A DNA stretch of 50,203 nt, taken from the IMG/VR virus record IMGVR_UViG_3300046327_000079, positions 1-50,203 of that record, one strand, 5' to 3'. Shown here in pieces: positions 1 to 50,203 of this stretch. Every line of letters begins with the position of its first letter. The stretch's first letter is position 1. Origin of the DNA: a virus. The position numbers were made by a program, and so were the translations under genes. The notes below the pieces were generated by a model. That model saw nothing but the letters and a program-made list of their open reading frames with translations, ran no database searches and was not told where the DNA came from.

Positions 1-19
1 CCCTATTAGGTTTTTGTCG

Positions 20-28
20 ATATTTATC
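20..28 (+). promoter_or_regulatory. Late-promoter-like motif (variant ATATTTATC)
   Basis: One-base variant of the ATATTTATA element that recurs before transcription blocks in this window. It ends 30 bases before the chosen start at 59. Confidence 0.4.
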
Positions 29-58
29 TATATACTAAAATTAAAATTTTCCAAAAAA

Positions 59-445
59 ATGAAGCTTACTACCATTCTAAAGCAGGTCCTTAAAGAGTAT
101 GAACTAAAAAAACCAGAAAACATATATACTCCGGGTAGCGGCCCAAGCAGTCTTAATATAAAATTAAAGAGGACTCTTAACTTTAGCAATGAGGAAAAGG
201 TCCTAATTGGAGATACTTTTGAAATAGACGATAGCGATAGTACTCCTATGCTTATTGTTAAAAGTAGTGATGGTAAAAAACTAGCGTCGGTAATATACGA
301 TAAAGAATCAGATGAGTTTTCAGAAGGCGAGACCAATTTTAAATACATTTATAAGCCGATGAGTGCTACTGCTAATCTTTTACTTAAAGATTTGAAAAAC
401 GGCAATATAGACAAGCTAAAGAAGGACGCAGAAGAATACAAATAA
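59..445 (+). CDS. Small virion-associated candidate with capsid-targeting-like N-terminus
   Basis: A 128-residue protein of unknown function. I chose the ATG at 59 rather than an upstream one at 14 because the upstream extension overlaps the promoter-like motif and because starting at 59 gives the N-terminus MKLTTILKQVLKEYE, a short amphipathic helix like those on many proteins here. L11-K12-E13 fits the L/I-x-E cleavage rule of T4-type prohead proteases. The rest is a mixed, acidic, soluble domain with a lysine/glutamate-rich C-terminal helix. First gene after a promoter-like motif. The inferred role is capsid-internal cargo; no enzymatic motif is visible. Confidence 0.7.
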   Translation: MKLTTILKQVLKEYELKKPENIYTPGSGPSSLNIKLKRTLNFSNEEKVLIGDTFEIDDSDSTPMLIVKSSDGKKLASVIYDKESDEFSEGETNFKYIYKPMSATANLLLKDLKNGNIDKLKKDAEEYK

Positions 446-451
446 TAAACC

Positions 452-556
452 ATGGCAAACGCAGCACCCAAGAAAAAGCCGATGAAATCCCACAAGTCCG
501 GCAAGAAGACAATGAAGCAGATCACTAAGAATATTCAGGTCCTTAAAGGCCTCTGA
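452..556 (+). CDS. Tiny basic protein
   Basis: A 34-residue ORF beginning MANAAPKKKPMKSHKSGKK and ending NIQVLKGL. Ten of 34 residues are lysine, so it is strongly basic and probably binds nucleic acid. It starts seven bases after the preceding gene ends, consistent with cotranscription. Codons are richer in G and C than those of its neighbours. Very short, Lys-rich ORFs of this kind are common in T4-like phages, but I do not recognise this family. The call rests on composition and placement. Confidence 0.5.
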   Translation: MANAAPKKKPMKSHKSGKKTMKQITKNIQVLKGL

Positions 557-715
557 GGATTGAATACAGCCCTCTGAAGCTCTTTGCTTACCGTGGGCTA
601 ATCTTTGTATTCCCCGGCTCCTTTAGGGGCTGTTTGGGGCTTGTTTCTTACTGTTCGTTATTGTTGTATATATAAAATATATTGTATGTGGTTCGCGCGA
701 CCTGGCGGTTTTGCT
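557..715 (+). other. Non-coding gap with terminator-like GC-rich segment
   Basis: No convincing gene. The segment around 612-639 can pair CCCC (612-615) with GGGG (636-639) and GGCTCC (616-621) with GGGGCT (626-631, two G-T pairs) over a TTTA loop, which would suit a terminator for the preceding two genes. The rest is AT-rich and runs into the promoter-like motif at 716. Confidence 0.4.
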
Positions 716-724
716 ATATTTATA
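716..724 (+). promoter_or_regulatory. Late-promoter-like motif ATATTTATA
   Basis: Exact copy of the recurrent element. Only five bases separate it from the ATG at 730, so if it acts as a -10 element the message would be leaderless or nearly so. Confidence 0.6.
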
Positions 725-729
725 TCTAT

Positions 730-1332
730 ATGATTAAGCTATTAAAACTGTTTAAAGAATCTCTCAAGGAAGAGACCCGGCTCTTAAAAGAAGTTGGGGA
801 GAATACCTACTCCTTTAGTGAGCCAGAGGTAGAGGTTATAGGTCCTAGTAAGAACTTTGTGACTTATACCTTTGAGAATAAAAATGGTACGGAGTACGAG
901 GTTACTTTTGAATCTACGTATTTTAAGAACAGCCCAGACTTTAAATGGGAGACAGAGATCTCTTTTGATCCTATTTCTAAAGAAGATGATGAGGATGTTA
1001 TGGCTTACTCCTTTGATAAGCCGGAGGTTGGGGAGACTGATGAGTTTGATGCTGCTGCTGTGTTGTTTACTGTTGCTAAGATCATTCTTGCCTTTATAGA
1101 GAGGTTTAAGCCTGAGTCTTTATCCTACAGTGGTATTCTTTCCGGTAAGGAAGATCCAGGGGCCTCTGTGATGACTAAGAGGGACCGTATCTATGATATG
1201 ATGGTTCAGTCTATGATTAGGAAGACTCCAGGGTATGATTTCAAAAGACAAGGGTTTAACATGACTGTTTTCTATAAAGGAGATCTCCCTGTTCCAGGTC
1301 ATGATGAAATCTTTGATTACCCTAATGACTAA
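730..1332 (+). CDS. Unknown protein with capsid-targeting-like N-terminus
   Basis: A 200-residue protein. An in-frame ATG at 682 exists, but it lies upstream of the promoter-like motif, so ATG 730 is preferred. The N-terminus MIKLLKLFKESLKEE is an amphipathic helix; L12-K13-E14 and L19-K20-E21 are potential prohead-protease sites. The middle looks like a beta-rich domain, followed by a hydrophobic helix near residues 112-124 (AAAVLFTVAKIIL), then a conserved-looking C-terminal part with many aromatic residues. Function not recognised. By N-terminus and context it is a candidate capsid cargo protein. Confidence 0.7.
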   Translation: MIKLLKLFKESLKEETRLLKEVGENTYSFSEPEVEVIGPSKNFVTYTFENKNGTEYEVTFESTYFKNSPDFKWETEISFDPISKEDDEDVMAYSFDKPEVGETDEFDAAAVLFTVAKIILAFIERFKPESLSYSGILSGKEDPGASVMTKRDRIYDMMVQSMIRKTPGYDFKRQGFNMTVFYKGDLPVPGHDEIFDYPND

Positions 1333-1340
1333 TATTTATA
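1332..1340 (+). promoter_or_regulatory. Late-promoter-like motif ATATTTATA
   Basis: Exact copy overlapping the stop of the preceding gene, 19 bases before the ATG at 1360. Confidence 0.6.
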
Positions 1341-1359
1341 GTATATAACAAAAATAAAA

Positions 1360-1809
1360 ATGAAAAACGAAAAGAAGTTTAAAGAAAGAATATCCAGCCT
1401 TGCTGCTATGATCGCTGAAGGTAATTACGAGGGAAAAGAGGTTGAAGAAAAGCCTGAAGAAGAAGTTGAAGAGGCTGAAAACCCTAATCAATCAGCTCCT
1501 ATAGATGCTGACAAGTTTAATGCTAAGCTAGATACTTACGATCAAGCTCTTAAGTCTTTTTATTCGGCTATTAACAATGCACAAGAGTTAGAACTTGCAC
1601 TTGTTCACATTATTGAGAAAATGCCAAATCTTAAAGGTAATGCTATCACTGGTATGAGACGTGCTATTGATAGGATGGCTAAGAATATGGCTGATAAGAA
1701 TATGGCTAATTCTAATGATGTGCCTGATGTAACTGCTGACGATGAGAAAGCTGCTGCTGATGTTCTTCCTAAATTACAAGAAGCTTTCAATCGTATAAAC
1801 AGGAAATAA
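1360..1809 (+). CDS. Acidic helical protein, possible prohead core/cargo
   Basis: A 149-residue protein, nearly all predicted helix. Residues 1-20 form a charged amphipathic helix ending I18-A19-E20|G, a plausible prohead-protease site. Residues 21-45 are highly acidic (EEKPEEEVEEAE), followed by a Met/Ala/Asn-rich helical bundle. Acidic, helical, protease-cleavable proteins are typical of T4-type prohead cores, but I see no specific family match. Its stop overlaps the ATG of the next gene (TAATG), implying coupled translation. Confidence 0.7.
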   Translation: MKNEKKFKERISSLAAMIAEGNYEGKEVEEKPEEEVEEAENPNQSAPIDADKFNAKLDTYDQALKSFYSAINNAQELELALVHIIEKMPNLKGNAITGMRRAIDRMAKNMADKNMANSNDVPDVTADDEKAAADVLPKLQEAFNRINRK

Positions 1810-2882
1810 TGATATCATATAAGCAGCATCTATTTGTATCCCTTATAGAGAGTATGCCTATCCATGAATCTTTCTCCTCTCCGGAGAGAGTTAGCTTCTT
1901 TGATTTGCTTTTGGAAGCTCCTTTGGATGACAACACTGCTAAGAAGATGATTGCCGATAAAAAAAGGGTAAGCATTTATTATCAGGGGGATCCTAAGTCT
2001 AAAAAAGGTTGGTACTCTATAGAAGCTGTTAAGGTTACTGATAAGGGAGGAAATAAATTCCTTCTTGCCTATGATGTTCCTAAAGACGGTGGTAAGCCTG
2101 AATTGAAGTATTTTATTCAGGATAAAATTGTTAACTGGAACGTTCTTGGTAAAAAAGATGCGGAATCTGCTAAGAAGTACGATGAGAAGATATTTAAGTT
2201 CTTTGTTGATCCTAAGGTACCTACAGAACAGAAAAGTAAGTTTAAACAAAAGCTGTCTAAGCTGGGTATTGGATCTAAGATTAAGAAGTTGATTATAGGA
2301 GGTGTATTAATAGGGGGTATTGCAGGAAACATGCAAGCTAATAAATTTGCCGAAACAAATGTACATGGTAGGGCCTTTAAGGAGTTCCTAACTTTAAGAA
2401 AAGCTGACTTCACTCAGAATGAGCTTAAGCAAGACGAGAAAGACGCTCTTAAAATAATGGTTGAGAAGGCTCTTAGTAACCCTAAAAAATATACTAGCAA
2501 AGGGTCAACTAATTTCTATGAAGTAGCTAATGATCTTAACAAGGAGACTAAGCAAACCGATAAGCTAAACTTTGGAGATAAAAAGACTTTCGGATTGGAC
2601 CAAAAAAATGTAAAAAGCATATATACTAAACTCAGCCTTACGATAGGTAATGCTAGAATATCTGAAACTGAGGATGGGTATATAGTTAAGGATGATTATG
2701 ATTTTAATCAATATAAAGAAAGACCTCAAGACTATAAGCTTTCTAATTTCCCTAAAAAATCTAAAGAGATAATAAATTATATAGGAAATGGAAACTATCT
2801 AAAGGCATTTGAAGAAGTAGGTAACTACTACGAAGCTTTAGGATACCCAGGGTTTAAAATACTTATAAAACTTCCTAAGTAA
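1809..2882 (+). CDS. WYL-like domain protein with membrane segment
   Basis: A 357-residue multidomain protein. Residues 1-37 include three L/I-x-E sites (LIE 12-14, IHE 18-20, LLE 34-36), suggesting prohead processing. Residues about 40-115 follow the WYL-domain pattern: a helix ending KKRVSIYYQGD, a GWYSIEAVKV strand, LLAYD, and a final F-I-x-D-K-I strand. Residues about 160-177 (KKLIIGGVLIGGIAG) are a likely membrane or membrane-active helix. The C-terminal half (about 185-357) is unfamiliar and contains DGYIVKDDYDFN, which faintly resembles motifs in toxin or lysis domains, but I cannot assign it. WYL domains usually sense ligands in regulators, so this context is odd. Confidence 0.65.
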   Translation: MISYKQHLFVSLIESMPIHESFSSPERVSFFDLLLEAPLDDNTAKKMIADKKRVSIYYQGDPKSKKGWYSIEAVKVTDKGGNKFLLAYDVPKDGGKPELKYFIQDKIVNWNVLGKKDAESAKKYDEKIFKFFVDPKVPTEQKSKFKQKLSKLGIGSKIKKLIIGGVLIGGIAGNMQANKFAETNVHGRAFKEFLTLRKADFTQNELKQDEKDALKIMVEKALSNPKKYTSKGSTNFYEVANDLNKETKQTDKLNFGDKKTFGLDQKNVKSIYTKLSLTIGNARISETEDGYIVKDDYDFNQYKERPQDYKLSNFPKKSKEIINYIGNGNYLKAFEEVGNYYEALGYPGFKILIKLPK

Positions 2883-2905
2883 CTCTTACTAACATAGTTA
2901 ATTAT

Positions 2906-2936
2906 AAAGACTTGCTATTCATTTTGGCAGGTCTTT
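2906..2936 (+). terminator. Rho-independent terminator, probably bidirectional
   Basis: AAAGACTTGC (2906-2915) pairs with GCAGGTCTTT (2927-2936; one G-T pair) around an 11-base loop, followed by ATTTTTTG. It lies 24 bases after the WYL-like gene. It overlaps the stop codon of the minus-strand gene ending at 2919 and could also terminate that transcript. Confidence 0.75.
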
Positions 2937-3029
2937 ATTTTTTGTATAGTGGTCATACAACATGGATATCCCTGCTGCTATTGTAAGCAGTAAGAGGCCT
3001 CCGAATATCATAAGACCTACTATATCCAT
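2919..3029 (-). CDS. Tiny single-pass membrane protein
   Basis: A 36-residue minus-strand ORF: MDIVGL, then a hydrophobic stretch from about residue 4 to 25 (VGLMIFGGLLLLTIAAGISM), then a polar tail YDHYTKNKDLPK. The hydrophobic length fits one membrane helix. It follows the minus-strand basic protein by 15 bases and ends inside the terminator hairpin, so the two form a small two-gene unit. Function unknown; small phage membrane peptides can act in lysis control or exclusion, but nothing here proves that. A + strand reading frame in the same place is judged to be a shadow. Confidence 0.5.
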   Translation of the reverse strand: MDIVGLMIFGGLLLLTIAAGISMLYDHYTKNKDLPK

Positions 3030-3044
3030 GGGTTTGGTTTTTTA

Positions 3045-3173
3045 CTACCGCCCTTGTCCTCTATACGCTTTTGGTCTTGGGCTGTGTTTGTTAAATGATT
3101 TTTTTGCTACGCCTAATCTTCTCTTACCGAAAGTGATCTTTACTGCTGTTCCGCCGCCTTTTGCTTTTGCCAT
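3045..3173 (-). CDS. Tiny basic protein ending KAYRGQGR
   Basis: A 42-residue minus-strand ORF, MAKAKGGGTAVKI at the start and HSPRPKAYRGQGR at the end, with about a third Lys/Arg. I recall short phage proteins with a similar YxGQG(K/R) tail, which supports a real gene, but this is memory and not a search. A copy of the promoter-like motif on the minus strand (3196-3188) lies 14 bases upstream, the same spacing as before several + strand genes. Probable nucleic-acid-binding or virion peptide; function unknown. Confidence 0.6.
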   Translation of the reverse strand: MAKAKGGGTAVKITFGKRRLGVAKKSFNKHSPRPKAYRGQGR

Positions 3174-3187
3174 GACTAATTCTTTTC

Positions 3188-3196
3188 TATAAATAT
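3188..3196 (-). promoter_or_regulatory. Late-promoter-like motif ATATTTATA on minus strand
   Basis: Reads TATAAATAT on the + strand. It points toward the minus-strand tiny genes, 14 bases before the ATG at 3173, and is divergent from the + strand copy at 3219-3227. Confidence 0.6.
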
Positions 3197-3218
3197 TTGG
3201 TAATTGAATGTTTTTTTA

Positions 3219-3227
3219 ATATTTATA
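3219..3227 (+). promoter_or_regulatory. Late-promoter-like motif ATATTTATA
   Basis: Exact copy 15 bases before the ATG at 3243, divergent from the minus-strand copy at 3188-3196. Confidence 0.65.
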
Positions 3228-3242
3228 TACAAATAAAATAAG

Positions 3243-3875
3243 ATGGCACTATCAGATAAAAAAAGTAATTTAACGAAAGTAACTACTAATACCCCTGTGA
3301 TTAGAACTGGGGGAGTTCTTAGTCAAAAACTTTCTTTTTACAAACCTACCTTTTCAACAAATACCGGACTATCTTCTGGAGCTCCTCAAGGTGTAACCAC
3401 CGAAGCTGCTTTACAAGCACCTGCCTCTAAAGATACTGGCGGTAATAACACCGCTACAGTAGCTCCTTCTAAATTTATAATGATTTTAGGAGTCGCAGTG
3501 CAATCTTCTGTAACACAATCTATAAAGACTGTCTACAGCACGGATAGTGGTTCTACATGGAATACATTTGAAACAGACTTTGATTTACAATATGTACCAG
3601 TTGGGTCAATATTTCAAAGATCAAATCAGTTTAATAAAAAGTATGTTAATTCAGGAGATAACTTATGGATAGGTGTTTATAGCGTCTCTGGTAGTGTGTC
3701 TAGCAGTATCAAATTTGGTAGCTATCCTAATGGATATCCTGTAGTTAGTCAAAGCTATGATACTTACTGCGGTATTACCAATCCGTATAAAATAACTAAC
3801 GTATCTAGTAGCGTAGCCACCTATAACCCTGTTATAATAGTAGCTGTATCTGCTTCAGCCGTAATTCCTTGCTAA
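3243..3875 (+). CDS. Ser/Thr-rich beta protein, possible virion surface protein
   Basis: A 210-residue protein rich in Ser, Thr, Val and Asn with few charged residues, a composition typical of beta-sandwich surface or fibre proteins. The N-terminal 40 residues are polar and probably extended. The rest contains repeated V-S-S-S-V type strands and two cysteines near the C-terminal part (DTYCGITNPY and the last residue C210). It has its own promoter-like motif and is flanked by minus-strand genes on both sides, so it is a single-gene unit. Candidates are a head decoration protein or a fibre accessory; neither is proven. Confidence 0.6.
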   Translation: MALSDKKSNLTKVTTNTPVIRTGGVLSQKLSFYKPTFSTNTGLSSGAPQGVTTEAALQAPASKDTGGNNTATVAPSKFIMILGVAVQSSVTQSIKTVYSTDSGSTWNTFETDFDLQYVPVGSIFQRSNQFNKKYVNSGDNLWIGVYSVSGSVSSSIKFGSYPNGYPVVSQSYDTYCGITNPYKITNVSSSVATYNPVIIVAVSASAVIPC

Positions 3876-3877
3876 AA

Positions 3878-4153
3878 TTAGTTAATTTCTAGATAAAAAT
3901 CTAGCTCTTTTAACACCTTTTCTAGCATTTCTATATCAATTTTGAGGTCAGGATTCATTATTTCTAGTGAGTTTCTGACCTCATTTGCGTATCCTTCTAT
4001 CAGTTCTTTTGACAATTCTTCTTCATCTTCAGACACAATATCGCACCAAACGCAGTCTAATAGCTCAAAAGTGAACAAAGTTAGTGTATAATCATCCGAT
4101 TCTTCTATGATTTTGTTCAAATTTTCCTTCAATTCTGTGTATTTGTCACTCAT
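3878..4153 (-). CDS. Small acidic protein of the minus-strand operon
   Basis: A 91-residue, very acidic, helical protein (for example EDEEELSKELIEGYANEV) with no recognised motif. It is last in a three-gene minus-strand operon: its start overlaps the end of the GIY-YIG-like gene by eight bases, suggesting translational coupling. Small acidic phage proteins often act as DNA mimics or inhibitors, which is only a possibility here. Converges with the + gene ending at 3875. Confidence 0.65.
   Translation of the reverse strand: MSDKYTELKENLNKIIEESDDYTLTLFTFELLDCVWCDIVSEDEEELSKELIEGYANEVRNSLEIMNPDLKIDIEMLEKVLKELDFYLEIN
3889..3904 (+). terminator. Hairpin between convergent genes
   Basis: Perfect inverted repeat CTAGAT/ATCTAG with an AAAA loop, followed by CTCTTTT on the + strand. 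It lies 14 bases past the + gene stop and inside the last codons of the convergent minus gene. A short stem, so a moderate call. Confidence 0.45.
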
Positions 4154-4634
4154 TTTCTTTAGTGTTTTTGTAAGATTCCCCTATATTCTCTATTATTTTT
4201 ATAGCATCTATAGAGCTTATTTCGAATCCTTCCCTCTTTAAATTGACTCTTTTCCCTAATTTTTCTAAATGAGTGTGAATATCTCTTTCTAGCATAGGTC
4301 CACTAGGACATTTATAAGCAAATACTGGATACCACGGCACTACAACACCTGTAGCAGTGTTTATCTGTCTACATCTATCATAAACGGTAGTTGTTGTATA
4401 TCCTATTTTACATATACCTGGAACGCTTGGATTAACCAAAACGTATATGTAATGTGGTTTGTGGACAGAATTTGTAGGATCTATCCACGATTCTCCGTAG
4501 TAAGTTACCTTATCCCAGCCATCTTCCAGCCTAGTTAGCGTAAACGCTATAGCCTGATCCATGTTATACCTGAAATCTGTTTCAGAGTTTAACTTTCTAT
4601 AGTACTTGGTTTCTAATTCCGTTATCCTTTCCAT
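4146..4634 (-). CDS. T5orf172/MUG113-type GIY-YIG-like nuclease
   Basis: A 162-residue protein from ATG 4634; a TTG further upstream would add 11 residues, but ATG is preferred. Residues about 65-160 carry the T5orf172-type GIY-YIG pattern: HYIYVLVNPSVPGICKIGYT (GIY and YIG equivalents YVL and KIG), an R in DRCRQINTATG, and then an ERDIHTHLEKLGKR helix. Such domains occur in phage stand-alone nucleases and in proteins fused to regulatory domains. The N-terminal 60 residues are not recognised. It lies in an operon with another nuclease-like gene. A TACATTTG element (4646-4639 on the minus strand) lies just upstream of the chosen start. Confidence 0.7.
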   Translation of the reverse strand: MERITELETKYYRKLNSETDFRYNMDQAIAFTLTRLEDGWDKVTYYGESWIDPTNSVHKPHYIYVLVNPSVPGICKIGYTTTTVYDRCRQINTATGVVVPWYPVFAYKCPSGPMLERDIHTHLEKLGKRVNLKREGFEISSIDAIKIIENIGESYKNTKENE

Positions 4635-4676
4635 ACAGCAAATGTAGTAAAGTTTTTTGGATGGCAAAATTATCTT

Positions 4677-5234
4677 CTATTCTGAGTCCAAAATAAGTTC
4701 CCTGTATCTGTAGTAGAATTTATCTAGTAAAACGTCTCTAAGGCCCTCTAATGAGTTCTCACGATGTAAAAAAGGTGCCTCTTTAACCACTGTGGCCATC
4801 TCATACGGAGATGTTATCTCTATCAGGCCTGCATACTCTGGAATCTCAACTGTGTTGAGTAACCCTTTTGGACAAGCATAGAAAAATTTATTAGGTCTTT
4901 TTATATTCTGAATAGATTCTTTACCTTCTGAAAGAAGTAAATGTTTAGAAGTTTTATTGAAGTCGTCCTTATAGTCACCCCTGGTGACTTTTATTTCGAC
5001 TTCGTATACATAACCACTCTCTGATACTGAGAAGAAATCACTTTCCCACTCAAAAATATATGCATTATTAATTAAATATTTATGATTTATATACCTGAGT
5101 CTCAGTGATTTAACTATATCTTTAGAAGTTATATTAGTATTATTTAAACCTCCTACATTTTTAGCTGATTTCTTTTTTTTGTAAGTAGGTTTCTTTATGT
5201 CTCCTTTTTCTAATTTAGAAAAATCTATTAACAT
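4677..5234 (-). CDS. PD-(D/E)xK nuclease-like protein, MmcB-like
   Basis: A 185-residue protein, first gene of the minus-strand operon. After a basic, low-complexity N-terminus (residues 1-38, many lysines) comes a fold with the restriction-endonuclease pattern: IFEWESDFFSVSESGYVYEVEIKVTR, where the E of EVEIKV and the K form the ExK motif, then GDYKDDF, KHLLL, and NKFFYACPKG. This order matches MmcB-type and related phage nucleases. The likely role is DNA cleavage or processing, perhaps against host or competing DNA. Catalytic assignment is by motif reading only. Confidence 0.65.
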   Translation of the reverse strand: MLIDFSKLEKGDIKKPTYKKKKSAKNVGGLNNTNITSKDIVKSLRLRYINHKYLINNAYIFEWESDFFSVSESGYVYEVEIKVTRGDYKDDFNKTSKHLLLSEGKESIQNIKRPNKFFYACPKGLLNTVEIPEYAGLIEITSPYEMATVVKEAPFLHRENSLEGLRDVLLDKFYYRYRELILDSE

Positions 5235-5312
5235 GTGGATAAATTTTTATAATAAAATTTGGTTTGTATTTTTAAAGCTACTACATTTGTATAGGGCTTT
5301 TGTATATAGTAT

Positions 5313-5349
5313 CCCCGTTGACGGGGCTAACTCAGTCGCGGTGCCCGCG
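5313..5349 (-). other. Two adjacent GC-rich hairpins
   Basis: CCCCG (5313-5317) pairs with CGGGG (5322-5326) over TTGA, and CGCGG (5337-5341) pairs with CCGCG (5345-5349) over TGC; ten bases separate them. They stand out in an AT-rich genome. On the minus strand they begin about six bases after the promoter-like motif, so they would form the 5' end of the operon leader. Confidence 0.6.
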
Positions 5350-5354
5350 CTACT

Positions 5355-5363
5355 AATAAATAT
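5355..5363 (-). promoter_or_regulatory. Late-promoter-like motif (variant ATATTTATT) on minus strand
   Basis: Points toward the minus-strand nuclease operon. Forms a divergent pair with the + strand copy at 5382-5390. Confidence 0.45.
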
Positions 5364-5366
5364 ATA

Positions 5367-5383
5367 ATATACTAATAGTATAT
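5367..5383. promoter_or_regulatory. Dyad between divergent promoters
   Basis: ATATACTA (5367-5374) and TAGTATAT (5376-5383) form a perfect eight-base inverted repeat around A5375. It sits between the two divergent promoter-like motifs and touches the + strand one, as an operator would. Confidence 0.4.
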
Positions 5384-5390
5384 ATTTATA
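5382..5390 (+). promoter_or_regulatory. Late-promoter-like motif ATATTTATA
   Basis: Exact copy, 34 bases before the ATG at 5425. It would drive the block that includes the late sigma factor. Confidence 0.55.
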
Positions 5391-5424
5391 TATAATATAC
5401 TTACTTATAATTAATAATAAACTC

Positions 5425-5625
5425 ATGGTTAACAAAACTAACGCTTTAAATAAAATTGAACAAATAAAAAACTACTTGAAGAATGTTCAAGCTTCTGCCT
5501 ACAGGGGAGATATGAATTCTTTAACTGAAAAGTTTGAAACACTGGATGAATTGCTAGAAGATCTAGAGAGCACTATCAGCAGTGAAAGTGAAGAGTATTT
5601 AAATCGCCCATACGGAACTTTATAA
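5425..5625 (+). CDS. Small helical protein
   Basis: A 66-residue protein, helical throughout: two amphipathic helices (residues 5-25 and 33-58) and a polar tail. Acidic C-terminal half. It is the first gene of the block leading to the HD hydrolase and sigma factor. Function unknown; size and composition would suit a small adaptor or RNA polymerase-binding factor, but there is no motif to support that. Confidence 0.6.
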   Translation: MVNKTNALNKIEQIKNYLKNVQASAYRGDMNSLTEKFETLDELLEDLESTISSESEEYLNRPYGTL

Positions 5626-5641
5626 AAAATAAAAAAAGGTT

Positions 5642-6268
5642 ATGAAATTATCAGCTGCAGAACTTAGTGACAATCTTAACGTATTGATAAAAGTTATCGA
5701 TACCAAGATTACAGGAGACAGAAAAGAAAAATTATTACAGTTACATGATGATTGGGGAGACAGGATAGCTGTTGCTCCTGCTTCCATGAAAACTAACTAT
5801 CACAATGCTTTCGTTGGTGGATATATTTTACATGTACTTAACGTAGTTAAGGCAGTAGGTATGGTAGCAGACTCCTGGAAAAAGATGGGAGTTAATCTAG
5901 ACTTCACTCAAGAAGAGATGTATTTTTCTGCTATATGCCATGATCTAGGAAAGATGGGTACAGAAGAAGAAGAATACTATCTGCCCTGCGAAGAGCAGTG
6001 GATGTTAAAGAAAGGTCAGCTGTATGTAATGAACCCAAGACTTCAGTATATGAAGGTTGCTGAGCGCTCCATTATGAATCTTCAGAGGAGAGGTATTGTA
6101 ATGACAGAAAAAGAGTACCTGTCTATAAAACTACATGATGGACTGTACGAAGACTCTAACAAGGCCTACTTGATCTCCTACAGCGAAGATTACGCATTGA
6201 AGACATACCTACCGCATGTACTACATCAAGCTGATATGATAGCCGCTAAATCTGAAGAAAAGAAATAA
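5642..6268 (+). CDS. HD-domain phosphohydrolase
   Basis: A 208-residue HD-superfamily metal-dependent hydrolase. The metal ligands are visible: H64 in GGYILHVLNV, H100-D101 in AICHDLGKMG, a downstream H165 in KLHDGLYED, and D198 in HQADMIAA. Family members cleave phosphates from nucleotides or cyclic or alarmone nucleotides. Phage members are thought to tune nucleotide pools or signalling; the substrate cannot be read here. An AAAGG precedes the ATG. It lies 16 bases after the small helical gene and four bases before the membrane protein gene, in the sigma-factor operon. Confidence 0.85.
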   Translation: MKLSAAELSDNLNVLIKVIDTKITGDRKEKLLQLHDDWGDRIAVAPASMKTNYHNAFVGGYILHVLNVVKAVGMVADSWKKMGVNLDFTQEEMYFSAICHDLGKMGTEEEEYYLPCEEQWMLKKGQLYVMNPRLQYMKVAERSIMNLQRRGIVMTEKEYLSIKLHDGLYEDSNKAYLISYSEDYALKTYLPHVLHQADMIAAKSEEKK

Positions 6269-6271
6269 ATT

Positions 6272-6550
6272 ATGATTATTATAATATCTGTACTATCTTT
6301 ACTAGTAATAGCTTGTGGACTTATTATTAAAAACCTTCTTGATAAGGTTGAAAAATATGAGGAAGATATTCTACTAAAGGATGAGTATCTGGACAAGTTA
6401 AAGAGTATGGTTGAAGAATCTTACAAAAAAATAAAAGATTTGGACACCCTTGAAGCTTTTGAATCTGATGATGAGGTTGGTCATTTTTTTGTTAATTTGA
6501 AGAATATAATCATGACGCTGAACACATATATGCAGAACTATACTAAATAA
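6272..6550 (+). CDS. Small membrane-anchored coiled-coil protein
   Basis: A 92-residue protein. Residues 1-22 (MIIIISVLSLLVIACGLII) form a membrane anchor, followed by a charged coiled coil to about residue 55 and a C-terminal part with FESDDEVGHFFVNLK and a final helix. This architecture, N-terminal anchor plus ESDDEVG segment, recurs in T4-like phages next to the late sigma gene; that is from memory. Function unknown. The orientation is probably C-terminus in the cytoplasm. Confidence 0.7.
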   Translation: MIIIISVLSLLVIACGLIIKNLLDKVEKYEEDILLKDEYLDKLKSMVEESYKKIKDLDTLEAFESDDEVGHFFVNLKNIIMTLNTYMQNYTK

Positions 6551-6595
6551 AAATAAAGGTTACGACATTAAATAACTAATTGATAAATTAATTTA

Positions 6596-7381
6596 ATGCC
6601 GAGGAAAAAGAAGGAAGTAGAAGTAAAAGAACTAGACCCAGAAACATTTACTAAATCAGGAAAACTAAGAAAGAGAAAGCCTAAAAAATCTAGAGAATAC
6701 TTCACTAAAGATACTGAAGACGCTATTGTAGCGTACTTAAAATCAGAAGATCCAGTAGAGAGGAATAAACTCTTTAATGAAAAAATAGACTATAGCTTTC
6801 ATAAGCTAGCAGAGTTCATAATACATACCTTTAAGTTCTACTACACAGAAATGACCAATGTAGAAGATCTTAAACACGAAGTGGTGACATTCCTACTAGA
6901 CAAGCTACACCACTATAATCCAGAAAAAGGCAAGGCTTTCTCCTACTTCGGTACTATTGCAAAAAGGTATCTCATAGTTTACAATGAGAACAACTATAAG
7001 CAAATGAAGGTTAGGGGAGATATGGAAGAGGTAGATGAAGACAAAAAGGTATTCACCGCCATATCCAGAGAAGGAGACAACCTGGAACTTTCTCAATTCT
7101 TAGACTCATATGTAAAATATATGGATGAGAATATGGACAAGTTGTTTACTCTGGAAGTAGACAAATCCATAGCCTACGCCATACTTCAAATCTTCAGAAG
7201 AAGGGAAAATCTAGAAGTTTTCAATAAACAGCACTTTTATTTGTATGTACGGGAGATCACCGGACAGAACACCGCCAACGTAACAAGGGTGATAAAGGTG
7301 ATGAAATCGGTTTACAAGAATCAATTAAATGTATTATATCTAGAAGGTGAACTAGAAACCGATGAAAATCATATTTATTAA
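6596..7381 (+). CDS. 55: Late sigma factor, gp55-like
   Basis: A 261-residue protein with a basic N-terminus (residues 1-34) and a sigma region 2-like core: VEDLKHEVVTFLLDKLHHYN, then GKAFSYFGTIAKRYLI, matching the T4 gp55 pattern of an RNA polymerase-binding helix and a promoter-reading segment. T4 gp55 directs host RNA polymerase to late promoters and lacks a normal sigma region 4, consistent with the lack of any -35 element in this window. It is somewhat longer than T4 gp55. Its likely targets are the ATATTTATA motifs described here; this link is inference. Confidence 0.85.
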   Translation: MPRKKKEVEVKELDPETFTKSGKLRKRKPKKSREYFTKDTEDAIVAYLKSEDPVERNKLFNEKIDYSFHKLAEFIIHTFKFYYTEMTNVEDLKHEVVTFLLDKLHHYNPEKGKAFSYFGTIAKRYLIVYNENNYKQMKVRGDMEEVDEDKKVFTAISREGDNLELSQFLDSYVKYMDENMDKLFTLEVDKSIAYAILQIFRRRENLEVFNKQHFYLYVREITGQNTANVTRVIKVMKSVYKNQLNVLYLEGELETDENHIY

Positions 7382-7392
7382 AAAGGATAAAT

Positions 7393-7761
7393 ATGTCAGA
7401 TTTTGATCAAGTTGTGTTCGGTAAGAAAAAATTCTCCGATTTACTCAAAGAAGTATACGATCGTTCTATAACCAAAGAGAAGCAGATTACAGACATGATT
7501 GAACAACTCAGGGATCTTATACAGAATACCGGAGATGCAGTCATGATGGTGCCTCTAATAGCTTCCTACATGGATCTAAACCTAAAAAACGATGACGTAC
7601 TGATAAAGATGGTAGCTATCGTACAAAAAGCCATGGTTAGGGGTAAAGAAACTGGAGACTTCATGATACCAGATAGCGAGAAGGAAGAGCTCCTAAGACT
7701 TGCACAAGAGGGAGTTGCTGAGAAAAAAGCATTGACAAACCAAAATATGCCAACAGCTTAG
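7393..7761 (+). CDS. Conserved-type small helical protein next to sigma factor
   Basis: A 122-residue, all-helical protein. The central pattern (IEQLRDLIQNTGDAVMMVPL, then SYMDLNLKNDDVLIKMVAIVQ) resembles conserved proteins of unknown function that lie next to late sigma and baseplate genes in T4-like phages. It is preceded by AAAGGATAAAT, which may act as a ribosome binding site. Its stop shares one base with the GTG start of the baseplate spike gene. Likely linked to baseplate assembly or late transcription; no enzymatic motif. Confidence 0.7.
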   Translation: MSDFDQVVFGKKKFSDLLKEVYDRSITKEKQITDMIEQLRDLIQNTGDAVMMVPLIASYMDLNLKNDDVLIKMVAIVQKAMVRGKETGDFMIPDSEKEELLRLAQEGVAEKKALTNQNMPTA

Positions 7762-9182
7762 TGTCAGGTCCTAATACCATATCGTATAGTTTTGGCCAAA
7801 TGGTAGGAGCTGCAGCAGCAGCTGGTGCCCCAGGGCAAACTAGCTATTTTATAGCAAGAGTTAAGTTCGTTTTACTAGACGATAGTGATTTACCAAAGTT
7901 TAATCGTCTAGGTGGGTGGAAGGCTATAGGATCTATAGAATGCTTACCTTTTATAAACTTCAATGATCCAAAGACGGATCCCATAATAGCAAGACCTTTA
8001 AGGAGTAACTATACCCAATACCCATTGGTTAATGAGGCCGTACTAGTTAAAATACTAATAAGTAAAGAGGCTCAAGATAATGTAGGCAACTACAAGCCTG
8101 AATTTTATTATACCGACATCATATCCGTATGGAATGCCCCAGAACATAATGCGGTACCGGATAAGTCTTACTTTTTATTAAATCCAAATGATAAAACAGG
8201 TACCGGTAAGTTTGTACAAACAGGAGAAACCAAAAGGCTCGTAAAAGCTCCTGGTGATGTAACATTAGAAGGCAGACGTGGGGGCAGCATTAGACTTGGA
8301 TCTAACACCCCAGGCTTTAGAACACCATGGACAGCTGCAACTTCTAAACCTATTTTTGTTATATCAAACAATCCTGTAAAGGCAGAAGGCCCAGCTAGAT
8401 TCGAAGATATAAACAAAGATGGATCAATAATGATGATGATGTCTGGACATAACCCAGGATTTGTACCAGCATCAGCAAACTTTGATTCATACGATACTAT
8501 AGCTACTATAAGTGAAAAGCAGAACGTAATAGTAACAGATCAAAAGCCACAAGCAGAACCCACTGCTTCATTAGTTCAACAGGATGCTAAACCTATTCCT
8601 GCTGATGTTCCTGTTACTGGGTCAATACCTGTAAGTAATCCATCACCGCCTACTGTTGTAAATGATAAAAAATTAGATGAGGAAGAGTTACCAGAAAGAG
8701 AGGATTTAGAAGAAATAAATGTTCAAGTAGAATATAGTGATGAGCCGCCTCCTGTTACAGAATCAGCGACTCCTTTACCAAAAGTATCGGAAAATAAAGC
8801 TCAATCAAATTATAATTTATTAATTGAAAAAATATATAACCCTATTAAAAATCATTTTAAAGGAGTGTATATACCAATAACAAGTGGTTATAGAGCACCT
8901 GATAAAAATGTAAGTGTTGGAGGTAGTGTAAATTCTCAACATACTAGAGGGGAAGCTCTTGATATAGATATGGGAAGTTCTAAAACCTTAAAAGTTAAAA
9001 ATTCCGATATTTTTAATTACATAAAAAATAATTTAAATTTTGATCAATTAATTTGGGAATTTGGAACAAATACTGAACCAGATTGGGTGCACGTATCATA
9101 TAGTTCTTCTGGTAGACAAAGAAAGGATATAAAAAAAGCTGTAAAAGTAAACGGTAAAACTCAATATACTCCATATACATAA
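7761..9182 (+). CDS. 5: Baseplate hub/spike protein with M15 peptidase domain
   Basis: A 473-residue protein starting at GTG 7761, overlapping the previous stop. Residues about 25-130 look like the OB-type N-domain of gp5-like hub proteins; residues about 165-215 (TLEGRRGGSIRLGSNTPG) are beta-rich, as in spike stems. Residues about 270-345 are a Pro/Glu/Asp-rich linker. Residues about 350-473 form a D-Ala-D-Ala carboxypeptidase-like M15 domain: SGYRAPD, SQHTRGEALDID with zinc ligands H394 and D401, and WVHVS with H444. T4 gp5 carries a lysozyme instead, so here the wall-cutting activity is a peptidase. Role: puncture and local peptidoglycan cleavage at entry. Confidence 0.8.
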   Translation: MSGPNTISYSFGQMVGAAAAAGAPGQTSYFIARVKFVLLDDSDLPKFNRLGGWKAIGSIECLPFINFNDPKTDPIIARPLRSNYTQYPLVNEAVLVKILISKEAQDNVGNYKPEFYYTDIISVWNAPEHNAVPDKSYFLLNPNDKTGTGKFVQTGETKRLVKAPGDVTLEGRRGGSIRLGSNTPGFRTPWTAATSKPIFVISNNPVKAEGPARFEDINKDGSIMMMMSGHNPGFVPASANFDSYDTIATISEKQNVIVTDQKPQAEPTASLVQQDAKPIPADVPVTGSIPVSNPSPPTVVNDKKLDEEELPEREDLEEINVQVEYSDEPPPVTESATPLPKVSENKAQSNYNLLIEKIYNPIKNHFKGVYIPITSGYRAPDKNVSVGGSVNSQHTRGEALDIDMGSSKTLKVKNSDIFNYIKNNLNFDQLIWEFGTNTEPDWVHVSYSSSGRQRKDIKKAVKVNGKTQYTPYT

Positions 9183-9649
9183 TGCCATTCACAGATTTTA
9201 ATAGCTATGAGAAGGATACAGTGATCCTTAATTCTGACAGGGTAATCCTGAACAGTAAGGATGATTCTGTGTTCATACTGTCCAAAAAGACAGTAGGAAT
9301 GTCAGCTGCTGATTCTGTACACTTTGATGTCGGCCCTAGAGGAACTAAGGATAGCAAGTATGTATTCATTGTCAATGCTCCATCTATTCAACTTGGGTTA
9401 CCTGAAAATGGTATAAATGAACCAATAGCTAAGGCCGACTCAGTTATTAAGTGTCTAAATGAAATAATGACAGCGCTAAATAACTTTTCGAACCTTATAT
9501 CACCTGCTAAAGCTTTAGGAGTTGGAGTATCTAGCTTACCTGAAATTTCAACAGCAGCTTATAAATTACAATTAGATTTGAAGAAAATTGGAGAATTTTA
9601 TACAAAATTAGACTCTCCTATAAAATCAAAAGTATCTAAAACTATATAA
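9182..9649 (+). CDS. Baseplate spike-associated beta-repeat protein
   Basis: A 155-residue protein. Residues about 12-75 have short beta repeats (DTVILNSDRVILNSKDDSVF, then SKKTVGMSAADSVHFDVG, then APSIQLGL), the sort of pattern seen in triple-stranded beta-helix spike segments. The second half is helical. It overlaps the spike gene by TAATG and is followed directly by the next baseplate gene, so it is probably a spike tip or spike-binding subunit. Exact T4 equivalent uncertain. Confidence 0.65.
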   Translation: MPFTDFNSYEKDTVILNSDRVILNSKDDSVFILSKKTVGMSAADSVHFDVGPRGTKDSKYVFIVNAPSIQLGLPENGINEPIAKADSVIKCLNEIMTALNNFSNLISPAKALGVGVSSLPEISTAAYKLQLDLKKIGEFYTKLDSPIKSKVSKTI

Positions 9650-10521
9650 TGGCATTAGATTTAAATAATGTGACGTCCCCTGATAGTGTTAACAATACTA
9701 TAAATGCCATATCTGGTGCAGTAAGCGATCCGTTTGGGTCTGCTATTCAATTAACTTTGAATAAAGTAAACTCTCTTACTGTAAACATAGAAAAGAAAAT
9801 AGATCAGCTAGTAAAAGAGGTTGTAGAAAAAACAGACAGTAAAGGAAGGATATCTTTACAAGGTAATAATCTTGTCATAACCATTAGGAGAGAAGATCTT
9901 GCTAAGGCGCAGGAATTGCAGAAAAGAGTTCAGGATAAGATAACTTCCATAAATAAGACCATAACTATTCTAAACACCGTAGTAAATTCTCTAATAGCTA
10001 TACAAACAGCTATAACTGTATATAAATCTTTATTAGATATACAAGAAATAACATTGACCGCCAACCCAGTAACTGGTCCTATATTCCAAGTAGTTAAGCA
10101 AGGAGTTAAGTTAATATTTCTAAAAGAAATAGTAAATCAGTACGTAAAGATACTCGGAAGGCAGTTATTACAAAATAGGCAGGTACTAAATAGATTGATC
10201 CAAAAGTTTAGATCTATCCAGGTCTCTGTAAAAATACAGGACGAAGCGGATAAAGGAAACTATGTAAGCACCGATATAGCTGAACAATTATTGGCTGACG
10301 ACATGCTTGGTGACGGAATATCGTCTGATTCTCAAGACTTTACAGATAATAAGTTCAATCAATATACATTAAAGGTAGAAAAATACGACAGTAAGCAGCT
10401 AATAGCCAGGGCTATTGAGAAACAATCGGGGATGATAAAAGCACAGACGGCTCCTAGTTATTTTGCAACTCCGGAAGAATTAATGGAAGAACTAAAGACA
10501 ATATTAAATATAGGAATATAA
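9649..10521 (+). CDS. Baseplate-region helical protein
   Basis: A 290-residue, mainly helical protein with long hydrophobic stretches (residues about 95-165) that could be buried in a complex or membrane, and a polar C-terminal third. It lies in the baseplate cluster between the spike genes and gp25, with stop-start overlap on its 5' side. It may be a hub or tail-tube initiator component, but no residue pattern identifies a named T4 protein. Confidence 0.65.
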   Translation: MALDLNNVTSPDSVNNTINAISGAVSDPFGSAIQLTLNKVNSLTVNIEKKIDQLVKEVVEKTDSKGRISLQGNNLVITIRREDLAKAQELQKRVQDKITSINKTITILNTVVNSLIAIQTAITVYKSLLDIQEITLTANPVTGPIFQVVKQGVKLIFLKEIVNQYVKILGRQLLQNRQVLNRLIQKFRSIQVSVKIQDEADKGNYVSTDIAEQLLADDMLGDGISSDSQDFTDNKFNQYTLKVEKYDSKQLIARAIEKQSGMIKAQTAPSYFATPEELMEELKTILNIGI

Positions 10522-10534
10522 AACGTGTAACTAA

Positions 10535-10543
10535 ATATTTATT
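10535..10543 (+). promoter_or_regulatory. Late-promoter-like motif (variant ATATTTATT)
   Basis: One-base variant, three bases before the ATG at 10547; a message starting downstream of it would have no 5' leader. Confidence 0.4.
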
Positions 10544-10546
10544 AAT

Positions 10547-10972
10547 ATGACACAAGATCAATTGATACTGTTTAAAGAACTGATCAAAGAAGTAGTAAAC
10601 ACAGCTGTAAAAGCTGCTGTCAAAGAGGAATTAGAGACCTCCTTTAAAAAAGATTTGAAAGAAGTAAAGCAATTACTGGCCAAATCTATAAAAGAAGCTA
10701 GAGAGGCAAACTTACAACCAAGATCTCAGCAATCTTACCAAAATCCTGAAGACTTTAAAACAAAGCTAAGGGAAGCAGTAGGATCTGATTTTTCTAGGAG
10801 GCAATCAAGTCCTTACACAAGCCAAGTACAACAGCCTATGATGCCTCAAATTAGTGAGGAAAAGGGTATGAATATGTCTATGAACGGATCTCTTCCTGAC
10901 ATAGATGCGCCAATTCCTTTCATAAACAAAGCATCTGTTGTGTGGAAAGAAATGAAAGAAAAAGTAGGATAG
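10547..10972 (+). CDS. Helical protein upstream of gp25
   Basis: A 141-residue protein with an N-terminal coiled coil (residues 5-60, charged heptads), a Gln/Ser/Pro-rich middle (65-110) and a short C-terminal motif ending INKASVVWKEMKEKVG. It is placed directly before gp25 with one base between. Probably a baseplate accessory or assembly factor. No recognised family. Confidence 0.6.
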   Translation: MTQDQLILFKELIKEVVNTAVKAAVKEELETSFKKDLKEVKQLLAKSIKEAREANLQPRSQQSYQNPEDFKTKLREAVGSDFSRRQSSPYTSQVQQPMMPQISEEKGMNMSMNGSLPDIDAPIPFINKASVVWKEMKEKVG

Positions 10973-10973
10973 T

Positions 10974-11372
10974 ATGAGAAACCGTATTGAGTATACAGTA
11001 GACAGCAGTACTCGGAACCCAAATAGGGGTCTTGGGATAAAACTGCCATTTAATACTCATAACGTATTCACTATAAACTATACAACCAAAGATCAAGTAA
11101 AGAGCAATCTTACTAACTACATGCTAACAAATAAAGGAGAGAGACCATTCAATCCAGAGTTTGGTGCTGATTTAAGAAGGTTACTGTTTGATCAAAACAC
11201 TGATTTTACTATAGCAAAAGAAGTTCTTCTAGATAACTTAGGTTTATATTTTCCAATGATAACTGTGAATAATTTAGATTTCACAGCTGATCTACAGAGG
11301 AGTCTGCTTAATATAAAGTTAGACTACTCTATAAAAAAAGACGCTGACACAATATTAATACAAATAACCTAA
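10974..11372 (+). CDS. 25: Baseplate wedge subunit gp25
   Basis: A 132-residue protein with the gp25-like signature: GLGIKLPFNT, a strand pair, then NKGERPFNPEFGADLRRLLF, which is the conserved core of gp25/TssE-type baseplate wedge proteins. Family members join gp6 and gp53 in the wedge and bind the first sheath ring. Length matches T4 gp25. Its stop overlaps the start of gp6, matching the conserved gene order 25-6. Confidence 0.92.
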   Translation: MRNRIEYTVDSSTRNPNRGLGIKLPFNTHNVFTINYTTKDQVKSNLTNYMLTNKGERPFNPEFGADLRRLLFDQNTDFTIAKEVLLDNLGLYFPMITVNNLDFTADLQRSLLNIKLDYSIKKDADTILIQIT

Positions 11373-13267
11373 TGACACAGAAGGATATAAAATATATAAA
11401 TAAAGACTTTACTAGCTTTAAAGAGGCGTTAGTAGAGTATGCCAAAAGTTACTTCCCTACAGTATACAATGATTTCAGTGAAGCAACTCCTGGAAACATG
11501 TTTATTGAGATGGCTTCCTATGTAGGAGACGTATTGTCCTTTTATGTAGATAAGCAGACTCAGGAGAACTTCCTTCTTTTTGCACAGGATAAGCAAAATC
11601 TTATGTCCATGGCATATGCCTTAGGATATAGGCCTAAAGTAGTTAGTACAGCAACTGTAGACCTTAGCATATATCAACAGATACCAGCAGTTATAAACGG
11701 AAGTGTAGCATCTCCAGATTATTCTTATTCTCTTATAGTAGATAAGGAAGCAAAGGTAAAATCTTTTACTAACAGCGACGTAGTGTTTGTTACACAAGAT
11801 TCAGTAGACTTTAGCTTTTCCTCTTCTTTTGATACCACAGAGGTAAGTGTATATCAAATTAATAATAGCACTAATCAACCTGAATACTATCTCCTTAAGA
11901 AGAAAGTTAAGGCCATTGCTGGTACAATAAAATCTCAAGACTTTACTTTTGGATCAGCTATTAAGTTTGACAGTGTAACACTCCAAGATAATAATGTAAT
12001 CCAGATACTGGACATTATAGACAGTGATGGGAACAAATGGTATGAAGTACCATATCTGGCACAGAATACTGTATTCCAAGAAGTAAAGAACAATGAATTA
12101 AACGATCCGTTCTTATCCCAATATAGTAATACTACTCCATATCTACTTAGATTAAAAAAAGTTAGCAGAAGGTTTGTAACTAGATACACTGAGAACAACC
12201 AGATGACAATAGAGTTTGGATCAGGCATAACAGGAAATCCTGATGAAGAGATCATACCAAATCCGGATAACGTAGGTATGGGTCTTATAGATTCTATATC
12301 TAAGATATATGCAGCTTATGATCCGTCTAACTTTATATACACTAAAGATTACGGACTGGCTCCTAGTAACACAACCCTTACCGTAAGGTATATTGCAGGT
12401 GGGGGAGCGCAGACAAACGTACCATCTAACGATATATCTCAAATATATGAATTAAATACAGCAACTGTATCTTTGAATCCTACTAACTTAAATCAAGGAC
12501 TATTAGGATATATACAGAGATCAGTAACCTTCAATAATGAAGCTCCGTCTTCAGGTGGGGGTGATGGAGATACTGTTGAAGACATACGTTTAAAAACAAT
12601 AGCAAGCTTCCCAACCCAGCTTAGAAATGTTACTAAAGAAGATCATATTATAAGGGCGCTTAGTATGCCTCCTAAGTTTGGTACAGTAGCTAAGGCATAT
12701 ATTACACAAGACTTAGCATTGTCTGAGGTTGATAGCATGCCTGATTATATTGATAATAATCCTCTAGCACTAAGCTTATACGTCTTGTCTTATGACGCAA
12801 ATAAAAGGCTTACAGAAGCGTCTTTAGCAGTAAAAGAAAACTTGAAGAATTACATCTCTCAGTATAAGATAATGACAGATGCAATTACTATAAAGAATGC
12901 TTATTATATAAACATAGGTGTAAACTTTGATGTTGTGGTATTGCCTTCTTACAACAGTAGGGAAGTTCTTAATCAATGTCTTAATGCAGTAAGAGATTAT
13001 TTCAATATAGATAAGTGGCAGATCAATCAGCCAATTCTATTATCGGAGTTAACCAATGTTATAAGCTGCGGAAACATAAGAGGAGTACAAAGCGTAACAA
13101 AAGTTGAAATAGTAAATAAATACGGAGAAGCAAATGGTTATTCAAAATATGGTTACGATATCAAGGGTGCTACCAAAAGTAATATAATCTATCCAAGTTT
13201 AGATCCATCTATTTTTGAAGTTAGATACCCTAATACTGATATTTACGGAAGAGTTGTAACCTATTAA
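11372..13267 (+). CDS. 6: Baseplate wedge subunit gp6 (baseplate J-like)
   Basis: A 631-residue protein, close to T4 gp6 in size. The N-terminus shows the typical gp6/J start: FTSFKEALVEYAKSYFPTVY, SEATPGNMFIEMASYVGDVL, FYVDKQTQENFL and ALGYRPK. Later comes GDGDTVEDIRLKTIASFP with TKEDHI, the J-family signature before the dimerisation region. gp6 forms the inner ring of the baseplate with gp53 and gp25 and changes shape on triggering. Position next to gp25 agrees. Confidence 0.92.
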   Translation: MTQKDIKYINKDFTSFKEALVEYAKSYFPTVYNDFSEATPGNMFIEMASYVGDVLSFYVDKQTQENFLLFAQDKQNLMSMAYALGYRPKVVSTATVDLSIYQQIPAVINGSVASPDYSYSLIVDKEAKVKSFTNSDVVFVTQDSVDFSFSSSFDTTEVSVYQINNSTNQPEYYLLKKKVKAIAGTIKSQDFTFGSAIKFDSVTLQDNNVIQILDIIDSDGNKWYEVPYLAQNTVFQEVKNNELNDPFLSQYSNTTPYLLRLKKVSRRFVTRYTENNQMTIEFGSGITGNPDEEIIPNPDNVGMGLIDSISKIYAAYDPSNFIYTKDYGLAPSNTTLTVRYIAGGGAQTNVPSNDISQIYELNTATVSLNPTNLNQGLLGYIQRSVTFNNEAPSSGGGDGDTVEDIRLKTIASFPTQLRNVTKEDHIIRALSMPPKFGTVAKAYITQDLALSEVDSMPDYIDNNPLALSLYVLSYDANKRLTEASLAVKENLKNYISQYKIMTDAITIKNAYYINIGVNFDVVVLPSYNSREVLNQCLNAVRDYFNIDKWQINQPILLSELTNVISCGNIRGVQSVTKVEIVNKYGEANGYSKYGYDIKGATKSNIIYPSLDPSIFEVRYPNTDIYGRVVTY

Positions 13268-13276
13268 TAATCATAT

Positions 13277-13876
13277 ATGAATTTAGAAAAATTAAAGGGT
13301 CATATACCAGAGGTGGTAATAACCCAACTACCAGACACTATCACTAAGTTTGAATTAAATACACCATTGAGGTTAGCTCATTTTCTTGCTCAAGCAGGAC
13401 ATGAGTCTGGCGGGTTTAAGTTAGTTAATGAAAACCTGAATTATGGAGCCAAAGGTTTATTGGGAATATTTAAAAAGTATTTTCCAACTCCAGAAAAAGC
13501 TGCTTTGTATGAAAGAAAGCCTGAAAAGATAGCCAATTTAGTATATGGCGGTAGAATGGGAAATGGTCCAGAAGCAAGTGGAGAAGGGTTCAAATTTAAG
13601 GGAAGAGGCTATATTCAGCTTACCGGAAAGTCCAACTATACTGAGTTTGCAAAATCTATAAATGAGGACGTAGTAGCAAATCCTGATCTTGTAGCAACTA
13701 AATATCCATTAGCTTCTGCAGCTTGGTTTTTTCATAAAAATGGACTGCATAAGATTGCTGACAAAGGAGCAACAGATGCAGTTGTAACAGAAGTTACAAA
13801 GAGAGTCAACGGTGGAACTATAGGATTGGCTGATCGTCTTAAGCATTTTAAAGAATATTACAGTTTACTACAATAA
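13277..13876 (+). CDS. GH19 chitinase/lysozyme-type endolysin
   Basis: A 199-residue glycoside hydrolase family 19 domain covering nearly the whole protein. Key parts: AHFLAQAGHESGGF with catalytic candidate E43, a second acid E52 in NENLNYG, and the strongly conserved FKGRGYIQLTGKSNY. Phage GH19 enzymes cut peptidoglycan. No signal peptide or extra binding domain, so export would need a holin, or the protein is a virion lysin carried on the baseplate, as its location between gp6 and tail genes may suggest. No holin was found next to it. Confidence 0.88.
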   Translation: MNLEKLKGHIPEVVITQLPDTITKFELNTPLRLAHFLAQAGHESGGFKLVNENLNYGAKGLLGIFKKYFPTPEKAALYERKPEKIANLVYGGRMGNGPEASGEGFKFKGRGYIQLTGKSNYTEFAKSINEDVVANPDLVATKYPLASAAWFFHKNGLHKIADKGATDAVVTEVTKRVNGGTIGLADRLKHFKEYYSLLQ

Positions 13877-13882
13877 TAAAAC

Positions 13883-14983
13883 ATGGCCGTATATAAAATA
13901 TTTGCTGAAAAAGACACTACTCTGTACTCTGACTACGGTACATTAAATTCTGGAATGGATCCTATTTTGGAACTGACCAAGAATACAAGCCTATTGTACC
14001 CATCTCAATCATCTGCAGCTAGGTTTTTGATAAAGTTTGCGGATGGAGACATATCAGATGTAGTATCTAACTATATTGGTACGGCATCTTTTAGTAGCAG
14101 TTTAAAGCTATATTTAGCAAATTCAACAGGATTGCCTACAGACTATAGCATAGAAGCATACCCTGTATCAGGTGCTTGGGATATGGGAACTGGTAGATTT
14201 GGTGATAGCCCTATACCTACCGATGGTGCTTCTTGGCTGTATATGAAATCTGGAGGCACATATGCTTGGAAACTTGCAAACTTTACTACCGGAGTTACCG
14301 CCTCTTACACCAGCACTAACTATGGCGGTGGTACTTGGTATACTGGATCTAAGGGAGAACAAAGTTTTGGAGTGTATACAAATAAAGATGTAAACATAGA
14401 TGTATCATCTGCTGTTAGATCTTTTGTATCTAGTTCAATACCAAATGAAGGGTTTATAATTAAATTATCAGGCTCATTAGAATTTAATCAAGCCTATAAT
14501 TTCACCCTTAACTACTTCGGAAGAGATACCAATACGGTATACCCACCAGTATTGGAGTTCAAATGGGATGATTCTAGGTACTCAATATCAGGATCTTCAA
14601 TATCTGGAGTTGCATCCCAAGACATTAGAATATCTTTGGCTAATAATAAAGGAGAGTTCAACCAAGATGAGATACATAGGTTCAGACTTAACGTTAGGGA
14701 TTTAATTCCTACTAGAACATATGCGACATCGTCTATATACACAACTCAAAAATATCTACCAGCCACAACATACTACTCTGTAAAAGATGTAAAATCAGAT
14801 ATTACAATAATAGATTTTGATGCTAACTTTACAAAAGTAAGCGCAGATCTACAAGGTAACTATTTTGATGTTTATATGTATGGATTAGAGCCAGAAAGAT
14901 ATTATAAGATACTTATAAAGACAGTGATTAGCGGATCTACTTTAATATATGACGATCAATATTTCTTTAAAGTAACAGAGTAA
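13883..14983 (+). CDS. Tail/baseplate structural protein with DNRLRE-like domain
   Basis: A 366-residue protein. The N-terminal about 210 residues resemble DNRLRE/CBM96-like beta-sandwich domains: IFAEKDTTLYSDYG start, ARFLIKF strand, YSIEAYPVSGAWDMGTGR, and a late VNIDVSSAVRSFVSS. Residues about 230-366 look like a second beta domain. Such domains bind sugars or build fibres. It follows the GH19 gene and precedes a small coiled-coil gene, in the tail operon. The exact place in the virion is unknown. Confidence 0.65.
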   Translation: MAVYKIFAEKDTTLYSDYGTLNSGMDPILELTKNTSLLYPSQSSAARFLIKFADGDISDVVSNYIGTASFSSSLKLYLANSTGLPTDYSIEAYPVSGAWDMGTGRFGDSPIPTDGASWLYMKSGGTYAWKLANFTTGVTASYTSTNYGGGTWYTGSKGEQSFGVYTNKDVNIDVSSAVRSFVSSSIPNEGFIIKLSGSLEFNQAYNFTLNYFGRDTNTVYPPVLEFKWDDSRYSISGSSISGVASQDIRISLANNKGEFNQDEIHRFRLNVRDLIPTRTYATSSIYTTQKYLPATTYYSVKDVKSDITIIDFDANFTKVSADLQGNYFDVYMYGLEPERYYKILIKTVISGSTLIYDDQYFFKVTE

Positions 14984-15315
14984 TGGGGGAGCAAGTAAAT
15001 ATAGTCAGAAAGATATATGGTAAAAACACATTTACAAATGTTGTAGATGTACAGTTTAATCAGTTAGTTCCAAAAGAACCTACTGATATAACTCAAACTC
15101 CTGCGTCTGTAGACAGCTTCTTTAGTGATTACGATACTTTGTTTTATGATATCCCTCCTAGCGGATCTGAGAACTCTCATACCGAATTGGTAAAAAGAAG
15201 TGCAGAGTATATAGGTTTAAGTATAGATGATCTAAGAGAAGAGATTGCAAATTTAAGAGATGAAAACGTGTCATTAAAAACACAGATAGTATCACTTACA
15301 AATCCAACTAAATAA
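14983..15315 (+). CDS. Small coiled-coil tail protein
   Basis: A 110-residue protein with an extended, Pro/Asp-rich N-terminal half and a C-terminal coiled coil (residues about 78-106: LREEIANLRDENVSLKTQIV). Overlaps both neighbours at the stop/start codons, so it is translated in step with them. Likely a trimerisation or connector piece for the adjacent large tail protein. Confidence 0.65.
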   Translation: MGEQVNIVRKIYGKNTFTNVVDVQFNQLVPKEPTDITQTPASVDSFFSDYDTLFYDIPPSGSENSHTELVKRSAEYIGLSIDDLREEIANLRDENVSLKTQIVSLTNPTK

Positions 15316-18300
15316 TGGTAACGTCGGTAAATAAGATAAATGTTAATTTTGATAAGTACGATACTATAGACTCATCTCTCATAGCATCTAGAGATTATAT
15401 TAGGCAGTTTGGATTAAAGGAAGACTATGTAGAATATCATGTGTATACTAAGAATGGCAACTTACTATACTCAAACTACAACTACACAGATTATAAAATA
15501 CCGGGAACCTTACAGGGAGCTGCAAATACTTACACAGAAGAGTTAGAGTTTTTTCCTGGGGATGTTGTAGAGAGCCTAGGGTTTACATACGGAACATATA
15601 ATGTTCAATTTAATGTATACAGGAAGAAGGTTGTAGATATTAATCAAAAGGTATTCTTTATAAAAGAAATATCTAATGATAGAAAAGAACTTAGAATATC
15701 TTCTAATGATCTATCTAATTTAACCTTAGAAGAAGGGGTTATTAACTTTCTATACGAGATCCAATCTTCTTCTTATTTTAAAGACTTTCTTTTAAATTTC
15801 GGAGACAATAAAATAATAAATGCTGTAAATATAGCATTAGATAAGAATACAGATCCTTACAGCATTTTAATAAAATTATACCAACCTTTACCAAATGAGT
15901 TTGATTTAAAATCTTCTTTTTGGTTTGTTGAAGAGCTGTCAGAGGCTTCTGTTTTTGAAGTTAACTTGGCTCCACAACCTGTACAAGTATCAACCCCTTT
16001 TTTAAGATCTGCTAATTTTGATATAGAAGTTGATGAAAATTCTATAAAGCCGTCAGACTACTTAAACATAAACGAACTCTTATCTAACCAATCGCTTGGT
16101 GCATACCAAGAGCTGCTTAATGAGGTAAATAAAAAAGGCATCCAAATAAATGTAGACTATTCAGACTACAGCAATTTTGTACACTTTTCTTCTGCAAAAG
16201 AGAGATTATTAAATTTTAGGTATAAAGTAGAATTAGTAGAAACATATCAAGCAGATATAGACGCTATTAAAACTACTACTAATTATGAAACTTCTTTCAA
16301 TTCTAGTGCAAGCATAATATCTTTACAAGGAAAAATAGATAATATTGTAACTAATTTTGATGGTTATGAAACCTATCTATACTATACCTCTGAGTCCTCA
16401 TCTTGGCCTAAATCTAATTCAAATAAACCATATACTCTCTACTCCTCCACATCTAATGAAGTAACGGTTTGGATAGGAAGCGATGATTACGACTCATCAT
16501 TATATGGAGGCCAGCTCTACTCAGCATCTATATATGATCTAGAGAATCAAGACAATTTATCATATATGGTCCCAGAGTATATATCTGTGGATCCTGTAAA
16601 TGATGGTTATACCCTTTTCCTAAACATGGTAGGACAGCATTTTGATAATGTCTGGATCTATATGAAAAGCATTACAGATCTTTATAAAAACAATAATAAC
16701 CTTAATAAAGGCATTTCAAAAGACGTTGTTTATTATGCTCTAAGATCTCTAGGTATAAAACTATATAATTCAAAGAGTAATGATAATATATTTGAATATC
16801 TTATAGGCAGTTCTGTCTCCGGAAGCTATTCACCTACAGGATCTTCTTTTGATACAGTAGTAACAGCTTCAGATTACAGTGTTCCAGGACAGGATATACA
16901 AAAGGAGACTTTAAAAAGAATATACCACAATTTACCTCTTTTATTAAAATCTAAAGGCACTGCAAGGGGCGTAAAGGCCCTTATAACATCTTTTGGTATC
17001 CCAGATACTATATTGTCAGTTAATGAGTTTGGAGGCTCAGATAAGCTTAATAATAGCGTAGAATACACATACGATAGGTTTTCATATGCCTTAAACATGT
17101 CTGGGTCTTATGTGAAGTCTTATTGGGGAGCTAAATATGACTATCCTACAGGATCAGTTACCGAGTATGTACCAAATTCGGTAGAATTTAGATTTAACCC
17201 AGATAAGGATTTTTATTACTACACCTCTTCCCTATTTGATGTTACCTTGGACAGTAACGGAAGAAGGACTATGTATGCAGACATGTATCCAGACTCTTCT
17301 AGTGGATACCCCTACAGCATGGTAAGTTTTTACCTTAGCGGCAGCTCAGGTATGTCAAAAGCATCTGTGTCTCTTCCTATATTCATGACCGCTTCATCTG
17401 GAGAATCGTTGTGGTGGAATTTGATGGTTAAGAGAAGAAATGTGTATGATATAAACACAAATAACCAAAATCAATACTACGATCTATATGTAAAGAATAA
17501 AATAGGTCTAAGAATAGGACACGAGGCATCTGCCAGCATATTTGCAACAGGAGCAGCCTCCTCTTCTTACAATTACAGCTGGAACAGAGTCTCACAATCT
17601 CTGTATTTAGGTGGAACTGGTTCTAAATTTGTAGGAAGTCTTCAAGAGCTTAGATACTGGACAACTCCTTTATCTGAGTCTATTTTTGATTATCATACTT
17701 TAAATCCGGAATCAATAAGGGGTAATTATAGTGGATCTTCATACTATGAACTTTCTGCTAGATTCCCATTTGGAAATAACCTATACACCTATAACCACAG
17801 CGTATCAGGATCAGTGTATTCTGTACAGCCTAACTATAAAGAAAGGTCTAAAATATCTGGAGCCACCTTTAAATCAGCTAGTTTTGTAGGGTTCCCTAAT
17901 GAAGTGAACTATTCTACAAACGATGAAGAATATGTTACAGATTCTCCTAATATGGCTTATTCAATACCGGTAAACCAAAAAATTAGGATAATAGATAATG
18001 TAGTTACCGGTAGTGTACTGTCTCCTTTTTTAAGATTGGAAGACGAGACACAAATATATGTTACTAAAGATGTTCACTACATAGATGCATCTTTTTCTCC
18101 TGCTAATGAAATAAATAAAGATATAATAGCAGAATACGGTAATTCAATAGATATAGACACATATATTGGAGACCCAAGAGATGATTATAAAGAAGACTAC
18201 CCTGAATTATTAAACATTAATCAGGAGTATTACGAAAAGTATTTGAGTAAATATAATCTTGCAGATTTTGTAAGATTGATAAAGTTTTTTGATAATTCTT

Positions 18301-18587
18301 TATTTAAGATGATAAAGGATTATGTGCCTGCAAGAAGTAGTTTACATACAGGACTTACCATAAAGTCTCCAATGTTAGAAAGGCCAAAAGCTAAAAGAAC
18401 TAAAGCAGGAATAGATGAGAAATATCTTAGTGTAGACGGTGATATTAAATCTGGTGAAATAATAGCCAATAGTATCTATACAAGCGGATATAGTGACGGA
18501 AGCGATTTTTATCAAGGACATTTGTCAGGCTCTGAGATATATATCAATAGACAATTTGAAATAAAAAATAGGAATCCTTATTTATGA
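15315..18587 (+). CDS. Large baseplate/tail protein with gpI-like and LamG-like regions
   Basis: A 1090-residue structural protein. Residues about 440-560 hold a segment (FLNMVGQHFDNVWIYMK; RIYHNLPLLLKSKGTARGVK; ALITSFGIPDTIL) resembling the tail protein I type domain with its KGT motif, which joins baseplate to fibres. Residues about 620-820 are a concanavalin/LamG-like sandwich (the LYLGGTGSKFVGSLQELRYW part is typical). The C-terminus contains a helical segment and ends in polar beta sequence. By place it could replace T4 gp7 or gp10 as fibre-bearing wedge protein, but no direct match can be claimed. Confidence 0.65.
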   Translation: MVTSVNKINVNFDKYDTIDSSLIASRDYIRQFGLKEDYVEYHVYTKNGNLLYSNYNYTDYKIPGTLQGAANTYTEELEFFPGDVVESLGFTYGTYNVQFNVYRKKVVDINQKVFFIKEISNDRKELRISSNDLSNLTLEEGVINFLYEIQSSSYFKDFLLNFGDNKIINAVNIALDKNTDPYSILIKLYQPLPNEFDLKSSFWFVEELSEASVFEVNLAPQPVQVSTPFLRSANFDIEVDENSIKPSDYLNINELLSNQSLGAYQELLNEVNKKGIQINVDYSDYSNFVHFSSAKERLLNFRYKVELVETYQADIDAIKTTTNYETSFNSSASIISLQGKIDNIVTNFDGYETYLYYTSESSSWPKSNSNKPYTLYSSTSNEVTVWIGSDDYDSSLYGGQLYSASIYDLENQDNLSYMVPEYISVDPVNDGYTLFLNMVGQHFDNVWIYMKSITDLYKNNNNLNKGISKDVVYYALRSLGIKLYNSKSNDNIFEYLIGSSVSGSYSPTGSSFDTVVTASDYSVPGQDIQKETLKRIYHNLPLLLKSKGTARGVKALITSFGIPDTILSVNEFGGSDKLNNSVEYTYDRFSYALNMSGSYVKSYWGAKYDYPTGSVTEYVPNSVEFRFNPDKDFYYYTSSLFDVTLDSNGRRTMYADMYPDSSSGYPYSMVSFYLSGSSGMSKASVSLPIFMTASSGESLWWNLMVKRRNVYDINTNNQNQYYDLYVKNKIGLRIGHEASASIFATGAASSSYNYSWNRVSQSLYLGGTGSKFVGSLQELRYWTTPLSESIFDYHTLNPESIRGNYSGSSYYELSARFPFGNNLYTYNHSVSGSVYSVQPNYKERSKISGATFKSASFVGFPNEVNYSTNDEEYVTDSPNMAYSIPVNQKIRIIDNVVTGSVLSPFLRLEDETQIYVTKDVHYIDASFSPANEINKDIIAEYGNSIDIDTYIGDPRDDYKEDYPELLNINQEYYEKYLSKYNLADFVRLIKFFDNSLFKMIKDYVPARSSLHTGLTIKSPMLERPKAKRTKAGIDEKYLSVDGDIKSGEIIANSIYTSGYSDGSDFYQGHLSGSEIYINRQFEIKNRNPYL

Positions 18588-20737
18588 GTGATATAAACAT
18601 TAATTTATTTGAACACAGCGAATATAACACACTAATAAATAATGTGTCTGGAGGGGCCGTGTCAAATATATACAAGAGGATAAACCCTTATCAGGATGGT
18701 GTATTAGAACCTATTCAAATGCTGGACGAAAACTATACTGATCCAAGATATACATTATCAAGGTATGATGGAAGTAAAGTAACTAGTGCAAGATATAATT
18801 TTTACACAAGTGCTTCACAGTATAAATTCCCAACAGAAAATCAATCCGTATATTGGGAAGGAGACACTTCTTATGGTAAGACAGCCGCCGTAGATTACAA
18901 CGTATTAAAGTTTGCTTTTTCTAATAACATAAACAAGAAAAATTTAAATTTCTACGATAAGGCAGTTGTTAATATAAAGTATCTTATAAATGAGTCAGGA
19001 TCTATAACAGAGTTGTCTACTGCAAATACTAATTTATTTGAGGTACAGAATATGTACAAAAAAGGAGACAGTGTGACTCTGTCTCTAATGGATAAATACA
19101 ATCCAACCAACCAATCTACTTTAGATGGAGATAAGACTATTTTTGAGGGAGGGTTTAGCTACTCACCTTTGATGTATAGAGAGATAGGTGAACCTATGAA
19201 TTTTACATATATAGAGCCTGTAACAACAACAGATAATAGATTGGGAATAAGAGCTGTAAACACTAGCTCTATAGTGTGGAAAACTATAGGGGATACAAAC
19301 GGAGAATTTACAACTATACCAAGTGCTAATAATATTTTTACTGTAAACGGAACTAATAAAACAACACCACTATCTCTAAGTAAGGTACAAAGTAATAATT
19401 GGCCATACTCAAGAATAGCTTTATCTGATTATTTAGTAGGTGATTATAAGGACTATTTAGGACAATATAGAAAAATAGGAAGGCAGGATACCTCCGCAGA
19501 TAACCCAGGTTATTATACACTAGATTATTTTTTGCCTGCTAACACTGCGTCAGCAAATGGAGGGTATGGCACTAATGACATGGTAGGTAAATTTGAAGTA
19601 GTAAATAATAGTTCAGAGTATTATACATACGTAGCAGCTCCTAGAACTTCAACCTATACTGTAAATGTAGATATTCCTGTAAAAATCAAGGGTAGAAACG
19701 CAGAAACCCCAGGAGAAAGGGGAGAAGAAAAAGGACCTTCAATAGTAAAAATAATAGGAATATTAGAGGTTAAAAAGGATGGATCAAATACTTGGGATTA
19801 TTTAGACTACACAAATCCATCTAGTCCAACCCCATACGGATATACAACATTCGTAGCTACAAATATACCAATAGCTAATGGAGGTAGAGACGCCACAGGC
19901 ACAACAAGAGCTTTGGTAGACGAAGCTAACAGTTTTATATACTTCTCAGCAGATACAGTAGGAGGATCAGTTAATGGAAGATATGTTAGTCCGTTTTTTG
20001 AAGGTAGGTGTCAAATTGTAAAAAAAGACATACAATTAAAATCTAATGATAAAATAAGGCTAAAGTTTTATTTTGCAGAGGTTACTACTTTCTTTAGGAG
20101 GAGTGATAATATATATTTTGAAATACCTTCTGGAGATAATTCTAAAAGTTATTTTGAGGTTTTTGACAAAAACAATTCTGATACTGTACTATTGACCACA
20201 ACAACAATAGGAGAGTCTCCATCAATATTTAACACGGAACCAGATAATAAAACAATAACCTTCAGCGACTCTGCGTCTTTGCTATATAAGAAAGTAGTAT
20301 TTGAACCTCAAGATGTGTCAAATCCAAAATCTTTAGCTAATCTGTACAGTGCAGTAGATTTTCCTTTTGAGTTTAAAAAATACGATATAGTAAGATTTAG
20401 TAAGTTTTTTACTATAAACTCTAAATACTACTATGTAGTAGAGGTAATAGATCCTATAATAATACAAGTAGGAAATACAGACACTGTACAGAAGCCTTTA
20501 CAGTTAGTATTTAGTGAGGAGTATGATCCAAACACTGTGTCTACAGGAAGCTTTGCTTTTTTTAGAAAAAGCCCAGATGAGACCTGTGTCATGATAAATT
20601 TTAAAAAAAGAGAAGGGTTAACTTCAAATGCATTACTTTTGCCATTCAATTTAGAGGATGGTATACGTAAAAACGTAGGAAACATAATAGCTCCTCTTAA
20701 AGATACTGTACTATCTAAAGTACTGGTAGTAGGCTAA
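18584..20737 (+). CDS. Large tail structural protein
   Basis: A 717-residue protein overlapping the previous gene by four bases (ATGA). Composition is rich in Asn, Ser, Thr and Tyr with few cysteines, as in tail fibre or baseplate proteins. No clear domain name can be given; a beta-rich central part (residues about 300-520) and a compact C-terminal 180 residues can be distinguished. It ends 44 bases before a new promoter-like unit. Probably assembles with the 1090-residue protein. Confidence 0.6.
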   Translation: MSDININLFEHSEYNTLINNVSGGAVSNIYKRINPYQDGVLEPIQMLDENYTDPRYTLSRYDGSKVTSARYNFYTSASQYKFPTENQSVYWEGDTSYGKTAAVDYNVLKFAFSNNINKKNLNFYDKAVVNIKYLINESGSITELSTANTNLFEVQNMYKKGDSVTLSLMDKYNPTNQSTLDGDKTIFEGGFSYSPLMYREIGEPMNFTYIEPVTTTDNRLGIRAVNTSSIVWKTIGDTNGEFTTIPSANNIFTVNGTNKTTPLSLSKVQSNNWPYSRIALSDYLVGDYKDYLGQYRKIGRQDTSADNPGYYTLDYFLPANTASANGGYGTNDMVGKFEVVNNSSEYYTYVAAPRTSTYTVNVDIPVKIKGRNAETPGERGEEKGPSIVKIIGILEVKKDGSNTWDYLDYTNPSSPTPYGYTTFVATNIPIANGGRDATGTTRALVDEANSFIYFSADTVGGSVNGRYVSPFFEGRCQIVKKDIQLKSNDKIRLKFYFAEVTTFFRRSDNIYFEIPSGDNSKSYFEVFDKNNSDTVLLTTTTIGESPSIFNTEPDNKTITFSDSASLLYKKVVFEPQDVSNPKSLANLYSAVDFPFEFKKYDIVRFSKFFTINSKYYYVVEVIDPIIIQVGNTDTVQKPLQLVFSEEYDPNTVSTGSFAFFRKSPDETCVMINFKKREGLTSNALLLPFNLEDGIRKNVGNIIAPLKDTVLSKVLVVG

Positions 20738-20756
20738 AATAAAATTATAAAGTACC

Positions 20757-20765
20757 ATATTTATA
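20757..20765 (+). promoter_or_regulatory. Late-promoter-like motif ATATTTATA
   Basis: Exact copy, 16 bases before the ATG at 20782, in a 44-base gap between tail genes. AGGA at 20776-20779 may help ribosome binding. Confidence 0.65.
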
Positions 20766-20781
20766 TATACAAATTAGGAAA

Positions 20782-21441
20782 ATGGGATATTTAAACAATG
20801 TCGTAGTAACAGTAGATGCAATCCTTACAAAAAAAGGACGTGAATTGCTAGCTAGAAACGATGGATCTTTTAGAATTACGCAATTTGGATTGGCTGATGA
20901 CGAAGTAGATTATACCTTGTATAATCCAAACCATCCTTCAGGATCTGCATTTTATGGGGAAGCAATAGAAAATATGCCTCTTTTGGAAGCATTTCCAGAT
21001 GAAACACAAATAATGAAATATAAGCTGGTTACCCTACCTAGAGGAACTAGCAAATTGCCAGTTATAAATGTTGGGTATAACAGCATCCTTTTAAAACAAG
21101 GAGCTTCCTTAGTTATAACTCCTCAAACATTAAATTATCTTGGGGCTGTATCTACTTTTGAACCTAGTGGATATGTAGTAACTATAGGAGATTCAAGACT
21201 CTTATCTACTTTTACAGGAATAGGTATAGATGTAACCAATTTAGGTATATCAGACTTAAATACTACAACAGGTACTCAAATAAGTAAGACAGCCATTGGA
21301 ACTTCTTTTACGCTAGTAGGAACTACCATAGACACCTTATTCGGAAGCACATCAACTAGCATAAGCACTACAGTAACTGCTACAGGAAGAGATTCTGGGG
21401 CTAGAATTACTATCCCATTAACTGTGACTAAAAACAAATAA
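20782..21441 (+). CDS. Tail structural protein, first of adhesin module
   Basis: A 219-residue protein. The N-terminal 100 residues show a pattern I associate with tail proteins of T4-like phages: VDAILTKKGRELLARND, FRITQFGLADDEVDY, and LYNPNHPSGSAFYGEAIENM. The C-terminal half is Thr/Ser/Gly-rich and Ig-like (GTSFTLVGTTI, VTATGRDSGARITIPLTV). It starts the operon that runs into the fibre genes. Likely attaches fibres to the baseplate or tail tip; function not proven. Confidence 0.65.
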   Translation: MGYLNNVVVTVDAILTKKGRELLARNDGSFRITQFGLADDEVDYTLYNPNHPSGSAFYGEAIENMPLLEAFPDETQIMKYKLVTLPRGTSKLPVINVGYNSILLKQGASLVITPQTLNYLGAVSTFEPSGYVVTIGDSRLLSTFTGIGIDVTNLGISDLNTTTGTQISKTAIGTSFTLVGTTIDTLFGSTSTSISTTVTATGRDSGARITIPLTVTKNK

Positions 21442-21448
21442 TTAAAAG

Positions 21449-22477
21449 ATGTCATATATACAATTTCAGGAAGATGACAGCGTACTAAGTTCGGATATAA
21501 TAACAGCTCCTTTGTGGAGTTCTAATGTATACAACCTAACGGCATCATTCACTTCTAGCATTCAGCAGAATAATACTAGCGGTAAATACTATTTAAATGT
21601 ATACAATTTATCAGTAGGAACTAGTGGATCAGAGGTACAATACTCTATAGCCTATGGTCATGTATCTGGAAGTGGATCTGCAGTATTCAATTCTCTAGTT
21701 AATGAAAAATCTCCTACTAGGGATATATACGGTCAGTATAGAAATTTAGTATACGGCGATGAGGGGTCTGTGTTTAATTTTGGAGGTAGTGGCGGAGTGT
21801 CAAGAGATATAATAGTTGTAAATGTAAATAGGTCTAGATACAAAGAAAAATTAAATGTTGGTACTTGGAACTTAACCCTTAAAAACGGTTCTGATTATTT
21901 ATATTTAACTGATAATAGTAAAGATTCCTCAACAACAAGCTTTTTGGGAGGAAACAGATTTTATTATATTGTAAGCGGATCTAACGGTAACAGCTACAAT
22001 ACATCTTCCGTACAGACAAATAGCGGCAGTTACGGGATGTTCTTCCCAGATATGGGTATATATGTATTAAATCCAAGAGCTTTATCATTAACTTATGCTA
22101 ATGGTGGCATAGGAATGACAGTAGATGAGACAGCGGCTACCACTTATTCTAGCACGTATAACATTAATACTGATAGGTTGTTTAGGTTAATAAACGCTGG
22201 GGCATCATTTAAAGGAAACAGTCAAGAAACCTTGTCAGCCAGATATTTCTTTGTAAATGCAAAGAGCTCTCAATTAAACTATACCACAAACCCATCTATC
22301 ATAGATAACAACGGAAATATACTATTCTCCACACTTATAGACAGCCCTCAAGTATTTCCAACTACTATAGGATTGTATAATGACGCTAACGAACTTTTAG
22401 CGGTTGCTAAATTGAGTAAACCGTTACCAAAAGACTTCACTAAGCAGATAACATGTAGAGTCAAATTAGAATTTTAA
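21449..22477 (+). CDS. Tail/adhesin structural protein with YNDAN C-terminal domain
   Basis: A 342-residue beta-rich protein, Ser/Gly/Asn/Tyr-rich. Its last 50 residues contain TTIGLYNDANELLAVAKLSK, closely repeated in the small protein at 32110-32409. That domain may be the attachment point in the virion. It is followed 17 bases later by the 785-residue adhesin. No enzymatic features. Role in fibre or baseplate periphery inferred from place and composition. Confidence 0.65.
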   Translation: MSYIQFQEDDSVLSSDIITAPLWSSNVYNLTASFTSSIQQNNTSGKYYLNVYNLSVGTSGSEVQYSIAYGHVSGSGSAVFNSLVNEKSPTRDIYGQYRNLVYGDEGSVFNFGGSGGVSRDIIVVNVNRSRYKEKLNVGTWNLTLKNGSDYLYLTDNSKDSSTTSFLGGNRFYYIVSGSNGNSYNTSSVQTNSGSYGMFFPDMGIYVLNPRALSLTYANGGIGMTVDETAATTYSSTYNINTDRLFRLINAGASFKGNSQETLSARYFFVNAKSSQLNYTTNPSIIDNNGNILFSTLIDSPQVFPTTIGLYNDANELLAVAKLSKPLPKDFTKQITCRVKLEF

Positions 22478-22494
22478 ATTCGAGATGACCACAT

Positions 22495-24852
22495 ATGTCA
22501 GCATACAAACGTTTATATAAGTCAGATGTAGTTAGCATTCCTTATGTCGCAAATAAAGAGTGGAGTATAAGTGTTTGCGATTTAAGTGATTATGGAATAA
22601 AAGTATATAATGGTGTAAGAACCTCCAGCAGGTTTGATTTTAATAATGATGTTAAAACAAACAATGAATATGATAGGTTTGTATTCGATTCTATAAACCA
22701 TCTATACTATCAAGAATTTTCCGGATCTTACTTAGATAATAGTTCTAATTTAGAATCCCTAAATTATTTTAGCGCCTCTATATATAGACCATCAGGATCT
22801 TATTTTGACTATACACCTGTAGGATACATGCTAAAATCCTTTCCTACAGGATCTAATGCTGAAATTAAAGTGTTGTCAATATCTAAAGACGTATATGGCA
22901 CATCTTTAAAGAAGATGTCTTTCAACATATCCACATCATTTATGAATTTACAGGATGATGGAAAGGGTAATATCTACGATACACTCGCAACAGGATCACA
23001 ACAGTCTGTTAATGAAGCGTATGCTACAGATGGAGTAAGGTTGTACTCTAGTGATTATACTACATACACTTCTTGGAATACTAGTACTGGAGGGGGTACC
23101 TATACCGGAACTTTCTGGGCAAATCCGCTTCCGGGAGAATTAGACCCTCCTGCTGATACAGGTAGACTTAATTATTGTGGATTATGGTCCGCTAAATCAC
23201 TGACTTATTTAGGAACTGGTACTTTAACCTTTAATATAACCGTAGCCTCAGACACTACATACTATTTCGGTATAGGATGTGATAATATAGCTTCCGTGTA
23301 TTTAGACGATAGTTTAATAATAACTCAAACATCTCTAGATAATAACGGAATTAATTATAAATATTGGCATATATACCCTGTTAATGTTACTGCAGGCACC
23401 CATACTGTAAAACTGTTAGGAGAAAATGTAGGAGTACCTTCCCCAGGAAATCCAGCATCAATGGGTATAGAAATATACAATAATACCGAAACTCAAATAT
23501 CGGCCAGTATTGAGGCATCTCCTAATGGAGAATCAATACCTTCTGGATTAGATATAGTATACTCATCAAAAGACCATTTAACAGAAGGATCTTTTAGTAA
23601 TACAACTTCTGATGTAATAGGTAATATATTCTATGAACATGGTTTGGCAATATTAACACACCCAGACTATCAGGATATATTTCCTTTACCTCCATATGCA
23701 AAAGATGATAGTTACACAATAAGGCCGTCCCAGTCCCCGTATAACATGAGTGTCTTGAGTAATGATGACTCAAGAGGATGGACAGCAATGACTGGGTCTA
23801 TAGTTGTTAGCGGTGGAGACTCTTCCATGTTTAGTGTAGTAGGAAACGGTACAATATCCTTTACTGGAACAGTTCCTGGAGAGTACAATACGAATTATAG
23901 CTATACTACCTATGCCCCAGGAAGTAGTTGTGTATTAAGATCTAATAATGCAAATATAAAAGTAAATGTAGCAAAAGCACTTTGTGATTTTGTTGTAAGT
24001 GCTGTTAAAGTTAGTATAGATCCAACAGCTACGCCAACACCAACAGTTACTCCGACACCAACACCAACCCTAGACCCAAGTGTAACACCAACAGTTACAC
24101 CAACACCAACAGTTACACCAACACCAACAGCTATACCGCCAACTCCGACACCTACTACTGTACCACCAACGCCTACTCCTACTACTGTACCGCCTACTCC
24201 TACACCAACACCCACTGAAGTAGCCTCTCTTTGCTATTCTATGGAGTACACAACTTCTGGGTTCCCTAGTGATCTATATGTAAGATATAGAGACCTTACC
24301 GATACTGTAGTTACTCAGTTAATCACTTCATTACTATCTACTGATAATAGCGACGGCACAACTACTGCATACATGTGCGTAAAACAAGGCGGAAGCTATG
24401 CAACACCAGTCTGCGTACAAGGTGGGGTTGAGGTAATATGTAGCCCATATGCGTGGGTATCAGGAGGAGCATGTAGCTCAGCAGTAGACATAAACTGTAG
24501 AACTTCAGCTAGGATAGATTGGGATGTTAGAGAAGTTGGAAGTGGAGTTGTAAACTTAGTAATTAAAAACAGCGATGGTTTGCAAGTTCTTAATCAGGAT
24601 TCCTCAGGAGCAGGTCCAATTAACGGAACAATATACTTAAAACAAAATAAAACTCCTTACACAGTATCAGTTACTCGTACTGGCGCAGAAGTGGCTCAGT
24701 TTAGAATATGTAATGTAAGTAGCACCTCAGAGATTACTCTAGACACTAATGTAACAAGCACTACTGACTATACGCTTACATACACACCAATGTGGTCTGC
24801 AGTATATGCTACCTACGGTAACAGTAATACACCAGTAGTGTGTCCTATTTAA
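22495..24852 (+). CDS. Large adhesin with PA14-like domain and Pro-Thr repeat linker
   Basis: A 785-residue protein. Residues 1-175 are a beta-rich N-domain. Residues about 180-325 resemble a PA14 carbohydrate-binding domain (YLGTGTLTFNITVASDTTYY, then GCDNIASVYLDDSLI, then YWHIYPVNVTAGTHTVKLLG). After a further domain comes a Pro-Thr linker (residues about 509-574, units such as PTPTPTTVPP). The last 210 residues are Cys-rich and beta-type, a likely receptor-binding tip. The linker is a natural acceptor for O-glycosylation, and glycosyltransferase genes start 61 bases downstream. Host recognition is the likely job. Confidence 0.7.
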   Translation: MSAYKRLYKSDVVSIPYVANKEWSISVCDLSDYGIKVYNGVRTSSRFDFNNDVKTNNEYDRFVFDSINHLYYQEFSGSYLDNSSNLESLNYFSASIYRPSGSYFDYTPVGYMLKSFPTGSNAEIKVLSISKDVYGTSLKKMSFNISTSFMNLQDDGKGNIYDTLATGSQQSVNEAYATDGVRLYSSDYTTYTSWNTSTGGGTYTGTFWANPLPGELDPPADTGRLNYCGLWSAKSLTYLGTGTLTFNITVASDTTYYFGIGCDNIASVYLDDSLIITQTSLDNNGINYKYWHIYPVNVTAGTHTVKLLGENVGVPSPGNPASMGIEIYNNTETQISASIEASPNGESIPSGLDIVYSSKDHLTEGSFSNTTSDVIGNIFYEHGLAILTHPDYQDIFPLPPYAKDDSYTIRPSQSPYNMSVLSNDDSRGWTAMTGSIVVSGGDSSMFSVVGNGTISFTGTVPGEYNTNYSYTTYAPGSSCVLRSNNANIKVNVAKALCDFVVSAVKVSIDPTATPTPTVTPTPTPTLDPSVTPTVTPTPTVTPTPTAIPPTPTPTTVPPTPTPTTVPPTPTPTPTEVASLCYSMEYTTSGFPSDLYVRYRDLTDTVVTQLITSLLSTDNSDGTTTAYMCVKQGGSYATPVCVQGGVEVICSPYAWVSGGACSSAVDINCRTSARIDWDVREVGSGVVNLVIKNSDGLQVLNQDSSGAGPINGTIYLKQNKTPYTVSVTRTGAEVAQFRICNVSSTSEITLDTNVTSTTDYTLTYTPMWSAVYATYGNSNTPVVCPI
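24019..24216 (+). repeat. Pro-Thr coding tandem repeat, copy 1
   Basis: About 200 bases of degenerate six-base units (ACACCA/ACTCCT types) coding (Pro-Thr)n with TVPP spacers. Repeat-encoded linker in the adhesin gene; similar tracts occur at 30796-30984 and 31553-31632. Confidence 0.85.
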
Positions 24853-24882
24853 TAAATAAAAAGTAAAATAATTAAAAAGTGC

Positions 24883-24890
24883 TATATTTG
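24883..24890 (+). promoter_or_regulatory. Bacteroidetes-type -7 element TATATTTG
   Basis: Matches the TAnnTTTG consensus known from Bacteroidetes promoters, 23 bases before the ATG at 24914. No clear -33 TTG element is visible. It would give the glycosyltransferase cassette its own, host-sigma-dependent promoter. Confidence 0.5.
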
Positions 24891-24913
24891 CAATAGTTAT
24901 TAAACTTTTTGTT

Positions 24914-26167
24914 ATGGATAAGATATTTGTTCAAATAGCTAGTTACAGAGACCCTCAATTAGTTCTTACGATAGACGATATGATTAATAAAGCAAAGTAC
25001 CCAGAAAGGTTGACTTTCGGGATATGCTGGCAATATGATGAAGAGGAGGATATAGAAGTTTTTAATCATCTTCCAAATATTAGGATAAAACACTACCATT
25101 ATTCACAAAGTGAAGGACTAGGTTGGGCTAGAAATATTACCAACAGCTTATACGAAGGAGAGAAATACACTCTTCAAATAGACAGCCATCATAGGTTTGT
25201 AGAGAATTGGGATGAAATTGTTTTGGAAGATTATAATCAGGCTTTAGAAATATCGGAAAAACCGATTATTACTACATATTGTACTCCTTTTAATCCGGAA
25301 GATTGTTCATGTAAGTATGATAAAACTCCCTGTTTAATGTCACAGTATGAGTTTTCTGCTGATAGATTACTAATGAGTATGCCTTGGTACATACAGGATT
25401 ATAGGGAAAGAACTAAAATAATTAAAGCCAGGACTATAAGTGGACACTTCTATTTTACTAGTGGAGAATTTATACAAGATGTACCTTACGACCCTGACAT
25501 TTATTTTGGAGGATACACAGAAGAGACAACTCTTAGTGTAAGGGCTTTTACAAAAGGATATGATTTCTATAGTCCTTATAGGATGGTAATGTGGCATGAA
25601 TACACAAGAAATTATAGGGTAAAACACTGGGAAGATCATGGATTAGAGAGCGCTACAAAAAAGACTTCTGGTGAAAGAGATGTGTATGCTAGGAAAAAAA
25701 CTAGACAGCTTTTTGGACAAGAAGATAACGGGATTGAAATGGGGGTATACGGACTAGGAGATGTAAGAACTTTACATGATTATGAAGTATATGGTGGGTT
25801 TGATTTTAAAAATTGTAGAATACAAGATTATACTCTAAAGGTAAAAGAACCGCCAAATCCAATAGATTGGGAAGAGCAGTTTAAAACTAATAAATACGAT
25901 GTAACCGTTGACTGGGACGTAGAGTTTTTTAAGAGTTTTGAATTCAGCAATCCTAAATTTTTAACATTAGGTATACAAACAAAATCTGGATTGGAATTAC
26001 ATAGAAAGGATTTTAAGATCGAGGAAGAACCTGATTATGTTAACTTATTAAATAATACCTATACAACCACAATAAATTCTCAAGATAAGCCTAGTAAAAT
26101 AGTAATGTACTTATTTGATGAAAACAGACAATGGAGTGATAGGTATGAAAAAGATATTAACATATGA
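24914..26167 (+). CDS. GlcNAc-transferase-type glycosyltransferase (PF11397-like)
   Basis: A 417-residue protein. The start MDKIFVQIASYRDPQL and the LQIDSHHRF motif (residues 88-95, metal-binding DxH) match the GlcNAc-transferase family related to Skp1 and other polypeptide alpha-GlcNAc transferases. GxGWARN (residues 68-74) is also typical. Residues about 330-417 form an extra beta domain. Predicted reaction: moving N-acetylglucosamine from UDP-GlcNAc to a protein hydroxyl. It begins the cassette of five transferases plus mutase placed after the Pro-Thr adhesin. Its end overlaps the next gene. Confidence 0.8.
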   Translation: MDKIFVQIASYRDPQLVLTIDDMINKAKYPERLTFGICWQYDEEEDIEVFNHLPNIRIKHYHYSQSEGLGWARNITNSLYEGEKYTLQIDSHHRFVENWDEIVLEDYNQALEISEKPIITTYCTPFNPEDCSCKYDKTPCLMSQYEFSADRLLMSMPWYIQDYRERTKIIKARTISGHFYFTSGEFIQDVPYDPDIYFGGYTEETTLSVRAFTKGYDFYSPYRMVMWHEYTRNYRVKHWEDHGLESATKKTSGERDVYARKKTRQLFGQEDNGIEMGVYGLGDVRTLHDYEVYGGFDFKNCRIQDYTLKVKEPPNPIDWEEQFKTNKYDVTVDWDVEFFKSFEFSNPKFLTLGIQTKSGLELHRKDFKIEEEPDYVNLLNNTYTTTINSQDKPSKIVMYLFDENRQWSDRYEKDINI

Positions 26168-27252
26168 GAATAGCTTTTTTATTAATAGGAAATGAAAGTA
26201 GAAAAGGCACTATAAACGGGTATAATATAAGATATGGAGGTGCCAGCTCTTCCGGAACGGAAAGCAGTGTTATATACTTAGCAGAATACTTAAGTAGCTT
26301 AGGATATAAAACTACAATAGCCCTAGAAAGATGTGAAGAGCCGGTAAACTCTAATGGAGTTTTATATACAGATTTTACTTTTACAGGAGATCCTGATAAA
26401 GAATATGATATTTTAATAAGTTGTTTATGGTATAAAGATTACGATCTACTGCCTATAAAAGTAAACAAGGCTCTTATATATTGGTGTCATTTAGCATGGG
26501 GGTACTCTTATATAGAAATGATTGAGTATGTAAAGAAGAATAATTTAAAATTTGGATTGGTTTCAATATCTAATTGGGCATATAACCATAATCTAGAGAT
26601 TAAAACTATTATGGAAAATAGTGGGGCAGAAGTTTTTGATGTCATAATACCAAATCCTGTAGCTGTGGACATAATGGAAGAGACTTTAAACACACCTCCT
26701 AATAGAAATCCTCATAGATTTATACACCACGGCCAATGGTCCAGAGGAGGAGATACATCTTTTAGAGCTGTTAAAAGTTTAGATTGGGGGGATTCTGAAT
26801 TTTTATCTTTTGATTACATTGATAGAGTAAATGGATTAGATAAAAAAACATTATTTAATGCAATAGCATCTAGCGAATATTTTGTATATCCCCAAATAAC
26901 CCATGGAAAGCTAGTGTACAAGGACACGTTTTCAGTTTCTATAGCAGAGGCTATAGGTCTTGGTGCTATAGTAGTTACATATCCTTTAGGCGCAGTTCCT
27001 GAGTATTTTGGAGACTATTGTCAGTTTTTAGAATACCCTGAAGGGGTAAATGTAGAAAGACTAAAATCAGAAAGGCTATCTGAGGAGCCATTGCTAGATT
27101 GTACTGATAACATAGTTGAAATGATAAAGTATCTAGAAGATAACCCGGATCATAAAGAAAAAATACGACAAGCAGGTAAAAAATATATAGCAGATAATTT
27201 TAATATAGATAAAGTAGGTAGTATCTGGAATGATTATTTAAAAGTATTTTAA
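26164..27252 (+). CDS. GT-B fold glycosyltransferase (GT4-like)
   Basis: A 362-residue protein with a GT-B layout. N-domain: GGASSSGTESSVIYLAEYLS, the usual position for acceptor and phosphate contact in GT4 enzymes. C-domain: HGQWSRGGDTSF, then VYPQI, and SIAEAIGLGAIVVTYPLGAV, which equals the conserved E-x-G/A donor-binding motif of GT4. A C-terminal helix follows. Predicted sugar-nucleotide-dependent transferase; donor and acceptor unknown. Overlaps the preceding gene by four bases and the next starts two bases later. Confidence 0.8.
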   Translation: MRIAFLLIGNESRKGTINGYNIRYGGASSSGTESSVIYLAEYLSSLGYKTTIALERCEEPVNSNGVLYTDFTFTGDPDKEYDILISCLWYKDYDLLPIKVNKALIYWCHLAWGYSYIEMIEYVKKNNLKFGLVSISNWAYNHNLEIKTIMENSGAEVFDVIIPNPVAVDIMEETLNTPPNRNPHRFIHHGQWSRGGDTSFRAVKSLDWGDSEFLSFDYIDRVNGLDKKTLFNAIASSEYFVYPQITHGKLVYKDTFSVSIAEAIGLGAIVVTYPLGAVPEYFGDYCQFLEYPEGVNVERLKSERLSEEPLLDCTDNIVEMIKYLEDNPDHKEKIRQAGKKYIADNFNIDKVGSIWNDYLKVF

Positions 27253-27254
27253 TA

Positions 27255-27938
27255 ATGAAAATACAAGAGTTTATTGACGGAGGGTTTTACATTAATTTGG
27301 ATCATAGAAAGGATAAGAATGATTTTATGATTAACCAATTAAAAGAATTAGATTTATATAACACAGTGGAAAGATTCTCAGCTATAGCTGCTTTTACTGA
27401 AATAGATTATAGAGTTCATGATAATGAAAAAATGTTTTTATTAGGAAAAGCTACCTCTCAATCTCATAAGACTGTTATACAATTGGCTAAAGATAGAGGG
27501 TATAAAAATGTTTTAGTATTAGAAGATGATGCTTTGTTTTATAAAAATGAAAATTATAATGCTGTATCTATAATTGAATCAGCTTTAGATGAATTAGAAA
27601 AAATTAAAGATTGGGATGTGTTTTTTTTAGGGGCTAATTTACATGATACTGTTTTAAATTTATACTCTGATCATCTTATAAAGTGCGACTGTTGCGTATC
27701 TTCTCATGCCTATATCCTTAATAGCAGGTGTTTCGATAAAATACTAGCTAATGGTTTTGATAAGCCTTTTGATGTAATGGATATTTTTTTAAATAATAAT
27801 TTTCAAAATAAGTATATAACCTATCCTGCCAGTGTTATACAAAAAGGAGGGTATATTTCAGATATAGGAGGTCATGAATCTTTTAATGAAGAATTTTGGT
27901 TAAGTAAATATGATAAACCAACAGTAAAACACTTCTAA
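27255..27938 (+). CDS. GT25-like glycosyltransferase
   Basis: A 227-residue protein matching the LPS glycosyltransferase GT25 pattern: FYINLDHRKDKN near the N-terminus, RFSAI, then SQSHKTVIQLAKDRG and VLVLEDDALF with the EDD metal-binding motif. GT25 enzymes transfer galactose, among others, to glycans or to protein hydroxylysine. Base composition is AT-richer than the surrounding structural genes. Stop overlaps the next start (TAATG). Confidence 0.8.
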   Translation: MKIQEFIDGGFYINLDHRKDKNDFMINQLKELDLYNTVERFSAIAAFTEIDYRVHDNEKMFLLGKATSQSHKTVIQLAKDRGYKNVLVLEDDALFYKNENYNAVSIIESALDELEKIKDWDVFFLGANLHDTVLNLYSDHLIKCDCCVSSHAYILNSRCFDKILANGFDKPFDVMDIFLNNNFQNKYITYPASVIQKGGYISDIGGHESFNEEFWLSKYDKPTVKHF

Positions 27939-28717
27939 TGAAATTAGGATTATTTTATCAATCCGGTTACAAAATAACCGCATGTTATTATGCATTAAAG
28001 CAATTTAGAAAATTTTACCCAACAGAACCTATTGCATTTTACGAAGATAATACTGACATTCTTAAACCAGTAGCCGATAAATTCAATTGTGTATACAAAA
28101 AAACTGATGTTAAAGGATACAATACGCAACATTTTGGAAAACCTGTATATAATTTAGAAACTTTAATACCGTGGCTAAAAAGAATGTACGATTCTTGTTT
28201 AACAACATTATCTGATGTTGATTATGTTCTATATTTTGAAGATGATGTATGGGTTAAAAGAAAGATACAAGGAACTCCTCCATATGATTTAACTGGTATT
28301 TTAGGTGTAGGGTGGGATAAAGAATTGTATGATTATCTAGGAGCTACTAATAGAGCAGCTTTTGGTTGTGGAGGGTGTATATTCAATAGATTAAAGTTTA
28401 TTGAAGCCTATAAAAATCTAAAAGATGTTGATTGGGAAATGATTGATAATATGGCTAAATCACCAAAACCAAGTGAGTGGGGAGATTCAGCTTTGACATT
28501 TATGTTTTTATATTCTAAAATGACCACGGGCCCTTGGGAAGAGTTGATACAGTATAGAAATAGTGAAGCAGAGACTTTATCTGATAGAAGGGGGTGGATA
28601 GGCACAACTGAAGAATTAGAAGATAAACAAGGAGATTGTGCAATAATTCATTGTTGGAAACCTTATTATTACCCAACAGAAGAAGAAACTGAATTTGTTA
28701 TAAATGAATTAAAATGA
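27938..28717 (+). CDS. GT-A type glycosyltransferase-like protein
   Basis: A 259-residue protein with a GT-A-like fold plan: an N-terminal Rossmann-like region (GLFYQSGYKITACYYAL), YVLYFEDDVWV with the acidic metal-binding triad, GVGWDKELYDYLG and a Gly/Cys-rich FGCGGC segment, then DSALTF. No signal peptide or membrane segment, so it works in the cytoplasm. Sugar unknown. Overlaps the next gene by four bases. Confidence 0.7.
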   Translation: MKLGLFYQSGYKITACYYALKQFRKFYPTEPIAFYEDNTDILKPVADKFNCVYKKTDVKGYNTQHFGKPVYNLETLIPWLKRMYDSCLTTLSDVDYVLYFEDDVWVKRKIQGTPPYDLTGILGVGWDKELYDYLGATNRAAFGCGGCIFNRLKFIEAYKNLKDVDWEMIDNMAKSPKPSEWGDSALTFMFLYSKMTTGPWEELIQYRNSEAETLSDRRGWIGTTEELEDKQGDCAIIHCWKPYYYPTEEETEFVINELK

Positions 28718-29511
28718 AAAAAATAATAGTAATACCTGCCGGAAGAAAGAGGTATTTAAAAATTTTATTAGAATATTTGATAAAATATAAAGATCAATTT
28801 AATGAAGTTATATTATGGGTAAATACTGAAAATGAAGAGGATGTTGCTTATATGGAAGAAATGTCTAATAAGTATGATTTCATAAAATTACAACGAGCAA
28901 AAATACCAAGAGAAGGGTGTATTATATACCATTATTTTGAAGAGTGTATTGATGAAAATGCTGTTTATTTAAGATTAGATGATGACATAGTTTTTATAGA
29001 TAAAGAAGCAATTAAAAATATTTTTGATTTTAGAATTAATAACCCTGAATATTTTTTAGTCTATGGTAACATAGTTAATAATGCCATAATTTCATATCTC
29101 CACCAAAGAAAAGGATTGATACCTAAAATTCCAATTTTTACTTATTCCTCAGTTTGTGAAAAAGGATGGTCAACTCCAAAATACGCAGAACTAATTCATA
29201 ATTCCTTTATTAAAAAAGTATATACTGATGATATTGAAAGTTATTATATGGATAATTGGATATTGCTAGATTATGAAAGAGTATCAATTAATGCAATTTC
29301 TTTTTTAGGCAAAGATTTTAAAGAATTCAGTGGGAGAGTTGGTCATTCTGAAGAAATATGGTTATCTTGCGATAAGCCTGTGGAGTTAAATAGGCCAAAT
29401 GTTATATGCGGTAATTCCGTTTTTTCTCATTATTCTTTTTATACCCAACGCATAGATCTAGATAGAACTGATATATTAGAAAAATATAATAAAATATGTA
29501 CGACTACTTAA
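28714..29511 (+). CDS. GT-A type glycosyltransferase (GT2-like)
   Basis: A 265-residue protein. Starts MKKIIVIPAGRKRYLKILLE as in GT-A transferases and has VYLRLDDDIVF (DDD metal-binding motif, residues about 90-92). Family members bind UDP-sugars through this triad. The gene is among the most AT-rich in the window, suggesting recent acquisition. It overlaps the mutase gene by 16 bases, so coupling is tight. Confidence 0.75.
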   Translation: MKKIIVIPAGRKRYLKILLEYLIKYKDQFNEVILWVNTENEEDVAYMEEMSNKYDFIKLQRAKIPREGCIIYHYFEECIDENAVYLRLDDDIVFIDKEAIKNIFDFRINNPEYFLVYGNIVNNAIISYLHQRKGLIPKIPIFTYSSVCEKGWSTPKYAELIHNSFIKKVYTDDIESYYMDNWILLDYERVSINAISFLGKDFKEFSGRVGHSEEIWLSCDKPVELNRPNVICGNSVFSHYSFYTQRIDLDRTDILEKYNKICTTT

Positions 29512-30581
29512 TAGTAGGATCCGGTTTATTCGGATCTATATGCGCAAGAGAGCTTACAGATAAAGGATACAAATGCCTAGTAATAGACAAACGTGATCAT
29601 ATAGGAGGTAATTGCTATACAGAAAATATAGAAGGAATAAATGTACACAAGTACGGACCTCATATATTCCATACATCAGACAAAAAGATTTGGGATTATA
29701 TTAATAAGTTTGCTACATTTAATAATTTTATTCACAGGCCTAAAGTTAATTATAAAGGCAGCATTTACTCATTCCCTATAAACTTAATGACTCTTTATCA
29801 AGTATATGGAGTTACTACTCCGGATGAGGCAGTTAGAAAATTAGAGGAGGTTAAATTAAATATACCAACTCCAAAAAATTTAGAAGAGTGGATTTTATCT
29901 CAAGTAGGACCTGAATTATACAATATATTTGTAAGTGGGTACACTAAAAAACAATGGAATAAAGACCCTAAAGATCTACCAGCAAGTATAATAAGAAGGT
30001 TACCAATTAGAATGTCTTTTGAAGATAACTATTACGAAGACACTTATTCAGGCATACCAATAGGAGGGTATACTCAGATTTTTGAAAATCTATTAGAAGG
30101 CATAGAGGTACGCCTAGATACTGATTACTTCTACAATAAAGACTATTTTAATGATATATCTAAAAAAATTATATATACAGGTCCTATAGATAGGTTTTAT
30201 TCCTATATCCACGGAAAATTAGATTATAGAAGCTTAAGATTTGATACAGTTAAGATAGATACTAGTGATTATCAAGGAGTTGCGGTTATGAATTATACAG
30301 ATATAGAGATTCCTTTTACAAGAGTAGTAGAACATAAACATTTTGAGTTTGGAAAACAAAAGAATACAGTAGTTACATACGAGTACCCAGAATCCGCCGG
30401 AGAACCTTATTACCCTATAAACGACAATAAAAATAATTCCATCTATAAAAAATACAAAGAAATGATGGATAATGAGTCCAAATTTATATTTGGAGGCAGG
30501 CTCACGGACTACAAATACTATGACATGCATCAGGTAGTAGCATCGGCACTTACAAAAGTATCTAAAATCATATTTATATAA
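29496..30581 (+). CDS. glf: UDP-galactopyranose mutase
   Basis: A 361-residue FAD enzyme that converts UDP-galactopyranose to UDP-galactofuranose. FAD-binding GSGLFGS (residues 8-14), KRDHIGGNCYTEN, HKYGPHIFHT, GYTKKQWNKDP and a C-terminal GGRLTDYKYYDMHQ are all mutase signatures, covering the full length. Its product is the donor for galactofuranose transfer, so at least one neighbouring transferase probably uses Galf. It ends the cassette; the next adhesin gene begins two bases later, and a promoter motif for that gene lies within its last codons. Confidence 0.92.
   Translation: MYDYLIVGSGLFGSICARELTDKGYKCLVIDKRDHIGGNCYTENIEGINVHKYGPHIFHTSDKKIWDYINKFATFNNFIHRPKVNYKGSIYSFPINLMTLYQVYGVTTPDEAVRKLEEVKLNIPTPKNLEEWILSQVGPELYNIFVSGYTKKQWNKDPKDLPASIIRRLPIRMSFEDNYYEDTYSGIPIGGYTQIFENLLEGIEVRLDTDYFYNKDYFNDISKKIIYTGPIDRFYSYIHGKLDYRSLRFDTVKIDTSDYQGVAVMNYTDIEIPFTRVVEHKHFEFGKQKNTVVTYEYPESAGEPYYPINDNKNNSIYKKYKEMMDNESKFIFGGRLTDYKYYDMHQVVASALTKVSKIIFI
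30570..30578 (+). promoter_or_regulatory. Late-promoter-like motif ATATTTATA inside mutase gene end
   Basis: Exact copy within the last codons of the mutase gene, four bases before the ATG at 30583. It would restart late transcription for the downstream adhesins, separating them from the glycosyltransferase cassette. Confidence 0.55.
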
Positions 30582-30582
30582 T

Positions 30583-31341
30583 ATGGATTACTTAGTTACT
30601 ATAACAGGAGATGGATTAGGACCTTTTAACATATACTATGATTCAATATCAGTAGGTACAAAGTTACTTACTGGAGTAAGTAGACAGGATATGCTAAATG
30701 GCAAATTAGTTACAGGGATACCCAGTACCGCAGTGTCTATTATAGTATATAATACAGATGCAGACTGTCAAAATTATGTTACTTATTATTTAGCAACACC
30801 AACACCAACACCAACTACAGCCCCAACTCCAACACCTACTCCAACTACAATAGTAGTAGATTGTACAATATCAAGTGGAACAGTTAGCATAAATACAGTA
30901 GCATCAACTCCAACACCTACTTCTGCACCTCCTACACCTACTCCTACTACCGTACCTCCTACACCAACACCGACACCAACAGATACTCTGGTATTGAGAA
31001 GAGCTCAAGTAGTGGAAACTTCCGTGTCAGTATCAAGCACCTTCCAGATAACTAATAATACCGTAGGAGGCACTACAGACAATATATCAGGAGGAACAGC
31101 TGGTAGTCCTAAGTATGGTAAAAACGATGCTTATGTTACAGCAGTGCCAAGTTCTGTTACTTATAGAATAAGGAAAACAGCAACTAGTACAACAGCATTA
31201 GATGGAGGTTTTATATTGGTATATGTAAATGGGTCCATACAAGCATCTCAATTATTCAGTCAAAATGACGTGATAGATTATTATTTAACAGTAACCATAG
31301 ATAGTAGTAGTACAGTAAATATAGAAATACAAGAAGGATAA
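30583..31341 (+). CDS. Pro-Thr linker adhesin/fibre accessory protein
   Basis: A 252-residue protein. Residues 1-70 form a small beta domain (GPFNIYYDS, then GVSRQDMLNGKLV) that is repeated in the next gene. Two Pro-Thr linkers (residues about 72-90 and 108-134) flank a short Cys-containing segment. Residues about 135-252 form a Ser/Thr-rich beta domain. The linkers resemble that of the 785-residue adhesin. Virion surface protein; its Thr-rich linkers are candidate glycosylation sites. Confidence 0.65.
   Translation: MDYLVTITGDGLGPFNIYYDSISVGTKLLTGVSRQDMLNGKLVTGIPSTAVSIIVYNTDADCQNYVTYYLATPTPTPTTAPTPTPTPTTIVVDCTISSGTVSINTVASTPTPTSAPPTPTPTTVPPTPTPTPTDTLVLRRAQVVETSVSVSSTFQITNNTVGGTTDNISGGTAGSPKYGKNDAYVTAVPSSVTYRIRKTATSTTALDGGFILVYVNGSIQASQLFSQNDVIDYYLTVTIDSSSTVNIEIQEG
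30796..30984 (+). repeat. Pro-Thr coding tandem repeats, copies 2 and 3
   Basis: Two tracts (about 30796-30854 and 30907-30984) of the same degenerate six-base unit as at 24019-24216, separated by a short unique segment. Confidence 0.8.
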
Positions 31342-31343
31342 AT

Positions 31344-32099
31344 ATGCCAACAAGACAAGTAACAGTAACAGTAAGTACACTAGGAGTAAGCACAGGACCA
31401 TTTAATATATCTGATGATGTACTAGGAGTCATAGCCATGGGAGTAACAGGAACCCAGTTACAGGCTGGGTATGTAGTAAATACTGATGTTAACTCTACTA
31501 CAATAACAGTGGCTTCTATAGGAACTTGTACTAATTCTCTGAATATAGTATTGCCAACGCCTACCCCATTACCAACTACTACACCATTACCAACATCAAC
31601 ACCAACACCTACCCCAACAGTAACACCTGTGCCAGTTTATTTTGATTCAACATATACTAGCTTTAGCAATGTTTGTGGTCAAGGCGGTAAAGCTTGGACA
31701 AGGTTAACAGGGCCTTCCGGAAGTCAAGTAGAAATTACATTATATGGACAGCAATTAGTATCCGGTGTACAAGGAGTAAGCGCTTGTTTTTACGGATCTT
31801 TGAATCAAACTACACTTCCTTCAGGTACCCCGGCTACAGGAACAGAATTATTAGCTGTATCTGAGTCTATATTAGCTATAAACACACCAGGAGGCATAAG
31901 TAAAACAGGTACAGTAGTAGTGGCAATACCTTCAATAGGATATAAAGATTTGATTATAGTGTATAGAACTACAAACCTAACTTCTAATTTCTCCAGTGGA
32001 AACTTGACGGCAACTATAACCGCTGTGGACTCAGTTGTTAAAACTAATGGAGATTTTATAGTAACTACATACGCATGTTCTGATACTGGGACTTGTTAA
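31344..32099 (+). CDS. Pro-Thr linker adhesin/fibre accessory protein, paralogue
   Basis: A 251-residue protein built like its upstream neighbour: N-terminal beta domain (GPFNISDDV, then GVTGTQLQAGYVV), a Pro-Thr/Leu linker (residues about 70-96) and a different C-terminal beta domain with four cysteines (VCGQGG, ACFYG, ACSD, last residue C). The shared N-domain with divergent C-domain suggests duplication followed by swapping of the binding domain. Preceded by AAGGATAAAT. Surface exposure is inferred. Confidence 0.65.
   Translation: MPTRQVTVTVSTLGVSTGPFNISDDVLGVIAMGVTGTQLQAGYVVNTDVNSTTITVASIGTCTNSLNIVLPTPTPLPTTTPLPTSTPTPTPTVTPVPVYFDSTYTSFSNVCGQGGKAWTRLTGPSGSQVEITLYGQQLVSGVQGVSACFYGSLNQTTLPSGTPATGTELLAVSESILAINTPGGISKTGTVVVAIPSIGYKDLIIVYRTTNLTSNFSSGNLTATITAVDSVVKTNGDFIVTTYACSDTGTC
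31553..31632 (+). repeat. Pro-Thr coding tandem repeat, copy 4
   Basis: Shorter tract with PLPTTTPLPTSTPTPTPT-type coding, same repeat class as the other linkers. Confidence 0.75.
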
Positions 32100-32109
32100 T
32101 ATATAAAAT

Positions 32110-32409
32110 ATGGTACAATATCAAGACTTTAGTTTAAAAGTAGCAAATAACCATTTAATAATGGAACGTACTATTAAATGTACAATTAAAGATCATGAAA
32201 TGGGGTATAGCTACAACCCATCCTTACTTACATCAGGAAGCCAGGAAAACATGTTAAGTTTTGCTACAGGATCTGATTTTATGCCATATGTAACCACAGT
32301 AGGATTCTACAATGATGCCAATGACCTATTGATGGTAGCTAAATTCGCTCAGCCAGTACCAATATCAGCAAATACAGATACAAATTTCTTAATTAGAATG
32401 GATATATAA
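32110..32409 (+). CDS. Short YNDAN-domain tail protein
   Basis: A 99-residue protein whose second half (VTTVGFYNDANDLLMVAKFA) closely matches the C-terminal domain of the 342-residue protein at 21449-22477. It is thus a stand-alone copy of that domain and closes the adhesin module. A virion assembly or attachment role is likely. No promoter motif before it; it reads on from the previous gene. Confidence 0.65.
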   Translation: MVQYQDFSLKVANNHLIMERTIKCTIKDHEMGYSYNPSLLTSGSQENMLSFATGSDFMPYVTTVGFYNDANDLLMVAKFAQPVPISANTDTNFLIRMDI

Positions 32410-32410
32410 T

Positions 32411-32845
32411 ATGTGGTTTTACAAAGGACAGGTTATAACAGACATCTCCCAGTTTCCAGAAAATGCATACGGTTTCATATACAAGATAAGAAAGGTAGAC
32501 GGCGGCAAATTCTATATAGGCAGGAAGAATCTAGTATCAGAAAGGACTAAGCCTCTAACAAAAAAGGAGCTGGCAGAACATACCGGTAAGGGTAAGAAAC
32601 CTACTAAAAAGAAAGTAGTGTCTGAAAGCGATTGGAAGACCTATTACGGGTCTAACGCTTCACTTAAGGCCGATATAAAGGAGCTAGGTAAAGAAGCCTT
32701 TGTTAGGGAGATAATGCACATATGCACCCATAAGAAACAAATGACATACCAGGAGTTAAGACACCAGATTATAAATGGGTGTCTAGAGTCTGCAAACTGC
32801 TATGTTGATAACATTCTCGGTCGTTTCTTTAGAAAAGATATTTAA
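32411..32845 (+). CDS. GIY-YIG family nuclease (SegE-like)
   Basis: A 144-residue protein with the phage GIY-YIG-like pattern: YGFIYKI and KFYIGRK as the two signature strands, a lysine-rich loop, then DWKTYYGSN and LGKEAFVREIMHIC. Close relatives in T4-like and cyanophages are usually annotated as SegE-like or putative endonucleases; it is not clear whether they are homing enzymes or act in DNA repair or packaging. It sits one base after the tail module, an ordinary cotranscribed gene and not an evident insertion. Confidence 0.8.
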   Translation: MWFYKGQVITDISQFPENAYGFIYKIRKVDGGKFYIGRKNLVSERTKPLTKKELAEHTGKGKKPTKKKVVSESDWKTYYGSNASLKADIKELGKEAFVREIMHICTHKKQMTYQELRHQIINGCLESANCYVDNILGRFFRKDI

Positions 32846-32850
32846 TTTAC

Positions 32851-32858
32851 TATCTTTG
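32851..32858 (+). promoter_or_regulatory. Bacteroidetes-type -7 element TATCTTTG
   Basis: Matches TAnnTTTG, four bases before the ATG of the primase gene at 32863. It suits an earlier expression time than the surrounding late genes, but the very short distance makes a leaderless message necessary. Confidence 0.4.
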
Positions 32859-32862
32859 GTCA

Positions 32863-33804
32863 ATGGAGACCATTCTCTCAGGATTAATAGATCAAGTATT
32901 AGGGTACGGTGAAAAAGCCACCAAAACCAACAGGAAGTACCACTGCCCTTTCCCTGATTGTCCAACCCATGGTACATCTAAGAGAAAGCTTGAAATAGAC
33001 GTTGTTACGGACTCTGAAGGTAATAATAGGTGGGCTTGCTGGGTATGTGGTAATAAAGGACGGACTATAAGGTCGCTATTCAGAAAGATTGGAGCTACGG
33101 CTAGTCAATTAAGAGATCTATCCACAATAATAGTAAGAACAGATAGGGAAGATCAAGATACCGCAGAGTTTGATGGAGTTTTACCAGTCGAGTACAAGTT
33201 CTTATTAGATGTTAAGAAGAGCGATATTCTTGCTAAACATGCAATGTTATATCTCAAGAAAAGAGGAGTTACCGAACAAGATATCATCAAGTACCAAATG
33301 GGCTACTGTGAAGAAGGTCCATATGCAGAGAGAATAATAATGCCATCTTTTGACTCTTCCGGAAAGATAAACTTCTTTGTAGGTAGATCATTTGATCCAG
33401 AGGTAAGATTAAAATATAAATACCCACAGGCTTCAAGAGATATTATTCCATTTGAGATGTATATTAACTGGAATGTGCCTGTTGTTTTGTGTGAGGGAGG
33501 ATTTGATATGCTGGCTATTAAACGAAACGCTATACCGCTGCTAGGGAAGTCTATAACTCCAAAGCTTATGAAAAAGCTAGTAGAATCTAAAATACAGAAA
33601 GTTTACGTAGCTTTGGATAAAGACGCAATATCCATGGCCTTAAAACACTGTGAAACCTTGATGTCACTAGGAAAGAAGGTATTTTTGGTAGAAATGGATG
33701 ATAAAGACCCATCTTCTATGGGATTTGAATCATTCCTATCTTTAATTCAGCAGGTAGAACCTCTTACAACTAACAAACTCTTAAAATATAAAATGTCACT
33801 ATAA
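32863..33804 (+). CDS. 61: DNA primase (gp61-like)
   Basis: A 313-residue DnaG-type primase of the short phage form. Zinc-binding module: C28, C33, then C59 and C62 (WACWVCGNKG). TOPRIM domain: VVLCEGGFDMLAI with catalytic E211, and YVALDKDAI with D252 and D254. It makes RNA primers for lagging-strand synthesis together with a gp41-type helicase not in this window. It is a replication gene among virion genes. Stop overlaps the next gene (TAATG). Confidence 0.88.
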   Translation: METILSGLIDQVLGYGEKATKTNRKYHCPFPDCPTHGTSKRKLEIDVVTDSEGNNRWACWVCGNKGRTIRSLFRKIGATASQLRDLSTIIVRTDREDQDTAEFDGVLPVEYKFLLDVKKSDILAKHAMLYLKKRGVTEQDIIKYQMGYCEEGPYAERIIMPSFDSSGKINFFVGRSFDPEVRLKYKYPQASRDIIPFEMYINWNVPVVLCEGGFDMLAIKRNAIPLLGKSITPKLMKKLVESKIQKVYVALDKDAISMALKHCETLMSLGKKVFLVEMDDKDPSSMGFESFLSLIQQVEPLTTNKLLKYKMSL

Positions 33805-34352
33805 TGGAAAATAAAACAAACTTCCTCATTCAGTTGGATGAAACTCAGTACCAAACCCCAGATATCACCAAGAAAGGCGTTGCCAGAGCTGCTGCAAACA
33901 TATATACAGCTGTTATGGATGGAAATATGTCTGCTGTTGATGTAGCTGTGATGCTAAAGTTCGTAGAGGAGACAGGTAAAAGTCTCAAAGAATTAGCTGA
34001 TGATAATGGTAGAAATACTTTTGTAGATTTAGTAAGAGAGGAGATTGAAAAGAATGCAGACGATGGTAAAACCTTCAGTACTAAGCACGGAGTTAAGTTT
34101 GAACTGTATGAGGCGGCTACTAAATTTGATTATGAATCTTGCGGAGATCCTATCTGGAACAAGCTTAGCAAAGAGCTGGAGCTAACCAAGGCTAAGATGA
34201 AAGAAAGGGAATCTTTTCTCAAGAGTCTTAAAGGAGCTACAACTATGAATATAGTAGATCCAGACACCTCTGAATTCCATGAAAATGTAGAATTGTACCC
34301 TCCAGCTAAGTCATCTACATCCACATACAAACAGACGATGATTAATGGATAA
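33804..34352 (+). CDS. Conserved-type phage protein of unknown function
   Basis: A 182-residue, mainly helical protein. The segment KFELYEAATKFDYESCGDPI, then a helix with KEREKFLKSL-like sequence (KERESFLKSL), recalls a family found in many siphophages, function unknown. Translated in step with the primase gene. It may serve replication, given that pairing. The last 30 residues are polar and probably disordered. Confidence 0.65.
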   Translation: MENKTNFLIQLDETQYQTPDITKKGVARAAANIYTAVMDGNMSAVDVAVMLKFVEETGKSLKELADDNGRNTFVDLVREEIEKNADDGKTFSTKHGVKFELYEAATKFDYESCGDPIWNKLSKELELTKAKMKERESFLKSLKGATTMNIVDPDTSEFHENVELYPPAKSSTSTYKQTMING

Positions 34353-34378
34353 ATTCGATATTTATAGTAGTATCGAAT
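34353..34378. promoter_or_regulatory. Hairpin overlapping a promoter-like motif
   Basis: ATTCGATA (34353-34360) and TATCGAAT (34371-34378) form a perfect eight-base inverted repeat around ten bases. The ATATTTATA motif (34358-34366) lies across its left arm and loop. May serve as operator, terminator remnant or leader hairpin. Confidence 0.45.
34358..34366 (+). promoter_or_regulatory. Late-promoter-like motif ATATTTATA
   Basis: Exact copy, 16 bases before the ATG at 34383; starts the capsid-cargo block. Confidence 0.65.
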
Positions 34379-34382
34379 AAAT

Positions 34383-35489
34383 ATGCAAGAACAACATCCG
34401 TGCTATTATCCAGGAGAGTTCGCACCTCCAACTAAAATGCATTTAAATGCCTTATACTGGTTGTTAAACATACCAGAGGTGAGTCATGTGCATGTAGTAA
34501 TAGGGAAAGATAACGGCCCTATAAGCCAAGATCAAAAGGCTAGAATGTGGGAGATCCTTTTGAAATCTCAGTTTTCACCACAGGCTACTGTAATAAAGTC
34601 AAAAGATAAGGGACCTCTTAGCGAGGTTCACTCTATATTTGAAGAGAAAGGAAAGCCTGCTTATTTAGCTTTGGATGAAAAAGCTGCTAGGAATAAAGGA
34701 CTACAGAAGAAGTTTGCAAAGTTTCCCAACTATGGAATGCAGCTTCTTCCTTCTCAATTTTATAAATCATCTGCAAACTTACATCAAGCAGCAATAGACG
34801 GAGATCGTGCAGCTGTAAAAGCAGAACTTCCGGATGATTTCTCCGATTCTCAGATTGATGAGTACATGAAAATACTTAGTGGACCGGCTGTAACTGACGA
34901 GCCGCTAGAAGATAAATCCCCTCTAATTAATTACAAAGAAGAATACACCAAGAAATTCAGTGATGGATTTTGGAAAAGTGTATTTGAGCCAATAGCTAGC
35001 GATTCCTTTACTAGTATATATGAGTCTGGGGAGTACGGTGATATAGTGTTGGAATTAGAAAGCTATGGACATGTATACGAAGCAGAAATATCATTAGATA
35101 GTGTATACGAGTATAAAAAATTAGATGAATCATCTAAGGATGAGTATAGATTTCATGATAAATCAGGATTGGAACACACCATTTACTATATACCAGGGAA
35201 CCATCAGCTTAAGATGTATTGTATAGACCCTAAAACAGGTAAAGAATCAGCGGATAGAAAGTTACAACCTAACTATGATCCTAAAGTTTTAAACACGAGT
35301 TCTAAGATTATAGTAGATGAAATATTGCCAAAATATGATAGAGTAGACATAGCACCTGTAGATAATGTTAGGTATAGATTTTTTAGAGCTATTTTATCAA
35401 AGTATTTAAACAAAGAAACATGGGACATTAAAACCAATGTGGAAGGCGTTATATCTCTAAGAAAAAACAAAAAAGAAGAAAATAAATAA
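34383..35489 (+). CDS. Nucleotidyltransferase-like (HxGH superfamily) two-domain protein
   Basis: A 368-residue protein. The N-terminal 160 residues follow the cytidylyltransferase/NMN-adenylyltransferase pattern: PGEFAPPTKMHLNAL (G11, F13, T17, H20), HVHVVIGKDNGPIS, and a late FYKSSANLHQAAIDGD resembling the I-S-x-T/S-x-I/L-R end motif. The second His of HxGH is replaced (KMHLN), so activity is uncertain. Residues about 190-368 form an unknown domain with a DxxV/E-rich strand region. It leads a block of capsid-type proteins. It may be a packaged nucleotide-modifying enzyme or a protein using the fold for binding only. Confidence 0.65.
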   Translation: MQEQHPCYYPGEFAPPTKMHLNALYWLLNIPEVSHVHVVIGKDNGPISQDQKARMWEILLKSQFSPQATVIKSKDKGPLSEVHSIFEEKGKPAYLALDEKAARNKGLQKKFAKFPNYGMQLLPSQFYKSSANLHQAAIDGDRAAVKAELPDDFSDSQIDEYMKILSGPAVTDEPLEDKSPLINYKEEYTKKFSDGFWKSVFEPIASDSFTSIYESGEYGDIVLELESYGHVYEAEISLDSVYEYKKLDESSKDEYRFHDKSGLEHTIYYIPGNHQLKMYCIDPKTGKESADRKLQPNYDPKVLNTSSKIIVDEILPKYDRVDIAPVDNVRYRFFRAILSKYLNKETWDIKTNVEGVISLRKNKKEENK

Positions 35490-35498
35490 CCTACAGTA

Positions 35499-36092
35499 AT
35501 GAAACTAAGAGAATTATTCCTAGAAGCATTTGACGATTGTGGCTGTTCCGGAGAAAGATTATCCGAAGGTATGCGCTACCATGTAGACAATAATAGACCT
35601 CTTACAGAGAATATATACAGACCATTCTCTAAAGAGTATTTCGAGCTGTTCAAAGAAGCTCGTGAATTGTATAAGCAAGGTCTATTAGTAATAACTGAGG
35701 AAGAAGAAAAGATTCTATCTAATACTGATCTCGGAGAGTATGGATATTTTAATGGAGTAAAAGTCCCATTAGACTTTCCAATGAGTCTAGAACAAATACA
35801 AGAGGTCAAGCACCAAGGTAAAGAAGTACAACTTAATAAGCCAAAGCGTGGGGGAAGTAAAAAGTTCTACGTATATGTACGTAAACCAGGCGGAGGCATT
35901 AAGAAAGTATCTTTTGGAGATACTAGCGGTCTTAAAGCTAAAATAAACGATCCTAAGGCTCGTAAATCTTTTGCAGCTAGGCACAAATGTGCACAAGCTA
36001 AAGATAAGACCATGGCACAATACTGGGCCTGTAGACTACCTAGATATGCAAGTATGCTTGGGTTAAAATCTAATTTTACAGGATTCTGGTAG
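35499..36092 (+). CDS. Capsid-targeted candidate with Cys/Arg-rich phage C-terminal domain (DUF5872-like)
   Basis: A 197-residue protein. N-terminus MKLRELFLEAFDD is a capsid-targeting-like helix; L21-S22-E23 is a possible protease site. The C-terminal 85 residues are basic and strongly patterned: KKFYVYVRKPGGGIKKVSFG, then NDPKARKSFAARHKC and MAQYWACRLPRYA, as in the DUF5872-type domain I recall from many T4-like phages. Basic character suits contact with packaged DNA. Function unknown. Confidence 0.7.
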   Translation: MKLRELFLEAFDDCGCSGERLSEGMRYHVDNNRPLTENIYRPFSKEYFELFKEARELYKQGLLVITEEEEKILSNTDLGEYGYFNGVKVPLDFPMSLEQIQEVKHQGKEVQLNKPKRGGSKKFYVYVRKPGGGIKKVSFGDTSGLKAKINDPKARKSFAARHKCAQAKDKTMAQYWACRLPRYASMLGLKSNFTGFW

Positions 36093-36093
36093 T

Positions 36094-36357
36094 ATGGAAG
36101 ATAGACCATATATAGAAACATATAATGAAGGTTGGTACGAAAGGGTTTTTAAAGCCGATGTAGACTCTGGAGAATTAAGGTGGCATAGGGATAGAGAGGA
36201 TCGTGTAATTGAACCCATAGAACCAACCGATTGGTTTTTTCAGAAAGACGGAGGACTTCCTATCAGAATAGAAGGTCAGATCCATATATCAATGGGAGAG
36301 TGGCACAGAGCCATAAAAGGTACAGGGGATTTAAAAATAAGGATTAAAAAACTATAG
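36094..36357 (+). CDS. Small cupin-like phage protein
   Basis: An 87-residue beta-rich protein: LRWHRDREDRVIEPI, then DWFFQKDGGLP, then HISMGEWHRAIKGTGDLKI. The order of W-H-R-D-R-x-D-R and G-x-W-H-R resembles compact cupin-like proteins common in T4-like phages. Metal binding by the two His is possible. Two bases after the previous gene, two before the next. Confidence 0.65.
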   Translation: MEDRPYIETYNEGWYERVFKADVDSGELRWHRDREDRVIEPIEPTDWFFQKDGGLPIRIEGQIHISMGEWHRAIKGTGDLKIRIKKL

Positions 36358-36359
36358 TT

Positions 36360-36938
36360 ATGTCAGATACAAAATTAAAGAAAGAATTTAGAGAAAGGGA
36401 TGTACAGCGCCTCAGGAATATTATAACCAAAAAGTACGGTAACGCTACCGGTGTTCAAGTTGGTTATGAGAAACAAACAGAAGAGAGGCTAGAAGGAGAT
36501 GTGTGGGAGGATAACGGAAAAACATGGACTATAAAAGACGGTCTTAAACAGACTGTTACCAAACTAGATGAGATAAAGAAGGCAACAAGGATGCCTTTAC
36601 TATGTCCTAACTGTTCTCAACCGATGAAAACATCTTTAGACAAGAAGATGTATCCCATCCATAAAACATGCTTTAGTTGCGTAGTTAGTATGGAGACAAA
36701 GTTGAAGATGGAGGGTAAGTACGAAGAATACTCTAGAAACATGGTTACAAAGAATATTGTAACTCATATAGAAGAAGCAGAACAGTTCATAGAAGAGTTT
36801 GCTAAAAATACAGTAAAAGAGACCTATGTAACGGAACAAGGGGATGTAGAAGAGTGGGAAGGTGGGGTAGACAAACAAAAATTAGTAGAAAAATGGAAAG
36901 AAGGCCTACAAGAAATGAAAGAAAGGCTGGAAAACTAA
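36360..36938 (+). CDS. Zinc-ribbon phage protein
   Basis: A 192-residue protein. Residues about 47-70 carry GDVWEDNGKTWTIKDGLKQT, and residues 82-107 carry a four-cysteine zinc site (C82, C85, C104, C107; CPNC and CFSC). A long charged helix follows. This whole layout is common in T4-like phages, with unknown function. Zinc ribbons of this type often bind nucleic acid or proteins. It ends just before a promoter-like motif. Confidence 0.7.
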   Translation: MSDTKLKKEFRERDVQRLRNIITKKYGNATGVQVGYEKQTEERLEGDVWEDNGKTWTIKDGLKQTVTKLDEIKKATRMPLLCPNCSQPMKTSLDKKMYPIHKTCFSCVVSMETKLKMEGKYEEYSRNMVTKNIVTHIEEAEQFIEEFAKNTVKETYVTEQGDVEEWEGGVDKQKLVEKWKEGLQEMKERLEN

Positions 36939-36947
36939 ATATTTATA
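36939..36947 (+). promoter_or_regulatory. Late-promoter-like motif ATATTTATA
   Basis: Exact copy, 16 bases before the ATG at 36964. Three bases further on lies the only + strand upstream TATAAATA (36950-36957), the classic T4 late element, so this start has both versions. Confidence 0.65.
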
Positions 36948-36963
36948 TCTATAAATAAACAAA

Positions 36964-37746
36964 ATGAAACTCTCTGAAATTTTTAAGGAAGCCTTATTAG
37001 AGGCTAAAAAGAAAAAGCCATCTGAAGGATTATCTAAAAAAGAAAAGTCTGACGTAGTTAAAAAGGCTAAAGCAGGTAAAGATATTGGTAATAAGGGCAA
37101 AGGATTTGAGAAATTAGCTAAGAAAGCTGGTGGAGGTGAAAAGGGAGAGAAAATAGCCGCTGCTGCCATGTGGAAAAATATTAAAAGAGTTAAAGAAGAG
37201 TATCAAACTCCTAAAAATAAAGTTCTAGCTCAAATAACTGGACCTAATTTCTGGTTAGCCAAAAAACCAGAAAATACCTGGGATGAAAAAGACCATGATT
37301 TAGCTGAAAGAATATTAAAAATGGCCAGCGAAGAAGGTAAAATACCTTCCAATTTACCAATGTCAGAAGGAGAAGATCACGAAGTATCCATGGCTCAAAA
37401 TAGCCTAAAGTCTATCATGCAGTCTTGTGCCGATCTCATGAACAAATTAGGAGATGATGAGAGGGATATCCCAGGATGGATCCAAGATCACATTTCTAAT
37501 GCAGAAAACTTTATAGATCAAGCAGCTCAAGGATTTCACGAATTAGGAGGACACGACGAAGAGGAAGAAGACGATGAAGAAGAAGCAATGATTAGTCCTG
37601 TAGATGAGAAAAAACTCACAAAAGCTGAAAAGGCTAAGAAAGAGGATATAATAAAAGCAATGGCTATGAAAGGCGGCGGTAAAGATAAAATGGGCCCAAA
37701 ACAATATGCCATAGCAACTGCACAAGCTAAAAAATCTGCAGAATAA
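36964..37746 (+). CDS. Lys/Glu-rich capsid-cargo candidate
   Basis: A 260-residue protein with the clearest capsid-targeting-like N-terminus here, MKLSEIFKEALLEAKKKK, close in plan to the T4 internal-protein signal MKTYQEFIAEA; L11-L12-E13|A is a good cleavage site. Then come a Lys/Gly-rich region (residues 15-70), a helical domain (DIPGWIQDHISNAENFIDQA), an acid run near residues 200-210, and a basic tail (KGGGKDKMGPKQYAI). High charge and disorder suit a DNA-associated internal protein. Role inferred. Confidence 0.7.
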   Translation: MKLSEIFKEALLEAKKKKPSEGLSKKEKSDVVKKAKAGKDIGNKGKGFEKLAKKAGGGEKGEKIAAAAMWKNIKRVKEEYQTPKNKVLAQITGPNFWLAKKPENTWDEKDHDLAERILKMASEEGKIPSNLPMSEGEDHEVSMAQNSLKSIMQSCADLMNKLGDDERDIPGWIQDHISNAENFIDQAAQGFHELGGHDEEEEDDEEEAMISPVDEKKLTKAEKAKKEDIIKAMAMKGGGKDKMGPKQYAIATAQAKKSAE

Positions 37747-38300
37747 TGAAATTCCTAGACATACTAAAAGAGATAGCAGAAGAACAATCCTTCAAAGTCA
37801 TTTGCAAATGCGGATGGGGTTGGGAGATATCTAAAGGTGGAGAAGATGAGTATGTCTGTCATAAGTGTGGAGAGAATGTTATGGACCAAATGATAACCGA
37901 AAAGCTATGTCCTAAAGGAAAGGCATATGCTGAACGTAGGAAAGCTGCAGGAGAAAAACACTCAGCATACCTTATGGGAAGAGCAGTTCAAGTATGCAAA
38001 GGCAGGATAAAAGAAGAAGATTTAGAGGAGTTAGAAGAGGGCAGCTTACACAACTGGTTTAGTAAAGAAGACTGGGTTAGGATAGACACAGAAGGAAATA
38101 TAGCTGGGCCTTGTGGCTCTATGAAAAAGGGTAAACCTACCACAAGATGCTTGCCAAGAGCTAAGGCAGAAAGGCTATCTAAAGCAGAAAGAGCAGCTAC
38201 ATCTAAGAAGAAAGTAGCAGCCTCTAAAAAAGGAAAGCAGTTCGTTTCAAATACAAATAAAGCAAAAGTATCTTTCAAATCAAGAACAAAGGATAATTAA
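37746..38300 (+). CDS. Zinc-ribbon and DUF6321-like capsid-cargo candidate
   Basis: A 184-residue protein. N-terminus MKFLDILKEIAEE is targeting-like with LKE (7-9) and IAE (10-12) sites. A zinc ribbon follows (C20, C22, C38, C41: CKCGW and CHKCG), then CPKGKAYAERRKAAGEKHSA, and a DUF6321-like region SLHNWFSKEDWVRIDTEG, GPCGSMKKG, RCLPRAKAERLSKAERAA. The tail is strongly basic, so nucleic-acid contact is likely. Stop overlaps the next start. Confidence 0.7.
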   Translation: MKFLDILKEIAEEQSFKVICKCGWGWEISKGGEDEYVCHKCGENVMDQMITEKLCPKGKAYAERRKAAGEKHSAYLMGRAVQVCKGRIKEEDLEELEEGSLHNWFSKEDWVRIDTEGNIAGPCGSMKKGKPTTRCLPRAKAERLSKAERAATSKKKVAASKKGKQFVSNTNKAKVSFKSRTKDN

Positions 38301-38911
38301 TGAATACAGAACTAATAGTAGCTATAATAACTGCTGTAACAACTTCTGTAGTGGGGCCTGTCGTGGTGCACTACGTGCAATCAATGGTAGATAGAAAAAA
38401 GAAAGACACTCTTTTAGATGCCATAGAGTCAAACCAGATGATAAATGATAAGCTGGATCAGATAAAAAAAGAAATACACAGTGATCGCGTATGGCTGATT
38501 CAATTCCATAATGGAGCTCATTTTTACCCTACTGGAAAATCAATTCAAAAGTTCAGCATGGTATATGAGATAGTAAGCTCAGGAATTGTCCCCTGCCAAA
38601 CACAGTTTCAAAATATACCTGTAAGCTTGTTTAGCAAATCAATACACACTCTATATAAGGGGGCTACAATATCAATACCAGATACTACAGTATCGGAAAA
38701 ACAGTTTGAAGGGTTTACTTCAGTAATTCACGGTGCTAATGTTAAAAGTACGTATATGTTCCCTTTATACAATATAAAAAATGAATTTATAGGTATTGTT
38801 GGAATAGATTATGTTAGTAAGAAAAGAGACTTAAAAGAAAAAGAGCTTAATGATATAGATTTAGAATTATCTACAATAGGCGGAGTATTAAACAACTATT
38901 TAAAATTATGA
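38300..38911 (+). CDS. Membrane-anchored GAF-like domain protein
   Basis: A 203-residue protein. Residues 4-25 form a membrane anchor (LIVAIITAVTTSVVGPVVV), residues 30-60 a coiled coil, and residues about 62-200 a GAF-like domain (DRVWLIQFHNGAHFYPTG, KFSMVYEIVSSGI, MFPLYNIKNEFIGIVGID). GAF domains bind small ligands such as cyclic nucleotides. This anchor plus GAF layout is known to me from other T4-like phages, without function. It lacks a targeting-like N-terminus, so probably acts in the host membrane. Confidence 0.7.
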   Translation: MNTELIVAIITAVTTSVVGPVVVHYVQSMVDRKKKDTLLDAIESNQMINDKLDQIKKEIHSDRVWLIQFHNGAHFYPTGKSIQKFSMVYEIVSSGIVPCQTQFQNIPVSLFSKSIHTLYKGATISIPDTTVSEKQFEGFTSVIHGANVKSTYMFPLYNIKNEFIGIVGIDYVSKKRDLKEKELNDIDLELSTIGGVLNNYLKL

Positions 38912-39171
38912 TAAAGCTATTAAGTTTACTAGAAGAGTACGGTGGTGGAGAATATGTACTACCAGAAGACCACAAAGCAGGCATGAAAGTACCTAAAGGT
39001 GGGGCATGCTGTGCTAACTGCAACTATTGGAATGAGGGCAAGGACGATAACCCAGGACATTGTGGTAGTGATTTATACAAAAAATGGAAAGGTACCGATA
39101 GTATTCCATACGATCCATTAGAGTATTGTACCGACTGGTGGGAACCAAAGAAAGCAGAAAAGGCCAAGTAG
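38908..39171 (+). CDS. Small Cys-rich protein, HiPIP-like
   Basis: An 87-residue protein: N-terminus MIKLLSLLEEY with LLE (7-9) as a cleavage site, then a cysteine domain with C34/C35, C38, C52 and C74 (KGGACCANCNYW, GHCG, EYCTDWW). Spacing and the aromatic end resemble high-potential iron-sulphur proteins, so it may bind a 4Fe-4S cluster or zinc. Overlaps the GAF gene by four bases. Confidence 0.6.
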   Translation: MIKLLSLLEEYGGGEYVLPEDHKAGMKVPKGGACCANCNYWNEGKDDNPGHCGSDLYKKWKGTDSIPYDPLEYCTDWWEPKKAEKAK

Positions 39172-39175
39172 GTCG

Positions 39176-39184
39176 ATATTTATA
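39176..39184 (+). promoter_or_regulatory. Late-promoter-like motif ATATTTATA
   Basis: Exact copy, three bases before the ATG at 39188; leaderless if used as a -10 element. Confidence 0.55.
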
Positions 39185-39187
39185 TAT

Positions 39188-39736
39188 ATGAAACCCAATT
39201 ACTACCAAATATTTCAATATAAACTGTTAGAAGCTGCCGAGATTACTCCTGTGCAAACGGAGTCTAATCTAGAGAAAATTTTATCAAAATCTCCTAAGGT
39301 AACGTCTGTTCTGTTAAAACTACTTGCAAGTCAGAGTAAGAAGAATGACAAATCAATAGAACAGATAAGGAGTACAGTATCAGATATTAGGTGTATTTCG
39401 TATAAACCTACTACTTTTAGAGTAGTCATACCTAACGGTAATTACTTTGATATAAAATATGATCCTACTCCTTTAGAGTTGAATTATCCGGAAGACTTCA
39501 AGCCATCGGATTCTTTTCAAGTATTAGTTAGCGGAAAAAAGTATAACATATCAAATAATTCAGAGTATGAACAAGCTATGGATTATATCAATACTCTATT
39601 GAAAACCAAGCCAATAACCAAAGAGCCAGAACCTGATGAGGAGCCTGCAGCTGCTGGAGGAGAAACTCCCCCTGAAGGAGAAGCGCCAGCCGAAGAAACA
39701 CCGCCTGAAGAAGAAACCCCAGAACCTGAAGCATAA
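39188..39736 (+). CDS. Capsid-cargo candidate with acidic Pro/Glu tail
   Basis: A 182-residue protein. N-terminus MKPNYYQIFQYKLLEAAE, with L13-L14-E15|A as cleavage site. A helical and beta middle (residues 25-140) is not recognised. The last 40 residues are a low-complexity Pro/Glu/Ala tail (for example EEPAAAGGETPPEGEAPAEE). Its last base overlaps the start of the metallopeptidase-like gene, and the two may work together. Confidence 0.65.
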   Translation: MKPNYYQIFQYKLLEAAEITPVQTESNLEKILSKSPKVTSVLLKLLASQSKKNDKSIEQIRSTVSDIRCISYKPTTFRVVIPNGNYFDIKYDPTPLELNYPEDFKPSDSFQVLVSGKKYNISNNSEYEQAMDYINTLLKTKPITKEPEPDEEPAAAGGETPPEGEAPAEETPPEEETPEPEA

Positions 39737-40167
39737 TGGATTTAAAATACCAAAATATTAATCAAGACGTACAAGTATCTGGACATAATATTGTTCCATA
39801 TTTGCTTAATCTGGCTGAGTATATTCAAAATTCAGGTATTAAAATAATGCCGTATCCTAAAGTAATCATAGCATCTACTACTGAAAATGCTAATAATCCT
39901 TTTGGAAAAACGGCATATTATGATCCTATGCAAAAGTCAGTAACTCTATTTGTAGCTGGGAGGCATATAAAAGATGTACTGAGAAGCTATGCACATGAGC
40001 TTATACACCATAATCAGAATCTATCCGGTATGTTCGATAGCAACAATATAAATGCACTATCAGATCCTAGGTACGCAGAAAATGATAAACATCTTTTAAA
40101 TATGGAAAAAGATGCATATCTTCGGGGTAACATAGCATTTAGATTTTGGGAAGATTCAATGAAATAA
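39736..40167 (+). CDS. HExxH metallopeptidase-like protein
   Basis: A 143-residue protein with a zinc-protease site: SYAHELIHHNQN gives H87, E88 and H91, and E124 in NMEKDAYLRG can be the third ligand, as in gluzincins. A beta segment VTLFVAGRHI precedes it, as expected. Small size and lack of signal peptide suggest an intracellular or virion peptidase; the substrate is unknown. It lies between cargo-type proteins and the lysis-type pair. Confidence 0.75.
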   Translation: MDLKYQNINQDVQVSGHNIVPYLLNLAEYIQNSGIKIMPYPKVIIASTTENANNPFGKTAYYDPMQKSVTLFVAGRHIKDVLRSYAHELIHHNQNLSGMFDSNNINALSDPRYAENDKHLLNMEKDAYLRGNIAFRFWEDSMK

Positions 40168-40168
40168 C

Positions 40169-40504
40169 ATGAAAAAGTACATTATAGTAATCCTAATACT
40201 GATAGTATCTGCATTATTATTATATCCCGGATCATATAATGAATCTGAATACGAACAAGCTATTGATAGTTTAAATGTAGAAATAAACCTTAAGGAAGAT
40301 TCTATTAAGATATCTCAAGTAAAGATAGACACTCTTGAGCATATGGTAGAGGTGGCAGAGACTAAATTGGAAGAAAACCAAGGCAAAGTCAGAAAAATAT
40401 ATGAAACATATGAAGTACAAATACAGTCTGTTGATAGCTATGATATTAATCAGCTTGAGCAGTTTTTCTCAGACAGATATAAAGATACATCAAGTCCCGA
40501 ATAA
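40169..40504 (+). CDS. Spanin-like inner-membrane coiled-coil protein
   Basis: A 111-residue protein: residues 4-20 (YIIVILILIVSALLLYPG) form an N-terminal anchor, then a coiled coil (residues 30-85), then a C-terminal segment NQLEQFFSDRYKD. This matches an i-spanin (Rz-like) layout, C-terminus in the periplasm. The next gene starts inside it in another frame, as often seen in spanin pairs. Likely outer-membrane disruption step of lysis. Confidence 0.65.
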   Translation: MKKYIIVILILIVSALLLYPGSYNESEYEQAIDSLNVEINLKEDSIKISQVKIDTLEHMVEVAETKLEENQGKVRKIYETYEVQIQSVDSYDINQLEQFFSDRYKDTSSPE

Positions 40505-40829
40505 CGATACTGTAAAGCTACATAAAGACGTAGCTAAAAAAGTAGCAAAAGATTTGGTTTATTTAGACGCTCTTAAATCTGAGAGAGTAATACTGTTAGA
40601 AAATATAGATACTTTAAAGTCAATAAAAAACTACAAAGATTCTATTATAGTATATAAAGACAAGCAGATAAACGATTATAAGGATATTATAAAGATACAG
40701 CAAGACAAAGAAAAGGTGTATTCTAATCATATATCTAGTTTAAAGTTTGAATTAAAAAAGCAGAAACTATCTAAAAAACTATCCTTAGGATTAGTATTAT
40801 TAGCTGTAGGATTTGCTGTTGTGAAATAA
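40401..40829 (+). CDS. Spanin-partner-like secreted/membrane coiled-coil protein
   Basis: A 142-residue protein starting within the previous gene (104 bases overlap, another frame). Residues about 6-23 look like a signal peptide ending SSFSQ, the sort of ending common in Bacteroidetes. A long coiled coil follows, and residues about 127-142 (LSLGLVLLAVGFAVVK) form a C-terminal membrane helix. Unlike classic Rz1 it is not a short lipoprotein; no lipobox Cys is visible. The true start could be a later ATG. Partner role inferred from overlap. Confidence 0.6.
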   Translation: MKHMKYKYSLLIAMILISLSSFSQTDIKIHQVPNNDTVKLHKDVAKKVAKDLVYLDALKSERVILLENIDTLKSIKNYKDSIIVYKDKQINDYKDIIKIQQDKEKVYSNHISSLKFELKKQKLSKKLSLGLVLLAVGFAVVK

Positions 40830-40830
40830 T

Positions 40831-42414
40831 ATGTCTGATCAACAAAAGTCCATAAAAGAAATAATAAGGGAGGAGTATCTAAAGTGCGCCTCAGATCCAG
40901 TATACTTTCTAAAGAAATTCGTATATATACAGACCAGTGAAGGTCGAATGTTATTCAATCCATATGTATTCCAAGAAAAGTTATTATTCCTACTTAACAA
41001 GCACGACAGAACTCTTATCCTTAAGTCAAGACAGCTTGGTATCACTACTCTTACTGCTGCGTATGCTCTGTGGCTAATGACCTTTAAAAAAGACCAATCT
41101 ATTTTAGCATTGGCTCCTACACAAGAAAAAGCTAGAAATATAGTAGATAAAGTAAGATTTGCTTATGATAATTTACCTAGTTGGATCAAAGTTCCTTCCG
41201 TAGAAGATAACAAATTAACCCTTATATTAAATAATGGCTCAAAGATTAAGGCCGCATCAGGAGCTTCTGAGAGTGCTAGGGGATATACTGCTAACGTACT
41301 GGTATTAGATGAGGCTGCGTTTATTGAAAATGCTGAAGACTTATGGGGATCTGCACAACAGACTCTTGCTACCGGTGGTAGAGCTATTGTACTATCCACT
41401 CCTAATGGAGTAGGTCAATGGTTCCATCAACAATGGGTAGGAGCAGAAGCTGAAGACAATAACTTCCTTCCTGTAAGATTGCCTTGGAGCGTACACCCAG
41501 GAAGAAATCAAAAATGGAGAGAAGACCAGGATAAAGAGCTAGGAAAAAGAATGGCCGCACAGGAGTGTGACTGCAATTTTATTTCTTCCGGAGATACCTA
41601 TTTTGAAGCAGAAGACCTTGAGTACTACACAGAAAGAACCAGAGAACCTATAGAACAAAGAGGTCCTCATAAAGACTATTGGATATGGGAATATCCAGAT
41701 CCTAGTAGAAACTATATGGCTATTGTGGATACCGCCAAAGGAGATGGGTCAGACTCATCAGTAATACAAGTTATAGACGTGTTTACAGGATCACAAGTAG
41801 CTGAGTATAGGGGAGATATGGATACCAAGAGCTTATCTAAATTTGCTGTAGCCATAGCAACAGAATACAACAGTGCTTTGCTTATTGTAGAGAACACCGG
41901 ATTAGGACATGCTACTATATCAGATGTACTAGAGTTAAACTACAATAATATATACTACTCTCCAAAAGGAGACACTTTGAACGTATCACAATATATCACT
42001 CAGATGTATGATTATGATACTAGTAAAATGACTCCAGGATTTACTACATCAACTAAAACTAGGCCTGAAGTATTGCTGGCGTTTAAGCAGTACATAAGGG
42101 ATCACAGTATTTCTGTAAATTCTAGAAGATTAGTGTCAGAAATGTCTACCTTTGTATGGAAGAATAGTAAGCCTCAAGCTCAAACTGGATACCATGACGA
42201 CTGCGTAATGGCATACGCAATAGGAATGTTTCTAAGGGATAGCGCTATCCACTATAAAAATAGAGGTATAGACATGCAAAGGGCATTACTAAAGAACATA
42301 TCTAAAGGATCTAGCTTTACTCAAAATAGTTTACCAAACCAATCACAGTTTGCTAATCCTTACAATATGAACGTAAACGGACAACAGGAAGATATTACCT
42401 GGCTAATACGTTAA
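40831..42414 (+). CDS. 17: Terminase large subunit
   Basis: A 527-residue packaging motor. ATPase domain: Walker A-like SRQLGITT (residues 66-73), Walker B VLVLDE (D160, E161), and the coupling motif VLSTPNG. Nuclease domain (RNase H fold): D300 in AIVDTAKGDGSD, E354 in IVENTGLG and a late acid pair in HDDCVMAYA. It translocates and cuts concatemeric DNA during head filling. Slightly shorter than T4 gp17. No small terminase (gp16) is evident beside it. Confidence 0.95.
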   Translation: MSDQQKSIKEIIREEYLKCASDPVYFLKKFVYIQTSEGRMLFNPYVFQEKLLFLLNKHDRTLILKSRQLGITTLTAAYALWLMTFKKDQSILALAPTQEKARNIVDKVRFAYDNLPSWIKVPSVEDNKLTLILNNGSKIKAASGASESARGYTANVLVLDEAAFIENAEDLWGSAQQTLATGGRAIVLSTPNGVGQWFHQQWVGAEAEDNNFLPVRLPWSVHPGRNQKWREDQDKELGKRMAAQECDCNFISSGDTYFEAEDLEYYTERTREPIEQRGPHKDYWIWEYPDPSRNYMAIVDTAKGDGSDSSVIQVIDVFTGSQVAEYRGDMDTKSLSKFAVAIATEYNSALLIVENTGLGHATISDVLELNYNNIYYSPKGDTLNVSQYITQMYDYDTSKMTPGFTTSTKTRPEVLLAFKQYIRDHSISVNSRRLVSEMSTFVWKNSKPQAQTGYHDDCVMAYAIGMFLRDSAIHYKNRGIDMQRALLKNISKGSSFTQNSLPNQSQFANPYNMNVNGQQEDITWLIR

Positions 42415-42420
42415 TATTTG

Positions 42421-42429
42421 ATATTTATA
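42421..42429 (+). promoter_or_regulatory. Late-promoter-like motif ATATTTATA
   Basis: Exact copy, 28 bases before the portal ATG at 42458. A five-codon ATG frame (42439-42456) lies in between and is not thought to be a gene, though it could influence translation. Confidence 0.6.
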
Positions 42430-42457
42430 TATAATAAAATGATAAATTCTAAATAAT

Positions 42458-44314
42458 ATGCCTGTTGATAAGTCACTTTTTCCTCGTTTAAAGCGCTTAT
42501 TTTCTACTGACGTTGTCGTAAGAAATGTTGGAGGTAAGCAACTGCGTGTAATGGACGTGGAAAGAATCCAGTCGTTTGGGCAGCTACAGACTAATTCACT
42601 GGTAGATAGATTTACAAGGCTCCATAAAGCCGGCCAAAGGATGCAGTTTAACCCAACACTAAACTACCAAACCTTAAGGCTGCAATTATATGCTGACTAC
42701 GAGGCTATGGACACAGATGGATTGGTTGCGTCTGTATTAGATATTATATGTGAGGAAGCTACCCTGAAGGGAGACACTAACGAAGTTCTAAAGATCCGTA
42801 GTTCTAATGAGAACATACAGAAAATACTATATAATCTATTCTATCAGGTATTGAACATAGAGTTTAACCTACCTATGTGGATTAGGTCTATGTGTAAATA
42901 TGGTGACTTCTTTTTGAAACTAGATATTGCCGAGAAGTTTGGAGTTTATGGAGTACGTCCATTATCAGTATATGATATGATTCGTGAGGAAGGGCAGGAT
43001 CCTAATAATCCTTCTTACATTAAATTTATATACGATCCAGTGGCTGTAGCTGGTGGTACCACTGCTACTAAAAATAAAGAGTCTTTTGAGAACTTTGAGA
43101 TAGCCCACTTTAGGTTATTAACTGATACAAACTATCTTCCTTTTGGTAGGTCTTATATAGAGCCTGCAAGGAAGTATTTTAAGCAGTATACCCTTATGAT
43201 GGATGCTATGCTTTTGCATAGAATTATGAGAGCCCCTGAGAAGCGTGTATTCTACATTAACGTAGGTAATATACCTCCTAACGAGGTAAATGCGTTCGTG
43301 CAGCAGACTATTAATGGAATGAAAAAAACTCCATTTGTAGACAATCAGACAGGAGATTACAACCTGAAGTTCAACGTACAGAACATGATGGAGGATTTCT
43401 ACATCCCTGTAAGACCTGGAGATAATACCACAAAGATAGATACTACAAAAGGTCTGGAATATGCCGGTATAGAAGACGTTGAATTCCTTAGAGACCTAAT
43501 GCTAGGTTCTATGAAGGTGCCTAAATCCTTCTTGAACTACTCAGACGAACTCAATGGCAAATCAACTATCAGCGCACTAGATGTAAGGTTTAGCCGCACA
43601 GTTGAACGTATACAGAGGATTATTATCAGTGAATTAGAAAAGATAGCAATCATACATCTGTATGTTCAAGGGTTTGAAGACGCAGATCTTTTGAACTTTG
43701 CCTTAGAACTAAACAATCCTTCTATAATCTACGAACAAGAGAAGATAGCATTGTTGAAAGAGAAGGTAGATCTTGCCGGTAATATCATGGATAAAAAGCT
43801 ATTCTCATCCGATTGGATCGGAGATAAGATATTCCAGATGTCAGAAGATCAGATTAATGAACAGAGGGATCTTATTGCCGAAGACGTTAAGAGAACATTT
43901 AGATATAACCAGATTGAAAATGAAGGAAATGACCCATCAATATCTGGAGAATCTTATGGTACCCCTCACGATCTAGCATCTGTGTATTCAGACTCAGGTA
44001 AGGAAGATCCTAATAAAGATGTACCAGATCCATACGATGAGTTTGAAAAGAACCCTGTCGGAAGACCAAAAGAAAAAGCGTCTATTTACAAGACAGATAA
44101 GTCGGCTTTTGGTAGGGATCCTATGGGTTCTAAAGGAATGAAACCGAGCACTCCATTGGACAAAACCAGGGTAGACAAGGTTAAACCTTTTGCCATGGAG
44201 GCATCCTTAAGAGGCTTAGAAGACAAGAGAAAAAAGAAAATTGTCTTATACGAACAAAAAGATCAGGAATCCGGTCTTTTAGATGAAAGTAACCTCATTA
44301 ATCACGATATTTAG
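42458..44314 (+). CDS. 20: Portal protein
   Basis: A 618-residue gp20-type portal. Recognisable parts: DYEAMDTDGLVASVLDII (N-terminal alpha/beta part), FFLKLDIAEKFG, FRLLTDTNYLPFGRSYIEPA, and the crown/stem helices MRAPEKRVFYINVGNIP and FLNYSDELNGKSTISALDVR. It forms the dodecameric ring where DNA enters and the tail attaches, and starts prohead assembly. C-terminal about 110 residues are polar and charged, an extension that may be disordered. Gene order 17-20-core-21-22 fits T4. Confidence 0.94.
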   Translation: MPVDKSLFPRLKRLFSTDVVVRNVGGKQLRVMDVERIQSFGQLQTNSLVDRFTRLHKAGQRMQFNPTLNYQTLRLQLYADYEAMDTDGLVASVLDIICEEATLKGDTNEVLKIRSSNENIQKILYNLFYQVLNIEFNLPMWIRSMCKYGDFFLKLDIAEKFGVYGVRPLSVYDMIREEGQDPNNPSYIKFIYDPVAVAGGTTATKNKESFENFEIAHFRLLTDTNYLPFGRSYIEPARKYFKQYTLMMDAMLLHRIMRAPEKRVFYINVGNIPPNEVNAFVQQTINGMKKTPFVDNQTGDYNLKFNVQNMMEDFYIPVRPGDNTTKIDTTKGLEYAGIEDVEFLRDLMLGSMKVPKSFLNYSDELNGKSTISALDVRFSRTVERIQRIIISELEKIAIIHLYVQGFEDADLLNFALELNNPSIIYEQEKIALLKEKVDLAGNIMDKKLFSSDWIGDKIFQMSEDQINEQRDLIAEDVKRTFRYNQIENEGNDPSISGESYGTPHDLASVYSDSGKEDPNKDVPDPYDEFEKNPVGRPKEKASIYKTDKSAFGRDPMGSKGMKPSTPLDKTRVDKVKPFAMEASLRGLEDKRKKKIVLYEQKDQESGLLDESNLINHDI

Positions 44315-44316
44315 TC

Positions 44317-44325
44317 ATATTTATA
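44317..44325 (+). promoter_or_regulatory. Late-promoter-like motif ATATTTATA
   Basis: Exact copy, 15 bases before the ATG at 44341. Confidence 0.65.
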
Positions 44326-44340
44326 GAAGATCAATATACA

Positions 44341-45183
44341 ATGAAGCTTAAACATAATAAACTTCGGAATACCGGCCTTTTATTTGAATTGCTTGTTAGG
44401 CAAATCACTAGTGATACGCTTAATAACAGGGAATCCAAAGCTGTAGATATTCTGAAAAACAACTTTAACAATAACGCTATTGCTAAGGAGTATAAGATAT
44501 ACAAGGCTCTTTTAACCAATAAGAACCTATCCGAAGCAAAGGCTAATATTGTCATTGAATCTGCTATACAAGCGCATAAGAAGCTTAATAAAAGCCTCCT
44601 AAGTAGCCAGAAGTATAAGCTGATATCTCAGATTAAAGAAAACTACGACATAGAAGAATTCTTTAAGTCTAAGATTGACAACTATAAGACACTGGCATCT
44701 GTATACATGTTGTTTGAGATGTACCAATCTGACAGCATTGACCCTCAAAATGAGGTTAAATTTAAGTTTTCCATCATGGAAGATATTTGTGCTGGTATAA
44801 AAGAGGCCAAAAAAGACCCTGTACTGGAAGAGTACGAATCTTTTGACAAAGGTACTAAGGCACTGGTGTATAAGTTAATGGTGCAGAAGTTTAATGAGAA
44901 GTACAGCGAGTTCAACACAAGCCAGAAAAGACTTTTAAAAGAGTATATAAACAGTATAACAACTCCTGAGACCTTTAAGGAGTATGTAAATGAAGAGCTA
45001 GATAAGCTGAAAACTAAGCTGACTACTTTATCTAAAAAAGTAAATGACGAGGTAAGAAAGATAAAAATACAGGAAGTCATAAACATAATTAAGCCAGTAT
45101 CTCAGCATAAACAAGTTTGTGATTTAGACTTGGAAAATCTTCTTCATTACTATGAACTAGAAAAAGAATTAGAAAATGTCTAA
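44341..45183 (+). CDS. Helical head-region protein
   Basis: A 280-residue, almost wholly helical, Lys/Glu-rich protein (MKLKHNKLRNTGLLFELLVR start). It lies where T4 has small core proteins gp67 and gp68, between portal and protease, but is larger. The conserved-looking start and regular heptads suggest a coiled-coil core or assembly protein. No catalytic motif. The next gene starts within its last codons. Confidence 0.65.
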   Translation: MKLKHNKLRNTGLLFELLVRQITSDTLNNRESKAVDILKNNFNNNAIAKEYKIYKALLTNKNLSEAKANIVIESAIQAHKKLNKSLLSSQKYKLISQIKENYDIEEFFKSKIDNYKTLASVYMLFEMYQSDSIDPQNEVKFKFSIMEDICAGIKEAKKDPVLEEYESFDKGTKALVYKLMVQKFNEKYSEFNTSQKRLLKEYINSITTPETFKEYVNEELDKLKTKLTTLSKKVNDEVRKIKIQEVINIIKPVSQHKQVCDLDLENLLHYYELEKELENV

Positions 45184-45409
45184 GAAGAGTGTAAAAGAGA
45201 TGTCCTCTACAGGAGGAGGAGCTCCTGCAGCTGATCAAGGGCACGCTAATCCTGGAGGAGGTGAAGGAATGGCTACCAAGTATGGATTTGGTGGTGCAGG
45301 CGGAACAAAGGCTAAAAGAAAAAAAGGGATAATAAAGAAAAAGTTTGCCGAGTCTAAAGACATTGACTTGGCTTTAGAGTATAAAAGACTATTTAAAAAG
45401 GAACTATAA
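45176..45409 (+). CDS. Small Gly-rich/basic head-region protein
   Basis: A 77-residue protein: Ser/Gly/Ala-rich first half (TGGGAPAADQGHANPGGGEG), a basic middle (GGTKAKRKKGIIKKKF) and a short helix. Overlaps the previous gene by eight bases and the next by one. Mostly disordered; could be a gp67-like core peptide or a DNA-binding tail protein. Function unknown. Confidence 0.6.
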   Translation: MSKKSVKEMSSTGGGAPAADQGHANPGGGEGMATKYGFGGAGGTKAKRKKGIIKKKFAESKDIDLALEYKRLFKKEL

Positions 45410-45963
45410 TGACAACACAGCAATTATACCACAAGGTATTGAATGAGCAAATGACCGAATCAGAATTTCTATGGCACGTTAGGAGAAATCCTGCGTACAA
45501 CGAGATGCTGACTAACACTATGTCATATAAAGATACTGTATCTAAATTGAAAGGAAGAGGGCATATATCCGATCCAAACCCTAAGTCAGAAGTAAAAACT
45601 GGATACAACTTCTTTAGCGCATTTAAAGCACTGCAGGAATCTCTTACCGAAGGTAAGAAGCAGAAACTTAAAGGTGGAAAAGGAGATAAGCTTACCGCTG
45701 ATCAAGTTAATTATTACGAGTTTACCAAAGGGTGGAAGCATGAGCTTGAACATACTGATGATATTGATAAAGCAAAAGAGATAGCAATAGATCATCTTGC
45801 TGAAGATCCAAACTACTACACTCGTCTTGAAATGATTGAGTTTAAAGCCAAGAAAAAGAATCGTAATGATCTTCCTATTGAAATTAAAAAGAATAATTTT
45901 AAAGATAAGGAAAATCAAATGAAGAACGCCCCTAAGAAAAAAGCACCTAAAAAGGACAAATAA
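45409..45963 (+). CDS. DUF5661-like head-region protein
   Basis: A 184-residue protein. Residues about 100-145 (FTKGWKHELEHTDDIDKAKE, then IAIDHLAEDPNYYTRL) resemble the DUF5661 motif, found in phage and prophage proteins and of unknown function. An L-x-E site occurs in LTE near residue 80. The C-terminus is very basic (KKKAPKKDK). Placed between portal and protease, thus a prohead core or cargo candidate. Confidence 0.65.
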   Translation: MTTQQLYHKVLNEQMTESEFLWHVRRNPAYNEMLTNTMSYKDTVSKLKGRGHISDPNPKSEVKTGYNFFSAFKALQESLTEGKKQKLKGGKGDKLTADQVNYYEFTKGWKHELEHTDDIDKAKEIAIDHLAEDPNYYTRLEMIEFKAKKKNRNDLPIEIKKNNFKDKENQMKNAPKKKAPKKDK

Positions 45964-45965
45964 GG

Positions 45966-48900
45966 GTGAGTATCTATACTGAAATACAAAATTTTTTTAA
46001 TGAAGCGCGTCCTAGGACTGTAAATAAGGATGTTGAGGATATAGAACGCCCTGGAACTGGTAGAAGGCAGAGAGATTCTGATTTAGAAGGTGGATATAAA
46101 GAAAGAGTGGTTAAAAAATATGAAGTAACTACAATTACAGATAAAGGAGTAAAAAAGGATTCACTATTACCTTCATTTGAATTGCTTCAAATTATTAGAC
46201 TAAACCCCGATAATAAAGATATAAAATTTGAAGATATTAAAGTAGGTGAAAAATATAAATACTCCAAAAAAACACCTGGTGGCGCAGAAAAAAAAGGGGA
46301 AATAATATTAAAAAGCAAAACCCCTAAAGAAGTAGCTATTAATACAGATCCACAAAAGAAGGTCAGATTTAGGGACGTAGATGTAAACCCAGAAGGGTCA
46401 AAATCTTTTTATAAGCCTGGATCAGTACACGAAATAGAGTTTAACAATATCACTAAAGGAGTACGTCAGAGAGTATATACTATATATAGAAATATAACAG
46501 AACAGGATTTTAAAGATTTAAAGAAAAATATAAATACTAAAGTAACAATATTTGTAGCACCTAGTACGGAGTCTAATCATGCTAGAGATGTATACTATAT
46601 AACTATACCAAAAGTAAAGTACGGAACTAGATCTGGGGTAGATTATACTTATTTTATATACTTAAAAGAAGATGTAGTTAAAGGATTAACAACTGAACAA
46701 AAAGATAAAATAAAATTGGTTTTAGTTCCTATAAAAGACATTTCTGATGGTATAACTAAAAGACCCTTAGACCTATATACCTTCTCAACTTTCTTATCGG
46801 ATAAAGAAAAGGAAAAGCTTAAAAAAACAAAACCTGCTACTACACCTGATTATGATGATATAGAAGAGCCATTAGATGTAGACTTAAGCTTTTTGTCAGA
46901 CGATGAATTTGACGAAGAAGAACCTTCAGATGAAGAAATACCAAAACCAGAAGTTCCTAAAAAAACAGACACAACGGATGAGTTTTCAAAAGAAGATAAA
47001 GCAGCCGCATCTGGATTTGTAATAGATAATGATAGGATATTAGATAAGATAAGGAACAACTACGATAAATCAAAAACACCAACACTCCCAGACGCTGAAA
47101 AGAAGAAAGCAAAAGAAGAATTAGGTAATGCTGTAAAAACATTAATAGATAAACTTCTCAACTCCTTGGAAAAGGAGTCAGAGAGAGATGCGGCTATAGA
47201 GTATGTAATAAAAAATAGATTATATAAAGATACTAAAGCTGTCCTTTATAATGATATAAAAAAAATGTACGATAATATGAAAAGCCTTAAAGAAAGTTCT
47301 TTTTTAAAAGAAGAGGAAGCAAGAAAAAAGTATCTAGTTAAGACCACCCCAGGTAGCGCATTAGATAAAACTTTAGTTAATAGCAAAGTAGCTAAAAAGA
47401 ATATTAACGATGAAGGAGAGGTGGCTATAGGTGAGTATATCGTAAATCTTACAGATAAAAACGTTAGAGATTTTAAATCTTCAAAAGGTTTAGAAAGCGG
47501 ATTTAGATCTATTGAAGATTATATAGAGAAGCCAAAAGCTGCTAAAGACATGCCAATAGATGAACCAAAAATATCCGCAGCAGATAAAGGTCCTAAATAT
47601 CCAGTAGGCATTACCATAGACGGAGGTAAAGAGATTGTTGCAAACATGGGTGTAAATCAAATACTTAAATTTGCTAAAGCAGAAAACAAAGACATAAATT
47701 TTGAAGATATTGAAGTAGGAGTTCCATTTAAGTTTACTCAAAAACTTTCTGTAGGACCAGCTAGAAAAGGAGTATTAGTGTTAAAAAGCAAAACTCCATT
47801 AGGACAAAAGGGAGATACTACAAAAACCCTTACTACTTTCAGAGCTGACATCGACAAGGAAAAAGATAAACAAGACAAGTCTGATAAAAGAGATGCTGAC
47901 AAAGCTGCAAAAGAAAAAGCTAAAGCAGATAAGCCAGAAATGAAGACAGTTGTCCAAATGGGCAGAACAATAAGTGTTCCTGTGAATATGGGCGTAAAGA
48001 TGGCAACTGTAAACCCATCTGATTTAGAATACAAATATTACATAGTAGATAAAAACGATGTAGAGAATTATCCAAATGGTAGATTGTTGAGAGATGCTAA
48101 TGGAAAACCTCTTGGAACTGATGACAGAACAGAAGCTATGGAAATGGCTAAAAAAATGGGATCTGGATATTCTGTATTCCAAAGAGCAGAGATGAAAGCT
48201 AAAAGAGTGGATATAACAGAAGCTCTTTCTAAAGAAGACATAGCTAAGTTAAAAAGCACTAGAGTATCTTTCACTATTCAAAGTGACCTAGATCCAGATA
48301 AACAATTCAATATATCAGACAACGTAAGAGAGGTAAAAGAGGAAAAAGGAAAAGTAATATTAACACTTGCTGAAGCTGGTGTTGTGACTTTTGATAAAGA
48401 AGGAACTGGTATATTCAAATACAGTAAAGACAATAAAGAGTATCAAGCTCTGAATGTTCCTGCTGATATAAACTCTATGATTAAAAAAGCTTTAGCACCT
48501 GCTAAAGACGATAAAGCAGCAGAGCCAAAACTAGAAGCTTATATTCGTAAACGTATTCGTGAGGCAATCAAAGAAGCTGAAGTAAGCCAGTATTGGGGAT
48601 ATCAAGGTAAAGATGTAAAAAAAAAGCGTCTTGAGGAATATCTAAAGAGGTATGATTGGGGTTTCCAAGACAGCGATAACCCATACACCCACGCTAATGG
48701 TAGTGCGATACACGCTATAGTATCTAAATTGGTACACGAATTAGTAGCAATGGGTGTAGATGCAATAGCAATATTCAACTCATATGCTCCTGAAGGATAC
48801 CAAGTATCGGATCTAGATCAATTAGACTACGCTTCTGACTCTCCATTAGGATCACAGCTTACTCAGCCATATAATCCAGATTCTTTAACTGCTAGAGGCG

Positions 48901-49163
48901 GTAGAGTAGCTGAAGAAGATGGTAAAGTAACTTCTATAGCACAGCAGTATTTAGATAAAGTAAATGCAAAATATAAAAGTGTAGAAGATTTAGCAAAAGG
49001 ATATAACTCTAAAGATAGAGATATAATGGGATCTGATTCTGTAAAAAATGTAGTACAAAAAGCAATAGCTTCCGCTTACGGAAAGGACGCAGCGAAAGCC
49101 GGCCCAGAGCTTAAAAAAGCATTTATGAGTATCAGTGACGAAGATTTAAAAAAAAGTAGATAA
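45966..49163 (+). CDS. Giant head-region protein with internal duplication
   Basis: A 1065-residue protein starting at GTG 45966, preceded by AAGG. Start MSIYTEIQNFFNEARPR is targeting-like. An approximately 70-residue unit occurs twice: residues about 49-118 (PDNKDIKFEDIKVGEKYKYS, then KKGEIILKSKTP) and about 543-613 (ENKDINFEDIEVGVPFKFTQ, then RKGVLVLKSKTP). Highly charged linkers separate domains. Residues about 855-1000 hold EAYIRKRIREAIKEAEVSQYW and a YDWGFQDSDNPYTHANG segment. Lying between portal and protease, it is a candidate prohead core or packaged protein; function unknown. T4 has no equivalent of this size at this place. Confidence 0.7.
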   Translation: MSIYTEIQNFFNEARPRTVNKDVEDIERPGTGRRQRDSDLEGGYKERVVKKYEVTTITDKGVKKDSLLPSFELLQIIRLNPDNKDIKFEDIKVGEKYKYSKKTPGGAEKKGEIILKSKTPKEVAINTDPQKKVRFRDVDVNPEGSKSFYKPGSVHEIEFNNITKGVRQRVYTIYRNITEQDFKDLKKNINTKVTIFVAPSTESNHARDVYYITIPKVKYGTRSGVDYTYFIYLKEDVVKGLTTEQKDKIKLVLVPIKDISDGITKRPLDLYTFSTFLSDKEKEKLKKTKPATTPDYDDIEEPLDVDLSFLSDDEFDEEEPSDEEIPKPEVPKKTDTTDEFSKEDKAAASGFVIDNDRILDKIRNNYDKSKTPTLPDAEKKKAKEELGNAVKTLIDKLLNSLEKESERDAAIEYVIKNRLYKDTKAVLYNDIKKMYDNMKSLKESSFLKEEEARKKYLVKTTPGSALDKTLVNSKVAKKNINDEGEVAIGEYIVNLTDKNVRDFKSSKGLESGFRSIEDYIEKPKAAKDMPIDEPKISAADKGPKYPVGITIDGGKEIVANMGVNQILKFAKAENKDINFEDIEVGVPFKFTQKLSVGPARKGVLVLKSKTPLGQKGDTTKTLTTFRADIDKEKDKQDKSDKRDADKAAKEKAKADKPEMKTVVQMGRTISVPVNMGVKMATVNPSDLEYKYYIVDKNDVENYPNGRLLRDANGKPLGTDDRTEAMEMAKKMGSGYSVFQRAEMKAKRVDITEALSKEDIAKLKSTRVSFTIQSDLDPDKQFNISDNVREVKEEKGKVILTLAEAGVVTFDKEGTGIFKYSKDNKEYQALNVPADINSMIKKALAPAKDDKAAEPKLEAYIRKRIREAIKEAEVSQYWGYQGKDVKKKRLEEYLKRYDWGFQDSDNPYTHANGSAIHAIVSKLVHELVAMGVDAIAIFNSYAPEGYQVSDLDQLDYASDSPLGSQLTQPYNPDSLTARGGRVAEEDGKVTSIAQQYLDKVNAKYKSVEDLAKGYNSKDRDIMGSDSVKNVVQKAIASAYGKDAAKAGPELKKAFMSISDEDLKKSR

Positions 49164-49174
49164 TTATATATAAC

Positions 49175-49783
49175 ATGCAAGTACTTACAGAATATCATCA
49201 AATACAGCTACCAAACCAGCTCCTAGAAGCATATGAGCCAGGCAAACCTATGATAATCCCAGGAGTGGTTATACAGCGTTCTAATGCTAAGAACAGGAAC
49301 GGTAGAGTATACCCTGCAGATGTTTTGAGGAGGGAGATAGATAAGTACAATGATACTATGGTTAAATCCAACAGAGCTCTAGGAGAACTAGATCACAGTG
49401 ATTCTAACGTAGTGAATCTAAAGAATGTATCACACAATATCAAGAAGATATACTGGAAAGGAGATGATGTATGTGGAGATATTGAAATACTTGATGGAGA
49501 TGAGTTTCCAGCAGGTCGTATAGCCGCAGGATTACTTCGCAGAGGTATTCCAGTAGGAATCAGCTCAAGAGGTATGGGTAGCGTACATGAATCACATGAC
49601 GGTACTGTAACTGTTAATGACGATTTTAACCTACTTACATTTGATTTAGTATCTTTTGAATCAACTCAAGGAGCTAACTTAAATCTGAGAGAAGGGTATG
49701 AAGCAACTAAAGCTTCTTATACTAATATTGATCGTATAGTTAAAGATTTAATTTGCAATAATACTGGAGTCTGCCACTGCTAA
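49175..49783 (+). CDS. 21: Prohead core protease gp21
   Basis: A 202-residue serine protease of the herpesvirus-like assemblin fold. Catalytic His H74 in LGELDHSD and catalytic Ser (S130 or S131) in GISSRGMGS match T4 gp21; VSFESTQGA follows. Start: IPGVVIQRSNAKNRNGRVYP. Its own N-terminus has L16-L17-E18|A, a likely self-cleavage site. It degrades the scaffold and trims head proteins after L/I-x-E in family members. Located between core proteins and scaffold as in T4. Confidence 0.93.
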   Translation: MQVLTEYHQIQLPNQLLEAYEPGKPMIIPGVVIQRSNAKNRNGRVYPADVLRREIDKYNDTMVKSNRALGELDHSDSNVVNLKNVSHNIKKIYWKGDDVCGDIEILDGDEFPAGRIAAGLLRRGIPVGISSRGMGSVHESHDGTVTVNDDFNLLTFDLVSFESTQGANLNLREGYEATKASYTNIDRIVKDLICNNTGVCHC

Positions 49784-49937
49784 TTAAAAAATATTTATAA
49801 AAACATTGGTTTTTGTATTTTCTATATATTTATTATAGAAATATTCGCCTAATACTCTTTTTTTTATAAAGAGTTGAAATATAACAAATCTATTGCACCT
49901 CTAATAGGCGTAAATCCAAAAAAAAATTTTAAGGAAA
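49784..49937 (+). promoter_or_regulatory. Promoter and structured leader before scaffold gene
   Basis: 154-base gap. Contains ATATTTATA (49791-49799) and a variant ATATTTATT (49826-49834), then a foldable segment: CGCCTA (49846-49851) with TAGGCG (49905-49910) enclosing ACTCTTT (49854-49860) with AAAGAGT (49868-49874). AAGGA at 49931-49935 precedes the ATG at 49938. It is the longest leader of any gene here. Confidence 0.6.
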
Positions 49938-50203
49938 ATGAACACAAACTTGCTTAAAGAAGCAATCGCTGAGGCGGATGCTATCAAAAAAATGGCTATT
50001 GAAAACGCAAAGTCTAGTCTAAACGAAGCTTTTGATTCTAAAATCAAATCTATGATGGCAGCTCGTCTTGAAGAAGAAGCTGATGATCTTGATCTTGAAG
50101 AAGAATACGAAGAAGGATATGATGACGAGAAAAACGAAGCCGATCATTCTGAACCAGATGGTGATGAGTCAATGGAAGAAAAGTATGATGAAGAAGAAGA
50201 AGG
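49938..50203 (+). CDS. 22: Prohead scaffold protein gp22-like (partial)
   Basis: The first 88 codons of a protein cut by the window end. Start MNTNLLKEAIAEADAIKK, then NAKSSLNEAFDSKIKSMMAA, then a long Glu/Asp-rich stretch. This start and the acidity fit gp22-type scaffold proteins. L6-K7-E8 and I10-A11-E12 are protease sites expected in a protein that the gp21-type enzyme destroys. The major capsid gene would be expected next, beyond the window. Confidence 0.85.
   Translation, partial: MNTNLLKEAIAEADAIKKMAIENAKSSLNEAFDSKIKSMMAARLEEEADDLDLEEEYEEGYDDEKNEADHSEPDGDESMEEKYDEEEE

Follow-up and report, generated by a model that had tools for sequence, protein, structure and literature searches.

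The window analysed here is the whole 50,203-nucleotide stretch of the viral record IMGVR_UViG_3300046327_000079, from an uncultured phage, in which a check of the open reading frames (ORFs) confirmed all the coordinates given in the first-pass annotation. In its tail region, the following genes, named below by their first position, were found:

20782..21441, + strand: anchor of the locus, a conserved gene of the tail region; Flavobacterium phage Immutovirus has a protein with 69.6% identity
21449..22477, + strand: conserved gene just 5' of the variable tail-fibre site; adjoins the 20782 relative in lineage loci and in Immutovirus
22495..24852, + strand: adhesin or tail-fibre-like protein with a Pro-Thr linker, proposed acceptor (composition; Immutovirus synteny)
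24914..26167, + strand: PF11397 (GT60-type) polypeptide glycosyltransferase, proposed initiator (Pfam, motif, predicted fold)
26164..27252, + strand: GT4-like glycosyltransferase, proposed to add the second sugar, candidate galactofuranosyltransferase (weak Pfam match; constant in cassettes)
27255..27938, + strand: GT25-like glycosyltransferase, variable extension (PF01755 in family members)
27938..28717, + strand: GT-A-fold glycosyltransferase, variable extension (model, Foldseek, EDD motif)
28714..29511, + strand: glycosyltransferase, G+C 26% (phrog_4447; singleton family F25)
29496..30581, + strand: UDP-galactopyranose mutase, makes UDP-galactofuranose (PF03275; 4mo2 and 1i8t matches)
30583..31341, + strand: small protein with two Pro-Thr stretches, proposed acceptor (composition)
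31344..32099, + strand: small protein with one Pro-Thr stretch, proposed acceptor (composition)
32110..32409, + strand: conserved gene, here closing the variable site; many loci of the lineage have a relative, with the cassette present or absent

From 22495 to 32409, successive genes were separated by 61, −4, 2, −1, −4, −16, 1, 2 and 10 bases, spacings so small that the cassette's six genes are tightly coupled to one another and to the two linker genes that follow. The Pro-Thr stretch of the 22495 protein comprises residues 505–583 (nt 24007–24243), with 28 Thr and 25 Pro, while the 30583 protein carries two such stretches (residues 64–96 and 102–142) and the 31344 protein one (residues 64–104). 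When the residues of each protein were shuffled, a comparable stretch arose in 9, 15 and 6 out of 1000 cases, respectively. The linker threshold was 7 Pro per 24 residues, after an initial value of 8 had missed the Thr-rich locus L042. No further Pro-Thr stretch was present among the other non-overlapping ORFs of the window of at least 60 residues, and the three called Pro-Thr ORFs are exactly those that touch the cassette. The layout described in the first-pass annotation, with cassette genes overlapping or a few bases apart (−16 to 2 within 24914–30581) and set between three Pro-Thr linker proteins, was thus borne out.

With regard to the enzymes, the 24914 protein matched PF11397 with an E-value of 2e-63 (215.4 bits against a curated cut-off of 21), a family that we take to be CAZy GT60, as well as the glycosyltransferase group phrog_24687 (E 9e-88). 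Its residues D90-S91-H92, invariant in 30 aligned sequences including that of the window, provide the metal/nucleotide-sugar motif of GT-A enzymes and presumably resemble the DXH motif of polypeptide GalNAc-transferases. The best 50 Foldseek matches listed for its predicted model (pLDDT 90.3) were all polypeptide GalNAc-transferases. After re-alignment, these enzymes occupied ranks 1–29, with Z-scores of 22.7–19.1 over 262–285 residues and the next enzyme at 17.0, the best match being 6nqt_F (Z 22.7, 3.4 Å, 275 residues). The predicted model has the catalytic-domain fold of this group (GT27). A PF11397 profile built from 30 sequences matched no PDB sequence at E ≤ 1, and the enzyme was kept out of GT27 because homology in sequence was undetectable. 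Judged by its modelled fold, it is related to the enzymes by which animals and parasites initiate the sugar coats of mucins. A role in DNA glucosylation was rejected, since the fold group of the lead enzyme is that of polypeptide transferases.

The 26164 protein is GT4-like by a match to PF13524 below the cut-off (E 9e-5); the profile of its family found no match among PDB sequences, and the enzyme itself none in isolated phages at E 1e-5. Taken alone, the 27255 protein matched GT25 at an E-value of 0.009, and all nine aligned members of its family matched PF01755 (best E 2.4e-16). Profile searches gave no convincing family for 27938; its model (pLDDT 82.3) matched solved GT-A enzymes in Foldseek (E ~1e-7, TM ~0.5), and an EDD motif was invariant in eight sequences. 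The 28714 protein belongs to the glycosyltransferases of phrog_4447 (E 1.2e-6), and in a comparison of 41 cassettes its family occurred in that of the window only. Finally, 29496 encodes a UDP-galactopyranose mutase (PF03275, E 1e-74, residues 145–341), with full-length matches to 4mo2 (E 1.8e-132) and 1i8t (E 4.5e-131) and the FAD-binding GxGxxG present as GSGLFG. These results agreed with earlier readings of a polypeptide-transferase-type lead enzyme, a GT-A-like enzyme at 27938 and a mutase, and also of the GT4-like and GT25-like enzymes, both weak singly, with GT25 made firmer through its family.

The site occupied by these genes corresponds to the tail-fibre locus of Immutovirus. In that phage, gp106, 42% identical to the 21449 protein and located beside a 20782 relative, is followed by gp105 (matching 32110), gp104 (tail fiber), gp103 (tail spike), gp102 (hypothetical), gp101 (tail spike) and gp100 (32411 relative), and the place of 22495 corresponds to the tail fiber and tail spike genes. 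A 21449 relative, fibre and spike genes and a 32411 relative therefore define the same type of locus by synteny, although the 32110 relative stands before the fibre genes in Immutovirus, whereas 32110 closes the variable site in the window. The Immutovirus tail-fibre locus holds no Pro-Thr stretch. In the 80 viral loci with a 20782 relative that we fetched, out of at least 592 stretches, the gene content of the site was variable. Since linker genes and cassette share this variable site, part of their adjacency may reflect a shared hot-spot.

Close relatives of the cassette were present in 40 other viral loci (27 further clusters at 95%), with a constant core of PF11397, GT4-like and mutase genes and a variable set of GT25, GT11 and methyltransferase genes; among the optional genes, a scan of one protein per family identified GT11 and FkbM methyltransferases. 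The GT4-like gene was found, in one case fused, in all 34 loci that no contig end interrupts; seven of the 41 cassettes (L018, L021, L024, L029, L032, L033, L040) were omitted from this count because their contigs end within or shortly after them. Five cassettes (L022, L023, L027, L028, L037) consist of the three core genes only, and L034 of the same plus one ORF, a minimal set that fits a peptide-linked disaccharide. The mutase was absent from the cassette-bearing records L035, L036, L211 and L215, which suggests that galactofuranose is usual and not obligatory. The core recurs in 6–8 gene contexts. In bacteria, 77 loci holding a PF11397 relative gave no GT4-like match and one mutase (the PF11397 ORF itself being uncalled in 20 of them), indicating that the core is no common cellular operon. 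For these two reasons, we rejected the reading that a single LPS locus of a host had been acquired as an isolated event. Among the open-licence papers listed in literature searches, none described a phage cassette with PF11397 and mutase.

Of 25 loci, 14 had a linker ORF touching the cassette, compared with 5.05 expected, and none of 10,000 shuffles reached this value. This test covered 25 of 28 clusters (three were dropped, having no neighbour or fewer than six flanking ORFs), and the window was limited to ORFs with a start at 14900–40600. The adjacent linker ORF was missing in 11 of the 25 loci as counted, among them L032, where the ORF caller, which favours ATG, had displaced the Pro-Thr frame after the GT4-like gene by an antisense ORF; the count was kept at 14. 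In the reverse direction, of 50 viral records selected with a DNA pattern that would code for Pro-Thr, 8 had PF11397 above the cut-off, whereas none of 50 random records did (Fisher P 0.003); the pattern was matched at the level of DNA. Two of the eight matches were weaker (1e-21 and 2.5e-12), and stretches were inspected for seven of the eight records. Both sets comprised 50 of 80 loci, with L263 omitted from the pattern set as lying on the same contig as L224, and with the random set made up of longer contigs of roughly matched total length, not matched contig by contig. Within the tail lineage (50 of 80 loci, L049–L098), the pattern was present in 5 of 8 records with PF11397 versus 12 of 42 without, a difference that was not significant (P 0.076), and among lineage loci with at least 4 kb downstream a linker was found in 7 of 9 with the cassette versus 21 of 51 without. 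The 136-kb record of L038 had no PTPTPT-coding match. The link between PF11397 cassettes and Pro-Thr genes, for which the first-pass annotation had advised a neighbourhood search, hence holds as an enrichment and fails as a universal rule.

These counts also bear on whether the first enzyme acts on another protein of phage or host, such as the capsid, the tail tube or a host adhesin, with the linkers serving only as flexible spacers that are common in aquatic phages. That 42 of the 50 Pro-Thr-pattern records had no PF11397 match, and that the pattern occurs in lineage records without it, would suit this alternative, as would the glycans of Mycobacterium phage virion proteins, which excerpts of a published report place at the C-termini of capsid and tail-tube subunits (PMC12619734). 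We nevertheless consider it improbable in view of the adjacency excess, the reverse enrichment and the position of the only three called Pro-Thr ORFs of the window.

Commonly, LPS and capsule loci hold GT25, GT4, GT11 and mutase genes, and a second alternative, which we regard as unlikely, is that the cassette remodels host surface glycans during infection, leading to superinfection exclusion or receptor masking, with the tail site as a mere cargo hot-spot. In line with this, the site is variable, and the cassettes L010–L014 had no Pro-Thr ORF in the stretches examined. Furthermore, mutase genes were found in 88 phage records, of which two, both from Stenotrophomonas, share a genus with any of the three records with PF11397 relatives. 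Excerpts of previous studies ascribe host serotype change to phage glycosyltransferases (PMC12619734, PMC10955285) and interpret an Agrobacterium phage mutase as serving the cell wall (PMC6630229). However, the constant first enzyme is closest in fold to polypeptide transferases, and a role in host glycans does not predict the enrichment of PF11397 in Pro-Thr-pattern records. Serotype-converting gtr clusters consist of a membrane flippase and a membrane-bound transferase, whereas a Pfam scan of the six cassette proteins of the window and ten optional-gene proteins of relatives detected neither family; likewise, no export or flippase/polymerase family was found among the cassette proteins scanned (the window's six and those of relatives). 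A hydropathic stretch (mean of at least 1.6, highest 2.0) was present in 23 of 190 cassette proteins, all GT4-like, so that membrane anchoring is at most borderline.

Gene families, the predicted fold of the lead enzyme, the tail-fibre location, the modular conservation and the statistical link with Pro-Thr genes were all computed. As the cassette is packed between genes for mucin-like tail proteins of the phage, these proteins are probably glycosylated by the phage itself, and we consider it likely that the cassette is a phage-encoded, cytoplasmic operon for stepwise O-glycosylation of these Pro-Thr-rich proteins. The acceptor, the sugars, the order of steps and the benefit we infer as follows. 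With UDP-sugars provided by the host, the PF11397 enzyme would start the glycan on linker Thr, probably with a HexNAc, the name of the family suggesting GlcNAc as donor. The mutase would convert UDP-galactopyranose to UDP-galactofuranose. Galactofuranose would then be the probable second sugar, added by the GT4-like enzyme, since no further transferase is constant; the exchangeable genes, among them GT25 and GT-A, may extend or cap the glycan. Glycosylated linkers could act as stiffer, protease-resistant spacers between virion and binding domains, and variable caps might change their appearance to hosts or competitors. The earlier proposal of a galactofuranose-containing O-glycan on the phage's own fibre linkers gains indirect, though independent, support from the lead-enzyme fold, the tail-fibre synteny, the two-way gene association and the glycoproteins of phage XacN1 (see below), and is weakened by the Pro-Thr records lacking PF11397, the cassettes lacking a linker and the occasional absence of the mutase.

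Presumably, both the Skp1 enzyme of Dictyostelium and the GlcNAc-transferase of Trypanosoma cruzi belong to the same family as the lead enzyme. Transfer to hydroxyproline, as by the former, would suit linkers in which Pro nearly equals Thr, as it does in the largest. We find this very hard to credit: no prolyl hydroxylase family was found in ten further window ORFs scanned, an argument that is weak because the phage record is incomplete and the scan covered these ten, and Thr is the modified residue in T. cruzi mucins according to excerpts of PMC3769586. In that organism, as far as excerpts of two reports go, glycosylation of mucin-like proteins begins at Thr through a polypeptide GlcNAc-transferase, and core 2 consists of beta-galactofuranose on GlcNAc (PMC3769586, PMC7504415). 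The minimal phage set could build a glycan of the core 2 type, although T. cruzi uses a eukaryotic Golgi pathway for surface mucins.

We tentatively suggest, as quite possible, a mobile, modular mucin-type O-glycosylation of phages, in which polypeptide transferase, mutase and GT4-like enzyme provide Pro-Thr tail linkers with a Galf-HexNAc-Thr core chemically convergent with T. cruzi core 2, and caps are diversified by exchangeable GT25, GT11 fucosyl- and methyltransferases; by analogy with bacterial LPS and capsule loci, this diversification might proceed from phage to phage. The cassette offers candidates for the initiating enzyme, for the acceptor (the Pro-Thr linkers) and for a marker sugar (galactofuranose), which reduces the question to a direct glycopeptide test. 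If true, phages would vary the glycan coat on their own adhesins, which would matter for how stable virions are and how they recognise hosts. The enzymes would then also lend themselves, as soluble tools, to mucin-type O-glycosylation in the bacterial cytoplasm.

Among cellular systems, streptococcal serine-rich-repeat loci pair the gene of an adhesin with a neighbouring cytoplasmic operon, whose initiating transferases are constant and whose extending transferases vary between strains. The phage cassette shares this arrangement of a constant start and a variable extension, and differs from their Ser-rich repeats, GtfA/GtfB initiation and accessory Sec export. With regard to phages, Freeman et al. 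(2023) are said to have described mycobacteriophage virion glycans made by phage-encoded transferases. That system differs in that excerpts of the reports mention neither a Pro-Thr linker nor a mutase cassette (PMC12619734, PMC10955285). Bacterial cellulases carry O-linked galacto-oligosaccharides on Ser-Pro-Thr linkers, important for the stability of their complex; in one bacterial system two cellulases with such linkers are glycosylated and a third is not, so that a linker is no guarantee of a glycan. These are cellular secreted enzymes, the transferases being unnamed in the excerpts (PMC6794216).

Finally, Xanthomonas phage XacN1, a distant relative, encodes a PF11397 relative (32% identity), with no mutase or GT4-like relative found in the 25 kb examined, and about 9 kb away lies ORF325, whose protein has a Pro-Thr stretch. 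The modifications given for the published search of its virion proteome (PXD008065) comprise no glycan. Excerpts of the report on this proteome describe at least two glycoproteins, and the authors tentatively credit the phage's own glycosyltransferases (PMC5852040).

ORF calls, named here by their start positions, reproduced the location and tight packing of the cassette and linker ORFs proposed in the first-pass annotation, in a window that is a virus record of 50,203 bases and carries T4-like genes (baseplate wedge, terminase, portal, head maturation protease):

20782 and 21449: flanking conserved genes
22495: Pro-Thr linker protein, proposed acceptor
24914, plus strand: PF11397 enzyme, first gene of the cassette (24914-30581)
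26164, plus strand: GT4-like enzyme
27255, plus strand: GT25-like enzyme
27938, plus strand: enzyme with a predicted GT-A fold
28714, plus strand: candidate glycosyltransferase
29496, plus strand: UDP-galactopyranose mutase, last gene of the cassette
30583 and 31344: Pro-Thr linker proteins, proposed acceptors
32110 and 32411: flanking conserved genes

Pro-Thr stretches were present in only three called ORFs of the window, all of which touch the cassette. The proposed set of five transferases plus a mutase was firm in Pfam and PHROGs for 24914 (PF11397, E 2e-63) and 29496 (mutase, E 1e-74), and weaker, taken one by one, for the other four. Three of these four were then strengthened. All nine sequences of an alignment around 27255 matched GT25 (best E 2.4e-16); in a thirteen-sequence alignment around the GT4-type 26164, PF13692 and PF00534 were matched by seven sequences each (best 1e-4). 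For 27938, a GT-A fold was predicted (model pLDDT 82), with beta-1,3-GlcNAc-transferase 2, blood-group and alpha-1,3-galactosyltransferases and similar enzymes among the Foldseek matches listed. The assignment of 28714, found in the window alone among 41 cassettes and with a G+C content of 26% compared to 35% for the window, comes from a single PHROG match (E 1.2e-6). Elsewhere in the window, an endolysin/chitinase-like gene (13277-13876; phrog_181 endolysin, E 2e-67) directly follows the baseplate wedge gene.

An AlphaFold model of the 24914 protein, built on a 30-sequence alignment (mean pLDDT 90.3), was compared with the PDB by Foldseek, and the 50 matches listed were all polypeptide GalNAc-transferases. 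Upon re-alignment, these enzymes occupied ranks 1-29 (Z 22.7 to 19.1, over 262-285 residues at 3.2-3.8 Å), and the first enzyme outside the family scored Z 17.0. The structural alignment spans residues 1 to about 324 and hardly covers the C-terminal part. Since sequence profiles gave no PDB relative of 24914, the fold adds to the Pfam name: the model shows a predicted fold akin to that of enzymes initiating mucin-type O-glycosylation, a kinship from which neither sugar nor acceptor is read.

A scan with the 24914 protein yielded 47 viral loci, 40 of which were closely related at roughly 57% identity and above; these include near-duplicates and, with the window, formed 28 clusters at 95%. Among the resulting 41 cassettes, completeness was counted in the 34 not truncated by a contig end: PF11397 and GT4-like genes were present in all 34 (one GT4-like gene being fused), whereas 32 had the mutase, which L035 and L036 lack. 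No mutase turned up either when ten records (L035, L036, L211, L215 and six with cut cassettes) were searched. Five minimal cassettes consisted solely of PF11397, GT4-like and mutase genes, and a sixth had one extra ORF. Optional families comprised GT25 (F3, 24 proteins), GT11 fucosyltransferases (F4, 19 proteins; one checked, E 1.5e-23), DUF3431 (F9) and methyltransferases of several kinds (six families, one protein each checked, with FkbM in four at E 3e-12 or better). No Pfam family was matched by F5 (9 proteins) or F23. In gene content, the architecture is a constant core with exchangeable genes, in six to eight gene contexts depending on the shared-neighbour requirement. In locus L213, the GT-A gene lies on the strand opposite the PF11397, GT4-like and GT25 genes, a rearrangement that suggests module mobility. 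In L034, an additional 201 aa ORF (7057-7662), by eye resembling a homing-endonuclease-type insert, separates the PF11397 and GT4-like genes. Loci L045 and L046 each had two PF11397-like matches, one within a 1039 aa protein, and no GT4-like or mutase match within the stretch compared; they probably represent a second, more distant cassette type.

With regard to genomic position, 20782 has a relative at 70% identity in Flavobacterium phage Immutovirus, in which gp105 (matching 32110), a tail fiber, a tail spike, a hypothetical protein and a further tail spike lie between gp106 (21449 relative) and gp100 (32411 relative), with no Pro-Thr stretch in the genes between. In 80 viral loci retrieved with 20782, of at least 592, the content downstream of the 21449 relative was highly diverse, with few genes in some, Pro-Thr proteins in others, and in yet others such proteins together with PF11397 genes. 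Because of this synteny and these differing contents, the cassette is placed in a variable tail-fibre site. The nearest terminase relatives came from the same Flavobacterium phages (48.6%), and a Bacteroidota host is likely. In six tail-lineage loci (L051, L061, L067, L083, L086, L087), divergent PF11397 genes (33-37% identity) sit at the same site behind a 22495 relative. Their partner genes differ, and no mutase was matched within the stretch compared; the site may be home to several independent glycosylation cassettes. At 32411-32845, phrog_447 NAD synthetase matched (E 6e-34), yet homing endonucleases (phrog_314, E 2e-11) did so too; the syntenic counterpart in a Microcystis phage is annotated GIY-YIG, and NAD synthetase is probably a misnomer.

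A Pro-Thr ORF immediately adjoined the cassette in 14 of 25 deduplicated loci, compared to 5.05 expected from label shuffling within each locus, and 14 was reached in none of 10,000 shuffles. The excess was also seen at 85% clustering (12/20, 4.4 expected) and 75% clustering (5/8, 1.6 expected, P 0.005). Such adjacency would also be compatible with both gene kinds collecting in one hot-spot. Among the 11 loci lacking an adjacent linker, L032 was an ORF-calling miss. No linker ORF adjoins the cassette in L011, L014, L017, L030 and L037, yet their records had PTPTPT-coding matches at other positions; the 136 kb record of L038 had none at all. Overall, such matches occurred in 37 of the 47 scan records, and the backwards-read pattern in none. 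In the reverse direction, PF11397 was found in 8 of 50 viral records chosen solely by a DNA pattern for six consecutive Pro-Thr pairs, compared to 0 of 50 arbitrary-14-mer records over the cut-off and one below it (Fisher P 0.003; 0.015 with the weak match included). Seven of the eight positive records were read: the Pro-Thr ORF directly adjoined PF11397 in two (L468, L474), was one gene away in L473 and farther in L470 and L471, and was absent within the stretch read in L469 and L472. Within the tail lineage, the contrast was weak (P 0.076): the Pro-Thr pattern matched 5 of the 8 PF11397-bearing records and 12 of the 42 that lack PF11397. When only loci extending 4 kb or more downstream were counted, Pro-Thr ORFs were present in 7 of the 9 that carry a cassette gene and in 21 of the 51 that carry none. 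The other 42 of the 50 pattern-chosen records lacked PF11397. Adjacency, reverse test and lineage counts together therefore indicate, at sequence level, that the cassette tends to accompany linkers, whereas linkers do not need this cassette.

The proposal that the cassette O-glycosylates the phage's own linkers is partly supported, and better so than was open to the first-pass annotation, by the predicted fold, the tail-fibre site and the Pro-Thr association; we regard it as reasonably probable, with an acceptor and sugars that we infer. In this scheme, the PF11397 enzyme would put a HexNAc on linker Thr; the mutase would supply UDP-galactofuranose, from which the GT4-like enzyme would attach galactofuranose, as the constant core suggests; and GT25, GT-A and other enzymes would extend the glycan, with fucosylation or methylation possible in relatives. 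The benefit could be stiff, protease-proof spacers and a variable surface. In the mutase alignment, a phage His (HIFHTSD) replaces the Arg of 4mo2 (HIFRTSD), which we take to favour UDP-Galp over UDP-GalNAc. Since no export or lipid-carrier family was found among the cassette proteins scanned with Pfam, and borderline hydrophobic stretches were confined to 23 of 190 cassette proteins, all GT4-like, modification in the cytoplasm before virion assembly would fit.

Perhaps the nearest architecture is that of streptococcal serine-rich-repeat adhesin loci. Neither a phage cassette of PF11397 plus mutase nor Pro-Thr tail linkers as acceptors were found described among the papers listed by searches of mainly open-access literature. 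Phage-encoded virion glycosylation is already a known kind of system, and glycosylated virions are known from mycobacteriophages (Freeman et al. 2023, as cited in passages of PMC12619734 and PMC10955285); here the scheme is unusually explicit and testable. Mucin core 2 of T. cruzi is beta-Galf on alpha-GlcNAc-Thr (passages of PMC3769586 and PMC7504415), a structure potentially within reach of the minimal phage set. Passages of PMC6794216 report that Ser-Pro-Thr linkers accompany O-linked galacto-oligosaccharides in two bacterial cellulases and that a third enzyme, which has linkers of this type too, lacks glycosylation. Phage mutase genes are not rare (88 records), and that of an Agrobacterium T4-like phage was interpreted, in a passage of PMC6630229, as serving the cell wall.

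In bacterial genomes, at least 77 loci held 24914 relatives (30-49% identity in the best segment); by tblastn of the stretch compared, one of 77 had a mutase match and none a GT4-like match. Among these loci there is therefore no cellular operon of which the phage cassette is a simple copy. A Pro-Thr ORF lay at most two genes away in 10 of the 57 bacterial loci with a called PF11397 ORF, some of these being doubtful, on GC-rich opposite strands. Among 50,697 phage records (tblastn, E 1e-5), PF11397 relatives occurred in three: two Stenotrophomonas phages and Xanthomonas phage XacN1. At least two glycoproteins are reported for XacN1, and its authors tentatively ascribe them to glycosyltransferases of the phage itself (passages of PMC5852040). 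In both XacN1 and RAS14, a Pro-Thr-stretch protein is encoded about 9 kb away from the PF11397 relative.
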